From Anaeromyxobacter paludicola (lineage in GTDB: Bacteria > Myxococcota > Myxococcia > Myxococcales > Anaeromyxobacteraceae): 64,000 nt of DNA. This document shows, piece after piece, positions 1 through 64,000 of the stretch. Location: positions 434,001 to 498,000 of the forward strand of contig NZ_AP025592.1 of NCBI RefSeq assembly GCF_023169965.1. The letters are read 5' to 3'. Numbering within the stretch: position 1 is the first letter of the stretch; the number at the start of each line of letters is the position of its first letter. A program made the translations under genes and the position numbers. The notes beneath the pieces are model-generated. The model was given only the letters and a program-made list of their open reading frames with translations, had not been told where the DNA came from and searched no databases.

Positions 1-1
1 C

Positions 2-409
2 CGCTTCTGCGAGGCGGTGGGGAGGCCCGAGCTCGCGGCGCGCCAGCTCGACGGCGACGGGCCGCGGGCCGAGCTCGAGGCGGTCTTCGCGGCGCGCACC
101 CGCGACGAGTGGGCCGCCTTCGGGAGGGAGCACGACGTCTGCCTCGCGCCGGTGCTCGAGCCGGCCGAGTCGCGCGAGGATCCGCAGCTGCGCGCCCGCG
201 GCGCCTTCCTCGAGGTGCCCACGCCGCGGGAGGGCAGGGCGATGCCCGGCGTCGCCACCCCGGTCCGGCTCGACGGGGCGACCGCCCCGCTCAGGCCGGC
301 GCCGCGGCTGGGCGAGCACGGCGACGAGGTGCTCCGGGAGGCCGGCTTCGACCCGGAGGAGGTGGCCTCCCTGCGCGCCGCGGGAGCGCTCGCCCCGTCC
401 AGCGCTTGA
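2..409 (+). CDS. CaiB/BaiF (type III) CoA-transferase, C-terminal part
   Basis: This is the 3' end of a gene that begins left of the window; the reading frame is open from base 2 to the stop at 407-409. The 135 visible residues match the end of family III CoA-transferases, which move CoA between organic acids or act as acyl-CoA racemases. Visible family traits are the segment around DEWAAFGREHDVCLAPVLEP, then the DPQLRARGAF stretch, the PGVATPVRL strand and the LGEHGDEVLREAGF helix near the end. The catalytic Asp lies in the missing N-terminal part, so substrate cannot be judged. An in-frame GTG at 17 is internal and not a likely start. Family call is good; exact activity is unknown. Confidence 0.85.
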   Translation, partial: RFCEAVGRPELAARQLDGDGPRAELEAVFAARTRDEWAAFGREHDVCLAPVLEPAESREDPQLRARGAFLEVPTPREGRAMPGVATPVRLDGATAPLRPAPRLGEHGDEVLREAGFDPEEVASLRAAGALAPSSA

Positions 410-434
410 CAGGGACGGGCGGCCCCCACAGTAT
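406..434 (+). promoter_or_regulatory. candidate sigma70-type promoter for the metal-uptake operon
   Basis: TTGACA (406-411) is a perfect -35 hexamer overlapping the stop codon of the CoA-transferase. It is followed 17 bases later by CAGTAT (429-434), a weak -10. Transcription would start around 441, almost on the GTG at 444, so the first gene could be translated from a leaderless or near-leaderless mRNA. No recognisable Zur palindrome was seen here. The -35 is convincing; the -10 and the leaderless idea are inference. Confidence 0.4.
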
Positions 435-443
435 CCGCCGGTC

Positions 444-701
444 GTGCGCCACGTCCTCGCCATCGCCCTCGCCGTGCTGGTCGCCCTCTCGGCGGCCGCG
501 CCGCACGCGCACGCGGGCGCCTTCGGGGACCACGCCTGCGCCGCCTGTCTCGCCGCGAGCGGCGAGACCGCGGAGAGCGCCACGCCCGACGTGGCCCCGC
601 GCGCGCTGCCGCCGGAGCCGGTTCCGCAGGAGCCCTGGCACGCGCCGCTGACGGGGGCGCCCCTCGGGGCGGTGCCCGGGCAGTCGCCGCCGGTCGCCTG
701 A
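444..701 (+). CDS. small exported protein with a CxxC motif, first gene of metal-uptake operon
   Basis: An 85-residue protein starting at GTG. Residues 1-24 form a classic signal peptide (hydrophobic run LAIALAVLVALSAAA, cleavage near AHA-GA). The mature part has one CAAC motif at about residues 32-35, then a Pro/Ala-rich tail. The layout resembles DUF2946-like small periplasmic proteins often found beside copper or zinc genes, but similarity is weak and the Cys pair is the only conserved-looking element. It lies 68 bases before an outer-membrane barrel gene and leads a cluster with a metal ABC transporter, so periplasmic metal binding or handling is a reasonable guess. It could also be a simple leader-type hypothetical. 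Confidence 0.6.
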   Translation: MRHVLAIALAVLVALSAAAPHAHAGAFGDHACAACLAASGETAESATPDVAPRALPPEPVPQEPWHAPLTGAPLGAVPGQSPPVA

Positions 702-769
702 TCCGACCCGCTCCCTCCCGCATCGGATCCCGCTCTCTCGGCGCGTCGCTCGCGCTGGAGGTGCAGCAC

Positions 770-2056
770 ATGAGAAGCCTCACGCTCGCGGCCCTGGCCG
801 CGGTCGCGCTCGTCGTGGACGGGCGCGCCGTGGCTCAGGACGCCGCGCCCGCCGGCGCGCAGCCGGCGGAGCCGTCGCAGCAAGCACCGCAGTCCCCGCA
901 GTCCCCGGAAGAGAGGCAGCGCCTCGAGGAGCAGATCGCGAAGGAGCTGGGCGCGAGCCCCGGGGCGACGCCCACCCCGCCGGCCCCGCCCGACCTCTCC
1001 GCGCCGCCGCCGTCCCCGTCCACCGCGCAGGGGCAGCAGGGCGGGAACCCCTTCGCGCGGCTCCTGCTCCTCCCCGACATCTCCGCCATCGGCGACTTCG
1101 CGGCGGCCTACGACAGCCGCGACGCCGCGGTGGAGTCGCCCCGCAGCGGCCCGGTGTCGCAGCCGCACCAGCTCCGGCCGCTCTTCCAGGAGCTCGAGCT
1201 CGGGATCCAGTCGGTGGTGGACCCGTACGCCCGCGCCGACGCCTTCATATCCTTCACGCCCGACGGCGTGAGCGTGGAGGAGGCCTACCTCACGACGTTG
1301 CAGCTCCCGGCCGGCCTGCAGGCCCGGGCCGGCAAGCTCTTCTCGCCGTTCGGGCGGCTCAACCAGCAGCACCCGCACGTCTGGGACTTCGTGGACGCGC
1401 CGCTCGCGCTCGACCGGCTCGTCTCGGCCGACCAGCTCAAGGGGCCCGGGCTCGACGTGGCCTGGCTCGCCCCGGTGCCCTGGTTCCTCGAGGCGCACCT
1501 CTACGGCCAGACCACCACGCCCGCCTTCGAGGACAAGGAGCGGCGCACCGTCGGCGGGCGGGTCCTCCAGTACTTCGACCTGACCGACGCCGTGGTGGCG
1601 GGGCTCGGGCTCTCGGCGGCGCGGCTCGAGGAGCCGGCGAGCGGCGCCTGGCGCGATCTCGGCGGCGTGGACGTGCACGTGAAGATCCGGCCGCCGCAGG
1701 GCCGCTCGTACCTGGCGCTGCAGGGCGAGCTCTTCTGGCGCCGGCTCACCGATCCCGTGGCGCCGGCGCAGGCCGACGTCGGCGGGTACGCCCAGGCGGT
1801 CTGGCGGGACGGTCCCTACTTCGCGTACGGCGCTCGCTACGACTTCGCCCCCGCGTTCCAGGACAGCCGCGGCGGCATCGTCCAGGTGGACGGGACCGAG
1901 CACCGCGCCTCCGCCGTCGCCGCCTGGCTCCCGAGCGAGTTCCAGCGCCTCCGGCTGCAGGCGGGCTGGGACTTCCTGCCCGGCGGGCGGGAGGGGCTGG
2001 AGCTCCTCCTGCAGCTCGAGTTCGCCATCGGCGCCCACGGCGCCCACCCCTTCTAG
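770..2056 (+). CDS. outer-membrane beta-barrel protein of the metal-uptake operon
   Basis: The ATG at 770 is preferred over the in-frame GTG at 761 because GGAGG at 757-761 sits 8 bases upstream of it. The product is about 428 residues: a signal peptide ending near AVA-QD, a Pro/Gln/Ser-rich linker of roughly 80 residues, then alternating hydrophobic/polar strands with many aromatic residues, ending in EFAIGAHGAHPF. This is the pattern of a porin-like barrel; a segment with HPHVWDFVDAP resembles phosphate- or metal-induced porins. No TonB box or plug domain is visible, so it is not a standard TonB receptor. It lies 13 bases before the binding-protein gene, so it probably lets metal, or a metal complex, cross the outer membrane for the ABC system. 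Confidence 0.7.
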   Translation: MRSLTLAALAAVALVVDGRAVAQDAAPAGAQPAEPSQQAPQSPQSPEERQRLEEQIAKELGASPGATPTPPAPPDLSAPPPSPSTAQGQQGGNPFARLLLLPDISAIGDFAAAYDSRDAAVESPRSGPVSQPHQLRPLFQELELGIQSVVDPYARADAFISFTPDGVSVEEAYLTTLQLPAGLQARAGKLFSPFGRLNQQHPHVWDFVDAPLALDRLVSADQLKGPGLDVAWLAPVPWFLEAHLYGQTTTPAFEDKERRTVGGRVLQYFDLTDAVVAGLGLSAARLEEPASGAWRDLGGVDVHVKIRPPQGRSYLALQGELFWRRLTDPVAPAQADVGGYAQAVWRDGPYFAYGARYDFAPAFQDSRGGIVQVDGTEHRASAVAAWLPSEFQRLRLQAGWDFLPGGREGLELLLQLEFAIGAHGAHPF

Positions 2057-2069
2057 ATCGAGGAACACC

Positions 2070-2969
2070 ATGAAGCTTCGACTGCTGCCGCTCCTCTCCC
2101 TCCTGCTGCTCCCGCTCGCCGCGCGCGCCCTCGACGTGGTCACCACCACCGAGGGGCTCGCCGCCCTGTCGCGCGAGGTCGGCGGCGACCGCGTGAAGGT
2201 CCAGAGCCTCTCGCGAGGCATCCAGGACCCGCACTTCGTGGACGCCAACCCGACCCTGGCCGTGAGGCTGCGCCAGGCCGACCTGCTCGTGGACGTCGGG
2301 CTCGACCTGGAGATCGGGTGGCTGCCGCCGCTCGTGAACCAGTCGCGCAACGGCGCCATCCAGCCCGGCGGGGCGCGCCGCTTCACCGCCGCGTCGGCGG
2401 TGAACGTGCTCGAGGTGCCGCACGGGCCGGTGGACCGGAGCATGGGCGATCTCCACCCCGCCGGGAACCCGCACTTCCTCTCGGACCCGCGCCGCGCGCG
2501 GAAGGTGGCCGAGGGGCTCGCCCAGAAGCTCGCGGCGCTCGACCCCGCCGGCGCGGCGAGCTACCGGCAGCGGCTCGCCGACTTCGAGCGGCGGCTCGAC
2601 GCCGACGAGGCCCGCTGGCGCGCCGAGCTCGCGCCGGAGAAGGGGCGCAAGGTCATCCCGCACCACAACTCCTTCACCTACTTCCTCGACTGGGCCGGGC
2701 TGCAGGCCGCCGGCTACCTCGAGCCCAAGCCCGGCGTCGCCCCGCCGCCCTCGCACCTCGCCGAGCTCGTGGGCGTGGCGAAGGCGCAGGGGGTGAAGGC
2801 GATCCTGCTCGAGAACTTCTACGACCGGAAGAGCGCCGACGTGGTGGCGCGCCACACCGGCGCGAAGGTGGTGCCCCTGCCCGGCGACGTGGGGGGCACG
2901 CCGGAGGCGAGGAGCTACGAGGCCTACGTGGACCAGCTCGTGAAGCTCGTCGCGGCGGCGGTGAAGTGA
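2070..2969 (+). CDS. metal ABC transporter periplasmic binding protein (ZnuA/TroA family)
   Basis: A 299-residue cluster A-I metal-binding protein. Residues 1-20 are a signal peptide. The expected ligands of this family can be placed: His55 (DPHFVDANP), His135 (GNPHFLSDP), His199 (PHHNSFTYF) and Asp273 (LPGDVGG). A His at the third position, where manganese-type members have Glu, favours zinc, by analogy with TroA and ZnuA. The His/Asp-rich loop of many ZnuA proteins is absent. The start follows GAGGAACACC. Its stop overlaps the ATPase start (TGATG), so the genes are translationally coupled. It captures metal in the periplasm and passes it to the permease encoded two genes downstream. Confidence 0.88.
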   Translation: MKLRLLPLLSLLLLPLAARALDVVTTTEGLAALSREVGGDRVKVQSLSRGIQDPHFVDANPTLAVRLRQADLLVDVGLDLEIGWLPPLVNQSRNGAIQPGGARRFTAASAVNVLEVPHGPVDRSMGDLHPAGNPHFLSDPRRARKVAEGLAQKLAALDPAGAASYRQRLADFERRLDADEARWRAELAPEKGRKVIPHHNSFTYFLDWAGLQAAGYLEPKPGVAPPPSHLAELVGVAKAQGVKAILLENFYDRKSADVVARHTGAKVVPLPGDVGGTPEARSYEAYVDQLVKLVAAAVK

Positions 2970-3745
2970 TGGCCCTCCCCTCGAACGGCGCGCTCGTCTC
3001 CCTGCGGGGCGCCGCCATCGGCTACGGCGCGCCGCTGCTGACCGGCATCGACCTCGACGTCGCGCCCGGCGACTTCCTCGCCGTGGTCGGGCCGAACGGC
3101 GGCGGGAAGACCACGCTCCTGCGCACGCTGCTCGGGGTGCTCCCGCCCGTCTCCGGCGAGCGCCGCCAGGCCCCCGCCGCGCGGGTGGGCTACGTCCCGC
3201 AGCGGGATCACGTGGACGCGCACTGGCCGCTCACCGTGGCCGACGTCGCGCTCATGGGACGGTACCGCGGGCTCGGGCTCGGCCGGCGGCCGGGGCCGGA
3301 GGACCGGGCGGAGGTGAGCCGGGCCCTCTCGCGCGTCGGCATCGCCGACCTCGCCGGGCGCTCCTTCCGGACCCTCTCCGGCGGCCAGCGGCAGCGGACG
3401 CTCATCGCGCGGGCGCTGGCGGCGAGCCCCGAGCTGCTCGCGCTCGACGAGCCGACCAACGGCATGGATCCGGCGGCCGAGCTTGCGGCGATGGACATCC
3501 TGCGCGAGCTGCACCGGCAGGGCGGGCTCGCGGTGGTGATGGTGTCGCACCGGCTCGAGGCGGTCGCGAACTACGCGCGGAGGCTCGCCTTCGCCGACAA
3601 GGACAAGCGGCTGTGGCGGGTGGGGCCGCTCGAGGAGATGCTGACGCCCGGGGCGCTCTCCGCGCTGTACGGGCGCGCCGTGACCGTGCGCGAGGAGGCG
3701 GGCCGGCGGTTCGTCTATCCCGAGGGGGGAGGGGAGGCGGCATGA
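2969..3745 (+). CDS. metal ABC transporter ATP-binding protein
   Basis: A 258-residue ABC ATPase starting at the ATG that overlaps the upstream stop. The frame stays open far upstream, but that part is a shadow of the binding-protein gene. Walker A (GPNGGGKTT), Q-loop (YVPQRDHVD), signature LSGGQRQR, Walker B with catalytic Glu (LLALDEPTNGMD) and the H-loop (VMVSHRLE) are all present, so the enzyme should be active. It powers the neighbouring permease. The stop overlaps the permease ATG (ATGA). The ZnuC/TroB family is assigned from context; specificity lies in the binding protein. Confidence 0.9.
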   Translation: MALPSNGALVSLRGAAIGYGAPLLTGIDLDVAPGDFLAVVGPNGGGKTTLLRTLLGVLPPVSGERRQAPAARVGYVPQRDHVDAHWPLTVADVALMGRYRGLGLGRRPGPEDRAEVSRALSRVGIADLAGRSFRTLSGGQRQRTLIARALAASPELLALDEPTNGMDPAAELAAMDILRELHRQGGLAVVMVSHRLEAVANYARRLAFADKDKRLWRVGPLEEMLTPGALSALYGRAVTVREEAGRRFVYPEGGGEAA

Positions 3746-4587
3746 GCGCGCTCGCGGACTTCCTCGCCGCCAAGGACATCTGGCGCGACCCCCTGCTCGC
3801 CTCGGTGATCGCCGGCGGGCTCTGTGGCTTCCTCGGCGTGTACGTCGTGCTGCGGCGGACCGTGTTCGTCTCGGCCGCCCTCACCCAGCTCTCCACCCTG
3901 GGGCTCATCTGCGCCTTGCTCGGGGAGGAGTCGCTGCACATCGAGGCCGAGCACGCCGGCGTGCAGCTCGCCGTGGCCATCGCCTTCTCGGTGGCCGGGG
4001 CGCTCGCGCTCGGCGCGGCGCAGGCGCGGCGGCGGCTGCCCGCCGAGGCCGGCGTCGGCATCGCCTACGTCGTCGCCGGCGCGCTGGTGGTGCTCGGCGC
4101 GAACCGGCTCGTCCACGCCGCCCACGACCTCAACGCCATGGTGTTCGGCAACGCCGTCGCCGTGCCGTTCTCGGACGTCGTCGTGCTCGGGCTGGTGGCG
4201 CTCGTCTGCGCCGCCGTGCACGGCGTCTTCGCCAAGGAGCTGGTGTTCTCCTCGTTCGACGGCGAGACCGCCGCCGCGCTCGGCTACTCCACCCGGACCT
4301 GGAACGGGCTCCTGTACTTCACCATCGGCCTCGCCATCCCCGCCGCCGCGCGGGCGCTCGGCGCGCTGCCCGTCTTCGCGTTCCTGACCATCCCCGCCTC
4401 GGCGGCGCTGCTCCTCACCACCCGCCTGCGGAGCACCTTCGCCCTCGCCACCGCCCTCGGCCTCGTGGCCGCCGCCGGGGGCTACGCCCTCTCGTGGATG
4501 TGGCAGCTCCCGACCGGTGCGACCATGGTGGCGCTGGCCGGGATCTTCGTGATCCCAGGCGCGTTCGCGCGGGGTGGGAGGGGCTGA
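3742..4587 (+). CDS. metal ABC transporter permease (ZnuB/TroC family)
   Basis: A 281-residue inner-membrane protein starting at ATG 3742, with GGGGAGG just upstream, overlapping the ATPase stop by 4 bases. About eight hydrophobic segments are visible. The pattern matches ABC-3 permeases: an early GFLGVYVVLRR segment, the NAMVFGNAVAV region, the ALGYSTR stretch that contacts the ATPase, and a GALPVFAFLTIPASAALL helix. It ends the operon, ten bases before the promoter of the initiator tRNA. It should transport zinc or a similar divalent cation inward. Confidence 0.88.
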   Translation: MSALADFLAAKDIWRDPLLASVIAGGLCGFLGVYVVLRRTVFVSAALTQLSTLGLICALLGEESLHIEAEHAGVQLAVAIAFSVAGALALGAAQARRRLPAEAGVGIAYVVAGALVVLGANRLVHAAHDLNAMVFGNAVAVPFSDVVVLGLVALVCAAVHGVFAKELVFSSFDGETAAALGYSTRTWNGLLYFTIGLAIPAAARALGALPVFAFLTIPASAALLLTTRLRSTFALATALGLVAAAGGYALSWMWQLPTGATMVALAGIFVIPGAFARGGRG

Positions 4588-4596
4588 AAATACCCC

Positions 4597-4625
4597 TTGA
4601 CCGGGTGGGGTTCAGCCGGTACAAC
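4597..4625 (+). promoter_or_regulatory. sigma70-type promoter of the initiator tRNA
   Basis: TTGACC (4597-4602) and TACAAC (4620-4625) are separated by exactly 17 bases, close to the consensus for the main sigma factor. The predicted start is about 4632, leaving a 5' leader of around 20 bases before the tRNA. It begins only ten bases after the permease stop codon. Confidence 0.75.
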
Positions 4626-4652
4626 CCCGCCCACTTCGGCAAGAAATCTTGT

Positions 4653-4729
<77 letters not shown>

Positions 4730-4739
4730 GTCTCGTAGG

Positions 4740-4771
4740 GGCCCCGGTGACGCAAGTCGCCGGGGCCTTTT
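4740..4771 (+). terminator. intrinsic terminator after tRNA-fMet
   Basis: A 12-bp stem (4740-4751 with 4756-4767, one G-T wobble) closed by a GCAA tetraloop (GNRA class) and followed at once by TTTT. It is a textbook Rho-independent terminator, one of the few clear ones in this GC-rich window. Confidence 0.9.
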
Positions 4772-4799
4772 GCGTTTCGGGGCGGCGGCACGGCGACGA

Positions 4800-4859
4800 T
4801 GGTTGCGCGGGGTGATTCGAACCTGCGACTTCCGCGCGGCTCTCGCGTCCCAGCGAGTG
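4800..4859 (-). pseudogene. decayed tRNA-Pro(GGG)-like 3' fragment
   Basis: Read on the minus strand, this stretch has an anticodon-arm-like hairpin CTCGC-TGGGAC-GCGAG, then GTCGCAGGTTCGAATC and an end ACCA (CCA at 4802-4800). These pieces match the 3' half of a typical bacterial proline tRNA with anticodon GGG. However, the 3' side of the T-stem (CTGCC) is missing, about ten extra bases sit in the variable region and the 5' half is absent. It cannot fold as a functional tRNA. It lies 70 bases beyond, and opposite to, the initiator tRNA, and next to the remnant of an SDR gene, which suggests a scar of an old integration or rearrangement. Confidence 0.6.
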
Positions 4860-4883
4860 GGGGACCGAGGAGGACGTCAGCGG

Positions 4884-5018
4884 CTACGGTTCCTGCTTCG
4901 TCGGCCGGAACAGGATCTCGTTGACGTCCACGTCTTCCGGCTGGCTCAACGCGAAGGCCACCGCTGCGATGGGCACTGGTGCAGCTAGTCGCTTCGTGAG
5001 CCTGCCCGCGGAACCGGA
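4884..5018 (-). pseudogene. C-terminal remnant of an SDR (YdfG-like) gene
   Basis: On the minus strand an open segment of 44 codons ends with a stop at 4884-4886. Its last ~30 residues include AAVAFALSQPEDVDVNEILF followed by RPT. That is the characteristic C-terminus of NADP-dependent short-chain dehydrogenases of the YdfG type. An in-frame stop (5019-5021) lies directly upstream and no Rossmann or Tyr-Lys portion is found in any nearby frame, so only the tail survives. It is distinct from the intact SDR at 5128-5892, whose C-terminus does not match. The flanking bases hold no other gene. Confidence 0.7.
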
Positions 5019-5127
5019 TCACGCCCAAGGTGAGACCTGCGCGCGACTCGGGAACTAGAGGGTGAAGCCCGGTACGCCAGCGCGACTGTTCGTCATGGCG
5101 CGCCACCCATCTAGCCTCTCAGTTCCG

Positions 5128-5892
5128 TCAAAGCGCAGACGTCTGCGCGTCATTGTCGATGGGCACGACCTGGCCTGAGATGGACTTGCCGGAATCCGAC
5201 GTCAGGAACACGACGAGAGCCGCAATGTCCTTTGGATCCACGAAACGCTTCAGGGACTGAATGCTCATCGCGGCGTGCCTCTCTTCATCCAGCGTCTTGT
5301 GCTCCGCCTGGGCGCGACCCTGAAGGACGCGTTCGATGCGGTCGCCTCCCACTGCCCCCGGCGCGATGGCGTTGCAGCGAATCCCGTACTGCCCGAGTTC
5401 GCGCGAGAGCGTCTTGGCAAAGCCGATCAGTCCCATCTTCGCGGTGCAGTAGGCGCTGCGGTTCGGGTACCCGAACCGTCCGCCGACCGAGGACATGACG
5501 ACGATGCTCCCAGCGGCAGACTTCTTCAGGTGCGGGATGGCGAGCCGCGTGACATGAAACGCCCCGATCACGTCAATCTTCATGACGGCTTCCCATTGAT
5601 CAGGATCCGCATCCTCGACCGGGGCGGTGGGGCCTGCGATGCCGGCGTTGTTCACAAGGACGTCGAGCCCGCCCAGCGCCTCGACGGCGCCGGCGACCAT
5701 GCGTTCGATGTCTGCTCGCTTCGAGACGTCGCAGACGATCGTCTTCAGGCCAGGGATCTCCTTCGCCGATAGCTCGAGCGCCTTCACGTCGATGTCGCAG
5801 ACGCACACCGCGGCGCCCTTCGCAGCAAACGCGCGCGCGATCTCTTTTCCGATTCCGGCTGCGCCGGCAGTTACCAACACGCGTTGAGTCAT
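5128..5892 (-). CDS. short-chain dehydrogenase/reductase, classical type
   Basis: A 254-residue NAD(P)-dependent oxidoreductase with the usual SDR length. The cofactor-binding turn near residues 8-15 reads TAGAAGIG, so the first Gly of TGxxxGxG is replaced by Ala. The other core elements are intact: an acidic residue after the second strand (VCDID, suggesting NAD), the NNAG motif, catalytic Ser (VMSSVGG) and YCTAK. The end, FLTSDSGKSISGQVVPIDN, is typical of 3-oxoacyl-ACP-reductase-like and sugar or alcohol dehydrogenases. The substrate is unknown. The gene lies 33 bases after a SnoaL-like gene on the same strand. Codon use is visibly less GC-biased than in the core genes. Confidence 0.85.
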   Translation of the reverse strand: MTQRVLVTAGAAGIGKEIARAFAAKGAAVCVCDIDVKALELSAKEIPGLKTIVCDVSKRADIERMVAGAVEALGGLDVLVNNAGIAGPTAPVEDADPDQWEAVMKIDVIGAFHVTRLAIPHLKKSAAGSIVVMSSVGGRFGYPNRSAYCTAKMGLIGFAKTLSRELGQYGIRCNAIAPGAVGGDRIERVLQGRAQAEHKTLDEERHAAMSIQSLKRFVDPKDIAALVVFLTSDSGKSISGQVVPIDNDAQTSAL

Positions 5893-5925
5893 GGCGTGGT
5901 TCTCACGAACTGCTGCTGGGGGCGG

Positions 5926-6354
5926 CTACAGCAGCCCGATCTGCCGCAGGAAGCCGACCTGGTCGTAGAACAGCTTCTCCTCGACGATCTCGCCATCCTT
6001 CCACCGCGCGACCGTGCAGAACTCCAGCTCGAAGGACTTGCCGGTCGGCGGGTGGACCTTGCCGCTCAGATCCTTCCACGGGCCGATCATCTTGCCTTTC
6101 CACTTCGCGATGGTGCACGTCCAGTCGCCCGAGGCGAACATCACCTTGTACGGGTTGTTCTCGAGTTGGTTCTCGATGGACTTGAAGAACGCCTCGGACT
6201 CGGCCTGGTGCGCATCGCGGCCGCGAGTCGGGTCTGGTTGCCCCGGCCAGTACACCGCGGTGTCCGCCGAGTGCCGCTTGCGGAAGACCTCCCAGTCCTG
6301 GTTGTTCCAGGAATCGTCGAGCGTCTTCATCCGCTGCAGGTTGTCGTCAGCCAT
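5926..6354 (-). CDS. SnoaL-like (ester cyclase-type) domain protein
   Basis: A 142-residue protein starting at an ATG with AGGAG about six bases upstream; the frame extends further upstream but without support. The sequence has the NTF2/SnoaL-like layout: an N-terminal helix (LKTL-type, DDSWNNQDWEVFRKRH), a strand with DTAVYWPGQPDPTRGRDAH, a FKSIENQLENNPYKVMFASGDW strand pair and the closing EFCTVARWKDGEIVEEKLFYD with Gln near the end. This pattern is common among predicted ester cyclases and polyketide-cyclase-like proteins, which are usually of unknown substrate. It lies in one operon with the SDR downstream, so both may act on the same small molecule. Confidence 0.75.
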   Translation of the reverse strand: MADDNLQRMKTLDDSWNNQDWEVFRKRHSADTAVYWPGQPDPTRGRDAHQAESEAFFKSIENQLENNPYKVMFASGDWTCTIAKWKGKMIGPWKDLSGKVHPPTGKSFELEFCTVARWKDGEIVEEKLFYDQVGFLRQIGLL

Positions 6355-6365
6355 GGCAGCTCCTT

Positions 6366-6396
6366 CGAGGCGGGAATCCTCCGAGGCGGGAATCCT
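6366..6396. repeat. 15-bp direct repeat, two copies
   Basis: CGAGGCGGGAATCCT occurs at 6366-6380 and again at 6382-6396, one base apart, just upstream of the SnoaL-like gene start. It overlaps the ribosome-binding region and could be a replication-slippage duplication or a pair of protein-binding half sites. Confidence 0.8.
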
Positions 6397-6593
6397 CGTC
6401 GCGGGTAGCGTAGGTACGTCGAGACCAACGTGCCGCAGCTGGCCCCGGGCAGATGGGTGAACACGGACGCTCTCACTGCGGCCCCTCGCCAGGCACCCGC
6501 GGGTCCTGACGCTCGGCATCTCGCTCGGTCTTCGAACACCGGCGCCGGCGAATCGGCGGCGGGGTTCACGACAGGAGGCCGGCCTCCCGCCCG

Positions 6594-7259
6594 TCACCTT
6601 CGGTGCAGTCCGCTGGAAGCGTCCGGCTCACCCGCGACGGGCAGCCGCCAGCCGCGCCGCATCGCCACGAGGCGAAGCCCGAAGCAGAGCAGCGCGCCCA
6701 CACCGGTGGCTACCGCAGAAGGCACGCCCAGCCAGCTCCCGATGACCACTACGCCCGCGCCAATCAGGGCGGCGACCGCGTAGACCTCGGCGTGCAGCAC
6801 GGCGGGTACCTCCGCCACGAGGAGATCGCGAACCATGCCGCCCCCGATCCCGGTCAGCATGCCCAGGAGGGCCGCCTGGATCGGGCCGAGGTGGAAGACG
6901 AGGGCCTTGTGCGCACCCGAGACCGCGAAGAGGGCCAGTCCCGCGGCGTCGAACAACTGCACGGGGTGGTGTAGACGGTCGACCAGGGAGTGTCCGTAGA
7001 CCGTGAACACGCCGGCGAAGAGCGAGACGGCGATGTACCGCCAGTCGGCGAGCGCCGCCGGCGGTACGGCGCCAATGAGCAGGTCGCGGATGACACCGCC
7101 CGAGCTGGCGGCTACCAGGGACAGCACCAGGACGCCGAAGAGGTCCAGCCGGTGCTTCACCCCCGCCGTCGCGCCGCTGAGGGCGAACACGAAGGTGCCA
7201 CCGAGGTCGAGCGCCACCGGCAACGTGCCGAGGTCGACCGCGAAGCGCGTGACGGTCAC
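6594..7259 (-). CDS. TRIC-family (UPF0126/YicG-like) membrane protein
   Basis: A 221-residue protein of about seven transmembrane segments, arranged as two similar halves. Each half carries the family signature of a glycine-rich kink followed by Arg-Asp: SSGGVIRDLL in the first and GIGGGMVRDLL in the second. Bacterial relatives of the trimeric intracellular cation channels share these. The GTG start at 7259 overlaps the stop of the amidohydrolase (GTGA), so translation is coupled. The long upstream open frame is a shadow of that gene. Its physiological ion is unknown; monovalent cation conductance is known for the family. Confidence 0.85.
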   Translation of the reverse strand: MTVTRFAVDLGTLPVALDLGGTFVFALSGATAGVKHRLDLFGVLVLSLVAASSGGVIRDLLIGAVPPAALADWRYIAVSLFAGVFTVYGHSLVDRLHHPVQLFDAAGLALFAVSGAHKALVFHLGPIQAALLGMLTGIGGGMVRDLLVAEVPAVLHAEVYAVAALIGAGVVVIGSWLGVPSAVATGVGALLCFGLRLVAMRRGWRLPVAGEPDASSGLHRR

Positions 7260-8500
7260 GGCGAGAGCCAGGCCTGCGCCGCGGTCACGGCCGCCTCGAC
7301 GCCCGTGCGCAGGGTGGGGTGCAGGACCGGCGCGAAGCGCGGGTTGTGGTTGGTGGGGAGGTCGCCCAGCCGGCCAGACTCCCGAGCCTTCCTGTACGCG
7401 TCCGGGTCCGTGCCGCCGACGAACCAGAACACCGAGGGGGCGTGCCATCCGGCGCCGAAAGATCCAAAGTCCTCGCTGGCGGAGGTCGGTTCGGTCTCCT
7501 GCAAGCGCTCGGCGGGGAAGCGCCGCTGGAACGATTCGACCACGCGGTGGGTCGCCTCCGGATCGTTCTTCACCAGCATGTAGCGATCGAGGGGGGTGAT
7601 CTCCGGCGGCCTCGGCGCGCCCGAAGCCGCGGCCTCCGCCTTCACGATCCGCTCGATCGCCGCGAGCACCCGTGAGCGGACCCCCTCGTCGAAGGTGCGC
7701 ACGTTCAACTTGATGAGTGCCTCGTCCGGGATGACGTTCTCCTTGGTCCCGGCCTGCAGCGCGCCCACGGTGACCACGGCGGCCTCGGTTGCAGCGAGCT
7801 CGCGGGAGACGATGGTTTGCAGCCGCAGTACGGTCGACGCGGCCATCACCACCGGGTCGATGCTCGCTTGCGGCATCGAGCCGTGGGCCCCGCGGCCGAA
7901 GAGGCGGACCTGGAAGCTGTCCCCGGCCGAGGTCACCACCCCCGCCCGCCAGCCGAGGACGCCGGCCGAGCCGACCATGACATGCTGCCCGAGGATGACG
8001 TCGGGCCTGGGGAAGCGCGCGGCGAGCCCACCGGTCATCATCGCCTGCGCGCCTTCGCCGGTCTCCTCCGCGGGCTGGAACACCGCCATCAAGGTGCCGC
8101 GCCAGGCAGCTCGCGCACGCGCCAACAGCGAAGCCGCGCCTGCCAGCCAGGTCACGTGGATGTCGTGGCCACACGCGTGCATCACCGGGACGGTCTTCCC
8201 CTCCCGATCGGTGGCGGTCACCCGGCTGGCGTACGGCAGTCCGGTGTCCTCCTTCACGGGCAGGGCGTCCATGTCGGCGCGCAGCATGACGGTAGGCCCG
8301 GTCCCGTTGCGCAGGATGCCGACGACGCCGGTCCCGCCGATTCCGGTCGTCACCTCGAAGCCAGCGGCGCGCAGCCGCTCCGCCGCGATGCCCGCGGTCC
8401 GGGTCTCCTGGAGCGAGAGCTCGGGGTGGGCGTGAAGGTCGGCGTAGAGGTTCTCGAGCTCCGGGAGGAGCTCGTCGAGCGGGCCGAGCACCTCGTCCAT
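7256..8500 (-). CDS. M20-family amidohydrolase (hippurate / IAA-amino acid hydrolase type)
   Basis: A 414-residue metalloenzyme of peptidase family M20D. Visible motifs: LHAHPELSLQE near residue 22, the RADMDALPV strand, the metal-binding Cys and His of HACGHDIHV, the catalytic and binding Glu pair in PAEETGEGA, a later metal-binding His (GQHVMVG), the dimer-domain GRGAHGSMP loop and a C-terminal EDFGSF segment. Such enzymes cleave N-acyl or N-aryl amino-acid amides in the cytoplasm. A strong Shine-Dalgarno (AGGAGG) precedes the ATG. The downstream TRIC gene overlaps by 4 bases. It belongs to the accessory stretch beside the tRNA. Confidence 0.9.
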   Translation of the reverse strand: MDEVLGPLDELLPELENLYADLHAHPELSLQETRTAGIAAERLRAAGFEVTTGIGGTGVVGILRNGTGPTVMLRADMDALPVKEDTGLPYASRVTATDREGKTVPVMHACGHDIHVTWLAGAASLLARARAAWRGTLMAVFQPAEETGEGAQAMMTGGLAARFPRPDVILGQHVMVGSAGVLGWRAGVVTSAGDSFQVRLFGRGAHGSMPQASIDPVVMAASTVLRLQTIVSRELAATEAAVVTVGALQAGTKENVIPDEALIKLNVRTFDEGVRSRVLAAIERIVKAEAAASGAPRPPEITPLDRYMLVKNDPEATHRVVESFQRRFPAERLQETEPTSASEDFGSFGAGWHAPSVFWFVGGTDPDAYRKARESGRLGDLPTNHNPRFAPVLHPTLRTGVEAAVTAAQAWLSP

Positions 8501-8724
8501 TGCGGCCTCCTATCGTTCCAGCGGCGCGGGGGACTGGATGCTGCTGGCCGTCGTCTCTGCAGCGAGGTGCGCGCGCACGCACGCCTACTATGGGACGCCG
8601 GCCATGCGAGAGGGCCCCGAAGGGGAGACACGCTGCCCGGCAGGCGGGCGCGCTCGGGGAACGAATTCATCGCGCGCCCCGAGCGCAGGCGGTAGGGCGA
8701 AACGGTCGAGAGAGGGCGAGGCGA

Positions 8725-9063
8725 ATGGACATGGCGAGCACGTTGACGAAGCAGCAGCTCGAGAACCTGAGGCGAAGGCTGGAGCAAGAGCGCGCGCGGA
8801 TTCTCCGGGTGCTGGAGTCGGTCGAAACCACGTCTCCACGGCCCGAACAGGAAACAGAGTTCGAGGAGGCGGCCCAGCGTCAGACCGAGCAGGAGCAGGG
8901 GCTCGAAGTGGCGGCGCGAGAGCGCGCGTTGCTGGTCGAGGTCGAGCGGGCGCTGGCCAAGTTCGCTGCGGGGACGTACGGGACCGGAGAGCACACCGGC
9001 GCCGCGATCACTTACGAGCGGCTCCTCGCGGTCCCCTGGGCTCGCGAGCCCGCCGGCGGCTGA
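8725..9063 (+). CDS. DksA/TraR-family protein lacking the zinc finger
   Basis: About 112 residues. The ATG at 8725 (or 8731) is chosen because the coiled-coil sequence begins there; the longer upstream frame has no family similarity. Residues 5-85 form the Glu/Arg/Gln-rich helical hairpin of DksA (KQQLENLRRRLEQERARILR, then VEVERALAKFAAGTYGTGE). The C-terminal part keeps the ITYERLLAVPWARE pattern. The four Cys of the zinc finger are missing, including those that normally flank the GxYG turn, as in the C4-less subgroup. DksA proteins insert into the RNA polymerase secondary channel. The tip Asp-Ala pair of DksA is not obvious, so a general transcription role is only inferred. Confidence 0.75.
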   Translation: MDMASTLTKQQLENLRRRLEQERARILRVLESVETTSPRPEQETEFEEAAQRQTEQEQGLEVAARERALLVEVERALAKFAAGTYGTGEHTGAAITYERLLAVPWAREPAGG

Positions 9064-9332
9064 GCCGTCGTCGTGCAACTGGCAGGTACGAGCTACTTGG
9101 CGCGCAGGGGAGGGTTGAACGAGATAGTACCGGGCGCTGAACACCCGCTGAAGGTGGCACGGATCCGGTCGGGGCCCCTCGTCCCGAGCTCGACGATCCG
9201 TCCACGTGGACCGCGAGCCCGTTTCAGCGTGTGTGCCGAAGGGCGCACCGAGCGACGGACGCCAGCAAGTAGCACCCCCCAGGACAGGTTGACGGGCTCT
9301 CGCTGGAGTCCTGCGATCGACGGGAGGACCCT

Positions 9333-9692
9333 ATGCGCGGACGCTGCGCAGCCGTACTCGGGTGTCTCGTCCTGGCCGCCTGCGGGGCGGGGGTGGTGGG
9401 GCGTCGTCGTCCCTGGAGGTGCAGCCTCATTCCGCCTCGACGCAGGCCAGCGGGGCCACGCTCACCTTCACGTCGGTGGTGAAGGGCGATTCGGGGATGC
9501 CCATCTGGACCCTCAGCGGCTCGGCCCCGGACCTCGGAACGGTCGTTCCGGTGCAGGACGCGAGCACGGTCTACACGCCGCCGGTCAAGGTCGCTGCGGC
9601 CATCACGGTGACGCTGACGGCCCAGCTGAACGATGAAGACCTCGAGCTGCTACTGGGCCCGGAGCATCGACCTGGGCTTCCACGTGCCGTGA
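9333..9692 (+). pseudogene. frameshifted lipoprotein gene
   Basis: GGGAGG and the ATG at 9333 start a clear lipoprotein signal peptide ending in the lipobox LAAC. The frame is then lost in a G-rich run at about 9386-9401. The continuation is found one base out of phase, from about 9390: SSSLEVQP, then an Ig-like strand series with TFTSVVKGD, IWTLSGSAPDLGT, STVYTPP and ITVTLTAQLND. Near 9640 a return to the first frame would give a plausible ending (WARSIDLGFHVP, stop 9690-9692); otherwise the second frame runs on to 9778 without protein-like sequence. One or two single-base shifts would restore a secreted protein of about 118 residues. A sequencing error in the G run is an alternative. Confidence 0.55.
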
Positions 9693-9880
9693 GGCTTCTC
9701 CGCGCCCTCGCCACACCGTCGTGGACGAGGGGCTCGCGGCCGCCCGCGGTCGCGGCCTCGGCCATGGAGGACGACTGAGGCGAACGCCCGGCGAGCGATC
9801 CCCGCCCGGCGTCCTCCGCGCGCTCGAGCGCGAGGCCGGATCCGCGACAGGGGTGTCGGAACGGCCTACAGTCGGCCCGG

Positions 9881-9954
9881 CCGGTGGGGGGATCTCGCAG
9901 CCGAAGCGCCCCACCGGCGGTGGCGCGGTCCCTGCACCCGCCCGCGGGCGGGTG
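9881..9954 (+). promoter_or_regulatory. structured region with hairpins upstream of the patatin gene
   Basis: Two perfect inverted repeats stand close together: CCGGTGGGG (9881-9889) with CCCCACCGG (9909-9917), and a 20-bp perfect palindrome at 9935-9954 built on CACCCGCCCG. They lie 26-99 bases before the ATG at 9980. No T-run follows, so this is not a standard terminator. It may be an operator or a leader structure. Confidence 0.4.
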
Positions 9955-9979
9955 AGCCCCGCGCTCACGCGGAGGACGC

Positions 9980-12268
9980 ATGGTGGCTCCCATCCTCGAG
10001 GCGATCGCCGCGGCGGCCTGGCTCGCCACGGGCGGCGTGGCCGCGGACGGCGCCGCCCAGGCCGCGGACGACACGCTCTCGGTCTCGCTCACCGTGAGCG
10101 GCGGCGTGTCGCTCGGGACCTACGAGGCGGGGCTCCTCTCCTACGCCATGGAGGCGGTGCAGCGGTCCCCGGGCGCCAGCCTGCCGCTCCTCACCGGGGC
10201 GTCGGCCGGGAGCCTGAACGCGCTCCTCGCGGTCATCGCCGCGTGCGGGCCGGAGCGCCCGGCGGAGCCCACCGGCTCGCTCTTCTGGCGCACCTGGATC
10301 CCGGTCGGCTTCGACCAGCTCTTCGTGGACCCGCCGGCCACGCCGCTCGGCGTCTTCTCGCGCCAGTGGCTCGACCGCGGCGCGGCCCGCATCGAGGAGG
10401 CCTGGAACCGCGGGCTCGACCGCTCCTGCGACGTGGTGCTCGGGATCTCGGCCACCCGCGCCCGGCCGCGCCGGCTGCGCGCGGCGGGCGGCCGGCTCGA
10501 GCTGCCGAGCATGGAGGAGAAGTTCGCGCTCCGCATCCAGGGGCGCGGCCCCGGGCGCCCGCCGCGCGTGACGAACTACCCGGTCCCCAACCTGTGGCCG
10601 GCCGCGCTGCTCGTCACCGACGAGGCCGGCGAGGTCGGGTTCGCGGCCCTGCGAGACCTCGTCTTCGCCTCGATGTCCTTCCCGATCGCCTTCCCGCCGC
10701 AGCCGCTGCGGACCTGCGCGGCCGGCGAGACCGCGCGGCCGGGCCTCTGCCTGGAGTCGGAGGCCCGGACCGCGCCCTACGTGGACGGCGGCGTCTTCGA
10801 CAATGCGCCGCTGCGGCTCGCGGCCGGCCTGGCGCGGGTGGGCCTGCAGCGGCTCCCGGGCTCGGGGCGGCTCTCGTGGAGGGACGTCCCGGATCCGGGC
10901 GTGCGCGACGTGCCGCGTGACCTGGCCCTCGGCTTCATCGACCCGGACTCGGCCGAGTACCCCGCGCCGCGCGTCGCCGAGCTGACCCCGGACGACGGCT
11001 CCTTGCCGCGGCACGTGCAAGACCTCCTCGCGGCCTTCGTGGACACTGCCCGGTCGAAGGAGCTCGCGACGCTGCTCGAGGAGCAGCCCGGCGTGGCCGA
11101 TCGGATCGTGCTCCCGACCCGGCACTACCCGGCGGCGGGCGCGCCCATCGCCGCGTTCCTCGGCTTCTTCGAGACCGAGTTCCGCGTCTTCGACTTCCAC
11201 CTCGGCATGTACGACGCCTCGCGGATGCTGGCGGGCGGGGTGCACACGCCGGAGGGGAGGGTGGTCGCGCCGCCGGTGGCGGGCGCGGCGGCGCGGGGCG
11301 GCGAGGGCTGGCGGCGCTTCGCCTGCATGCGGGCCGTCTTCGACGGCGAGCCGGGCGCGGCCGACGCCTGCCGCGGCGACGCGCTCGCCGACTTCCGCGT
11401 CCTCCTGCAGGTCTCGCTCGACGAGCTCTACTCGGCCTGCGCCCGCCGGCCGAAGGCCGGGGCCGGCGACGGCGCCGCCTGGCGGAACCCGCGCTGCGAG
11501 GCCGCCGCGCGGGGCGAGCCGCCGCCCAGGGTGCCCGGGGTGACGCCGGCCGAGCCGCCCGACTGGCGGCGCCAGGAGGCGGAGCCGGAGCTGGCCTACG
11601 CGCTGCGCCTGCTCTCGGGCTACGGGTTCCGCTTCGCCGACCTGCGCGTCCCGCCGGGCCGCGAGGATCTCGCCCTGGCCCGCATCCGGCACGAGCTCGG
11701 GCGGGCGGCCCGGTCGCTCGCGGCGGTGCAGCCGGGGCCGCGCCAGGGGGAGGTCGCCTTCTTGTCGAAGCTCGCCGCCGACGCCCTCGCGTACTCGCCG
11801 CCCGACCACGCGCTGCACGTCACCATGGGGCCGGCCGAGTCGGAGGTGGGCTTCAGCCACGGCATCCGCCAGGACCTCCTGCGCACCCGGCTCGCGCTCT
11901 CGGCGGCGGCCGGGTTCCGCGGGCTGGAGGGCGTGTTCTCCTCCGGCGCGGCCGCGCCCTTCGCCGGGCTCCTCACCGCGGGGATCGAGGCCCAGCCGCT
12001 CGGGAACTCCGCTCTCTCGCAGTTCCGGTTCGGGCTGCGGGGCGGCTGGTCCTTCGCGTCGGGGGACGACTACGGCGCCGGGCACTGCGACGTGGCCGCG
12101 TCGTCGAGCGTCTCGGCCTGCTCCCGGCCGGTGGTGCAGGCCCTCGTCGGCCTCACGGCGCTGGAGCGGTTCCGGATGCAGCTCGTGGGTGAGTGGTTCC
12201 CCGGCGTCGGCGGCCGCTCCACCGCCTGGTCCCTCGCGCCGGGCATCGGGCTCGAGCTCGGCTTCTGA
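9980..12268 (+). CDS. patatin-like phospholipase with C-terminal barrel-like domain
   Basis: A 762-residue protein with GGAGG five bases before the ATG. Residues 1-30 form a hydrophobic, signal-like segment. The patatin domain follows: oxyanion-hole glycine loop SGGVSLGTYEAG (about 40-50), nucleophile Ser75 in GASAG, and catalytic Asp269 in the DGG motif, so the Ser-Asp dyad is complete. A long middle part (about 290-600) is Ala/Arg-rich. The last ~150 residues alternate like outer-membrane strands (HVTMGPAESEVGF, LRTRLALSAAAGF, FRMQLVGEWFPG) and end in a terminal Phe (LGLELGF-like). Exported lipid hydrolase anchored in the outer membrane is inferred. The gene stands alone after a structured upstream region. 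Confidence 0.82.
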   Translation: MVAPILEAIAAAAWLATGGVAADGAAQAADDTLSVSLTVSGGVSLGTYEAGLLSYAMEAVQRSPGASLPLLTGASAGSLNALLAVIAACGPERPAEPTGSLFWRTWIPVGFDQLFVDPPATPLGVFSRQWLDRGAARIEEAWNRGLDRSCDVVLGISATRARPRRLRAAGGRLELPSMEEKFALRIQGRGPGRPPRVTNYPVPNLWPAALLVTDEAGEVGFAALRDLVFASMSFPIAFPPQPLRTCAAGETARPGLCLESEARTAPYVDGGVFDNAPLRLAAGLARVGLQRLPGSGRLSWRDVPDPGVRDVPRDLALGFIDPDSAEYPAPRVAELTPDDGSLPRHVQDLLAAFVDTARSKELATLLEEQPGVADRIVLPTRHYPAAGAPIAAFLGFFETEFRVFDFHLGMYDASRMLAGGVHTPEGRVVAPPVAGAAARGGEGWRRFACMRAVFDGEPGAADACRGDALADFRVLLQVSLDELYSACARRPKAGAGDGAAWRNPRCEAAARGEPPPRVPGVTPAEPPDWRRQEAEPELAYALRLLSGYGFRFADLRVPPGREDLALARIRHELGRAARSLAAVQPGPRQGEVAFLSKLAADALAYSPPDHALHVTMGPAESEVGFSHGIRQDLLRTRLALSAAAGFRGLEGVFSSGAAAPFAGLLTAGIEAQPLGNSALSQFRFGLRGGWSFASGDDYGAGHCDVAASSSVSACSRPVVQALVGLTALERFRMQLVGEWFPGVGGRSTAWSLAPGIGLELGF

Positions 12269-12356
12269 GCGGCGCCTGCCAGGAGCCCCCTGGGGCGGCG
12301 GGCGGCCCGATCCGTCCACCTGTCACGGCCGCGCCGGGGGATTAAAATGATCGCCT

Positions 12357-14384
12357 GTGAGAGAACCCCCCATCGCCCAGAACACCCACGCCCCGACCCA
12401 GCGAGGTCCCGCCGCGGCGCCCCAGGAGGAGCTGCGCGCGCAGCTCGCGAGCGCGCTGCGAATGGAGCGAGAGCTGCGGAAGGCGCTGGAGGAGCACGAG
12501 CGGCAGGTGCGCCTCTTCGACGGCGTGACCTCGACCACCCCCGACTTCGTCTACGTCTTCGACCTCCAGGGCCGCTTCGTCTACGCGAACCGGCGGCTGC
12601 TCGAGGTCTGGGGGATGCAGCTCCCCGACGTGATCGGCAAGACCTGCCGGGAGCTCGGCTACGAGCAGTGGCACCACGACATGCACATGCGCGAGATCGC
12701 GCAGGTGATCGAGACGAAGCGGCCCATCAAGGGCGAGGTGCCGTTCAGGGCCCCGCTGACCGGGATCTTCGGCGTCTATGAGTACATCTTCACGCCCGTG
12801 CTCGGGCCCGACGGCGCGGTCGAGAGCATCGCGGGCACGACGCGCGACGTGACGGACCGAAAGCGGGTCGAGGAGGCGCTGCGCGAGAGCGAGGAGAAGC
12901 TCCGGCTCGCGAAGGACGCCGCCAAGATGGGCGCGTGGGACTGGAACCTCCTCACCGGCGAGCTGCACTGGACCGACCGCTGCAAGGCGCTGTTCGGGCT
13001 CGAGCCAGGGACGGTGATGAGCTACGAGGTGTTCGTCGGCGCGATCCACCCGGAGGATCGCGAGCGCGTCGAGGGCGCCGTCCGCGCCGCGCTCTCCGAC
13101 CACAGGGACTACGACGCCGAGATGCGCACGGTCTGGCCCGACGGGACCGTCCACTGGATCGCGTCGAAGGGGCGGGCGACGTTCGACGGGCACGGCCGCG
13201 CCGTGCGCATGGCGGGCATGGCGCTCGACATCAGCGACCGGAAGGGCACCGAGGAGCAGCTGCGGGAGGCCGTCGAGCGCCTGCGCGAGGCCGACCGGCG
13301 CAAGGACGAGTTCCTGGGGATGCTCTCCCACGAGCTGCGGAACCCGCTCGCCCCCATCCGCAACAGCATCTACCTGCTGGAGAAGGCCCCACCCGGCAGC
13401 GAGGCGTCGCAGCGCGCCAGGGCGGTCATCTTCCGGCAGACGGAGCAGCTCGCGCGGCTCGTGGACGACCTCCTCGACGTGACCCGGATCTCCCGCGGCA
13501 AGATCGAGCTGGAGCGCCAGCGGCTCGACGCGCGGGTGATCGTCCGGCAGGTCACGGAGGACCTGCACGGCGTGTTCGAGCACGCCGGGGTCGAGCTGCG
13601 CGTCGAGCACATGGGCTTCGCGCCGGCGTGGGTCGAGGTCGATCCGACGCGCCTCTCGCAGGTGCTCGGCAACCTGCTCCAGAACGCGGCGAAGTTCACC
13701 CCGAGCGGCGGCAGGGTGACGGTGTCGCTCACGAGGGACGAGCGCTGGGCCGAGCTGTGCGTCCGCGACACCGGCGCGGGCATCGCCGCCGCGGAGCTGC
13801 CGCACGTCTTCGAGCCGTTCGTCCAGAGCGAGCAGACGCTGGCCCGGAGCAAGGGGGGGCTCGGGCTGGGGCTCGCGCTCGTGAAGGGGCTCGTGGAGCT
13901 GCACGGCGGGACGGTGCAGGGCCGGAGCGACGGCCCCGGCCGCGGCGCCGAGTTCGTGGTGCGCCTGCCGCTCGTCCTCCCCGCCCAGCTCCCCGCGGAG
14001 ACGCGCCCCGCGACCCCGCGGGCCCAGCGCCGCATCGTCCTCATCGACGACAACGTGGACGCCGCCGAGACGCTCGCGGACGTGCTCGCGCTCGAGGGGC
14101 ACAGCGTCAAGACGGCGCGAGACGCCCGATCGGGCATGGCGCTCGTCCGGGAGGAGCGCCCGGAGTTCGTGCTGTGCGACGTCGGCTTGCCCGACCTCGA
14201 CGGCTACGACGTCGCGCGGGCGCTCCGGCGCGACCCGGCGCTGCAGGACGTCCGCCTCGTCGCGCTCAGCGGCTACGCGCAGCCGGACGACCGCGAGCGG
14301 GCGCGGGCCGCGGGGTTCGTCGCCCACATCGCCAAGCCCGCCGATCTCGACGAGCTGCGGCGGCTCCTGACCGAGGAGCCCTAG
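12357..14384 (+). CDS. hybrid sensor histidine kinase (PAS-PAS-HisKA-HATPase-REC)
   Basis: A 675-residue cytoplasmic sensor kinase starting at GTG 12357; no transmembrane segment is seen. After a short coiled region come PAS 1 (about 48-165) and PAS 2 (about 180-300), then HisKA with phospho-acceptor His325 (MLSHELRNPL). The ATPase domain has the N box (NLLQNAAKF), G1 (DTGAGIAAAE), F box (FEPFVQSE) and G2 (GLGLGLALV). A C-terminal receiver has the acidic pair (LIDDN), phospho-acceptor Asp608 (LCDVGLPD) and the Lys of AKPAD. The receiver suggests a phosphorelay or intramolecular control. The signal is unknown. Its stop codon shares CTAG with the convergent gene. Confidence 0.92.
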   Translation: MREPPIAQNTHAPTQRGPAAAPQEELRAQLASALRMERELRKALEEHERQVRLFDGVTSTTPDFVYVFDLQGRFVYANRRLLEVWGMQLPDVIGKTCRELGYEQWHHDMHMREIAQVIETKRPIKGEVPFRAPLTGIFGVYEYIFTPVLGPDGAVESIAGTTRDVTDRKRVEEALRESEEKLRLAKDAAKMGAWDWNLLTGELHWTDRCKALFGLEPGTVMSYEVFVGAIHPEDRERVEGAVRAALSDHRDYDAEMRTVWPDGTVHWIASKGRATFDGHGRAVRMAGMALDISDRKGTEEQLREAVERLREADRRKDEFLGMLSHELRNPLAPIRNSIYLLEKAPPGSEASQRARAVIFRQTEQLARLVDDLLDVTRISRGKIELERQRLDARVIVRQVTEDLHGVFEHAGVELRVEHMGFAPAWVEVDPTRLSQVLGNLLQNAAKFTPSGGRVTVSLTRDERWAELCVRDTGAGIAAAELPHVFEPFVQSEQTLARSKGGLGLGLALVKGLVELHGGTVQGRSDGPGRGAEFVVRLPLVLPAQLPAETRPATPRAQRRIVLIDDNVDAAETLADVLALEGHSVKTARDARSGMALVREERPEFVLCDVGLPDLDGYDVARALRRDPALQDVRLVALSGYAQPDDRERARAAGFVAHIAKPADLDELRRLLTEEP

Positions 14385-15127
14385 GGGACGCCCACCCCGA
14401 ACCCCCACGTCAGCCCGACCCGGAGCTCGGTGGTGTCCACGCCGCCGGCGCGGGCGCGCCGCACCGCCGCGTCGAGCGACAGCCCCTCGCTGAAGCGCCA
14501 GATCGCCCCGAGGAGGCCGGAGAGGGTCTCGGGGGAGCCTCGCTCGCTCTCGACGAAGAGCTCCGCCACCGGCCGGACGGGCCACGCGTGGTGGCCTTCC
14601 AGGATGACTCCGCCGAAGACCCCGGGCTCGTGCGCCCGGGTCCATGCCACCGCGCCGTTCACGTGGACGGTCAGGTCCGTCCAGCGCTGCGAGACGATCC
14701 CGGCCCACTCGGCGCCCACGCCGGACTCTCCGTTCCAGGTCGGGAGGAGGGCCCCCGCCTCCGTCGCGACGCTCAGGCCCGGCTTCTCCTGCAAGCTCCC
14801 CTCGCGCAGGACGTGCTTCACGGAGAGCGCGGTGTCCTCGACCCTGAGCCGGGGCTCGTGGATCTCGCCGCCGAGCTGGACGAAGTGCCGTCCCTCGAGC
14901 ACCACCTCCCAGCCGTCGGCGAAGCCCCAGTTGAGGATGGCGCTCGGAGCGACGAGCGTCCGGTCGGGGCCCTGGACGAGGTAGCCCACGGGCCCGAGCT
15001 CCAGCTCCACCGTCCCCCGGTCCGCCACCGCCGCGTCCGTCGAGTTGAACGGACGGTAGGCGAGCGCCGCCAGGGGCCAGGACAGGGTGAGCGCGACCAG
15101 CGTGAGGAGCGGACCGCGACCCACCAC
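14381..15127 (-). CDS. exported beta-barrel-like protein paired with pentaheme cytochrome
   Basis: About 248 residues, starting at one of two adjacent GTG codons (15127 or 15124) with GAGGAG upstream. Residues 1-24 are a signal peptide (LLTLVALTLSWPLAALA). The rest is made of alternating strands rich in Gly, Trp and Val, such as GTVELELGPVGYLV, AILNWGFADGWEVVLEG and WTDLTVHVNGAVAWTR, ending in ELRVGLTWGFGVGVP. It resembles small outer-membrane proteins of the transporter or copper-resistance-like types, without a named family. It lies 12 bases behind the pentaheme cytochrome gene and probably forms an operon with it. Confidence 0.7.
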   Translation of the reverse strand: MVGRGPLLTLVALTLSWPLAALAYRPFNSTDAAVADRGTVELELGPVGYLVQGPDRTLVAPSAILNWGFADGWEVVLEGRHFVQLGGEIHEPRLRVEDTALSVKHVLREGSLQEKPGLSVATEAGALLPTWNGESGVGAEWAGIVSQRWTDLTVHVNGAVAWTRAHEPGVFGGVILEGHHAWPVRPVAELFVESERGSPETLSGLLGAIWRFSEGLSLDAAVRRARAGGVDTTELRVGLTWGFGVGVP

Positions 15128-15139
15128 GGTGAGGGCTCC

Positions 15140-16432
15140 TCAGCGGCCCGCCCGGACCTGGAAGGGCAGGGTGAAGCGCGCGAGCTCGCGCTGGTCGCCC
15201 TGGAACGACCGGGCGTTGTAGCGGTTCAGGTCGTAGACCAGGGTCGCCTCGAGCGTGTAGGCGCCGTCGCGGGCGCCGGTCTGCCACGTGAGCACGCGCT
15301 CCTCCCCGGCGCGGAGCGGCGCCTCGTGCGGCCCCTGCTCGTCGGCCTGCGTCGCGGCGATGCGGTCGGGACGCTTCGCGTCCTCCGCGAGGAAGGCGCG
15401 ATCGTCTGGCCGGGGGCCGTACCACGGCGCGAACATCCACTCCCGCGTGGCGAGGACCTTCCCCTTGCGATCGACGACGCGGGTCTGGAGGTAGATCGCC
15501 CGGCGGTTCGATCCGGTGGGCACGGAGTGCCCGGCGCCCACGTTGATCACGTGGAGCTCCACGTCGGGGCGATCCTTCTGCGGCTGGAGGAGCACCACCG
15601 AGAGCGCGCTCCCGAGCCGCTGCCCCGAGTGGCCGCCGGTCCAGAGGTGGCGCGCGACGGCGCGGACCGGGACGTCCGGGCCCTCGGCGGTCTTCCGCTG
15701 GGTCCGCGGCATGTGGCAGTCCTGGCACTGCTGCCGCCCGAGCCCCGGGCCGGCGAAGTCGTCCCGCCACTCGAGGTAGGTCTGAGTCTGCTTGCCCGGG
15801 ACGCGCTTGCCCATCGCGTGGCAATACGCGCACATCTCGCTGCGCGACATCCGCTCGTCCGCGACGGTCGCGTGCGGCGCCTCCACCCGGTGCGGGCCGC
15901 GGACGTTCCCGTCGGGCGTGAGGTGGCAGGCGGCGCAGGTGATGCCCTCGCCCTGCGCTTCCTGGCGGGGCTGCGGCTTCGCGAGCTCGAGGGTGGTGGG
16001 CTCGGGGATCGCGAAGGGCTGGGGGAAGTGGCAGACGTTGCACTTCTTCCCTTCCTCCTCCGCCTCGCGGGCGTGGATGGGCCAGGGGTCGGTGCCGGCG
16101 ACGGCGTGCGCGCTCGCCGCCACGGACGTCTCGGCCGGCAGCTCGAGCGTCTTGTCCCCCTGCGTCCGGAGCTTCACGCCCGGGTATCGCATGTCGCTGC
16201 CGAAGCCCTCGGCGTACTCGCGGTAGATCGCCCGGTGGCACGCCCCGCAGTCCGACGACGGAGTGGCCGTGCCTCGCGGGAAGTCCCTGGAGGGCGTGAG
16301 GGTCGGCGCCGCCGCGCCCGCCGCGCCCGCGGCGGGCGGGGGCGCCGCGGGCTGAGGGGCCTGCGCGAGAGCGGCCCTCGCACCGAGGGCGAGGAGGAAC
16401 GCGGTACCTGCGGCGACGGCGAGACGATGCAT
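15140..16432 (-). CDS. pentaheme c-type cytochrome
   Basis: About 430 residues from the ATG at 16432, which has GGAGG six bases upstream; the frame continues to 16456 without support. A signal peptide (ending near ALAQA) and a Pro/Ala linker precede five CXXCH heme motifs: CGACH, CNVCH, CAACH, CAYCH and CQDCH. The last ~190 residues hold no heme and look like a beta-sandwich (NVGAGHSVPTGSNRR, then several strands). This layout resembles exported cytochromes of the c554 or multiheme-with-Ig-domain type. Additional His residues near the motifs could be distal ligands. It is expected in the periplasm or at the outer membrane, carrying electrons; the partner reductase is not visible. Confidence 0.88.
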   Translation of the reverse strand: MHRLAVAAGTAFLLALGARAALAQAPQPAAPPPAAGAAGAAAPTLTPSRDFPRGTATPSSDCGACHRAIYREYAEGFGSDMRYPGVKLRTQGDKTLELPAETSVAASAHAVAGTDPWPIHAREAEEEGKKCNVCHFPQPFAIPEPTTLELAKPQPRQEAQGEGITCAACHLTPDGNVRGPHRVEAPHATVADERMSRSEMCAYCHAMGKRVPGKQTQTYLEWRDDFAGPGLGRQQCQDCHMPRTQRKTAEGPDVPVRAVARHLWTGGHSGQRLGSALSVVLLQPQKDRPDVELHVINVGAGHSVPTGSNRRAIYLQTRVVDRKGKVLATREWMFAPWYGPRPDDRAFLAEDAKRPDRIAATQADEQGPHEAPLRAGEERVLTWQTGARDGAYTLEATLVYDLNRYNARSFQGDQRELARFTLPFQVRAGR

Positions 16433-16534
16433 GCGAGGCCTCCGGCGGCCAGCCAACGGGCGCTGCTTCAGTGCGCCGTTTCCTATGACAGCTGCATCAC
16501 GGGGCGCAACGAGCCGGCGCTCGCCCGCTTCGGG

Positions 16535-17536
16535 TCACCGGGAGGGCGCGAACGGGTCGGCCAGCACGAGCAGGCGGCCCTTCCCGGGATCGCAGACCCA
16601 GACGTTCCCCTGATCGTCCGCGGCGGCGCAGTGCGCGTCGGGCGCGGCGGGGACGGTGCCGAGCGGCCGAAGCTCCCCGTGCTCCCCCACGCCGACGATG
16701 CTGAGGGTGCCCGCGTCGCCCGCGGGGACGTAGAGGTGCGAGCGCGCGTCGCCGTAGGCGAGCCCGTCCACCCCCTCGCCCGTCGCGACCGCGCCGGCCG
16801 GCTTGCCCTGCGACACCTCGAGCGCGACCGCCTTGCCCTCGTCGCAGCCGACGAAGAGCAGTCCCCGGCGCGCGTCGAGGGCGAGCCCGCGCGCGCCCCG
16901 GCAGCCGTTGGGCCAGCGGGCGATGACCGCGCGGGCGCGCACGTCGATCGCGAGGGTCGCGTCGCGGAAGGTGTTGGTGTACGCGCGCCCCCTCGCGGCG
17001 TCGACGACCAGCGACTCCGGTCCCTCCGGGACGGCGATGACCCCCGCGCGGGCGAGCGCCGGCGCGGGCGCGCGCGTGAACCGGAAGAGCTCGACGCGCT
17101 CGCGACCGGGCTCGGTCACCCAGACCTCGCCCGTGGCCTCGACCCACCGGACGTAGTCGGGTCCGCCTCCGAGCGTCGCCCGGGCGACGATGCGGCGCTC
17201 GCGCGGATCGACGGCGACGAGGGTCCGGTCGGTCCGGTCGATCGCGAAGACGAGCCCGCCGCCCGCGTCGGCCGAGGTGGTGCCGTCGGTGTGCCCCTTC
17301 GTCGCCGAGCCGGTTCGGCTGAACCCCTCCACCGACTCGATGGCTCGCGTCCGGGGGTCCACGAGGTCGAGCCGCCCGGTCCGTCCGGCGGGCACCACCA
17401 CGCGGCCCAGCTCCGGAGCGTAGCGGAGATCGTCGAAGCCGATGCCCGCGTCTCCGCCGGGCATGGGGAGCGGCGCCGGCGCGACGGCGTCCCCGGCGGC
17501 GAGGGCGGCGGCCAGGAGCAGCGCGGCGGGGCTCAC
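16535..17536 (-). CDS. YncE-like beta-propeller protein behind chrA
   Basis: About 333 residues. The GTG at 17536 overlaps the chrA stop (GTGA). A signal peptide (SPAALLLAAALAAG) precedes repeated blades of about 40 residues with VxVxDPRxRRIVARA-type motifs, for example LVAVDPRERRIVA, LAIDVRARAVIARW and VALEVSQGKPAGAV. This is the pattern of seven-bladed YncE-type propellers. The function of the family is poorly known; in other bacteria YncE binds DNA in vitro, which may not apply here. Translation coupling to chrA suggests a role in the same response, perhaps in the periplasm. Confidence 0.75.
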   Translation of the reverse strand: MSPAALLLAAALAAGDAVAPAPLPMPGGDAGIGFDDLRYAPELGRVVVPAGRTGRLDLVDPRTRAIESVEGFSRTGSATKGHTDGTTSADAGGGLVFAIDRTDRTLVAVDPRERRIVARATLGGGPDYVRWVEATGEVWVTEPGRERVELFRFTRAPAPALARAGVIAVPEGPESLVVDAARGRAYTNTFRDATLAIDVRARAVIARWPNGCRGARGLALDARRGLLFVGCDEGKAVALEVSQGKPAGAVATGEGVDGLAYGDARSHLYVPAGDAGTLSIVGVGEHGELRPLGTVPAAPDAHCAAADDQGNVWVCDPGKGRLLVLADPFAPSR

Positions 17537-18771
17537 GACAGCGGACCCCCGAAGAGCCCGGGGGCGAACGCGCGGAGGAGCCCGAGGACGCCGCCTCCGA
17601 GGACCACGGCGACGACGTTGAGGCGCCACTTCCAGAAGGTCATCGCGGCGAAGGCCGCGAGCCCGAGGGTGACCGTGATCCCGTCGATGGCGCCGCCCGG
17701 CATGAAGGCGACCCGCGCGAGCGGGATCGAGATCGAGAAGATGAGGCCCACCACCCCGGAGGTGATCCCCTTGAGGAACTCCTTCAGCCCCGGGCGCGAG
17801 GTGAGCCAGTTCATGTACCGGGCCGCGGGGAGGACGAAGAGGAACGAGGGCAGGAAGAGCCAGAACGTGGAGAGCGTCGCGCCCGTCCACGGGATGCGCG
17901 CGCCCTGGCCGGCCAGGAAGCCGACGAAGATGCCGATGGAGATGAGCGGCCCGGGGGTGGTCTCGCCGAGCGCGAGCGCGTCGATCATCTGGCGATCGTT
18001 GATCCAGCCGTGGGTCGCGACGGCCCCCTCCCGGATGTAGGGCAGCACGGCGTAGGCGCCGCCGAAGGAGAAGAGCCCGACCTTGAAGAAGAAGACCGAG
18101 ATGTCGAGGGCCCGCCGCGCCACCGACTCGGCCGCGTCCGCGCGGCTCGCGGCGAGGAGCACGGCGCTCGCGGCGGCGGCCCGCGCCCAGGGGCCCGCTC
18201 GCTGCCGGGCGACGAAGAGGAGCCCGCAGCCCACGAGCACGAGCACGAAGGGGAGCCGCAGGAAGTAGAAGGAGACGAAGGCGGCGGCGGCCAGCGCGAC
18301 CGGGAAGACGCCCTTCAGCGCGGCGCGGGAGATGCGGACGAGCGCGGCGAGGAGCAGCGCGAGCCCGACCGGGCGGAAGCCCCAGAGCGCGCCGAGCACC
18401 TGCGGCGTCTTCCCGTAATGGACGTAGATCCACGCGAGGGCGGAGAGGGTGAAGTAGCCGGGCAGGATGAAGAGCACGCCGGCGAGGACCCCGCCCAGGT
18501 AGCCGCCCTTCTTGTAGCCGGCGTAGATGGCGAGCTGCAGCGCCTCGGGGCCGGGGAGGAGGTGGCAGAAGTTGAGGGCGCGGACGAACTCGTCCTCGTC
18601 CATCCACCTCCGCCGCTCCACCATCTGCAGGTGCATCAGGCCGATCTGGCCCACGGGACCCCCGAAGGCGAGCCAGCCGAGCTTGAGGAAGTACCAGAAC
18701 AGCTCGCGCATCGGGACGCGCCCGGCCTCGCCCGGCGGAGCCTCTACGCTGGGCCTGGGCCGCTCGTCCAC
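17533..18771 (-). CDS. chrA: chromate transporter ChrA (two-domain, long-chain)
   Basis: About 412 residues from the GTG at 18771, with GGGGAG nine bases upstream; an ATG at 18711 is an alternative start. It contains two homologous CHR domains. The first has FLKLGWLAFGGPVGQIGL and the LNFCHLLPGPEALQLA motif; the second has FFKVGLFSFGGAYAVLPYI and ALALGETTPGPLI. FGG and PGP elements appear in both. About ten hydrophobic segments follow. Long-chain CHR proteins expel chromate from the cytoplasm. The gene is divergent from chrB, with a shared control region carrying matching boxes. Confidence 0.93.
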   Translation of the reverse strand: MDERPRPSVEAPPGEAGRVPMRELFWYFLKLGWLAFGGPVGQIGLMHLQMVERRRWMDEDEFVRALNFCHLLPGPEALQLAIYAGYKKGGYLGGVLAGVLFILPGYFTLSALAWIYVHYGKTPQVLGALWGFRPVGLALLLAALVRISRAALKGVFPVALAAAAFVSFYFLRLPFVLVLVGCGLLFVARQRAGPWARAAAASAVLLAASRADAAESVARRALDISVFFFKVGLFSFGGAYAVLPYIREGAVATHGWINDRQMIDALALGETTPGPLISIGIFVGFLAGQGARIPWTGATLSTFWLFLPSFLFVLPAARYMNWLTSRPGLKEFLKGITSGVVGLIFSISIPLARVAFMPGGAIDGITVTLGLAAFAAMTFWKWRLNVVAVVLGGGVLGLLRAFAPGLFGGPLS

Positions 18772-18792
18772 CGCCTCACCCTCCCCAGGGCC

Positions 18793-18945
18793 GATGTAAC
18801 AACTGAACCTGACAGGTTCAACCGTGCGCACTCCACGCGGGAGGAGGTGCCCGGGCGAGCGAAGGGGCGACCGCCGGGCGAGCGCGCGAGCGGCTCCGGC
18901 GTCGCGCCGCGCGCTCGTTGAAGCCGGAGATTCAGTTGTTATATG
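18793..18945. promoter_or_regulatory. chrA/chrB divergent control region with duplicated operator
   Basis: TAACAACTGAA (18797-18807) and its exact reverse complement TTCAGTTGTTA (18931-18941) face outward near chrA and chrB respectively. The match extends to 16 bases with two differences. Each copy lies between a TTGAAN -35-like and a TAYATN -10-like element. For chrA these are TTGAAC and TACATC with 17-base spacing on the minus strand. For chrB they are TTGAAG (18918-18923) and TATATG (18940-18945) with 16-base spacing. A perfect 17-bp palindrome, TGAACCTGACAGGTTCA (18804-18820), overlaps the chrA copy. A repressor bound here would block both promoters. The chrB -10 overlaps its ribosome-binding site, so the chrB promoter is less certain. 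Confidence 0.65.
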
Positions 18946-18957
18946 GGAGGCGCGCGC

Positions 18958-19959
18958 ATGAGACCCCACGCCCCGAGCGCCCCGCCCGAGCGGACCCGCT
19001 GGCTCGTGCTCATCCACCAGATCCCGCCCAGGCCCGCCTACCTGCGGGTGAAGATCGGCCGGCACCTCCAGCGCATCGGCGCGGTGGCGATCAAGAACTC
19101 GGTCTACGCCCTCCCGCACAACGAGGAGACGCAGGAGGACTTCCAGTGGGTCCTGCGGGAGGTCGTGAAGGGCGGCGGAGACGCCTCGATGCTGGAGGCG
19201 CACTTCATCGAGGGCCTGTCCGACGGGCAGGTGCTCGCGCTCTTCCAGGCGGCGCGAGAGGCCGACTACCGCGAGGTCGCGGAGGAAGCGCGGAAGGTGG
19301 CCGCCTCGCTGCCGAGGCGCGGGCCTCCCCCCGAGAACCGCCGCAACGAGGTGGCGAACCAGGTCGCCCGGCTGAGGCGGCGGCTTTCGGAGGTCGAGGC
19401 GATAGATTTCTTCGGGGCGCCCGGCCGCGAGATCGCCGAGGGCGTCGTTTCCGCGATGGAGTCACGCATGAAGCCGCTCAACGAGTCGCGCGCGCCGACG
19501 AAGCCCAGGCTCCTGCGCGAGGACTACCGGGGCCGTACCTGGGTCACCCGGACCGGGATCAAGGTCGATCGGATGGCCAGCGCCTGGCTCATCCGGAAGA
19601 TCATCGACCCCGAGGCCCGCTTCAAGTTCGTGCCCGCGAAGGGCTACGCGCCGCAGCCCGGCGAGCTCCGGTTCGACATGTTCGACGCCGAGTTCACGCA
19701 CGACGGCGACCTCTGCACGTTCGAGGTCCTCCTCCAGCGGTTCGGCATCGACGATCCCGGGCTCCGCGCCATCGCGGAGATCGTCCACGACGTGGACGTG
19801 AAGGACGCCAAGTACGGGCGCGAGGAGGCGTCCGGCGTGGGGCAGGTGGTCGCCGGGATCGCCGCGGCCCACGCCGGCGACGAGGCCCGCCTCGAGCGGG
19901 GCGCCGCCCTCTTCGAGGACCTGTACGCGCTCCATCGGACCGGAGACGCCGCCCGGTGA
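18958..19959 (+). CDS. chrB: chromate-resistance regulator ChrB
   Basis: About 333 residues from ATG 18958, with GGGAGG seven bases upstream; an ATG at 18943 has no ribosome-binding site. The N-terminal ~145 residues match the ChrB N domain (RTRWLVLIHQIPPRPAYLR, KIGRHLQRIGAVAIKNSVY). The C-terminal half is the ChrB C domain (GRTWVTRTGIKVDRMASAWL, IRKIIDPEARF, FDMFDAEFTHDGDLCTFE, IVHDVDVKD). ChrB senses chromate and regulates chrA, and it may also act metabolically. It is divergent from chrA and its stop is coupled to a TfoX-like gene. Confidence 0.93.
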   Translation: MRPHAPSAPPERTRWLVLIHQIPPRPAYLRVKIGRHLQRIGAVAIKNSVYALPHNEETQEDFQWVLREVVKGGGDASMLEAHFIEGLSDGQVLALFQAAREADYREVAEEARKVAASLPRRGPPPENRRNEVANQVARLRRRLSEVEAIDFFGAPGREIAEGVVSAMESRMKPLNESRAPTKPRLLREDYRGRTWVTRTGIKVDRMASAWLIRKIIDPEARFKFVPAKGYAPQPGELRFDMFDAEFTHDGDLCTFEVLLQRFGIDDPGLRAIAEIVHDVDVKDAKYGREEASGVGQVVAGIAAAHAGDEARLERGAALFEDLYALHRTGDAAR

Positions 19960-20378
19960 GCGCCCGCACGCGCGACGACACCTTCCTGGCGCACGTGCTC
20001 GACCTGCTCGAGCCGGTCGGCGCGGTCGCGCCGCGGGCCATGATGGGCGGCCACCTCGTCTTCTGCCGCGGCGTGTCCATCGCCCTGCTCTTCGACGACC
20101 GGCTCTACCTGAAGGTGGACGCGCAGACCCAGGCCGCCTTCGCGGAGGCCGGCGGCGAGCCGTTCGTCTACGAGTCGAGGAACGGCACGGTGGAGATGAG
20201 CTACTGGACGCCGCCCGACGGCGCCCTGGAGGAGCCACAGGAGATGAGGCCCTGGGCCCAGCTCGCGCTCGAGGCGGCGCTGCGGGCGAAGCGGCCCGCG
20301 AAGAAGGCCTCCGGGCTCCGGAAGGCCCCGTCCAAGGTGAAGGTGGGGGCCCGGCCGAAGAAGCGGCGCAGCCGGTAG
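19956..20378 (+). CDS. TfoX N-terminal-domain protein
   Basis: A 140-residue protein starting at the GTG overlapping the chrB stop (GTGA). The core matches the N-terminal domain of TfoX/Sxy: AHVLDLLEPVGAVAPRAMMGG, FCRGVSIALLFDDRLYLKVD, then AFAEAGGEPFVYESRNGTVEMSYW. The C-terminal TfoX domain is absent and replaced by a Lys/Arg-rich tail. Single-domain members are common in bacteria and mostly of unknown function; a competence role is not implied. Coupling to chrB suggests shared expression under chromate or related stress. Confidence 0.85.
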   Translation: MSARTRDDTFLAHVLDLLEPVGAVAPRAMMGGHLVFCRGVSIALLFDDRLYLKVDAQTQAAFAEAGGEPFVYESRNGTVEMSYWTPPDGALEEPQEMRPWAQLALEAALRAKRPAKKASGLRKAPSKVKVGARPKKRRSR

Positions 20379-20393
20379 CTCCGGGCGGCGCGG

Positions 20394-20921
20394 CTACCCC
20401 TCGAACCGCGCCTGCGGGTGCGCCAGCTCCGCGAGCGAGCGCTGCTCGACGTCCCTGCGGACCGCGGTGAGCGTCCCGTCGGGCTCGAGCGTCACCACCC
20501 TGCAGTCCGAGATCCGCATGATCCCCTGCTTGCGGAGCGCCGACCGGAGCTCGGCCAGCGTGAGCAGCTCCTGGCGCAGCGCGCTCACGTGCACCTTCCC
20601 TTCGCTCACCACCCGGATCGGCTTCCCCTGCACGACGCGCTCGACGCCGCGCCAGCGCCAGGTGGCGTAGCCCATGAGCCAGTTGAGCGCGACCAGCGTC
20701 GCCGCGCTCACGAGCCCGCCGGTGAGCGAGTTGTCGCCGGCGTTGATCGAGTTCTGGACGGCGTTCGAGATGACCAGGAGCAGCACGAGGTCGAAGCTCG
20801 TCATCTGCGCCAGCTCGCGCCGGCCGGCCACGCGCAGCGCGAGCAGCAGGAAGGCGTAGACGACGACGGCGCGCAGCACCAGGGCCGGGATGGAGGCGTC
20901 GGGGAGGAGGAGGTGGCTCAT
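20394..20921 (-). CDS. DUF421 (YetF-like) membrane protein
   Basis: A 175-residue protein. The first ~90 residues hold three hydrophobic helices with the family's RELAQMTSFDLVLLLVISNAVQNS stretch after the first. The cytoplasmic half has the GKPIRVVSEGKVHVSALRQELLTLAELRSALRKQGI segment, then DCRVVTLEPDGTLTAV, which matches YetF-type proteins. Function is not established for most members; some spore-germination proteins belong to the family. It is slightly short but complete. It is convergent with the TfoX-like gene, 15 bases apart. Confidence 0.88.
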   Translation of the reverse strand: MSHLLLPDASIPALVLRAVVVYAFLLLALRVAGRRELAQMTSFDLVLLLVISNAVQNSINAGDNSLTGGLVSAATLVALNWLMGYATWRWRGVERVVQGKPIRVVSEGKVHVSALRQELLTLAELRSALRKQGIMRISDCRVVTLEPDGTLTAVRRDVEQRSLAELAHPQARFEG

Positions 20922-21013
20922 GGCGCGAACCTACCGGGCCGCCGGGCGGGCGTCTCGTCCCAGGTGCCGGGGGCCCCGCGCGCGGCGAACGCCGGGCGGT
21001 CGCCGTCGAGGCC

Positions 21014-23059
21014 CTACGCGCGGTCGCGATCGAGCAGGCTGCGCACGCGCGCCGTCAGCGCCGCGGCGGTGAAGGGCTTCGCGAGGAACTCGACGCCGGG
21101 CTCGAGCACGCCGCGGTGGGCGATGACGTCCTCGGCGTACCCCGACAGGAAGAGCGCCCGCAGGCCGGGCCGCGTCCCGCGCAGCTCCTCCACGAGCGCC
21201 TTCCCGTCGATCCCCGGCATGACCACGTCGCTCACCACCAGGTCCAGCCGCTCCGATTGCTGGAACGCCGCCCGGGCCTCGGCGGCGTTCGCGGCGACCG
21301 TCACCTCGTAGCCGGCGCTGCGCAGCACGCGGGCCGTGACCGCCCTCACCTGCGAGTCGTCCTCGATGAGGAGCAGCGACTCGGTCCCGCGAGACGCGCC
21401 CGCCTCCGGCGGCGACGCGGCCTCCCCGAGCGGCTCCTCCGCGCGGGGCAGGTAGATCTCGAACCGCGACCCTCGCCCGGGCTCGCTCTCCACCCGGATC
21501 CGGCCGCCGCCTTGACTGACGATGCCGTGGACGGTGGCGAGCCCCAGCCCGGTGCCCTGGCCCCGCCCCTTGGTGGTGAAGAAGGGCTCGAAGAGCCGGC
21601 TCTTCACGTCCGGGGGCATGCCGCAGCCGGTGTCGCTGACGCGCAGCCGCACCCACGCGTGCGCCGGATCGCCGGGGCGGGCCAGGTCCTCCGGCAGCCG
21701 CACGTCGCTCGCGGTCTCGAGCGTCAGGCTGCCGCCGCGCGGCATGGCGTCGCGGGCGTTCACGGCGAGGTTCATGATCACCTGCTCGAGCTGCCCCGGG
21801 TCGCAGCGCGCCGGCGCCGGCTGGTCCGCCGTCGCGACGGTGAGCTGGATGTCCTCTCCCAGGACCCGGGCCAGGAGCCGCTCGGCCCCCGTGACGGCGG
21901 CGTTGAGGTCCATGCAGACCGGCGCGATGACCTGCTTGCGCGCGAAGGCGAGGAGCTGGCGCGTCAGGTCGCGGGCGCGGTCCCCGGCCTGCTGGATCTG
22001 GTCCAGGTCCTCCTCGAGCATGGGGCGGCCGGCCCGGGCGTCGGCGCGCATCGCCTCGGTGCAGCCGAGGATCACGGTGAGGAGGTTGTTGAAGTCGTGC
22101 GCGACGCCACCCGCGAGCCGCCCGATGCTCTCGAGCCGCTGGGCCTGCCGGAGCTGCTCCTCGAGCCGCTGGCGCTCGGTGATGTCGGTCGCGTTGCCCA
22201 CCACGCCAGCCACCACCCCCTCGAGGTCGCGGTAGGGCCCCTTGTGCGTGAGGAAGACGCGGGGCCCGCGGGGCGTCCGCAGCTCCTCCTCCACCACGCG
22301 CGGCTCGCCCCGCTCCATCACCTCGCGGTCGAGCGCCTGGATCGCGACGGCCTCCGCGGGCCCGAAGATCTCGAAGTCGGTGCGCCCCAGCACCTCGTCC
22401 GGCCTCCGGCCGAGCAGCGCCAGGGCCGCCGGGTTGGCGAAGAGCCAGCGCCCGTCGCGGTCCTTGAGGAACACGGCGTCCGGGCTCGCGTCGGTCAGGG
22501 TCCGCAGCAGCGCCTCGGAGGCGGCCATGGAGCGGCTGGCCTCCTGCTCGCTCCGCCGGGCGAGCCCCATCTCCCCGGCGAAGCGCGCCAGGTCGGCGAA
22601 GAACGACATGATGGCGGGGACCCGCTCGCGCGGGATGATCGGCACCTCGTCGAGCGCCGCGAGGTAGGCGTCCACGTCGAAGCCGAAGGCGCGCGCCTGC
22701 GCGGCGAAGGCGGCGCGATCCGGAGGCTCGAGGAAGAACTGGCCCGCGTAGAAGTTGGCGAGGCGCCTCCCGCCGACCACGATCGGCACGGCGACGTCCA
22801 CGAGGCCGTTCTGGCAGGTGTGGATCGCGTAGGGCTCTCCTCCGTCGAGGCGTCGCGCGAGATGGGCGTCGCTCTCCCTGCACCGTGCGGCCGTCGGCGG
22901 CGCCATCCGGTGGAAGCCCGCGCAGAGGTGGCGCGAGCGGCTCGCCGCGAGCCACGTGCCGTCGAGGTCCATCAGGACGGTGGTGGTGTGGGTGATGGCC
23001 GAGAATCCGTCGCAGAGCCGCTGCATCGCGGCCGTGTCGACGAGGTCCGAGAACCGCAT
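21014..23059 (-). CDS. hybrid histidine kinase with PocR sensory domain (PocR-PAS-HisKA-HATPase-REC)
   Basis: A 681-residue cytoplasmic kinase. Residues 1-170 match the PocR ligand domain (LCDGFSAITHTTTVLMD, LCAGFHR, the YAIHTCQNGLVDVAVPI segment, LANFYAGQFFLEPP). A PAS domain follows at about 190-310 (ALLRTLTDASPDAVFLKD), then HisKA with His321 (GVAHDFNNLL), an ATPase domain (N box NLAVNARDAM, G box DTGCGMPPD, GQGTGLGLATV) and a C-terminal receiver with Asp611 (VVSDVVMPG) and Lys (AKPFT). PocR domains bind small hydrocarbon derivatives or sense redox state via Cys; here Cys occurs in HLCAGF and HTCQNG. It is transcribed away from the giant cytochrome gene and may control it. Confidence 0.9.
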   Translation of the reverse strand: MRFSDLVDTAAMQRLCDGFSAITHTTTVLMDLDGTWLAASRSRHLCAGFHRMAPPTAARCRESDAHLARRLDGGEPYAIHTCQNGLVDVAVPIVVGGRRLANFYAGQFFLEPPDRAAFAAQARAFGFDVDAYLAALDEVPIIPRERVPAIMSFFADLARFAGEMGLARRSEQEASRSMAASEALLRTLTDASPDAVFLKDRDGRWLFANPAALALLGRRPDEVLGRTDFEIFGPAEAVAIQALDREVMERGEPRVVEEELRTPRGPRVFLTHKGPYRDLEGVVAGVVGNATDITERQRLEEQLRQAQRLESIGRLAGGVAHDFNNLLTVILGCTEAMRADARAGRPMLEEDLDQIQQAGDRARDLTRQLLAFARKQVIAPVCMDLNAAVTGAERLLARVLGEDIQLTVATADQPAPARCDPGQLEQVIMNLAVNARDAMPRGGSLTLETASDVRLPEDLARPGDPAHAWVRLRVSDTGCGMPPDVKSRLFEPFFTTKGRGQGTGLGLATVHGIVSQGGGRIRVESEPGRGSRFEIYLPRAEEPLGEAASPPEAGASRGTESLLLIEDDSQVRAVTARVLRSAGYEVTVAANAAEARAAFQQSERLDLVVSDVVMPGIDGKALVEELRGTRPGLRALFLSGYAEDVIAHRGVLEPGVEFLAKPFTAAALTARVRSLLDRDRA

Positions 23060-23453
23060 GCGTCCGCCTTCCTGCAGAGCTGCGAAGCCATTCTACCGGG
23101 TCCGGCAGGGGCACACCAAAGGGGGCGTCCGTCCGACCACGCACTCGCCAGGCGCTCCGCCTCCCCTGAACTGGGGGGACTCCGATCGTCACCCTGAGTG
23201 AGTTCCCCTGGTTGAACGCACCCAGCGCCTGGGTCATCAGGCCCATTCGAGTTCACCCGTCCCCGCCGCTCCGCGAGCGCGGACCTCCGCCGCGGCAGTC
23301 GATCATCCCTGAGTACGGGTACTTGTTCGACCACCCCCGCCGAGGTTCGCACCTTGCATTACGGCGCCCAAAGTCGAGCCTCGCCCCGGCGGCGCGGACG
23401 CTCACGATGTGGGCGGTTCGCCCACCGGTCCGGGCTCGCGGGGGGAAGTCCGG
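23060..23453. other. intergenic control region between PocR kinase and giant cytochrome
   Basis: About 390 bases without a credible gene between two divergent start codons. A small hairpin, ACCCAG-CGC-CTGGGT, lies at 23219-23233, and CCCCTGAACTGGGG at 23163-23176 can form another. I see no riboswitch core, no sigma54 site with correct spacing and no strong -35/-10 pair. Promoters for both flanking genes must lie here. Confidence 0.6.
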
Positions 23454-26400
23454 ATGCCGCAGCGTGAACGCCCGCCGTCGCGCGGTCGAGCGGGGAGGGT
23501 GGGCGCGCTGGTCGCGCTCCTGCTGGCCGCGCCCTCGGCGCGGGGCGAGACCACCTGGTACCTCTCCGGCACCCCGGCCCTCGACGGGCTCGGCATGCCG
23601 TACCTCGCCGGCAGCCTGCTGCAGCTCGCGCCGCCCACGGGCCAGAGCCCGCGGATGCTGGAGCTCATCGATTACCTGTACGCCGACCCGGCGCCGCTCG
23701 GCACGTTCCAGGGCCCGCCCGCCGCCGACGAGCGCTCGATCGCCCCGGGCGCCGTCGCCTCGCTCTGGCTCTCCGGGACGGTCTGCCCCTCGAGCCTCCA
23801 CGTCGAGCTGCTGGACTACGATCCGAACGGCGCGTACGGCCAGAACCCGGCGCTGGTCGGGAGCATCGACCTGGCCAACCCGACGCGCGCGGCGGCGCCG
23901 CTGCAGGGCCTGCTGAACAACGCGGCGTACGTTCTCCGCCCGGGACACTCGCTCCAGGTCTCGCTCTCGGCGCACGACGCGCTCGCCTACGCCGACGACG
24001 GCACGGTGCTCTCGCCGCCGCTCGACTGCGGCATCGGCTACGACGCGACGGCGGGCGGCTTCAGCCGGGTGACGACGGCCGAGACCAGCCTCTGCGCGCC
24101 CGGCCAGCTCTCGGTCCCGGCGGGGCAGGGCGTCCTCGCCGGCTCGACGGCGACGCCCGCGAGCCTCGTCGCGGGCGGAGGCAGCGGCGTCGTCGGGCGC
24201 TTCGGCCTCGCCCAGAGCGACGGCTTCGCCGCCGTCGACTCCTCCAAGTGGACGCGCACCGACCTCGGCAACGGCGCCGGGAGCGCGCCGACGGCGAGCG
24301 GCGGCGTGCTCACGCTCGGCAGCACGCGCGGCTCGTCGGTGGCCGGCTACGTCAGCCGGGACTCGCTCAACTTCCTCTCCCAGCCGGTGGCCTTCACCGG
24401 CGACTTCACGGTGGACGTGAAGGTGGAGGGGTTCAGCCCGGACGCGAGCCGGTCCGCCACCGCCGCGATCATGGTCCGGCAGGCGCTCGATCCGAAGACC
24501 GGGACCTCGGCGATGGCGGCGGTCGCGCTCACCCGCGGCGGCCTCGAGGAGGGGGGCTCCGGCTCGACCAGCTTCGTCGCCCGCGCCACCGCGGCGGCCT
24601 ACAGCTCCCAGCAGCTCGGGCCGGCCACGACCCGGCCTCCGCGCTGGCTCCGCCTCAGCAGGAGCGGCGGCAGCCTGACGGGCTGGGTCTCGGGGGACGG
24701 CGAGACCTGGGCCCAGATCGGCGTGGCGAAGACCGTGGCCCTGACCGGCACCTTCTACGTGGGGATCGTCGCCAGCAACGCCTACGACTACGACTCGCCG
24801 CGGCCCGACATGACGGCGAGCTTCTCGCAGTTCGTGGTGACCCAGCCCGAGCTCATGCCGGCGACCTTCGGCGCCGGCGCGCAGTCCACCGCCGGCTGGG
24901 CGCCGGGGACCTACTGGCTCCTCGCGAAGGCCACCGACGCGGCCTGCGGGAACACCGTGCTCCCGGCGATGGGCCCGCTCCGCGTGACCGCCCACGCCAC
25001 CACCCTGGGCGACTTCGCCACCGCCGAGTCGCCGAACGTCCCGCAGGCGTGCCCGTCCGCCGGCAGCGGCACGGCCCGGGAGATCGACCGGTTCACCCTG
25101 GCGGCCGCCCAGGGCGACACGGTCACCGCCCTGAAGGTCGCGATCGGCGGCAACCCGGCGGCCATCCAGACCCTCTCCGTCACCAGCGACGACGGGGCCA
25201 CCGTGTACGGCCAGGTCAGCCCGAGCGGCGCGACGCCGACCGTGACCCTGTCCACGCCGATCGCCGTCCCGGCCACGCCGACGCAGTACCGGCTCTCGAT
25301 CGTCCCCGCCAGCTACGGCGCGCTCCCGCCCGGCGAGTACCCGGTCAGCGCCCGGGTGATCGCCGTCGCGAGCGACAACACCATCCTCGGCCAGGACGCC
25401 GGCAGCGCCACCGTCACGGTGGATCGCCAGCCCCCGTCGCCGCCCACGGGCTGGACGGCGGTGGCCGACGGGCTGCCCAACGAGGTCGCCCTGGCCTGGA
25501 CCCGGCCCGCGGCGGACTTCGCGCAGGCCGTCGTCCTGCGCAGCGCCGGCGGGGCCCCGGTCCAGGCCACCGCGCTCCAGGACGGCGCCTCGTACCAGCA
25601 GGGCGCGAGCTACGGCGCGGACGTGGCGGCCTACGTCGGCGCGGGACAGACGTACGCGGACCAGGCGCAGGGCGGCGTCGCCTTCCGGTACCTCGCCTTC
25701 TTCGGCGACGCCTGCCACAACTACTCGGCGGGGGTGCCGGCCGGGCCGGTGACGCCGGCCCTGCCCGCGATCCGGACCACCGTGGGCGCGCTGTCGGCGA
25801 CGGCCGGCTTCTGCGCGCAGGTGAACCTCTCCGCGGCCTTCAGCGGCGACGGCGACCTCGACAACGCCGCGACCTTCGGCAGGGGGACCTCGCCCCTCGG
25901 GCCGTTCACGCCGGTGACCTGCGCGCCGGCCGCCGCGCGCGGGCTGACCGCCTGGACCTGCGTGGACGGCAGCCCGGTCTCGGGGGGCATCTGGTACTAC
26001 CAGGCGACCTTCACCGATCCCGACGGGATCGCGGGCGCGACCAGCGCCGTCGCGGGCCCGGTCGGTGTGGCGCCCTGCGCGGAAGGGCAGGGGGCGCTCA
26101 CCGTCACCGCGCTCGGGCCGACGCCCGACGGGACGGCCGCGCCGGGCGCGGTGAACGTCACGGCCGGCAAGGTCCGGCTGTCGGTGGCGAACGGCTCCGT
26201 GAGCGTCACCTCCCTGGCCGTCTCCAACGGCGCCGCCGCCCCGGCCGCGCCGGGAGAGATCCTGTCGATCGGCCTCCACGAGGATCTGGGCGCGACGCCG
26301 GGCACCTGGGACGCCGGGGACTCGCGGGTGGCCTCCGGCACCTACGACTCCGCCCGGAAGGCCTGGGTCCTCTCCGGCTTCAGCGTGGCGGCGGGCGACC

Positions 26401-29294
26401 ACGACTACGTCCTGACGATCGCCGTCGCGCAGGCCGCCGACCCCACCACCGGCGAGCAGTTCCGCGCCACCTTCGGCACCGGTGACGTCGGCCTCGTCGC
26501 GGGCGCCCGCCTCCTTGGCTCGGCGACGGTGACGGGCGGGACCGTGACCGTCGCCGGGACCTTGACCGGGGCCGTCCCCGGCGACGCGACGCCGCAGAGC
26601 CTCGTCCCCATGGTGTCGATCCTCTCCCCCGGCAACGGCACCGCGGTGAGCGGCGACGGGAGCGGCCGGATCCGGGTGCAGGTGCAGGTCTACGATCCGA
26701 GCGGCGGCGGGCTCTCGAGCGTGAAGCTCTCCCGCGACGCCGGCGCGAGCGGCACGTTCACCGACGCGCTCGCGCTCAAGCCCGCCTACGCCGCGGTGGT
26801 GGGCCCGAACGCCGCGCTCTACCAGGCGGACCTGGCGTTCTCGCCGGGATCCTTCGTGCTGCAGGCGCAGGCGGTGAGCGCGAGCGGCAAGACCGGTTAC
26901 TCGTCGCCCGCCGTGATCTCGGTGAACGCCAGGCGCGCCGGGGACGGCAACCTCCTCGGGCGGGCGAACTCGAGCCAGCTCTGCGTGGACTGTCACAACG
27001 TCAAGACCCACTCGAGCCAGAGCACCGCCGACCCGGCGACCGGCCTCTCCAAGTACGGCGCCTGGTCCACCACCTGCCGCGACTGCCACACGCCGCACAA
27101 CACCCACAACGCGCAGCTCCTCCGCGAGACCATCGTGCCGCCGGCCTACGCGGGCTACGTCCCGGCCAAGAAGGTGATCTTCCAGGATCGGAAGTCCGGC
27201 GACTCCGGGACCTCGTCCGCGGCGGTCTCGTTCGTGACGAGCAACCCGGCCCTGGTCTCCGCCCGCACCACCGGCCCGTGCCAGGCCTGCCACACCCGGA
27301 CGTCGAGCCCGGCGGGCGTGGCGCGGTGGCGCGGCACCGGCAACCAGGACGCGGGCCACTACGCCGGCGACGACGCCACCGCCTGCACCGGCTGCCACTC
27401 GCACCGGACCGGCTTCCGGGGCCGGGAGGCCCAGGGCGGCGAGGCCTGCGCGACCTGCCACGGCGCCAAGCTCGCCGGCATGCAGGCCGGGGCGCGCGCC
27501 TCGGCGCACGTCCTCGGGGCGCAGGGCGCGAGCGACGCGGCGCAGGACGACGGCGCCTCCTGGGGCAATCCCCTCGCGGCCAACGCGCCGGCCGCGCGCT
27601 CCTGCGTCAACATGTGCCACCCGGACCACGTGCACAACGATCCCTCGGCCTGGCCGGCGGCGGTCCACGCCAGCAACCTCCACCGGTCGCCGAAGACGGC
27701 GGCCTCGCGGGCGCTCACCCGCGACACCAACCCGTCGAGCGCCACCTACGGGCAGGCCACCGCCGCGACCGGCGCCGGGGTGCTGCGCGCCGACCACGTC
27801 CCGGGCCAGGCGCAGGGCTGCATCGCCTGCCACCAGAACCCGGTGGACGCGAGCCGGCCGTACGTGGACCCGGCGAGGTACGACGCCTCGGCGCACAACA
27901 CGACCGCCGCGGGCGGCGTGGCCTGGGAGTACGTGATGCACGACGACGCTCCCGGCGCGAGCCCGGCCGTGAGCTCGCGGTTGCAGCGCAACTGCACCAA
28001 GTGCCACGCCGGCCGCCAGCGCGAGGGGCAGACCCCGAGCTGGCGCGTGCAGGGCGATGGTCCGGTGCAGGGGCCGCACTGGTCGGACGACCCGGCGCTG
28101 CTGGCGGGGGCGCTGGCGCCGGCCGGCGATTCCACGCGGAACGTCTGCTACAACTGCCACGGCGGCGGCGGCAGCGCCGGCAAGGACTACTCCTGGAAGA
28201 ACGTGGCGCAGCCGATGGCCAGCGCGGGCGGCTCCCGGCATCCGGCGGACGCGGTGGCGCCGGGGCAGCACGACGCCGTGCTCGAGGCGGCCGCGGGGTA
28301 CGGGACGCGGCTCGGGGGCGCCCCGCGCCACGCCGGCTGCACCGACTGCCACGACCCGCACCAGGCCCAGGCCGGCCTCCACGCCGCCGGGAGCAGCGGC
28401 GCGGGCGGGGCGCTGCGCGGGGCGATGGGCGCCTCGCTCGGCGCGCTCCCGGCCTGGACCGCGCCCGCGGACGCCTCCTACTGGACGGCGAAGCGGCTCG
28501 AGCCGGGGGCCGATCCGGAGGCGTCGCTCTGCTTCCGCTGCCACTCCGCCTACTACTGGGGCAGCGGCCCCGCGCCGACCTCTCCCGGGCTGGGCGCGCC
28601 GTACACGGACCAGGCGCGCGAGTTCAACCCCAGCAACGTCTCCTTCCACCCGGTGCTGTCCGACTGCTCGCGGAACGTGGCCCGGATCGATCCGCGCGGG
28701 CTGAGCGAGCGCTGGAACCGCACCGCCAACACCAACCGGATGACCTGCACCGACTGCCACGCCGACGCCAGCGGCGCGGCCGGGCCGCACGGGGGGACGA
28801 CGAAGTTCATGCTCAAGGGGCCGAACACCAACTGGAACGCCAACACCAGCTGGCGCGTCAACCGCGGCCAGACCGGCGCCCAGGGCATCTTCTGCTTCAA
28901 CTGCCACGATCCGAACTTCACCTACACGCGCTTCAGGGACTCCACGCGGAACCTGCACACGGAGCTCATCCCGATCTTCACCGTGAACGGCGTGACCTAC
29001 GAGGGGACCGGCAAGCACGCCAACATCAAGTGCCAGACCTGCCACTCGCCCATCCCGCACGGCAGCCCGCGGCGCGCCTTCCTGGCGGCCCTCTACGGCC
29101 CCGGCTCCGGCGCGGGAGGGGTGGCGCCGCCCGCAGCCCCGGAGTGGGACGGCCAGCCGACCCCCTACGACGCGGGCTCGACGCTCTACCTGCGCAGCTA
29201 CCCGCTCCCGAACTCCCTCTGGCAGGGGCTCAACTGCGGCTGCACCGGCGCGCCGGACTACTGGCACAGCCTGGTTCCCTACTCGGGGCCGTGA
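23454..29294 (+). CDS. giant exported multiheme c-type cytochrome (14 heme motifs)
   Basis: About 1946 residues from ATG 23454, where a signal peptide begins (VGALVALLLAAPSARG). Residues up to ~1170 carry no heme and form serial beta domains: a concanavalin-like domain at about 245-470 (IGVAKTVALTGTFYVGIV), a fibronectin-III-like domain near 660-760 (PPSPPTGWTAV) and further Ig-like units. Heme motifs run from Cys1177 (CVDCH) to Cys1860 (CQTCH): thirteen CXXCH plus one CXXXCH at 1384-1389 (CVNMCH). The end, NCGCTGAPDYWHSLVPYSGP, has an extra Cys pair. Such a protein is expected outside the inner membrane or on the cell surface in extracellular electron transfer. It lies between a sensor kinase and a response regulator gene. 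Confidence 0.9.
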   Translation: MPQRERPPSRGRAGRVGALVALLLAAPSARGETTWYLSGTPALDGLGMPYLAGSLLQLAPPTGQSPRMLELIDYLYADPAPLGTFQGPPAADERSIAPGAVASLWLSGTVCPSSLHVELLDYDPNGAYGQNPALVGSIDLANPTRAAAPLQGLLNNAAYVLRPGHSLQVSLSAHDALAYADDGTVLSPPLDCGIGYDATAGGFSRVTTAETSLCAPGQLSVPAGQGVLAGSTATPASLVAGGGSGVVGRFGLAQSDGFAAVDSSKWTRTDLGNGAGSAPTASGGVLTLGSTRGSSVAGYVSRDSLNFLSQPVAFTGDFTVDVKVEGFSPDASRSATAAIMVRQALDPKTGTSAMAAVALTRGGLEEGGSGSTSFVARATAAAYSSQQLGPATTRPPRWLRLSRSGGSLTGWVSGDGETWAQIGVAKTVALTGTFYVGIVASNAYDYDSPRPDMTASFSQFVVTQPELMPATFGAGAQSTAGWAPGTYWLLAKATDAACGNTVLPAMGPLRVTAHATTLGDFATAESPNVPQACPSAGSGTAREIDRFTLAAAQGDTVTALKVAIGGNPAAIQTLSVTSDDGATVYGQVSPSGATPTVTLSTPIAVPATPTQYRLSIVPASYGALPPGEYPVSARVIAVASDNTILGQDAGSATVTVDRQPPSPPTGWTAVADGLPNEVALAWTRPAADFAQAVVLRSAGGAPVQATALQDGASYQQGASYGADVAAYVGAGQTYADQAQGGVAFRYLAFFGDACHNYSAGVPAGPVTPALPAIRTTVGALSATAGFCAQVNLSAAFSGDGDLDNAATFGRGTSPLGPFTPVTCAPAAARGLTAWTCVDGSPVSGGIWYYQATFTDPDGIAGATSAVAGPVGVAPCAEGQGALTVTALGPTPDGTAAPGAVNVTAGKVRLSVANGSVSVTSLAVSNGAAAPAAPGEILSIGLHEDLGATPGTWDAGDSRVASGTYDSARKAWVLSGFSVAAGDHDYVLTIAVAQAADPTTGEQFRATFGTGDVGLVAGARLLGSATVTGGTVTVAGTLTGAVPGDATPQSLVPMVSILSPGNGTAVSGDGSGRIRVQVQVYDPSGGGLSSVKLSRDAGASGTFTDALALKPAYAAVVGPNAALYQADLAFSPGSFVLQAQAVSASGKTGYSSPAVISVNARRAGDGNLLGRANSSQLCVDCHNVKTHSSQSTADPATGLSKYGAWSTTCRDCHTPHNTHNAQLLRETIVPPAYAGYVPAKKVIFQDRKSGDSGTSSAAVSFVTSNPALVSARTTGPCQACHTRTSSPAGVARWRGTGNQDAGHYAGDDATACTGCHSHRTGFRGREAQGGEACATCHGAKLAGMQAGARASAHVLGAQGASDAAQDDGASWGNPLAANAPAARSCVNMCHPDHVHNDPSAWPAAVHASNLHRSPKTAASRALTRDTNPSSATYGQATAATGAGVLRADHVPGQAQGCIACHQNPVDASRPYVDPARYDASAHNTTAAGGVAWEYVMHDDAPGASPAVSSRLQRNCTKCHAGRQREGQTPSWRVQGDGPVQGPHWSDDPALLAGALAPAGDSTRNVCYNCHGGGGSAGKDYSWKNVAQPMASAGGSRHPADAVAPGQHDAVLEAAAGYGTRLGGAPRHAGCTDCHDPHQAQAGLHAAGSSGAGGALRGAMGASLGALPAWTAPADASYWTAKRLEPGADPEASLCFRCHSAYYWGSGPAPTSPGLGAPYTDQAREFNPSNVSFHPVLSDCSRNVARIDPRGLSERWNRTANTNRMTCTDCHADASGAAGPHGGTTKFMLKGPNTNWNANTSWRVNRGQTGAQGIFCFNCHDPNFTYTRFRDSTRNLHTELIPIFTVNGVTYEGTGKHANIKCQTCHSPIPHGSPRRAFLAALYGPGSGAGGVAPPAAPEWDGQPTPYDAGSTLYLRSYPLPNSLWQGLNCGCTGAPDYWHSLVPYSGP

Positions 29295-29395
29295 CGCGCC
29301 GGTCTCGCGAACGTCGCGAACATTGCGTCACGTCGCCGTCATCCGGGCGCGCCGGGCGCGGCGGACGCTGACCTCCCCTGGAACCCGGAGGTCGG

Positions 29396-29803
29396 ATGCT
29401 GGCTCTCTCCCTCACTCAGCCCGGGCCCGCGGAGCCGGAGCGGGAGCGCCCGGTGGCGCTCGTGGTCGACGACGATCGGCTCATCCGCGGCTGCGTGGCG
29501 CGGGCGCTCCGGGCTTCCGGCCTCGAGGCGGTCACCGCCTCGGACGGGCTCGAGGCGCTCGCGCTCCTGGCGCGCTCCGGCCTCGTGCCCGACCTCGTGC
29601 TCACGGATCTCGAGATGCCCGGGCTCGACGGCGCCGGGCTCCTCGCGCGGCTCCGCCGGATCCCGGCGCTGGCGGCGGTGCCGGTCGTGCTCCTCACCGC
29701 GTCGGACGCGCCCTGCCCCGGCGTCACGGCCCGGCTCGCGAAGCCGTTCACGCTGGAGGAGCTTCGCCGCGTCGCGCGGCTCGCCGCGGCACCCCGGGGC
29801 TGA
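29396..29803 (+). CDS. single-domain response regulator (REC only)
   Basis: A 135-residue protein with GGAGG before the ATG. The receiver domain is complete: acidic pocket (LVVDDD), phospho-acceptor Asp71 (LTDLEMPG), Thr of VVLLTAS, and Lys of LAKPFT. There is no output domain, so it acts by protein contact or as a phosphate shuttle, as in CheY or Spo0F types. It starts 101 bases after the cytochrome stop and could serve one of the kinases in the window, with the PocR kinase the nearest candidate. Confidence 0.9.
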   Translation: MLALSLTQPGPAEPERERPVALVVDDDRLIRGCVARALRASGLEAVTASDGLEALALLARSGLVPDLVLTDLEMPGLDGAGLLARLRRIPALAAVPVVLLTASDAPCPGVTARLAKPFTLEELRRVARLAAAPRG

Positions 29804-29988
29804 CCCCCGGGGCTCCCGCGCGCCGCCGGCCTGGGGCGTCCTGGACGCTCGCCCTCCCGGCGAGAGGCCGCCGGCCGGACCGGACGGGCGCCGGGACGTC
29901 GCGCGACGGCGGGGGAGGGGGGGCCGCGCGCGGAGCCCGGTGGCGAGGCGATCCGGCCGGCGCGAACGCGCCGGGCGGCCCGGCCGCC

Positions 29989-30483
29989 CTAGTAGCCGGG
30001 GATGGTCGGCGGGGGCGGAGGCGGGGCCGTCCCGCCGTCGGTGGGCGTCGAGGCGGCGGTCGCCACCACGTCGATCTCGCCGTTCGGCGTGGCCATGGTG
30101 GAGGTGTGGATCCGGCAGTAGTACGGCAGCTTCGTGCCGACCGCCGCGTTGGCGGGGATGGTGAAGGTGGCGGAGGCGTTCGGGGGAACCGTCACGTCGA
30201 AGCTGACGCCGCCCACCGCTCCCGGGACGAACGCGCCGGAGGTGGCCTCGCTCGTGACGGTGTGCTCCATCGGGTCGTGGTTCTGGACGGTGACCGTCTC
30301 TCCTGGCGTGACCTGCAGCTGGAGCGGGCTGAACGCCATCCCCGAGATGCCGATGACGCGCCCGGCGGCGGTGGTGGGGGTCGGCGTGGGGGTGGGGCTC
30401 GAGTTGGCGGTGGTGCCGGAGCTCCCGCCACAGCCGGAGAGTGCGAAGACCGCGCCTGCGAGGATCGCTGCGAACCGTGACAT
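29989..30483 (-). CDS. cupredoxin-like lipoprotein
   Basis: A 164-residue protein from ATG 30483, with GGGAGG seven bases upstream; upstream open frame is not coding. A lipoprotein signal (AILAGAVFALSGC, Cys19 region) is followed by a Ser/Thr/Pro linker. The plastocyanin/azurin-like fold carries the type 1 copper ligands His (MEHTVTSE), Cys and His (YYCRIH) and a Met three residues on (STM). The other strands fit (GISGMAFSPLQLQVTPGETVTVQNHD). It ends in a Pro-rich tail. It probably carries single electrons at the outer or inner membrane. It is the last gene before the AlaX gene and is transcribed alone. Confidence 0.85.
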   Translation of the reverse strand: MSRFAAILAGAVFALSGCGGSSGTTANSSPTPTPTPTTAAGRVIGISGMAFSPLQLQVTPGETVTVQNHDPMEHTVTSEATSGAFVPGAVGGVSFDVTVPPNASATFTIPANAAVGTKLPYYCRIHTSTMATPNGEIDVVATAASTPTDGGTAPPPPPPTIPGY

Positions 30484-30649
30484 GCTGCCTCCCGTGAGCC
30501 GCGCCCGGTGTGCGGGCGCGCGCAACGGTTCATGACGCGGGAGGCGCGCGGAGGTTCCAGGCCGGGCCCAAGGAGGTCGGGTCGGTCCAGCGCGGCGGCG
30601 CTCGCGGAGGCGGCGGGCGGGCATCCCCTCCCAGGTCCCTCCCACTCCT

Positions 30650-31846
30650 CTACGCCTGCGCTCCCCGCGCCGCTTCGTCGAGCGCGGCCTCGAGCCCCGC
30701 CGCCTCCGGCCCGCTGCCCTGGGCCGCGTCGGGCGAGCCGCCTCCCTTCCCGCCGAGCGCCGCGGCGGCGCGCCGGACCAGCTCGCCGAGGTGAGGGCCG
30801 TCGCCCTTCGGGCGCGCGAAGGCGAGGTGGGCGCGCCCGTCCTCGACGGCGCCGAGGAGGGCCACCCGGCCGCGGGCCGCGAGCGCCAGGGCCACCGCCT
30901 TCGCGTACCCGGCCGCGCCGGCGGCCGGCGGGGAGACCACGGCGCGGATCGGCCCCGGCGCCGCCGCGGCCAGGAGCCGCTCCGCCTCGGCGGCGGCGAG
31001 CGCCGCGAGCAGCCGGTCGAGCTCCTTGCGCCGCGCCGCGCCCTCGTCGGCGAGCCGCGCCACCGCCGCCGGGAGCTCGGCGGGAGCGCAGCGGAGCGGC
31101 GCGGCCGCCTCGGCGAGCCGCCGCCCGGCCTCGGCGAGCGCCCCGACCACGCGCGCCCCGCAGAGGAACTCCACCCGCGCGCCCGCGCCCCACTTCACGG
31201 CCCGGAGCACGGCGATGGCGCCGACCGCGCCGGTCCGGCGCGGGTGCGTGCCGCCGCAGGGCGAGGCGTCGAGCACCTCGCCCGGCGCGCCCACCACGAC
31301 CACGCGGCTCCCCTTCACCGCCTCCTTGCGGAGCGGGAGCGCCGCCAGCTCCTCCGGCGCGTACTCGCGGGCGGTCACCGGGAGGTCGCGGAAGACGAGG
31401 TCGTTGGCGTGCGCCTCGGCGGCGCGGAGCTCCGCCGGGCCGAGCCGGTCGAGCGGCGCGTCGAGGTCGATGGTGCAGGTCTCCGCGCCGAGGTGGAAGG
31501 AGGTGGTCCTCGCCCCGGCGGTCGCCTCGAAGGCGGCCGAGAGCAGGTGCTGCCCGTGGTGCTGCTGCAGGTGATCGCGCCGGCGCGCCCCGTCCACCGC
31601 GCCGTCCACCTCGCCGGGCGGAAGCTCGCCGGCGAGCACGTGCAGCACCTCGCCCTCCACCTCCCGGACGTCGACCACCTCCACGCCGCCGAGGCGGCCG
31701 CGATCCGCCGGCTGGCCGCCGCCCTCCGGGTAGAAGGCGGTCCGGTCGAGCACCGCCGCGGGGCGGCCCGCGAGCTGGCGCGAGGCGAGGAGGCGGGCCC
31801 GGAAGCGGAGCAGGTCGGGGTCGTCGAGGTAGAGGCGCTCGGTCAT
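30650..31846 (-). CDS. alanyl-tRNA editing protein, long AlaX type
   Basis: A 398-residue stand-alone editing protein related to the C-terminal part of AlaRS. Residues 1-90 form the N-terminal barrel (RTAFYPEGGGQPADRG). The editing domain follows with the zinc motif HHGQHL and the second half CGGTH (SPCGGTHPRRTG). The remainder (about 255-398) is a coiled part and a DHHA1-like domain ending in an Ala/Gly-rich stretch. Such enzymes hydrolyse Ser-tRNA(Ala) or Gly-tRNA(Ala). It has no aminoacylation domain. It could have replaced or support the editing site of the main AlaRS. Confidence 0.87.
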   Translation of the reverse strand: MTERLYLDDPDLLRFRARLLASRQLAGRPAAVLDRTAFYPEGGGQPADRGRLGGVEVVDVREVEGEVLHVLAGELPPGEVDGAVDGARRRDHLQQHHGQHLLSAAFEATAGARTTSFHLGAETCTIDLDAPLDRLGPAELRAAEAHANDLVFRDLPVTAREYAPEELAALPLRKEAVKGSRVVVVGAPGEVLDASPCGGTHPRRTGAVGAIAVLRAVKWGAGARVEFLCGARVVGALAEAGRRLAEAAAPLRCAPAELPAAVARLADEGAARRKELDRLLAALAAAEAERLLAAAAPGPIRAVVSPPAAGAAGYAKAVALALAARGRVALLGAVEDGRAHLAFARPKGDGPHLGELVRRAAAALGGKGGGSPDAAQGSGPEAAGLEAALDEAARGAQA

Positions 31847-31939
31847 GCCGGGAGAGTAGCGCCGCGCCGGCGCCCGAGCGACCCCGGACCGCGCTCACCG
31901 GCGCCGCGGGGACGGGACCGGTGTCCTTGGGCGACCCGG

Positions 31940-32869
31940 TCAACGCCGGCGGCCGGAGCGGTCCGGCGCGCGCCGGCGCGCCTGCCCGGGACCCGGGAGC
32001 GCGATCACCTTGGGATGCTCCCGCGCGCCTGCGCCCGGCTCCGCGCCCGGCCCCGCGTCCACCCCGCGCACGGCAGCGACGGCGCCGGAGAGCCGCGCCA
32101 GCGGGCGCGCCTCCCGGTCGAGCGTCTCCTGCACGGTCCGCTGCACACGGGACGCGAGCTCCGCGCTCGCCCGCGCCTCCCCGTCGGCGGCCGAGACCGG
32201 CACCGGCGGGTGGAAGATCACCTTCCACCGGGAGGGGAGGGGCACCAGCGTGAGCGGCAGGCCGACGATCGAGCCGATCACGGGCTCGAGCAGTCGCACC
32301 GTCCAGGCCACCGGGAGGCACTCCTCCCCGCCCAGCACCGCCGCCGGCACCACGCGCGCGCCGAGCGCCGCCGCCGCGCGGACGAAGCCGCGGCTCCAGG
32401 GGCGCATCCGGTAGGCCTCCCAGAACGGCTTGCAGTTGCCGCGGACGCCCTCGGGGCAGATGCCGAGCGAGGTGACCCCCTTCGGCAGCCGCTCGGGGTG
32501 CCGCAGCCAGCTCGCCGGCAGCGCCCCGAGCCCGGCGAGCATCGGGCCGACCACGGGCGCCGCGAGCGCGGCGTCGTGGGCGGCGAAGTGGGGCGCCCGC
32601 GCCGGCCCGAGCGCCTCGGTGACCGCGAGGGTCAGGAAGAAGGCGTCGAGCGCGAACCACCCGGCGTGGTTCATGGCGTACACGACCGGTCCGTCGCGGA
32701 CGAGGTGCTCCTCGCCCTCCACCTCGAAGTGGAACCAGCCGCTCCGGATGGCGGCGCGCATGGCGCGGCGAACGCGCAGCACGCGCGCCTCCCGCTCCGC
32801 GCCGAGGGCCGGTGGCGCGGGCTCGCGTCGCGACAGTGGGGTGAGGGGAGCCACCGGGGCACTCTGCAA
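31940..32869 (-). CDS. PlsC-type 1-acylglycerol-3-phosphate acyltransferase
   Basis: A 309-residue membrane-associated acyltransferase. The catalytic NHX4D motif appears as NHAGWFALD (about residues 67-75) and the glycerol-phosphate motif as ICPEGVRGN (about 138-146). The PVSAADGEA and VQETLD segments match the C-terminal half. The end is an Ala/Gly/Pro-rich tail of around 50 residues that is probably disordered. It transfers acyl chains in phospholipid or glycolipid synthesis. It stands 70 bases upstream of the SDR gene pair's end, on the same strand, so it could belong with them. Confidence 0.82.
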   Translation of the reverse strand: MQSAPVAPLTPLSRREPAPPALGAEREARVLRVRRAMRAAIRSGWFHFEVEGEEHLVRDGPVVYAMNHAGWFALDAFFLTLAVTEALGPARAPHFAAHDAALAAPVVGPMLAGLGALPASWLRHPERLPKGVTSLGICPEGVRGNCKPFWEAYRMRPWSRGFVRAAAALGARVVPAAVLGGEECLPVAWTVRLLEPVIGSIVGLPLTLVPLPSRWKVIFHPPVPVSAADGEARASAELASRVQRTVQETLDREARPLARLSGAVAAVRGVDAGPGAEPGAGAREHPKVIALPGPGQARRRAPDRSGRRR

Positions 32870-32939
32870 CGGGGGGCGGTCCCGAGTCCCGCGCCCCGGC
32901 GGGCGCGCCTCAAGAGGGGCTCGGGGAATCGTTCGCGGC

Positions 32940-33959
32940 TCACGCCGGACGGCGCGGCGCGAGCGGGGGCAGCGCGCGGGTCCGGAACCAGCGCTCCAAT
33001 TCGGCCATCGCCGCCGCCACGTCGTAGCGCGGCGCGTACCCGAGCTCCTCGCGGATGCGGCGGATCGACAGCCGGCTCGGCGTGCAGACGATGTCGATGG
33101 CGGCGTGGGTCAGGAGCGGCCGCGCCTCGGCCCGCCGCAGCCGCGCCGCCGCCTCCAGCGCGGTGGCGGCGGCGCGGGCCACCGGCAGCGGGATGGAGCG
33201 GCGGATGGGGCCGGCGCCGACGATCCGGGCGAGGTGGTCGAAGTAGGCGGAGAAGGGGAGGGGGTCGTCGTCGGCCACGATGTACGCGCGCCCGACGGCG
33301 CGCGGGTGCTCCGCCGCGAGCAGCAGGGCATCGAGGAGGTTCTCGACGTAGCAGGGGTGGCAGGTGCCGCGGCCGCCGCCGAGCAGGAACATCTTCCCGC
33401 GCCGGATCATCGCCACCGGCTCCTCGGCCCAGGTGCTCAGGGGGCCGTAGACCACCGCCGGCCGGAGCACGGTCACCGGGAGGCCGCGCTCGCGGTGGGC
33501 GCGCAGCGCCGCCGCCTCGCCCGCGATCTTGGTCCGCGAGTAGGGGTCGCGCCCCGCGCCGTACGGCGAGTCGTCGTCGAACTCGGGCGGGGAGGGGAGG
33601 CCGAAGACGGCGATCGAGCTCAGGTGCACGAAGCGCGCGACCCGCTCGGCGGCGGCGGCCGCGAGCAGCCGCTCGGTGCCGGCCACGTTCACCTCCCGGA
33701 AGAGCGCCTCCGGGCCCCAGTCCGACACCTGGCCGGCGCAGTGGAAGACGCGCGACACCCCCCGCGTCGCGGCGCGGAGCGAGGCCTCGTCGCGCAGGTC
33801 CCCGGGCGCGACCTCCGCGAGCGCGCGCGTCTCCGGGTCGAGCCTGCTCGCGCTCGCTGGCCGGCAGAGGAGCCGGACCTCGCGCCCGGCGGCGAGGAGC
33901 CGCCGCGCGAGGTGGCGGCCGATGAACCCGGTCGCGCCGGTGACGAGGTCCACGCTCAC
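32940..33959 (-). CDS. extended SDR (NAD-dependent epimerase / 3-beta-HSD-like), second of pair
   Basis: A 339-residue oxidoreductase starting at GTG 33959, which overlaps the previous gene's stop (GTGA). The nucleotide-binding TGATGFIG turn, the acidic DLRD stretch, the HCAGQVSDWG segment, catalytic Ser (VHLSSIAVFG) and the YSRTK motif are present. The C-terminal part (YVENLLDALLLAAEHP, YIVADDDPLPF, IREELGYAPRYDV) matches 3-beta-hydroxysteroid dehydrogenase/isomerase-like and OleD-like enzymes. The true substrate is unknown: ketone reduction of a steroid, acyl-ketone or sugar are all possible. Confidence 0.85.
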   Translation of the reverse strand: MSVDLVTGATGFIGRHLARRLLAAGREVRLLCRPASASRLDPETRALAEVAPGDLRDEASLRAATRGVSRVFHCAGQVSDWGPEALFREVNVAGTERLLAAAAAERVARFVHLSSIAVFGLPSPPEFDDDSPYGAGRDPYSRTKIAGEAAALRAHRERGLPVTVLRPAVVYGPLSTWAEEPVAMIRRGKMFLLGGGRGTCHPCYVENLLDALLLAAEHPRAVGRAYIVADDDPLPFSAYFDHLARIVGAGPIRRSIPLPVARAAATALEAAARLRRAEARPLLTHAAIDIVCTPSRLSIRRIREELGYAPRYDVAAAMAELERWFRTRALPPLAPRRPA

Positions 33960-34945
33960 GCCCGGCTCCGGAACCAGCGCACGGCGCGCTCGACGGCGGG
34001 CCGGAGCGGGCCGGGCTCGAAGCCCAGCTCCTCGCGGGCGCGGCGCCCGTCGAACCAGAGGTACCGGCCCACCAGCGCCGCCATGCTCCGCGTGACCGCG
34101 GGGTGCCGGTGGGTCACGTGGTCCGCCGCCCACTCCATCCCGGCCGCCAGCGCGGCGAGGCAGGCGCGCGGGACCTTCACCCGCGGGCGGGCGGCGCCGG
34201 CCACCTCGGCGACGAGCGACATGAACGCCCGGTTGGTGAGGTTCTCGCCGGCGAGCAGGTAGCGCCGGCCGGGAGCGCCCCGCTCGAGCGCGAGCCAGAG
34301 CCCGCGCACCGCGTCCTGCACGTCGATGAAGCAGGCGCCGCCCGCGACGTAGACCGGCCAGAGGCCGCGGGCGATGTCGGCGACCGGCTTGCCGATGGGC
34401 GTCGGGCCCCAGTCGAGCTCGCCCACGGCGGAGGTGGGGTGGACGATCACCACCGGGAGCCCGTGCTCTCGCGCCTGGCGCTCCATCTCCGCCTCGCCGG
34501 CCCGCTTCGTCTCCGCGTACGCGAAGGAGAGCGCGCCGAGGTTGAAGGGGGCGTCCTCGCCGCGCGGGACCGGGGCGTCGGAGGCGCCGAGGGTGATGCA
34601 GCTGCTCGCGTGCACGAGCTTGCGCGTCCCGGCGCGGCGGCAGGCCTCGGCCACGTTCCGCGCCCCGGCCACGTTCACCCGCGCGAAGACCGCCGGATCC
34701 TCGGCCCAGTACCGGTTCACGGCGGCGAGGTGGACGAGGACGTCGCACGCGCCGGCGAGCCGGTCGAGCGACGCCGGGTCGAGGAGGTCGCCCTCGAGCT
34801 GCGGGATGGCGCCCCGCAGGTCGGCGAGGGGGCGCGGGTCGGAGCCGCGCTGCACGAAGGCCACCGGCGCCTCGCCGCGCGCGAGCAGGAACCGGACCAG
34901 GTGGTTCCCGATGAAGCCGTTCGCCCCGGTGACGCCGACGCGCAT
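33956..34945 (-). CDS. extended SDR (dihydroflavonol-reductase / HpnA-like), first of pair
   Basis: A 329-residue protein. The NAD(P) site is TGANGFIG, followed by QRGSDPRPLADL (which fits NADP), DLLDPASL, catalytic Ser in HASSCITLG and YAETKRAGE. The end GFEPGPLRPAVERAVRWFRSRA is typical of DFR-like and hopanoid-associated sugar epimerase (HpnA) proteins. Start ATG with a gggGGAG-type leader. The next gene overlaps by 4 bases and has a similar fold, so the pair looks like an old duplication that diverged in function. Substrate is not known. Confidence 0.85.
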   Translation of the reverse strand: MRVGVTGANGFIGNHLVRFLLARGEAPVAFVQRGSDPRPLADLRGAIPQLEGDLLDPASLDRLAGACDVLVHLAAVNRYWAEDPAVFARVNVAGARNVAEACRRAGTRKLVHASSCITLGASDAPVPRGEDAPFNLGALSFAYAETKRAGEAEMERQAREHGLPVVIVHPTSAVGELDWGPTPIGKPVADIARGLWPVYVAGGACFIDVQDAVRGLWLALERGAPGRRYLLAGENLTNRAFMSLVAEVAGAARPRVKVPRACLAALAAGMEWAADHVTHRHPAVTRSMAALVGRYLWFDGRRAREELGFEPGPLRPAVERAVRWFRSRA

Positions 34946-35098
34946 CGCTCCCCCTCCGGGCGCGCCCCCGTCCCCGCGGCCGCCCCGTGCGCGGGCCGCA
35001 TCTTGGCGCGAGCGCCGCGGGGCGACAACGGCTTTCCGGGCGCGGCCCTCCCCAGGCCGGGCCGCGCCCCGCGCCAGCGCCTACGATCCGGCGCACCG

Positions 35099-35884
35099 AT
35101 GCCGACGAGCGCCCCGTCCGTCCTCCACCTCGCCCTCGCGTTCCTCGCCGCCTTCTTTGCCGCCGCCGTCAACTCGGTCGCTGGCGGGGGCACGCTCATC
35201 TCGTTCCCGGTGCTGGTGGCCCTCGGCCTCCCGTCGGTGATCGCCAACGCCACCAGCACCCTCGGGATCTGGCCCGGGAGCCTCGGCAGCATCTGGGGCT
35301 TCCGGCGCGAGCTCTCCCGCGCCGAGCCGGCGATGCGCGTGCTGGTGGCGCCCTGCTTCCTGGGCGGGGCGGCGGGGGCGCTCCTCCTCCGCGCGACCTC
35401 CTCGGCCACCTTCGACCGGCTCGTGCCCTTCCTCGTGCTCTTCGCGACCGTGCTCTTCACCGTCCGCGGCCGCGTGCAGGCCTGGCTCGGGAGCGCCGCG
35501 GGCCGGGGGCGGCGCAGCCGCGCGTGGCTCCTGGGGGCGCTCGGCGCGACGCTGCTCGTGGCCGTGTACGGCGGCTACTTCGGCGCCGGGATGAGCATCA
35601 TGATGCTCTCGATGCTCGGCATGGTCGGGATGAGCGATCTCCTCGAGATGAACGCGCTCACCAGCCTCTTCTCGCTCTGCGTGAACGGGGTGGCGATCGG
35701 GCTCTTCGCCGCCGCCGGGCTGGTCTACTGGCCGTTCGCGCTGGCGATGACCGCCGGGGCGCTCCTGGGCGGCTACGGGGCGGCCGGCGTGGCGCGGCGG
35801 ATCGGCCGCAAGCACCTGAGCCGCCTCGTGATCGCCATCGGCTACACCGTGAGCGCCCTCTTCTTCCTCCGGAAGTTCGGCTGA
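35099..35884 (+). CDS. TauE/SafE-family sulfite exporter-like permease
   Basis: A 261-residue inner-membrane protein with about eight hydrophobic segments. The family pattern is clear: NSVAGGGTLISFP near residue 26, NATSTLGIWPGSLGSIWGFR, GGAAGALLL, GGYFGAGMSIMML at the second repeat and MNALTSLFS. Members move sulfite, sulfoacetate or related anions. The start at ATG 35099 is chosen because the signature begins near it; a longer frame upstream has no support. No sulfur gene is nearby, so the cargo cannot be assigned. Confidence 0.88.
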   Translation: MPTSAPSVLHLALAFLAAFFAAAVNSVAGGGTLISFPVLVALGLPSVIANATSTLGIWPGSLGSIWGFRRELSRAEPAMRVLVAPCFLGGAAGALLLRATSSATFDRLVPFLVLFATVLFTVRGRVQAWLGSAAGRGRRSRAWLLGALGATLLVAVYGGYFGAGMSIMMLSMLGMVGMSDLLEMNALTSLFSLCVNGVAIGLFAAAGLVYWPFALAMTAGALLGGYGAAGVARRIGRKHLSRLVIAIGYTVSALFFLRKFG

Positions 35885-35946
35885 GCCTGGCGTCGGGCGG
35901 TCGGGGGATAGGACCCGAAAGGGTATGTTGCTAGACTCCCGAAGAC

Positions 35947-36939
<993 letters not shown>

Positions 36940-37020
36940 CCGCCGCCTGACGCGCCGAGTCAAGTGCCCGTAATCCGGGCGGCCGGAATTTTCGTGACCG
37001 GCGTCATGGACTCCCGGTGA

Positions 37021-40337
<3,317 letters not shown>

Positions 40338-40439
40338 GCGACGGCACCGCGGTTCTCCGGGGCCCCGGGCGCGCGAGCGGCCGGGGCCTCGTGCGTCCGG
40401 GCGCCTGCGCGGCAGGGCGCCTGCGCTATAAGGAACGCC

Positions 40440-41876
40440 ATGCGCTTCCTCCACCCCGAGCGGGAGGAGAGCCTCGAGCTCTCCCTCGACGACGTCTTCC
40501 TGGTGCCCGGCTACTTCGACGGCGGCTCCCGCCTCGAGGTGGACCTCCGGCCGGTGGACTTCGCCGGCGGCTCGCACCCGGTGGTCTCGGCCAACATGAA
40601 CGCCGTGACCGGCAAGCGGATGGCCGAGACGATGGCCCGCTTCGGCGGCCTCGGCGTGCTGCCGCAGGACATGGATCTCGGGACCGCCGAGCGGATCATC
40701 CGCCACCTCAAGGCGGCCGACCCCCGCTACGACACGCCGCTCTCGGTCTCGCTGCGCGCCACGCTGCGCGAGGTGCAGGGGATCATCCGGAAGCGGGCGC
40801 ACGACCTCGTGGTGGTGGTGGACGAGGAGCGCCGCCCGCTCGGCATCGTCACCCACGCCGACCTGCGCGACCGCGACCAGTACTCGCCGGTGAAGTCCTT
40901 CATGTCGTCGCGCATGGTGAAGATCCCGGTCGGCACCCCGAACCGCGACGCCTTCCTCCTCATGGAGGAGCAGCGCGTGAAGGCGGCCCCGGTGGTGGAC
41001 GCGGAGGGGCGGCTCGCCGGCGTCCTCACCCGCGACGACGCCGTCCGGCTGGAGCTGCTCCGGCCGGCGCTCGACGATCGCGGCGAGCTCATGGTGGCGG
41101 CCGCGGTCGGCATCTCCTCGGCCGCGCCGGCGGCGGCGGCGCGGCTCGCCGAGCTGGGCGTCTCCGCGCTGGTGCTCGACACGGCGCACGGCCACCAGCG
41201 GCGCATGATCGAGACCATCCGCGAGGTGCGCCGGCTGGTCGGCCGGCGCGTGCCCCTGGTCGCCGGCAACGTCTGCACGCCGGAGGGCACGCGCGACCTG
41301 CTCGAGGCGGGCGCCGACGTGGTGAAGGTGAACGTGGGGCCGGGCGCGATGTGCACCACCCGCATGCAGACCGGCGCGGGCCGCCCGACCTTCTCGGCGG
41401 TGCTGGCCTGCGCCCGCGCCGCCCGGGAGCGGGGCGGGCACGTCTGGGCCGACGGCGGCGTCCGCGAGCCGCGCGACGTGGCGCTCTACCTCGCCGCGGG
41501 CGCGGCGCGCGTGATGATCGGGACCGCGCTCTCCGGCACCTACGAGAGCCCGGGCGACGTGAAGGAGGACCGCGACGGGCGGCAGTACAAGGAGAACTAC
41601 GGGATGGCGAGCGCGCGCGCCGTGAGCGACCGCGCCTCCGGCCTCGACCTCTTCGAGCAGGCCAAGAAGGGCTTCTTCCGGGAGGGGATCTCCACCTCCC
41701 GCATCTACATCCGCGAGGGGCGGGAGAGCGTGGGCGCCATCCTCGTGGACGTGATCACCGGCGTGCAGTCGGCCTGCACCTACGTCGGCGCGACCGACAT
41801 GCGCCAGCTCTCCGACCGCGCCGTGGTGGGCGTGCAGACCGCCGGCGGCTACGTCGAGGGGAAGCCGCGCGGATGA
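40440..41876 (+). CDS. GuaB1-family IMP dehydrogenase/GMP reductase-like enzyme with CBS domains
   Basis: A 478-residue TIM-barrel enzyme with an internal CBS pair at about 100-200 (FMSSRMVKIPVGTPNRDAFLLMEEQRVKAAPVVD). The catalytic loop is GPGAMCTTR with Cys305, the pattern of the GuaB1 group rather than the GPGSICTTR of classical IMPDH. The phosphate-binding loop (WADGGVREPRDVALYLAAGA) and flap-like end are present. In actinobacteria GuaB1 acts as a GMP reductase, so purine salvage is a plausible role here. The family is otherwise best known from actinomycetes. A separate guaB is not visible in this window. Confidence 0.82.
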   Translation: MRFLHPEREESLELSLDDVFLVPGYFDGGSRLEVDLRPVDFAGGSHPVVSANMNAVTGKRMAETMARFGGLGVLPQDMDLGTAERIIRHLKAADPRYDTPLSVSLRATLREVQGIIRKRAHDLVVVVDEERRPLGIVTHADLRDRDQYSPVKSFMSSRMVKIPVGTPNRDAFLLMEEQRVKAAPVVDAEGRLAGVLTRDDAVRLELLRPALDDRGELMVAAAVGISSAAPAAAARLAELGVSALVLDTAHGHQRRMIETIREVRRLVGRRVPLVAGNVCTPEGTRDLLEAGADVVKVNVGPGAMCTTRMQTGAGRPTFSAVLACARAARERGGHVWADGGVREPRDVALYLAAGAARVMIGTALSGTYESPGDVKEDRDGRQYKENYGMASARAVSDRASGLDLFEQAKKGFFREGISTSRIYIREGRESVGAILVDVITGVQSACTYVGATDMRQLSDRAVVGVQTAGGYVEGKPRG

Positions 41877-41889
41877 GCCCCGGACCGGC

Positions 41890-42576
41890 ATGACCGCGCC
41901 CGCCGCACCGCCGCTCGCGCTCGACCACCTCGTCGTCGCCGCGGCGACGCTGGAGGACGGGGTCCGCTTCGTCGAGGAGCGGCTCGGGGCGCCGCTCGAG
42001 CCGGGCGGCCGGCACGAGGGCTTCGGGACCCACAACGCCCTCCTGCGGCTCGGCCCCGACGTCTACCTCGAGGTCCTCGCCCCCGACCCGGCCCAGCCCG
42101 CGCCGCTCCGGCCGCGCCTCTTCGGCCTCGACGCCCCGGACGTCCGGACCGCCCTCGCGGGCGGTCCGCGCCTGCTCCACTGGGTCGCGCGGACGAGCGA
42201 CCTGCCGGGCGCCCTCGCGGCGCTGGCAGCGGCGGCCGGACTTCCGCCCGGCGCGCTCGGCCGCCCCGTCCCCATGCGCCGCGGGGCGCTCGCGTGGGAC
42301 CTCGCGCTGCGCGACGACGGCGCCCGCCCGCCCGCCGGCCTCCCGAGCCTCATCGACTGGGCCGGCGCGCCGCACCCCTGCGGCCGCCTGCCGGAGCGGC
42401 GCGTCGCGCTCCAGCGGCTGGAGCTTTCGGCCCCCCCGGGGGTGATCGAGGCGCTCCGGCTCTTCCCCGGCGACCGGGTCCGCGCGACCCCGGGCGCGCC
42501 GGGGGCGCTGCGGGCAAAGCTCGCCACCCCCGCCGGCGAGGCGGTCCTGGGAGGCGAGCGCGGCACCCCCGGCTAG
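41890..42576 (+). CDS. VOC-superfamily glyoxalase-like domain protein
   Basis: A 228-residue protein. The start LALDHLVVAAATLEDGVRFVEERLG and the GTHNALLRLGPDVYLEVLAPDP segment are the N-terminal half of a glyoxalase-like fold with a candidate metal ligand His17 and Glu in YLEV. The rest matches Glyoxalase_3-like predicted proteins, with SLIDWAGAPHPCGRLPE then a second domain. No enzymatic role is established for this subgroup. It follows the GuaB1 gene by 13 bases and is probably in the same operon. Confidence 0.75.
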   Translation: MTAPAAPPLALDHLVVAAATLEDGVRFVEERLGAPLEPGGRHEGFGTHNALLRLGPDVYLEVLAPDPAQPAPLRPRLFGLDAPDVRTALAGGPRLLHWVARTSDLPGALAALAAAAGLPPGALGRPVPMRRGALAWDLALRDDGARPPAGLPSLIDWAGAPHPCGRLPERRVALQRLELSAPPGVIEALRLFPGDRVRATPGAPGALRAKLATPAGEAVLGGERGTPG

Positions 42577-42613
42577 GTCGCCTCACGGGCACCGTTTCGA
42601 GGTAGGAAGAGCC

Positions 42614-45600
42614 ATGCCCAACGACGCGGCGTTCTCGAGGTCGGCAGCGGGTGAAGGCTCGAAGCAGGTGGATCGGGGAGTCCTGCGGGCGATGCGCGAG
42701 CTCGCGGGGGCGGCGCCGGAGCGGCTGCGCTGGCTGCACGACAACGTGCCGGACCTCTTCGCCGGCCCGATGCGGGAGGACGCCGAGGCGGTGGCGGCGC
42801 TCGCCGCCGGCCTGCCCCGGCTCCAGTCCGACCGGCAGCTCGTGCTGGCCGACCGGGCCCACGAGCTCATCCTGGCGCGGCTCGACGTGCCGGGGTCGAT
42901 CTTCGCGACCGTCCGCCGCATCCAGGACCTCGAGATCTCCTGCGCCGAGATGTCGCACTCCTACGCCCCGGTCCCCGGCACGGACCGGCTGCTCGAGCTG
43001 CAGCGGTACGAGTTCGAGCCGAAGTCGCAGGAGGCCGTCGCGGCGGCGGGCGAGCCCGAAATCCCCGAGCGCGTCCGGCGCGCCGTCCACGCCGCCATCC
43101 GGGCCCGTTACCCCGACCTCCGCCCGGCCGCGCTCGACCCGGCGCTCGCGCTCCTCTGGCTCAACCACGAGCGGTTCGTGCGGCTCGCCGAGCCCGGCGC
43201 GGTGGCGCAGCTCCTCTGGCTCTACCGGCAGGGGCAGGAGCACGGCGGGATCTTCCTGCACGCCGAGGAGCCCGAGCCGGGCTCGGGCACGGCGGAGCGG
43301 CACCTCCTCTTCGCCGTCGCCAACCCGCCGCAGCAGGGCTACCTGGCCCAGGTGCTCGAGGTCTTCAACGCGCTCGACCTCGGCGTGCGCCGCGCGCTGG
43401 TCCTCTCGGTCAGCACCGGGAAGGAGCCGTGGCTGGTGGGGAGCTTCCACGTGGCCCACCGGCAGGGGGAGCGGCTCGCCAACGACTCCGACCTGTTCCG
43501 GCGACTGCGCCGGCAGCTCTACAACACCCAGATCCTCTCGGCCGAGTCGGAGACCTACCGCGACCTCGTCCTCCCGGGGCTCATGACCGGCGAGGAGGGC
43601 TCGCTCGTCAACGCCTTCATCGGCTTCTGCCACACCAACTGCGCCCACAACCAGCCGCACCGCTTCACGTTCGAGGACGTGATCCGCTGCTTCCACTCGC
43701 AGCCCGAGATCGCGCTCCGGCTGGTGCGGCTCTTCGAGGCCCGCTTCGACCCCGACGTCCCCGATCGCGAGACCCGCTACCCGGCGCTGCTCGCGGAGCT
43801 CGAGAAGGAGGTGGCCGACTACAACACCGGCCACCGGATGCTCGACGAGTTCCGGCGCGCCGTCTTCCAGGCCACGCTCACCTTCGTCAAGCGGACGCTC
43901 AAGACCAACTTCTTCGTCCCGGAGAAGCAGGCGCTGGCGTTCCGGCTCGACCCGGCCTACCTCGACGACCTCGGCCCGGACTTCACCGCCGACCTGCCGC
44001 CGGAGCGGCCGTTCCGGGTGACCTTCTTCTTCGCCCGCGCCGGGCTCGGCTACCACGTCGGCTTCTCCGACATCGCCCGGGGCGGCTGGCGCACGGTCTT
44101 CACCGAGACCCGCGACGACTACGTCACGGTGGCGAACTTCGTCTTCCGCGAGACCTACGTGCTCGCGCACACCCAGCACCTCAAGAACAAGGACATCTAC
44201 GAGGGCGGATCGAAGCTGGTGGTGGTGCTGCGGGCCCCGGCGCTCAAGTCGAAGGAGCGCGTCAACCAGCGGCTCTACAAGGTCCAGACGGCGTTCATCA
44301 ACGCCTTCCTCGACGTGTTCGTCACCCGCGACGGCAAGGCGGCGGAGCCGCGGGTGCTCGACTACTACGGCGAGGACGAGCCGATCGAGCTCGGGCCGGA
44401 CGAGAACATGCACGACGTGATGATCGAGAACATCGCGGAGCTCTCGGCCCGCCGCGGCTACGTGCTCGGCAAGGGGATCATCTCGAGCAAGCGCGTCGGC
44501 ATCAACCACAAGCAGTACGGGGTCACCTCCACCGGCGTGGTCACCTTCGCCGGGATCGCGATGCGCGAGCAGGGCGTGGACATCCGCCGCGACCCCTTCA
44601 GCGTGAAGCTCACCGGCGGCCCCAACGGCGACGTGGCCGGCAACGCCATCCGCCTGCTGCTCGAGCGCTGCCCGAAGGTGGAGCTCCGGCTCATCGTGGA
44701 CGGCACCGGGGCGCTCTTCGACCCGCGCGGCCTCGCCCGCGACGCCCTCGCCCGGATCGTGCTCCAGGCCGACGCCGAGGCGTTCGACCCGGCGGCGCTC
44801 TCGCCGGGCGGGTTCGCCCTCTACCGCAACGTCCGGCGCACCGAGGGGCTGCGCGAGCTCTACCGGCGGGTCGAGATGACCGAGGCGGGGCTCCGGGAGA
44901 CCTGGGTCACGGTGGACGAGTTCCACAAGGAGTACGGCGGGCTCCTGTTCAAGGTGCCGGCCGACCTCTTCATCCCCGCCGGCGGGCGGCCCGAGACCAT
45001 CGACGCCGAGAACTGGCGCCGCTTCCTCGGGAAGGACGGCGCGCCCAGCGCGCGCGTCGTCGTGGAGGGCGCGAACTCCTTCATCACCCCGGCCGCCCGC
45101 GACGAGCTGCAGCGGGCCGGGGTGGTGGTGCTGCGCGACGCCTCGGCCAACAAGTGCGGCGTCATCACCTCCTCCTACGAGATCATCGGCAACCTGCTCC
45201 TCACCGAGAAGGAGTTCCTCGCGCACAAGGAGGAGTACGTGCGCGACGTCCTCGCGATCCTCGAGCGCCGCGCCGCCGACGAGGCGAACCTCATCTTCCG
45301 GCGCCACCGCGAGGAGAAGGGGCAGCGCTCGTTCACCGAGCTCTCCGCCGCCCTGAGCGTCGAGATCAACGCCCACAAGGCCCGCCTGTTCCGGTTCTTC
45401 GAGGCCCACCCGGAGCTCTGCCTCACGCCCCGCTACCGGCGCGCGCTGCTGGCGCACCTCCCCCGCCTCGTCCGGGACACCCCGGTCTACCGCTCGCGCC
45501 TCTCCCGGCTGCCCGCCAAGTACCGGTCGGCGATCCTGGCCGCCGAGATCGCCACCGCGATCGTCTACCGCGGCGGGTTCGAGCTCGACTTCGAGCGCGC

Positions 45601-45634
45601 CGTGGAGGCCTTCGTGGCGCAGTCCTTCGCCTGA
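42614..45634 (+). CDS. NAD-dependent glutamate dehydrogenase, large (~1000-residue) class
   Basis: A 1006-residue enzyme. This size lies between the 450-residue hexameric GDH and the 1600-residue L180 class. The catalytic core in the C-terminal half has GGWRTVFTETRDDYV, the Lys of YEGGSKLVVVL, NHKQYGVTSTGVVTF and a nucleotide-binding LTGGPNGDVAGNA region, then EGANSFITPAARDEL and ASANKCGVITSS. The ~380-residue N-terminal part is probably regulatory. It deaminates glutamate to 2-oxoglutarate with NAD, feeding the TCA genes nearby. The stop is 25 bases before the SerA-like gene. Confidence 0.9.
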   Translation: MPNDAAFSRSAAGEGSKQVDRGVLRAMRELAGAAPERLRWLHDNVPDLFAGPMREDAEAVAALAAGLPRLQSDRQLVLADRAHELILARLDVPGSIFATVRRIQDLEISCAEMSHSYAPVPGTDRLLELQRYEFEPKSQEAVAAAGEPEIPERVRRAVHAAIRARYPDLRPAALDPALALLWLNHERFVRLAEPGAVAQLLWLYRQGQEHGGIFLHAEEPEPGSGTAERHLLFAVANPPQQGYLAQVLEVFNALDLGVRRALVLSVSTGKEPWLVGSFHVAHRQGERLANDSDLFRRLRRQLYNTQILSAESETYRDLVLPGLMTGEEGSLVNAFIGFCHTNCAHNQPHRFTFEDVIRCFHSQPEIALRLVRLFEARFDPDVPDRETRYPALLAELEKEVADYNTGHRMLDEFRRAVFQATLTFVKRTLKTNFFVPEKQALAFRLDPAYLDDLGPDFTADLPPERPFRVTFFFARAGLGYHVGFSDIARGGWRTVFTETRDDYVTVANFVFRETYVLAHTQHLKNKDIYEGGSKLVVVLRAPALKSKERVNQRLYKVQTAFINAFLDVFVTRDGKAAEPRVLDYYGEDEPIELGPDENMHDVMIENIAELSARRGYVLGKGIISSKRVGINHKQYGVTSTGVVTFAGIAMREQGVDIRRDPFSVKLTGGPNGDVAGNAIRLLLERCPKVELRLIVDGTGALFDPRGLARDALARIVLQADAEAFDPAALSPGGFALYRNVRRTEGLRELYRRVEMTEAGLRETWVTVDEFHKEYGGLLFKVPADLFIPAGGRPETIDAENWRRFLGKDGAPSARVVVEGANSFITPAARDELQRAGVVVLRDASANKCGVITSSYEIIGNLLLTEKEFLAHKEEYVRDVLAILERRAADEANLIFRRHREEKGQRSFTELSAALSVEINAHKARLFRFFEAHPELCLTPRYRRALLAHLPRLVRDTPVYRSRLSRLPAKYRSAILAAEIATAIVYRGGFELDFERAVEAFVAQSFA

Positions 45635-45659
45635 CGCAGTGCCCGGAAAGGAGACCGCC

Positions 45660-49184
<3,525 letters not shown>

Positions 49185-49327
49185 GACGACGTCGCGGGCG
49201 TGGGGCATGGCCCCTCCTTTCAGGCCCCAACCCTAGGACCGGACCCGGCCCGCGCACACCCCCCGGGGCCCGGCGCGCAGGATTCCCCAGGATGCCGGGG
49301 CATCCGCGCCGCGGGCGCGGGCCGCCG

Positions 49328-50278
49328 CTACAGCGCCTGGTACTGCACGCCGCCCACGAGCACCGGGCCGACGCTCTGCTCCCCTCGCAGCCGGGCGTAG
49401 AAGGGGAGCTGGGCGCGCACGCCGAGCCACATCCCGCCGCCCACCGAGAGGTAGGCCGCCGGCGAGGCGGCGAGGACGAGCCCCCCGGTGCTCTCGACCG
49501 CGAGGCCGTGGTCGAGGTCCGCCCAGGCCTCGCGCCCGTCGAGCCCGAGCGAGACCGCGACCCGCTGGCCGAGCCGGTACTGCGCCTCCGCGGTCCAGAG
49601 CAGCGCCTCGCCGTACTGGTAGCCGAAGCCGTTCACGGTGTGGAACCGGCCGGTCACGCTCGCGAAGGCGTACCAGTCGCCCTGCGAGAAGGCGTAGTGG
49701 AGCCCGGCGTACGGGCCGAACGAGCCGGTGCCGAGCTGGCCGTGCTCGTCGAGGCGCTCGCCGCCCCGGCGCGCGTCGTTCGAGCCGGTCGGCAGGGAGG
49801 CGCCGCCGGTGAGGGCGAGCCCGTGCGAGCGGCCGCGCCCCAGATCGACGCGGGAGAGGAGGGTGATCCGCGCGCCCAGCTCGGCGTCGCCCAGCCCGGA
49901 GAGGCTCGAGCCCGGGCCCTGCGCCCCGGGGCCGGTGGTGGTGAGGTCCTTGCGGACGTACGGGACGCGCGCGAGCAGGCTCAGCCACTCGGCGGGGCTC
50001 CAGACCGCGTCGGCGCGGAGCGAGACCTGCTTCAGGTGGTCGGTGCTGCCCGGCGCGCCCTCGGTCCCGGCGTCCATCGACAGGTACTCCGAGGCGAGCT
50101 GGAGCCGGAACCGGCCGCTCGCGGCCGCGGGGTCGCTGGCGTCGAGCTGCGGGTCGCCGCAGCCGCACACCGAGCAGGCGCGGGCGGCGGGCGGCGACGC
50201 GAGGGCGAGGGTGGCGGCCAGCGCGAGGAGGGCGAGGCGGGGGCACGACCGGGAGGGCATGCCAGGTCGGGAGGGCAT
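49328..50278 (-). CDS. outer-membrane barrel-like protein with CSVCGCG motif, third gene of RND operon
   Basis: About 310-316 residues; the start is ATG 50278 or 50260, since an 18-bp duplication repeats the MPSR codons. A signal peptide (LALLALAATLALASPPAARA) is followed at once by CSVCGCGDP, a small Cys cluster. The remainder is strand-rich (RLQLASEYLSM, DAELGARITLLSRVDL, YAFASVTGRFHTV, GGVQYQAL) like metal-induced barrels. It is not a TolC homologue. It follows the RND pump by 75 bases. The Cys cluster could bind copper or another soft metal. Function is not established. Confidence 0.72.
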   Translation of the reverse strand: MPSRPGMPSRSCPRLALLALAATLALASPPAARACSVCGCGDPQLDASDPAAASGRFRLQLASEYLSMDAGTEGAPGSTDHLKQVSLRADAVWSPAEWLSLLARVPYVRKDLTTTGPGAQGPGSSLSGLGDAELGARITLLSRVDLGRGRSHGLALTGGASLPTGSNDARRGGERLDEHGQLGTGSFGPYAGLHYAFSQGDWYAFASVTGRFHTVNGFGYQYGEALLWTAEAQYRLGQRVAVSLGLDGREAWADLDHGLAVESTGGLVLAASPAAYLSVGGGMWLGVRAQLPFYARLRGEQSVGPVLVGGVQYQAL

Positions 50279-50281
50279 GCC
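50250..50281. repeat. 14-bp direct repeat with 18-bp period over the barrel-gene start
   Basis: CGGGAGGGCATGCC is found at 50250-50263 and 50268-50281. The 18-bp period adds six codons in frame and gives the protein start MPSRPGMPSR, so the true start codon is ambiguous. Confidence 0.85.
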
Positions 50282-50352
50282 CTGTAGATAGGAGCCGGAC
50301 GGGGCGTTGCCACCGCCCCCGACCGTGTCCCCTGAGCCCGGTGCGGCCGCGT

Positions 50353-53300
50353 CTACCCGCCGGCCGCCTCCGGCTCCGGCTCCGCCTCGACCGGCGCGGC
50401 CTCCGGCTTCCGCTCGGCGCCGCGGTCCTTCGCGATGAGCATGTAGATCGCCGGCACGAAGAACAGGGTGAAGGCGGTCCCGATGGTCATGCCGGCCACC
50501 AGCACGAGGCCGATGCTGTTGCGGGCGGCCGCGCCCGGGCCGGTGACGAGGGTCAGCGGGAAGTGGCCGCACACGGTGGCGACGCTGGTCATGAGCACCG
50601 GCCGGAGCCGGGTCACCGCCGCCTCGCGCACCGCGTCGAGCTTCGGGAGCCCCTGCTCCTGGAGCTTGTTGGCGAACTCGACGATGAGGATCCCGTTCTT
50701 GGCGACGAGGCCGACCAGCGTCACGAGCCCGACCTGCGAGTAGACGTTGAGCGTGGTGGTCCAGCCGTTGGTCCAGAACGGGATGTTCGGGTTCGGCATC
50801 TTGAGGAAGGTCAGCACCAGCGCGCCGAACATCCCGAGGGGCACCGAGCCGGCGAGGATCACGAACGGATCGCGGAAGCTGTTGAACTGGGCGGCGAGCA
50901 CCAGGAAGATGAGCACCACCGCGAGCAGGAAGGCCGGGAGGAACTTGTTGCCCTCGGTGCGGAGCTGCCGCGACTCGCCGGTGTAGTCGATCTTGTAGCC
51001 CTTCGGCAGCACCTGCGCCGCCTGGTCCTCGAGGTACGTGAGCGCCTCGTCGAGCGGCCGCATGGCCACGCCGCTCAGCTTCACCGCGTTGAGCTGCTGG
51101 AAGCGGTTCAGGGCGCGCGGGGTGACCTTGTCCTCGATGTGCGCGATCGACCCCAGGGCCACCAGCTGCCCGTTCGGCCCGGTGACGTGGATGTCCTGGA
51201 GCTGCTCCGGCGTGAGCCGCTCCGTCCGGAGCACCTGCGGGATGACCTTGTAGCTGCGGCCGGCGATGCTGAACCGGTTCACGTAGTTGCCGCCCACGGC
51301 GGCGGCGACGTCCTGGCCCACCTGCTGGAGGTTGAGCCCGAGCTGCGCCACCTTGTCCCGGTCGAGCACCAGCTCCGACTCCGGCTGGTCGATCTTGACG
51401 TCGATGAGCGGCGGGAAGGCGAAGATGCCGCTCTTGGCGGCGCGCTCCTGGATCTGCTTCGCGAAGCCGAGGATCTCGTCCGACTCGGCGGTGGAGGCGA
51501 TGACGAACTCCACCGGGAAGTTGCCGCCGCCGGGGAGGGCGGGGGGCACGATGGCGAAGGTCTCGATGCCGGGGATGGCCGAGAGCTTCCCCTGGACCTC
51601 GGCCAGCACCTGCGCCGCGGTCCGCTTGCGCTGCTCCCAGGGCTTGAGCCCGTCGCCCCAGAAGCCGCCGGACGGCTCGGTGATCTGGAAGGTGAAGTTC
51701 GACTCCGGGATCCCCTTCAGATCGTCGTAGATCTTGCGGGTCGAGGCCGTCACCTGGTCGAGGGTGGAGTTGGCGGGCGTGTTCACGATGCCGAAGACCA
51801 CCCCCTGATCCTCGGTGGGCGCGAGCTCCTTCGGCGCCTGCTGGAACATGAGCACCGCCAGGATCGAGACCACGATCCAGACCGCGTAGATGGCCCCGCG
51901 GGCGTGCAGGGCGGCGGTGAGCTGGCGCGCGTAGGTGGCCTTGATCCGCTCGAAGCCGCGGTTGATGCGGCCCGCCAGCCCGTGCTCGTCCTCGCCGGCC
52001 TTGAGGAGGTAGGCCGACATCACCGGCGAGAGGGTCAGCGCCACCACGCCCGAGATGGTGACGGCGCCGGCGAGGGTGAGGGCGAACTCGCGGAAGAGCG
52101 AGCCGGTGAGGCCGCCCTGGAAGGCGATGGGCGTGTAGACCGCCGCGAGGGTGATGGTCATGGCGATGATCGGCCCGACCAGCTCGCGGGCGCCGAGGAG
52201 CGCGGCGTCGATGGGCCGCTTCCCCTCGCGCAGGTGCCGCTCCACGTTCTCGACCACCACGATGGCGTCGTCCACCACGAGGCCGACCGAGAGCACGATC
52301 GCGAGCAGGGTGAGCAGGTTCACGGTGAACCCGAACACCTGCATGAGGAAGACCGCGCCCACCAGCGACACCGGGATGGCCACCACCGGCACCAGCACCG
52401 AGCGGAAGGTGCCGAGGAACAGGAAGATGACCACCACCACGATGAGGAGGGTGTCCCGCAGCGTGGACTCCACCTCGTGGATGGCGTTCTGGATGTACTC
52501 GGTGGCGTCGTAGGCGAGCTTGGCCTTGATCTGCTCCGGCAGCTCCTTCTCGATGGACGCGAGCTCCCCCCGGACCCGCTTGATGACGTCGAGCGAGTTG
52601 GCGTTCGGGAGCGCCCAGATGCCCACGAACACGGCCGTCTGGCCGTTGAAGGTCACCGCCGTGTCGTAGTCCTCGGCGCCGAGGACCACGTCGGCCACGT
52701 CGCCGAGCCGCACCACCGCCCCGCCGCTCTCGCGCACCACCATGTTCCGGAACTCGGGGACCGAGCGCAGGTCGGTGTTGGCGGTGAGGTTCACCTGCAC
52801 GAGCGAGCCCTTCGTCTGGCCCACGGCGGCGAGGTAGTTGTTGGCCGCGAGCGCCTGCCGGACCTGCGCCGGCGAGATGTTGAGGGCGGCCAGCCGGTCG
52901 GGCTTGAGCCAGATCCGCATGGCGAAGGTGCGGGCGCCGAGGATGTCGGCCCGCTGCACGCCCTCGAGCGCGGAGAGGCGGGGCTGCACGATGCGGACGA
53001 GGTAGTCGGTGATCTCGTTCTGCTTCAGGAACTGCGAGGAGAAGCTCAGGTACGCCGAGGCGAACTGGCTCTCCACCGACTCGATGTTGAGGACCGGGAC
53101 CTGCGCCTCGGGCGGCAGGTCGCCGCGCACCTGGTCCACCTTGGAGCTGATCTCGGCCAGCGCGCGGTTGGCGTCGTAGTTGAGCCGGAGCCGGGCCCGG
53201 ATGATGGAGACGCCCTGCCGGCTCTCCGACTCGATGTAGTCGATGCCCTCGGCGGCGGCGATGACGCGCTCGAGCGGGGTGGTGATGAACCCGCGGACCA

Positions 53301-53472
53301 GCTGGGCGTTGGCGCCGACGTACACCGTGGTGACGGTGACGGCCGCGTTCTCGTTGCGCGGGTACTGGCGCACGTTGAGCGTCCGGATCGCCTGGACCCC
53401 GGCGATGATGATCACCAGGTTCACGACGATGGCGATGACGGGACGCCGGATGAAGAGATCGGTGAAGGTCAC
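50353..53472 (-). CDS. RND efflux pump, HAE1 (AcrB-like) type
   Basis: A 1039-residue inner-membrane transporter. Size and layout match HAE1 pumps: the start DLFIRRPVIAIVVNLVIIIAG, the porter-domain segments, and TM4 with the proton-relay Asp pair in GLVVDDAIVVVENVERHL (about 400-420). A second set of helices follows in the C-terminal half, including LVGLVAKNGILIVEF and NSIGLVLVAGMTIGTAFTLFFVP near the end. Such pumps export drugs, solvents, dyes or lipids; HME-type metal residues are not evident. It is in an operon with the adaptor gene 18 bases upstream. Confidence 0.93.
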   Translation of the reverse strand: MTFTDLFIRRPVIAIVVNLVIIIAGVQAIRTLNVRQYPRNENAAVTVTTVYVGANAQLVRGFITTPLERVIAAAEGIDYIESESRQGVSIIRARLRLNYDANRALAEISSKVDQVRGDLPPEAQVPVLNIESVESQFASAYLSFSSQFLKQNEITDYLVRIVQPRLSALEGVQRADILGARTFAMRIWLKPDRLAALNISPAQVRQALAANNYLAAVGQTKGSLVQVNLTANTDLRSVPEFRNMVVRESGGAVVRLGDVADVVLGAEDYDTAVTFNGQTAVFVGIWALPNANSLDVIKRVRGELASIEKELPEQIKAKLAYDATEYIQNAIHEVESTLRDTLLIVVVVIFLFLGTFRSVLVPVVAIPVSLVGAVFLMQVFGFTVNLLTLLAIVLSVGLVVDDAIVVVENVERHLREGKRPIDAALLGARELVGPIIAMTITLAAVYTPIAFQGGLTGSLFREFALTLAGAVTISGVVALTLSPVMSAYLLKAGEDEHGLAGRINRGFERIKATYARQLTAALHARGAIYAVWIVVSILAVLMFQQAPKELAPTEDQGVVFGIVNTPANSTLDQVTASTRKIYDDLKGIPESNFTFQITEPSGGFWGDGLKPWEQRKRTAAQVLAEVQGKLSAIPGIETFAIVPPALPGGGNFPVEFVIASTAESDEILGFAKQIQERAAKSGIFAFPPLIDVKIDQPESELVLDRDKVAQLGLNLQQVGQDVAAAVGGNYVNRFSIAGRSYKVIPQVLRTERLTPEQLQDIHVTGPNGQLVALGSIAHIEDKVTPRALNRFQQLNAVKLSGVAMRPLDEALTYLEDQAAQVLPKGYKIDYTGESRQLRTEGNKFLPAFLLAVVLIFLVLAAQFNSFRDPFVILAGSVPLGMFGALVLTFLKMPNPNIPFWTNGWTTTLNVYSQVGLVTLVGLVAKNGILIVEFANKLQEQGLPKLDAVREAAVTRLRPVLMTSVATVCGHFPLTLVTGPGAAARNSIGLVLVAGMTIGTAFTLFFVPAIYMLIAKDRGAERKPEAAPVEAEPEPEAAGG

Positions 53473-53490
53473 GGTCGGCTCCCTCGGGCG

Positions 53491-54627
53491 CTACTCTTCC
53501 ACCGGGCGCGGCGCGAGCTCGGCCTTGGGGGCGAGCTCGTTGTGCACCACCACCGCCATGCCGTTCTTGAGCTTGAACGCCCCGCTGCTCACCACCACCT
53601 CGCCGGCCTGCAGCCCCGAGGCGACCGCGACCAGGTCGCCGCGCCGCTCGCCGAGCCGGACGAACTTCTGCCGGGCGACGAGCTCGGCCTTGCCGGCGTC
53701 GTCCTTCTTCTCCTCCACCGCGAAGACCGAGTCGCCGTAGGGGGCGAAGACCACCGAGGTGGCCGGGATGACCAGCACCGGCCGCTTCCCGGAGGAGACC
53801 ACGTCCACGTTGACGAACATGCCGGGCCGCAGCCGCCCGTCGGCGTTGCGGAAGGTGGCGCGCACGCGGACGTTGCGGGTCGCGGGATCCACCTCGGTGT
53901 TCACGGCGCTCACGGTGCCCTGCCAGGACGAGCCGGGGAAGATGTCGGTGGTCATGCGCGTCGGCTGCCCGGTGCGGAGGTCGGCGAGCGCCTGCTGCGG
54001 CAGGGCGAACTCGGCGTAGATCGGGTCCACCGACTGGAGCGAGGCCACCGCGGTGCCCGGGGAGACGACCTGGCCCACCTCGACCTGCCGGATGGCGATG
54101 CGACCGTCGAAGGGCGCCCGGATCACCTTCTTGGCGATGGTGGCCTTGAGGTTGGTGACCGCCGCGTCGGCCTGCTTGTGGCGCGCCTCGGCGGCGTCGA
54201 GCTCGGCGGGGGCGTTGGAGCCCTCCTTGCGCAGCCGCTGGGCGCGCTCGAGGTTGATCCGCGCGAGCTGGGCCTCCGCCTGCGCCGAGGCGAGCTGCGC
54301 CTCCTCGGTGGAGGTGTCGAGCTTCACCAGCACCGCCCCCTTGCGGACGTTGCTGCCGGAGTCGAAGTCCACCTCGCGGACGACGCCGGAGAGCTCGGCC
54401 CCGAGGGTGGCGGCGTGGACGGCCACCACGGTGCCCACGGCGGAGCGCGACGCCTCCCACTCGCCCGGCTCCACCTTGGTGGAGGTCACGGACTGCGGCG
54501 GCAAGGTCTGCGACTTGCCCGCCTTGATGAGCGTGCCGATCTGCAGGGCCTTCACCCCGACGAGCACGCCGAGGATGAGGACGATGCCCGCCAGGGCGAC
54601 GATCCAGAGCTTGGTCTTGGTCTTCAT
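53491..54627 (-). CDS. RND membrane-fusion (periplasmic adaptor) protein
   Basis: A 378-residue HlyD/AcrA-like protein. One N-terminal membrane helix (LWIVALAGIVLILGVLVGV) anchors it; there is no lipobox. A biotinyl-lipoyl half (LSGVVREVDFDSGSNVRKGAVLVKLDT) precedes a short helical hairpin (EAQLARINLERAQRL), then VIRAPFDGRIAIRQVEVGQVVSPG, the beta-barrel part and the membrane-proximal domain (RPVLVIPATSVVFAPYGDSVFAVE). It links the pump to the outer membrane channel. First gene of the efflux operon. Confidence 0.92.
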   Translation of the reverse strand: MKTKTKLWIVALAGIVLILGVLVGVKALQIGTLIKAGKSQTLPPQSVTSTKVEPGEWEASRSAVGTVVAVHAATLGAELSGVVREVDFDSGSNVRKGAVLVKLDTSTEEAQLASAQAEAQLARINLERAQRLRKEGSNAPAELDAAEARHKQADAAVTNLKATIAKKVIRAPFDGRIAIRQVEVGQVVSPGTAVASLQSVDPIYAEFALPQQALADLRTGQPTRMTTDIFPGSSWQGTVSAVNTEVDPATRNVRVRATFRNADGRLRPGMFVNVDVVSSGKRPVLVIPATSVVFAPYGDSVFAVEEKKDDAGKAELVARQKFVRLGERRGDLVAVASGLQAGEVVVSSGAFKLKNGMAVVVHNELAPKAELAPRPVEE

Positions 54628-54777
54628 GAGTGGCGATCGGGCTGTGAGGTGGCGAACGAGGGCAGGAGCGCCCGGAGAATTAACGGCATGGAGTCTCAAA
54701 TCTCGTGAAAGAGAGCAACGACGACGTGCATGCGCCCGCGCTTGGCCGGACGGCACCGAACGGTGTATGGCTACGCC

Positions 54778-55545
54778 ATGAGGACCCTCACCGAGCTCAG
54801 CGGTACCTTGATCCGCATGGCGGCCGCGGCCGTCGCCGACGCCAGGAAGTCCCTCCCCAGGGAGGAGCCGGCCGCGCCGGCCGCCCCGGATGCCGCGCCC
54901 GCGCCCGCCGGGGAAGCTCCGGCGGCGGACGCCCAGCCGGCGGCCCCCTCCGAGGCCCAGGAGACCGCGGAGGCCCAGCCCGCGGGCGCCGCGCCGGCTC
55001 CGGCCGCCGAGAAGCCGGCCCAGCCCGCCGGCGAGAGCGAGGCCGTGAAGGCCGCCCTCGACGAGGCCGTGGCCAAGGCCACCGGCCTCTCCGGCGATCG
55101 GCTCGCCCGGCTCCGCGACGCGCTCCACGTCATCGGCCGGCGCACCGCCGACGTGCGCCTGGTCCGCGTCTTCGCCGCTGACGAGGCGGTGCCCGGCGCC
55201 AAGGCGGAGAACGGCTTCCAGTACCTCGTGGACTGGGCCCCCGCGGCCCGGCCGGCGTCCTCGGACCAGGGCCGCGATCGGGGCGGGCGCGGTGGCCGGG
55301 GCCCCCGCGGCGGCGGCCGCGGCGGTGGCGGCGCTGGCCGCGGCGGTGGCGGTGGCGGCGGCGCGCCCAAGGGCGCTCCGACCAGCGGCGGCTTCTCCAT
55401 GGATTCGCTCCGCGAGGATCGCCGGAACGAGCGCGGCGGCCGCCCCGGCGGTCGGCGTCCGGGCGGCGGCCCCGGTGGCGGTCGGCCGGGCGGTGGACGC
55501 CCGGGCGGCGGCCGGCCCGGTGGCGGCTCCGGCGGCGCGCGGTAG
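54778..55545 (+). CDS. protein with Gly/Arg-rich tail, function unknown
   Basis: About 255 residues from ATG 54778 (54730 is an in-frame alternative with an unlikely N-terminus). The first ~20 residues (LTELSGTLIRMAAAAVADARK) begin a region of Ala/Pro repeats. A compact middle block at about 95-150 (AVAKATGLSGDRLARLRDALHVIGRRTADVRLVRVFAADE, then ENGFQYLVDWAP) looks folded. The last ~100 residues are RGG/GGRPGGG repeats, a common feature of RNA-binding low-complexity tails. It is divergent from the efflux operon. A nucleic-acid role is only inferred from the tail. Confidence 0.7.
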   Translation: MRTLTELSGTLIRMAAAAVADARKSLPREEPAAPAAPDAAPAPAGEAPAADAQPAAPSEAQETAEAQPAGAAPAPAAEKPAQPAGESEAVKAALDEAVAKATGLSGDRLARLRDALHVIGRRTADVRLVRVFAADEAVPGAKAENGFQYLVDWAPAARPASSDQGRDRGGRGGRGPRGGGRGGGGAGRGGGGGGGAPKGAPTSGGFSMDSLREDRRNERGGRPGGRRPGGGPGGGRPGGGRPGGGRPGGGSGGAR

Positions 55546-55633
55546 CCGCTCCCCGACGGTCGCGGCGCCTCGAAGAGACCGGCTCCGGCGGCGCGGGTTC
55601 CGTCCCGCGCCCCGGGTGTCCAGTCTTGCCTGC

Positions 55634-56788
55634 ATGAGGGCGCTCACCTACGAGGGGCCGTACCGCGTCGGAGTGAAGGACAAGCCGGATCCGCGGATCG
55701 AACACCCGCAGGACGCCATCCTGCGGGTGACCTGCGCGGCCATCTGCGGCTCCGACCTGCACCTGCTGCACGGGCTCGTCCCCGACACGCGGATCGGCAG
55801 CACCTTCGGTCACGAGATCGTCGGGGTCGTCGAGGAGGTCGGGCCGGAGGCCAACGGCATCCGCCCCGGCGACCGGCTGCTCGTCCCCTTCAACATCGCC
55901 TGCGGCGCGTGCTGGTTCTGCGAGCGGGGCCTCACCGCCTGCTGCGAGAACAGCAACCCGTCGAGCGACGTGGCCTGCGGCGTCTTCGGCTACTCCCACA
56001 CCACCGGCGGCTACGACGGCGGCCAGGCCGAGTACGTCCGGGTCCCCTTCGCCGCGGTCGGGCCGGAGCGGATCCCCGACGACGTGGACGACCTCGACGC
56101 GGTCACCCTGACCGACGCCCTGCCCACCGGCTACCAGGGCGCCGAGATGTGCGACCTGCACGGCGGCGAGACGGTGGTGGTCTTCGGCGCCGGGCCGGTG
56201 GGGCTCTTCGCGATGAAGTCGGCCTGGCTCATGGGGGCGGGGCGGGTGATCGCGGTGGACCGGGTCGGCTATCGGCTCGACTTCGCGCGCCGCTGGGCCG
56301 GCGCCGAGACGCTCGACTTCGACACCGTGGACGTCGTCACCGCGGTGAAGGACGCCACCGGCGGCCGCGGCGCCGACGCCAGCATCGACGCCGTCGGGTG
56401 CGAGGCGGCCGGCTCCCCCATGCAGCGCGCCGTCGGGGTCCTGGGCAAGGCGGTGGCCGGATCGTCGGTCGCGCTCAACTGGTGCTTCCACGTGACGCGC
56501 AAGGGCGGGACGGTCTCGGTCCTCGGCGTCTACGGGCCGCCCTTCAACCTCGTGGACTTCGGCACCGCGATGAACAAGTGCCAGACCATCCGCACCGGCC
56601 AGTGCAGCGTGAAGCGCTACCTGCCGCGCCTGCTCGAGCACGTGCGCGAGGGGCGGCTCGACCCGAAGGCGCTCATCACCCACCGCTACCCGCTGGAGCA
56701 GGCGCCCCACGCCTACCACCAGTTCGCGCAGAAGCGGGACGGCTGCATCAAGGCGGTCCTGCTCCCGCACGGCGCGACCCTTCACTAG
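55634..56788 (+). CDS. zinc-dependent alcohol dehydrogenase (formaldehyde-dehydrogenase-like)
   Basis: A 384-residue MDR enzyme. Catalytic zinc ligands are Cys in AAICGSD, His in FGHEIVG and a later residue. The structural zinc loop has CGACWFCERGLTACC. The cofactor site is VFGAGPVGLFAMKSAW with Asp in VIAVDRVGYR, favouring NAD. The long middle with GVFGYSHTTGGYDGGQAEYVRVPFA and the INTGQCSVKRY-like end are typical of glutathione-independent formaldehyde dehydrogenases and similar enzymes. Substrate not proven. It is followed by a hypothetical gene 10 bases on. Confidence 0.88.
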   Translation: MRALTYEGPYRVGVKDKPDPRIEHPQDAILRVTCAAICGSDLHLLHGLVPDTRIGSTFGHEIVGVVEEVGPEANGIRPGDRLLVPFNIACGACWFCERGLTACCENSNPSSDVACGVFGYSHTTGGYDGGQAEYVRVPFAAVGPERIPDDVDDLDAVTLTDALPTGYQGAEMCDLHGGETVVVFGAGPVGLFAMKSAWLMGAGRVIAVDRVGYRLDFARRWAGAETLDFDTVDVVTAVKDATGGRGADASIDAVGCEAAGSPMQRAVGVLGKAVAGSSVALNWCFHVTRKGGTVSVLGVYGPPFNLVDFGTAMNKCQTIRTGQCSVKRYLPRLLEHVREGRLDPKALITHRYPLEQAPHAYHQFAQKRDGCIKAVLLPHGATLH

Positions 56789-56798
56789 GAGCCAGGAC

Positions 56799-57290
56799 AT
56801 GGACGAGAGGACCTCCGCCACCCCGCCGGCCATCGCCGAGCAGGGAGGGATCGGTCAGTACAAGGGGCGAGACCTCGACCCGGCCCGGCGGCCGGGCGTG
56901 CCTCGCCTCCACGCGCCCGAGCGGCTCCAGGGCGCGCGCTGGCCCATCGAGCGCCAGCGCAGCGACGTGACCGTCTTCATGCACGGCCGGCCGCACAAGA
57001 CCTTTCCGCCGGTGTTCGGCACCGCCGAGCCGCCGCACGGGATCTCGGGCCTCATCCGCCGCGCCGCCTACGCCTATCCCGACCACGCCATGCGCCACTG
57101 GTCGCTCTTGCTCTTCGCGGACCGGGTGGACGCCTGGGGCTATCGCGCCCGGCGCCTGCTGCCGTGGCTCGCGCCCGTCGTCGCCCTGGGCGCGCTCGCG
57201 TACGGCGCGGCGTCGCGCGTGGGCCCCTGGCGCGGGCGGTGGACGGGGAGCCGCGCGGCGCGCTTCGCCCGGCGCGCCGCCTTCGACTAG
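56799..57290 (+). CDS. hypothetical membrane-anchored protein behind alcohol dehydrogenase
   Basis: A 163-residue protein with AGGAG upstream of its ATG and 10 bases after the dehydrogenase, so co-transcribed. No family recognised. The N-terminal ~100 residues are soluble and rich in Pro, Arg and His (for instance FMHGRPHKTFPPVFGTAEPPHG). One membrane helix follows near 120-140 (LPWLAPVVALGALAYGAA) and an Arg-rich end. Its stop shares CTAG with the convergent gene. Confidence 0.65.
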   Translation: MDERTSATPPAIAEQGGIGQYKGRDLDPARRPGVPRLHAPERLQGARWPIERQRSDVTVFMHGRPHKTFPPVFGTAEPPHGISGLIRRAAYAYPDHAMRHWSLLLFADRVDAWGYRARRLLPWLAPVVALGALAYGAASRVGPWRGRWTGSRAARFARRAAFD

Positions 57291-57577
57291 GCGATCTGGG
57301 CTTCGGCGAGCGTCCGGCCGTGGCGGCCGAGGAGGTGCGCCGCCTGCCTCGCCAGGAAGGCGATGCAGAAGCGCAGCTCCATCTCGGTCCCCTCGGCGAT
57401 CGTGCCGCCGCTCTCGATGCTGGCGCGGGCGCGCTCGAGCTGCATGCGCGCGTCGTCCACCAGCCGGTTGTGCCGGCTGATGTCGCTCGCCAGCTCCGGC
57501 TCGGCCTGTGCGTCGGACCGCGCCCGCAGATAGCGGAGCTGGCGGCCCATCGCCTCGAGCTCGTTGATGTGAAGCAT
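57287..57577 (-). CDS. small hypothetical helical protein
   Basis: A 96-residue protein starting at ATG 57577; a longer frame to 57613 lacks a start signal. It is mainly helical and charged (ELEAMGRQLRYLRARSDAQAEP, then HNRLVDDARMQLERARASIE), without signal peptide or membrane segment. No family recognised. It overlaps the convergent gene by the CTAG at its end and is transcribed alone. Confidence 0.55.
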   Translation of the reverse strand: MLHINELEAMGRQLRYLRARSDAQAEPELASDISRHNRLVDDARMQLERARASIESGGTIAEGTEMELRFCIAFLARQAAHLLGRHGRTLAEAQIA

Positions 57578-57613
57578 CCCCACCCCCCCGGCAGGGAGCC
57601 TAGCAGTTCTCAC

Positions 57614-58348
57614 TCACGGTAGGGAAGCCCGGACCGCGGTCGCCAGGAGCCCCCGGAGCGCGGGGGCGAGGGCCAGCACCAGGAGCCCGGCGCAGATCAT
57701 CACCAGCCCCGCCACGGTTCCCTCCACCGGCCCGAGCTCCATGGCCTGCGCCGTGCCGGCGCCGTGCGCCCCGAGCCCGAGCAGCGCGCCGCGCGAGAGG
57801 GGGCTCGCGAGCGGCAGGCGGCGGACCAGCACGCGCCCGAGCACGATCCCGACCAGCGCGGTCACGATCACGAAGACGGCCGCGAGCGACGGCACGCCGC
57901 CGATCGCGCTCGCCGCAGCCATGGCGAGCGGGGTGGTGATCGATCGCGGCGCCATGCTGAGCGCGACGGCGCCCCCGAGCCCGGCGGCGCGCGCGAGGGC
58001 GACCGAGCTCGACACCGCGACCAGGCACCCGCAGGCGAGCCCGGCCGCGAGCTCGGCCGCGTGCCGCCGCAGGAGCGCCCGGTGGCGGTAGAGCGGGACC
58101 GCGAAGGCCACCGTCACCGGGCCGAGCGCGTCCCCGAGGAGCCGGCCGCCCTGCATGTACCGCGCGTAGGGGACGTGAAGCCGGAGGAGCGCCGTGACCA
58201 GCACCGCCGGCACCACGAGCAGCGGCGAGAGGAGGACCGCCCGCGCCCGCCGGTGCAGCGCCCGGGCGAGCAGGTAGAGCGCCAGCGTGGCCGCGACCGG
58301 GCCGGCGGCGCCCAGGGCCCGCGCCGCCAGGGCCGCCCCGGCGCTCAC
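57614..58348 (-). CDS. LrgB/CidB-family membrane protein
   Basis: A 244-residue protein starting at GTG 58348, which overlaps the LrgA-like stop (GTGA). About seven hydrophobic segments are visible, with the family's YMQGGRLLGDALGPVTVAFAVPLYRHR, SSVALARAAGL, the SMAPRSITTPLAMAAA motif and GLGAHGAGTAQAMELG. LrgB works with LrgA; in other bacteria the pair controls murein hydrolase release or transports small organic acids such as pyruvate or glycolate. The LysR gene next door likely regulates them. Confidence 0.88.
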   Translation of the reverse strand: MSAGAALAARALGAAGPVAATLALYLLARALHRRARAVLLSPLLVVPAVLVTALLRLHVPYARYMQGGRLLGDALGPVTVAFAVPLYRHRALLRRHAAELAAGLACGCLVAVSSSVALARAAGLGGAVALSMAPRSITTPLAMAAASAIGGVPSLAAVFVIVTALVGIVLGRVLVRRLPLASPLSRGALLGLGAHGAGTAQAMELGPVEGTVAGLVMICAGLLVLALAPALRGLLATAVRASLP

Positions 58349-58746
58349 GCCCGGGCCCCGCGGCGGCGCGAGACCCACTCCACCGCCGCCCCGGTCGCCG
58401 CCATGGCGAGCGCGGTGCTGATCGCGATGGCGGCGACGGCGCGGAGCCCCTCGCGCCCGAAGAGCTCCGGGTAGTCCACCACCCCGACCGCCGCCGGGAT
58501 GAAGAAGAGCAGCATGTGCCGGAAGAGCCACTCGGCCCCGTCGGCGAGCCACTCGACCCGGACCAGGCCGACGGCCAGCGCCGCGAGGAGCAGGCCGAGC
58601 CCCACCACGCCGCCGGGGACCGGCAGGTGGAGCCCCGAGGAAAGGAGCGCGCCGCCCGCCCAGAAGGGCACGAGCAGCGCGAGCTGGAGGAGGAGCCGCA
58701 GGCGCGGGGTCGGCATGGCGGGAGAGGTACCGCCGGGGCGCGGCAT
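58345..58746 (-). CDS. LrgA/CidA-family membrane protein
   Basis: A 120-133-residue protein of about four membrane helices (LLLQLALLVPFWAGGALL, VPGGVVGLGLLLAALAVGLV, LFFIPAAVGVVDYPELF). The PVPGGVVGLGLLL and FIPAAVGV elements are the LrgA/CidA signature. The start is either ATG 58746 or 58716; the family length fits either. First gene of the pair, coupled to the LrgB-like gene, and divergent from the LysR gene with only ~54 bases between. Confidence 0.85.
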   Translation of the reverse strand: MPRPGGTSPAMPTPRLRLLLQLALLVPFWAGGALLSSGLHLPVPGGVVGLGLLLAALAVGLVRVEWLADGAEWLFRHMLLFFIPAAVGVVDYPELFGREGLRAVAAIAISTALAMAATGAAVEWVSRRRGARA

Positions 58747-58800
58747 GAGTAAAATGAATCTTTCGAATCAGGAGCATGCAGACAAGGAATGGAGGCGGCG

Positions 58801-59706
58801 ATGGACGTCCGGGGCCTGCGGGCCTTCGTGGAGGTGGCGCGGCGCGGCGGGTTCACCCGGGCCGGCGCCGCCCTGCACCTGACGCAGCCCTCGGTGAGCA
58901 AGCTCGTGCGCGGGCTCGAGGACGAGCTCGGCGTGCCGCTCCTCCTGCGGGAGCGGGGGAGGGTGGTGCCGACCGACGCCGGGCGGGTGGTGCTCGAGCG
59001 GGCGCAGGGGATCCTGGGCGCGCTCACCGGGATCGAGGAGGAGCTCTCCGAGCTGGCCGGTCTCCGGCGCGGGCGGGTGCGGGTCGGCCTGCCCCCCATG
59101 GTCGGGGGGGCCTTCTTCCCCGAGATCATCGCCGACTTCCGCCGGCGGCACCCGGGGGTCGCGCTCGAGCTGCGAGAAGAGGGCGCGCGCGCGGTCGAGG
59201 CGCTCGTCCGCGCCCGGGAGCTCGACGCCGGCGTGACCCTCCTGCCCACCGACGAGTCCGCCTTCGAGGTGCTGCCGCTGGTGCAGGACCGGCTCCGGGC
59301 CGTGGTCCACCCGGGCAACCCGCTGGCGCGGCGGAGGCGGCTCGCCCTCGCCGACCTGGCGGGCCAGCCGCTCGTGCTCTTCCGCCCCGACTTCGCCCTC
59401 CACGATCGGATCCTGGCCGCCTGCCGCGGGGCCGGGTTCACGCCCGAGGTGGTGAGCGAGAGCGCGCAGTGGGACTTCATCGCCGCGCTGGTGGCGGCCG
59501 ATCTCGGCGTGGCGCTCCTGCCCGGGACCATCTGCGCGCGGCTCGATCCGCGCCGCGTGCGCGACCTCCCGCTCGACGGGCCCGAGATCGCCTGGAACCT
59601 GGCGCTGGTCTGGCGGCGCGACCCCTGGATCCCGCCCGCGGTGCGCGCCTGGATCGACGGCACCCGCCGCCGCCTGCCGCTGGCGCGGTCGGGCCCGGCG
59701 CGCTGA
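58801..59706 (+). CDS. LysR-family transcriptional regulator
   Basis: A 301-residue regulator from ATG 58801, five bases after GGAGG; an ATG at 58789 would add four residues. An N-terminal winged helix-turn-helix (LRAFVEVARRGGFTRAGAALHLTQPSVSKLVRGLEDELG) is followed by the linker helix and a periplasmic-binding-like effector domain (VRVGLPPMVGGAFFPEIIADFRRRHP). The effector is unknown. It faces the lrgAB-like genes, as CidR does in other bacteria, so it probably controls them. The 54-base gap contains TGAATCTTTCGAATCA near 58754-58769, with a TTCGAA core, as a possible binding site. Confidence 0.9.
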   Translation: MDVRGLRAFVEVARRGGFTRAGAALHLTQPSVSKLVRGLEDELGVPLLLRERGRVVPTDAGRVVLERAQGILGALTGIEEELSELAGLRRGRVRVGLPPMVGGAFFPEIIADFRRRHPGVALELREEGARAVEALVRARELDAGVTLLPTDESAFEVLPLVQDRLRAVVHPGNPLARRRRLALADLAGQPLVLFRPDFALHDRILAACRGAGFTPEVVSESAQWDFIAALVAADLGVALLPGTICARLDPRRVRDLPLDGPEIAWNLALVWRRDPWIPPAVRAWIDGTRRRLPLARSGPAR

Positions 59707-59782
59707 CGGCGAGGGCACGGCCGGCCGCCCGCCTCCCGCGCCCGGGCTGGCGCGCCGGGCGGCGGCCGGCTATGGCAGGCGC

Positions 59783-60346
59783 ATGCCACGCACCGTCCTC
59801 GCGGGCGCGCTCTTGCTGGCCGCCCTCGGCGCCGCCTCCCCGGCGCGCGCCGCACCCGACTTCAAGCCCACCGGCGAGGTCATCCTCGTGGGGCTCGGAC
59901 CGGGCTTCGGCGCGAGCTTCGACGCCGAGCGCGTGGTGGGACCGAACGTGAACCTCACCCGGCGCGGCGAGGACGCCTGGGCCGGCGACATCGCGGGGCT
60001 CGACGTGGACCTGTCGGTGCAGGGCGGCCACATCACCGGGCCCAACGTGGACCTGCACGTGGCCCGGCAGGGCGAGCGGACCGAGATCCGCGGCCTGCTG
60101 CGCGGGAAGGTGGTCCGGCTCGAGGTGGACGCGAAGAAGGTGAGCGGCCGCTCGGGCGTCTGCTCGCTCGAGCTGCGCCGCGACCAGGCCGGCGACTACG
60201 AGGGGGACCTCGGCTGCGTCGGGCGCCGCAGCGCGCTGCCCGCGACCGGGCGGAGCTTCCTGCGCGTGCAGGGGGACGCGGCCACGCCGGAGCGCCGGCC
60301 GTTCCCGCAGTTCGCGCTGGCGCTGGTGGCGATCATCCCGGGCTGA
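59783..60346 (+). CDS. hypothetical exported protein
   Basis: A 187-residue protein with a signal peptide (VLAGALLLAALGAASPARA). The mature part is strand-rich (VILVGLGPGFGASFDAERVVGPNVNLTRRGEDAWAG) with a repeated GPNV unit (GPNVNL, GPNVDL) and two Cys (GVCSLELRRD, LGCVGRR) that may form a disulfide. No family recognised. It has no clear operon partner, and the gene stands alone. Confidence 0.65.
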   Translation: MPRTVLAGALLLAALGAASPARAAPDFKPTGEVILVGLGPGFGASFDAERVVGPNVNLTRRGEDAWAGDIAGLDVDLSVQGGHITGPNVDLHVARQGERTEIRGLLRGKVVRLEVDAKKVSGRSGVCSLELRRDQAGDYEGDLGCVGRRSALPATGRSFLRVQGDAATPERRPFPQFALALVAIIPG

Positions 60347-60423
60347 CGATCGCGGCGCGCGCCCTGGGCCGGTCCGCCGTGCCCGTTCCCCTCCGCGGCG
60401 GGGCGGTGGTATGAAGCGCGCCC

Positions 60424-61473
60424 ATGTCCCAGAACCACCCGCGCCGGCAGCTCGCCAGCGACAACTACGCCGGAATCTGCCCCGAGGCCTTCGAGGCGCT
60501 CGCCGCCGCGAACCACGGGCACGCGCCCGGCTACGGCGAGGACGCCTGGACGGCCCGCGCCTCGGACCTCGTCCGCGACGTCTTCGAGACCGACTGCGAC
60601 GTCTTCTTCGCCTTCAACGGCACCGCCGCCAACTCGCTCGCGCTCTCCGCGCTCTGCCAGTCCTACCACTCGATCCTCTGCCACGAGACCGCGCACGTCG
60701 AGACCGACGAGTGCGGCGCGCCCGAGTTCTTCTCGAACGGCACCAAGGTGCTCACCGTCCCCGGGCGCGACGGCAAGATCGACCCCGCCGCCATCGACCA
60801 CATGGTCCGGCGGCGCAGCGACATCCACTACCCGAAGCCGCGGGTGGTGAGCCTCACCCAGGCCACCGAGACCGGGACCGTCTACGCGCCGGACGAGGTG
60901 CGCGCCGTGGGCGAGCGGGCCCGCGCCAACGGCCTCCACGTCCACATGGACGGCGCGCGCTTCGCGAACGCCGTGGCGGCGCTGGGCGTGGCGCCGAAGG
61001 AGCTCACCTGGAAGGCCGGCGTGGACGTGCTCTGCTTCGGCGGGACCAAGAACGGCATGGCGGTCGGCGAGGCGGTGGTCTTCTTCGACCGGTCCCTCGC
61101 CGCAGAGTTCGAGTACCGCTGCAAGCAGGCCGGCCAGCTCGCCTCGAAGATGCGCTTCCTGGCCGCCCCCTGGGTGGGGATGCTCGAGGGCGGGGCCTGG
61201 CTGCGCCGCGCCGGCCACGCCAACGAGATGGCGCGGGCGCTCCACCGCCTGCTCTCGGACGTCCCGGGCGTGCGGCTCCTGCGCGTGCCCCAGGCCAACA
61301 GCGTCTTCGCGGAGCTGCCGCCCGAGGTCTCGGACGGCCTCCACCAGCGCGGCTGGCACTTCTACTCGTTCATCGCCGGCGGCGGCTCGCGCCTCATGTG
61401 CTCCTGGGACACCGAGCTCGCCGACGTCGAGGGCTTCGCCGCCGACGTCCGGGAGCTGATGTCGCGGCGGTAG
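60424..61473 (+). CDS. threonine aldolase-family PLP enzyme (low-specificity type)
   Basis: A 349-residue fold-type I PLP enzyme of the beta-eliminating lyase group. Motifs: RQLASDNYAGICPEAFEAL, the PLP-ring region FNGTAANSLAL, HETAHVETDECGAPE, HMDGARFANA (Asp holding the pyridine N) and Lys209 in CFGGTKNGM, which forms the Schiff base. It should cleave L-threonine or L-allo-threonine to glycine and acetaldehyde. The first ~10 residues are short, with no transit signal. It is a single-gene unit. Confidence 0.92.
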   Translation: MSQNHPRRQLASDNYAGICPEAFEALAAANHGHAPGYGEDAWTARASDLVRDVFETDCDVFFAFNGTAANSLALSALCQSYHSILCHETAHVETDECGAPEFFSNGTKVLTVPGRDGKIDPAAIDHMVRRRSDIHYPKPRVVSLTQATETGTVYAPDEVRAVGERARANGLHVHMDGARFANAVAALGVAPKELTWKAGVDVLCFGGTKNGMAVGEAVVFFDRSLAAEFEYRCKQAGQLASKMRFLAAPWVGMLEGGAWLRRAGHANEMARALHRLLSDVPGVRLLRVPQANSVFAELPPEVSDGLHQRGWHFYSFIAGGGSRLMCSWDTELADVEGFAADVRELMSRR

Positions 61474-61488
61474 GGCCGGGGGCCCGGC

Positions 61489-62010
61489 CTAGCTCCCCGG
61501 GTCCGAGCCGGTCTCCTCGACCCAGGGATCCTCGACCGCGTCCGGCACGCGCCGGAGCAGCTCGCGGAGGAAGGCCTCGTGCCGCTCCTCCGCCGCGGCG
61601 ATCTCGGAGAAGAGCGCGCGGACCTCCGGGTCGCGCACCAGCGGGAGCGCCGCCGCGTAGAAGCCGTGCGAGCGCTCCTCCGCCACCAGCGCCGCCTCGA
61701 CCGCCTCGCGCGGCGAGAGCAGCACGTGCGTCGCGCGGGCGTCCGGCGCCTCCACCTCCGTCACCAGTCCCGGATCGACCCGGCGCGGCGCGTCGGCGAA
61801 GAGGGCGCGGCGCCGCGCCGCGAGCTGCGCCGCGTGCCGCGCCTCGCCGGCCGCCATCGCGTGGAACATGCCAGAGGCCTGCGTGGCGAGCCGCTGCCCC
61901 ATCATCCCGGCGTACTCCCGGTACCGGGCGCGCGCCTCCTCCTCGAGGAGGATGGCCAGGTCGAGCGCGTCCTGGAGCGAGAGGCTGCGGAGTTCGAGGG
62001 CCTGGGGCAT
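61489..62010 (-). CDS. ferritin-like di-iron domain protein
   Basis: A 173-residue protein with GGAGGAGG before its ATG. It has the four-helix pattern of rubrerythrin-like proteins, with EEEARARYREYAGMMGQ and AAGEARHAAQLAARR in one half and AALVAEERSHGFYAAAL and AAAEERHEAFLRELLRR in the other. Glu and ExxH motifs are in the expected places for a di-iron site. No C-terminal rubredoxin domain. It is likely to act in iron or peroxide handling. Confidence 0.85.
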   Translation of the reverse strand: MPQALELRSLSLQDALDLAILLEEEARARYREYAGMMGQRLATQASGMFHAMAAGEARHAAQLAARRRALFADAPRRVDPGLVTEVEAPDARATHVLLSPREAVEAALVAEERSHGFYAAALPLVRDPEVRALFSEIAAAEERHEAFLRELLRRVPDAVEDPWVEETGSDPGS

Positions 62011-62144
62011 GACGTCCTCCTCCGGGCAGGCGCGGAGGCGCCGGCCCGCGGAGGGGGAGCGTGACACGTCGCGCTCCGGCCCGCGATCCGGCCGGTGGGT
62101 TCGCTCCGAGGTCGGGCCCCGGCGGGACCCCCGTCCCGCCCGGG

Positions 62145-64000
62145 CTAGAACTTCCCCAGGTCGTCGTCGTCCTCGAGCGGGATGAGCTCCTCGGGGGTGA
62201 GGTGGATCCCGTTGGTCCCGTTCTTCTTCGCCGCGCCGTTCGCGGCCGGGGGAGGCGAGGCCGGCGGCCGGCGCGGGCCGGGCGCGGCCGGGGCCGGGAG
62301 CCGGGGCGCGGCGGCGCGCGGCGCCGGCCGGGCGGGGGCGTCCGTGCCGGTGAGGCGGAAGGATCCCACCATCGCCGCGAGCTCCTCCGACTGGCCGGAG
62401 AGCTCGCTCGCCGCCGAGGACGACTGCTCGGAGCTGGCGGCGTTCTGCTGCGTCACCCGGTCCATCTCCTCGACCGCCCGGTCGAGCTGGGCGAGCCCGT
62501 TCGACTGCTCCTTCGCGGCGGCGGCGATCTCGGCGATGATGTCGGTGACCTTCCCGACGCCGCCCACGATCTCGCCCAGCTTCTCGGCGACGTGCCGCGA
62601 GGTGCGCGCGCCCTCGCCGGCCTGCTTCACCGACTCGCGGATGAGGGCCTCGGTCTTCTGCGCCGCCTCCTTGCTCCGGAGCGCCAGCGAGCGGACCTCC
62701 TCGGCGACGACGGCGAAGCCGCGCCCCGCCTCGCCGGCCCGCGCGGCCTCCACCGCGGCGTTGAGGGCGAGGAGGTTGGTCTGGAAGGCGATCTCGTTGA
62801 TGTCGCGGATGATGGCGCTCGTCCCCTCGGCCGCGGCCCGGATCTTCTCCATCGCGCCCTGCATCTGCTCCACCGCGCCGGCGCCCTCGACCGCCTGCCC
62901 CTTGGCCCCCTGGGAAAGCGCGCTCGCCTGGGCCGCGTTCTCGGCGGAGGTGCGCGCCATGCCGGCGACCGACTCGAGGCTGGCGCCGGTCTCCTCGAGG
63001 CTGGCGGCCTGCTCCGACGCGCCGCTCGCCACCGCCTGCGCGGAGGCGGCGATCTGCCCGGCGGCGCTCGACACCTGGCGCACCGCCTGCGAGACCTGCG
63101 CCAGGGCCTCGTCGAGCGCCCGGGCCGTCCCGTTGACCGCCTCCTGCATGCGGGCGTGGTCGCCGCGGTACTCGCCGGTCACCCGCGCCGTGAGGTCGCG
63201 GGCCGCGAGCCGCTCCAGCACCGCGCTCGACTCGCGGACCGGCGCGAGCACCGCGTCGAGCGTGGCGTTCACGCCCTCGACCACCTTGCGGAAGTCGCCC
63301 TGGTGACGCGAGGCGTCGGCCCGGGTGTCGAGCCGCCCCTCCACCGCGGCTCGGACCAGCCCGTCGGCGTCCGCCACGAGGGCGTTCACGGCGTCGATGC
63401 AGGTGTTGAGGTTCTGCTCGAGGGCGCGGAAGTCGCCCGGCCACCCGGCGTCGCTCCGGGGCGGGATGCGCCCCTTGGAGATGTCGTCCACGCAGCGGGC
63501 CGCGACCTGGAGCGGGCCGGTGATGGAGTCGAGCATCGCGTTCAGGTTCTGGAGCAGCACGCCGTTGTAGCCGCCGTACCGGGAGACGTCGGCGCGCACG
63601 CCGAGCCGCCCCTCGCGCGCGGCCTGGAAGAGCCGCTCCATGTCGGCGCCGCGCATCCGGATGACGTCGGTGAAGGTGTTCCAGTGCTCCTTGAGCGCGC
63701 CGTAGTCCCCGCGCATCTCGGTGGTGATGGGCGGGGGGACCGAGCCCTGGGCGAAGAGCTGCACGTAGCCGATGCTGAGCTGGAGCGGGGCCAGGAAGGC
63801 GTCCACGCTCGCGTTGACCCCCTCGATGACCTTGCGGAAGTCGCCCTGGTGGCGCGCCGCGTCGGCGCGGGCCTGCAGCTGCCCCTCCACCGCCGCGCGG
63901 GCCAGCGCCTGGGCGTCCACCACGAGCGCGTTCACCGCGGCGATGCAGCGGTTCAGGCCCAGCTTCAGCTCCTCGAAGCGCCCGCGGTAGGTCGCCTCGA
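62145..64000 (-). CDS. poly-HAMP methyl-accepting chemotaxis protein, start beyond the window
   Basis: The visible 618 residues are the C-terminal part; the coding frame continues to base 64000 and its start is outside. At least three HAMP-like modules repeat ([28 protein letters not shown] and [28 protein letters not shown] being near copies, with a third diverged one between). The signalling domain has the conserved hairpin tip ([35 protein letters not shown]). The tail [15 protein letters not shown] is acidic. No membrane helix is visible, so it may be cytoplasmic like FrzCD, or anchored by the missing N-terminal part. DNA repeats of 63275-63355 match 63823-63903. Confidence 0.9.

Follow-up and report, generated by a model that had tools for sequence, protein, structure and literature searches.

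A putative ChrB operator shared by the divergent chrA and chrB promoter regions of Anaeromyxobacter paludicola

The chrA/chrB locus and its inverted box

The analysed stretch of DNA from the soil bacterium Anaeromyxobacter paludicola (64 kb, hereafter the window) carries a chrB gene linked to a chromate transporter gene, chrA, which is divergently oriented and was recognized by Pfam and TIGR00937 matches. The chrA gene (17533-18771, minus strand; PF02417, 1.4e-76; TIGR00937, 243 bits) starts with GTG and encodes a chromate efflux transporter of 412 aa with 2 Chromate_transp domains, whereas chrB (18958-19959, plus strand) encodes a predicted chromate-responsive repressor of 333 aa, assigned by PF20229 and PF09828 and by an AlphaFold2 model. 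The 2 genes are separated by an intergenic region of 186 bp (18772-18957). The end of chrB is overlapped by a gene for a TfoX-N domain protein (19956-20378, plus strand; PF04993, 7.7e-27), and chrA is followed by an open reading frame (16535-17530, minus strand; from the list of open reading frames) which by eye resembles YncE/beta-propeller proteins and had no match in an NCBIfam search.

Within the intergenic region, the 11-mer TTCAGTTGTTA is found at 18931-18941 on the plus strand and at 18797-18807 on the minus strand, one copy in each of the divergent promoters. Over the 16 columns of GRTTCAGTTGTTAYAT, the copies at 18929-18944 (plus) and 18794-18809 (minus) agree at 14 positions, and the wider arms (18791-18810 and 18928-18947) are 85% complementary. 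The claim of the first-pass annotation that the same box stands inverted before chrA and chrB, with 11 exact bases and 14 of 16 overall, was thus confirmed in both figures. In the 18-bp register of the motif described below, the putative ChrB operators are GAGATTCAGTTGTTATAT for the chrB copy (18927-18944, plus strand), with the best motif score in the window, and CAGGTTCAGTTGTTACAT for the chrA copy (18794-18811, minus strand), with the second best. Both boxes are asymmetric, combining a good left half with a degenerate right half.

Each copy is flanked by TTGAA and a TAYAT −10-like element. The promoter-like core of chrB (18918-18945, plus strand) consists of TTGAAG (18918-18923) and TATATG (18940-18945) with a spacer of 16, and that of chrA (18793-18821, minus strand) of TTGAAC (18816-18821) and TACATC (18793-18798) with a spacer of 17. 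The chrB copy of the box covers the spacer and the −10-like element. In the relative L181, the chrB register is kept, and the chrA register is kept before chrC. Because a strict sigma-70 scan reported no promoter in the chrA/chrB intergenic region, the −35 and −10 assignments, which had been put forward earlier as promoter elements around both boxes, are best regarded as putative; their TTGAA and TAYAT flanks are present as described. The chrB Shine-Dalgarno sequence GGGAGG (18945-18950) lies immediately 3′ of TATATG, so that, if the −10-like assignment is right, the chrB mRNA would be nearly leaderless. At the place of the chrB Shine-Dalgarno and start region, ACAGTTGA is conserved in L182, L186 and L188, and TTG may serve as a start codon there.

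The intergenic region alone is suggestive of a meaningful duplication, not decisive, since dinucleotide shuffles of the 186 bp reach it in about 1% to 2% of cases: an inverted exact match of at least 11 bases arose in 14 of 1,000 shuffles, and an inverted match of at least 14 of 16 in 3 of 150. The perfect 17-bp palindrome TGAACCTGACAGGTTCA (18804-18820), which the earlier annotation had noted at the chrA copy, is indeed perfect, but comparison lends no support to an operator role, and the palindrome was rejected as an operator: its symmetry is lost in L181 (TGTACCTGACGGATTCA), and a palindrome arm of at least 8 bases appears in 34 of 1,000 shuffles (3.4%). It is real but probably incidental and, as judged from sequence comparison, does not belong to the conserved operator.

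Distribution of the box in the genome, in relatives and across phyla

Pattern matching over the whole genome (4,590,331 bp) revealed exactly 2 exact copies of TTCAGTTGTTA, both in the chrA/chrB intergenic region. When up to 3 mismatches are allowed, the genome has 20 sites, a level matching that of the reversed-pattern control; the 2 boxes and perhaps the site at 16483 discussed below are exceptions. The second chrA of the genome, located far from chrB, has no box upstream. Among 117 related genomes, TNCAGTTGTTAYAT has 5 sites, all at chr loci and falling in 3 of the ChrB-carrying genomes, compared with 0 for the reversed pattern: 2 here, 2 in A. oryzisoli (G021) and 1 before chrB in A. oryzae (G022). 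In A. oryzisoli (L036/L181), the divergent partner of chrB is a chrC-type superoxide dismutase gene preceded by the same box, suggesting that the box follows the resistance regulon rather than one particular gene. Genome-wide, the box is locus specific.

Analysis of 80 chrB loci taken from GTDB genomes extended the association. The pattern GAT[AT]C[AG]NBTG is present upstream of 62 of the 80 chrB genes, against an expectation of 0.93 hits derived from the remainder of these loci. Expectation-maximisation on 68 chrB upstream regions, with Anaeromyxobacter and its nearest relatives left out, yielded ATGATACAAGTGTTGCAT at a log-likelihood of 556, as opposed to 56 to 64 for shuffles, and the motif trained without the Anaeromyxobacter family ranked the window boxes first and second in the 64 kb. 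With this all-taxa motif, the chrB copy scores 16.5 bits, the chrA copy 14.8 bits and the next site of the window 7.9 bits. The wider motif, ATGATACANNTGTTGCAT, is imperfectly palindromic, and its core, GATnCRnnYG, is located upstream of 75 of the 80 chrB genes, as opposed to 9% of shuffled sequences and 12 of 70 windows taken at a distance. Of the 5 loci without an upstream core, 4 (L072, L083, L111 and L112) carry a box elsewhere at the locus, before a superoxide dismutase gene, a chrF gene (L072) or the gene that opens the chrB operon. The gene that the box precedes in L111 and L112 (Gemmatimonadota) looks like an ornithine cyclodeaminase gene and lies ahead of chrB on the same strand. Ten loci display the full palindrome GATnCRnnYGnATC, e.g., GATACAACTGTATC, which is what a dimer would predict. 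The search proposed in the first-pass annotation, for the box upstream of other chr genes, therefore gave a positive answer for chrC and chrF.

A search of 20 alphaproteobacterial genomes for GATACAASTGTTKC returned 16 sites, 15 of them at known chr loci and the remaining one before a second chrB, adjoining a superoxide dismutase gene. A motif built from the non-alphaproteobacterial phyla gives 24.4 bits for the chrB copy and 18.6 bits for the chrA copy of the window, whereas a motif from alphaproteobacteria only does not find the window boxes, indicating that the motif has lineage subtypes. In Reyranella-type loci, the region between the divergently oriented chrC and chrB holds 2 separate boxes, and a similar bidirectional arrangement of chrC and chrB is seen in Reyranella, rhizobia and A. 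oryzisoli. Locus L189 of G009 has a second strong box, GTGATACAGATGCGATAT (20.5 bits), at position 3525 (minus strand); it lies approximately 6.5 kb from chrB, and no gene adjoining it is clearly a chr gene. A search of the available literature found no report of an operator motif for chromosomal-type ChrB.

A candidate third box upstream of a five-haem cytochrome gene

The first-pass annotation overlooked a probable third copy of the box. The candidate, GTGATGCAGCTGTCATAG (16483-16500, minus strand), is the third-best site of the window with the non-alphaproteobacterial motif, scoring 15.7 bits, and a simulated background of 6 Mb yielded no site of at least 14 bits with this motif. Under the all-taxa motif, the score of this site drops to 4.6 bits, for which reason we retain it as a candidate. 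Its frame, TTGCGC-16-CATAGG, matches the chrB promoter in register, with agreement at 19 of 28 positions, and it lies approximately 50 bp before the gene for a chr-linked c-type cytochrome with 5 haem-binding CXXCH motifs (15140-16432, minus strand).

The cytochrome is present in 4 of the 117 relatives, all of them ChrB-bearing, each time within approximately 7 kb of chrB. In G001, the gene is the one immediately after chrB and thus lies downstream of the chrB box. No box of their own was seen for the orthologues in G020 and G021, and none stands directly before the cytochrome in L181 and L182 or before the cytochrome paralogues of the A. paludicola genome, at positions 4456566 and 4474740. 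The paralogues at 4456566 form a pair without a box. The gene following the cytochrome (14381-15127, minus strand) encodes a protein of 248 aa that, based on tblastn, recurs in the chr clusters L181, L182, L186, L188 and L190; the protein had no Pfam match, and our guess from its sequence is an outer-membrane barrel. Taken at face value, the third, weaker copy suggests that ChrB may also control a cytochrome of the metal-reducing type.

ChrB as the putative ligand and its relationship to known systems

Both Pfam domains of ChrB are well above their cut-offs (ChrB_N, PF20229, 55.5 bits versus 23; ChrB_C, PF09828, 154.8 bits versus 25). In the AlphaFold2 model (pLDDT of 92), residues 15-81 adopt a ferredoxin-like, Cas2-like fold, the beta-alpha-beta unit of which starts at residue 15, with neither a winged helix in the model nor a helical DNA-binding domain before that residue. 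A sequence search of the PDB with ChrB found no relative. By fold, the N-terminal half of the model matches PaaX and Cas2 chains: residues 10-180 align after the PaaX winged helix, with Z values of 9.2 over 148 residues for 3kfw (Rv0674) and 7.0 over 158 residues, rmsd 4.9, for 8a39 (the phenylacetyl-CoA repressor PaaX of E. coli). These values are little above those of common arrangements, and PF20803, the central Cas2-like domain of PaaX, matches ChrB at 20.3 bits, below its cut-off of 24; hence, the relationship to PaaX is a lead. What sets ChrB apart from PaaX is the lack of an N-terminal winged helix and the presence of a chromate-sensing C-terminal domain. The site given for PaaX in a review, TGATTC(N27)GAATCA (PMC9493321), has the half-site TGATTC in common with the box, although the spacing of the half-sites is quite different, and the likeness may be a coincidence.

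In the papers found, work on ChrB concerns systems borne on plasmids and transposons, for which the operator remained uncertain. In the chr operon of TnOtChr from Ochrobactrum tritici, ChrB acts as a repressor of its own promoter, to which it binds in vitro, and chromate is the inducer; an inverted repeat in the chrB promoter overlaps the −10 element, and the substitutions R18A and R23A render expression constitutive (PMC3817168). The locus described here resembles that system in having a chrB that adjoins chrA and would be autoregulated, with a putative operator overlapping the −10-like element near the chrB start, as well as a two-domain ChrB with conserved key N-terminal arginines. The latter correspond to R30 and R35, located in the first helix of the modelled ferredoxin-like fold and invariant in all sequences aligned (alignments A2 and A3); the correspondence was established through the Klebsiella protein, in which the residues are likewise numbered 18 and 23. 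The plasmid-type ChrBs of Klebsiella, Shewanella, Pseudomonas and Cupriavidus metallidurans, used as a proxy for O. tritici, are approximately 30% identical to the ChrB of the window.

The DNA sites differ. The O. tritici operator, GTAGATCTTATCTCATTATTGTAGTAACATCTAC, is a single site before the chrBACF operon, and its repeat, scoring −9.2 bits with our motif, was rejected as a form of the box; conversely, 18772-18957 contains no inverted repeat of the GTAGAT...ATCTAC type. The chrI-chrB-chrA-chrC locus of C. metallidurans (L152) is alike in that ChrB is followed by chrA and a superoxide dismutase gene, but it has no motif match, displaying by eye the palindrome TGTAGAGATCTCTACA upstream. None of the plasmid-type chrB upstream regions (Klebsiella, Shewanella, Pseudomonas and C. 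metallidurans) matches the motif. Other repeats occur upstream of chrB in L152, L155 and L153, e.g., AATCTCTAC in Klebsiella. Given the plasmid-type regions and the O. tritici repeat, the ChrB family appears to have at least 2 operator types. Furthermore, because the O. tritici operator is unlike the motif and mutation of that reported operator did not abolish binding by O. tritici ChrB (PMC3817168), homology covers the mechanism rather than the sequence of the site.

Collectively, the box is locus specific, is linked to chrB across phyla and is present before chrC and chrF. As the motif precedes chrB relatives in many phyla, the box is very probably the switch of ChrB, and we put at about 0.86 the probability that it is the operator of the repressor encoded at the same locus, serving both divergent promoters. 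The earlier suggestion that one regulator could silence both genes is strongly supported by comparison, through the locus specificity, the chrB-linked motif and the boxes before chrC and chrF. From the known system, we infer ChrB as the binder, repression by binding and induction by chromate. In the absence of chromate, ChrB, which is a dimer in O. tritici, would occupy the 2 boxes and, by masking the spacer and −10-like element of each promoter, keep RNA polymerase off chrA and chrB; binding of chromate by the C-terminal domain would relieve the repression.

The box could instead be a duplicated promoter element, maintained for RNA polymerase rather than for a repressor, in which an extended −10 (TGTTAYAT) is preceded by upstream sequence common to both copies. 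The 3′ part of either copy can indeed be read as an extended −10, and L181 preserves the −35/−10 register, but the best-conserved part, GATnCAnnTG, lies upstream of the −10 part, the alphaproteobacterial box runs on as TGTTGCAT with no −10 inside, the full palindrome recurs at 10 loci, and a general promoter would not be limited to chr loci, all of which makes this reading very unlikely. A plain duplicated promoter was rejected on account of the conserved core outside the −10 part. We assign a similarly small chance to binding by a regulator encoded elsewhere or by an alternative sigma factor. Chromate and oxidative stress responses can overlap, and the role of ChrB as the binder is itself a deduction, both of which speak for such a factor; yet the motif tracks chrB over several phyla, was found exclusively at chr loci in the genomes searched, is palindrome-like and is used in both orientations at variable distances from the start codon. 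That the 2 copies and the palindrome are products of chance in a GC-rich region is scarcely credible as a whole: the shuffle frequencies given above (about 1% to 2% for the inverted match and 3.4% for the palindrome) leave some room for it, but the comparative evidence rules out chance for the box, while for the 17-bp palindrome chance is the most likely reading.

More doubtful than the assignment of the box to ChrB is a wider proposal, which we offer tentatively and consider rather less probable than its opposite: that ChrB controls chrA and, through the third operator, the cytochrome with its possible outer-membrane partner, reading TGATWC half-sites via a Cas2-like domain without a winged helix. 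Operons of chr genes controlled by ChrB are already known, but the cytochrome link would be new. If the proposal is true, a single sensor would turn on chromate export together with extracytoplasmic electron transfer to chromate; a chromate sensor governing a multihaem cytochrome would matter, as would a repressor that recognizes DNA by a Cas2-like domain without a winged helix. The motif, tied to chromosomal ChrB in alphaproteobacteria, myxobacteria, Gemmatimonadota, Acidobacteriota and Nitrospirota, offers an operator open to direct testing and a means of recognizing chromate regulons by sequence, and could serve chromate biosensors in soil bacteria.
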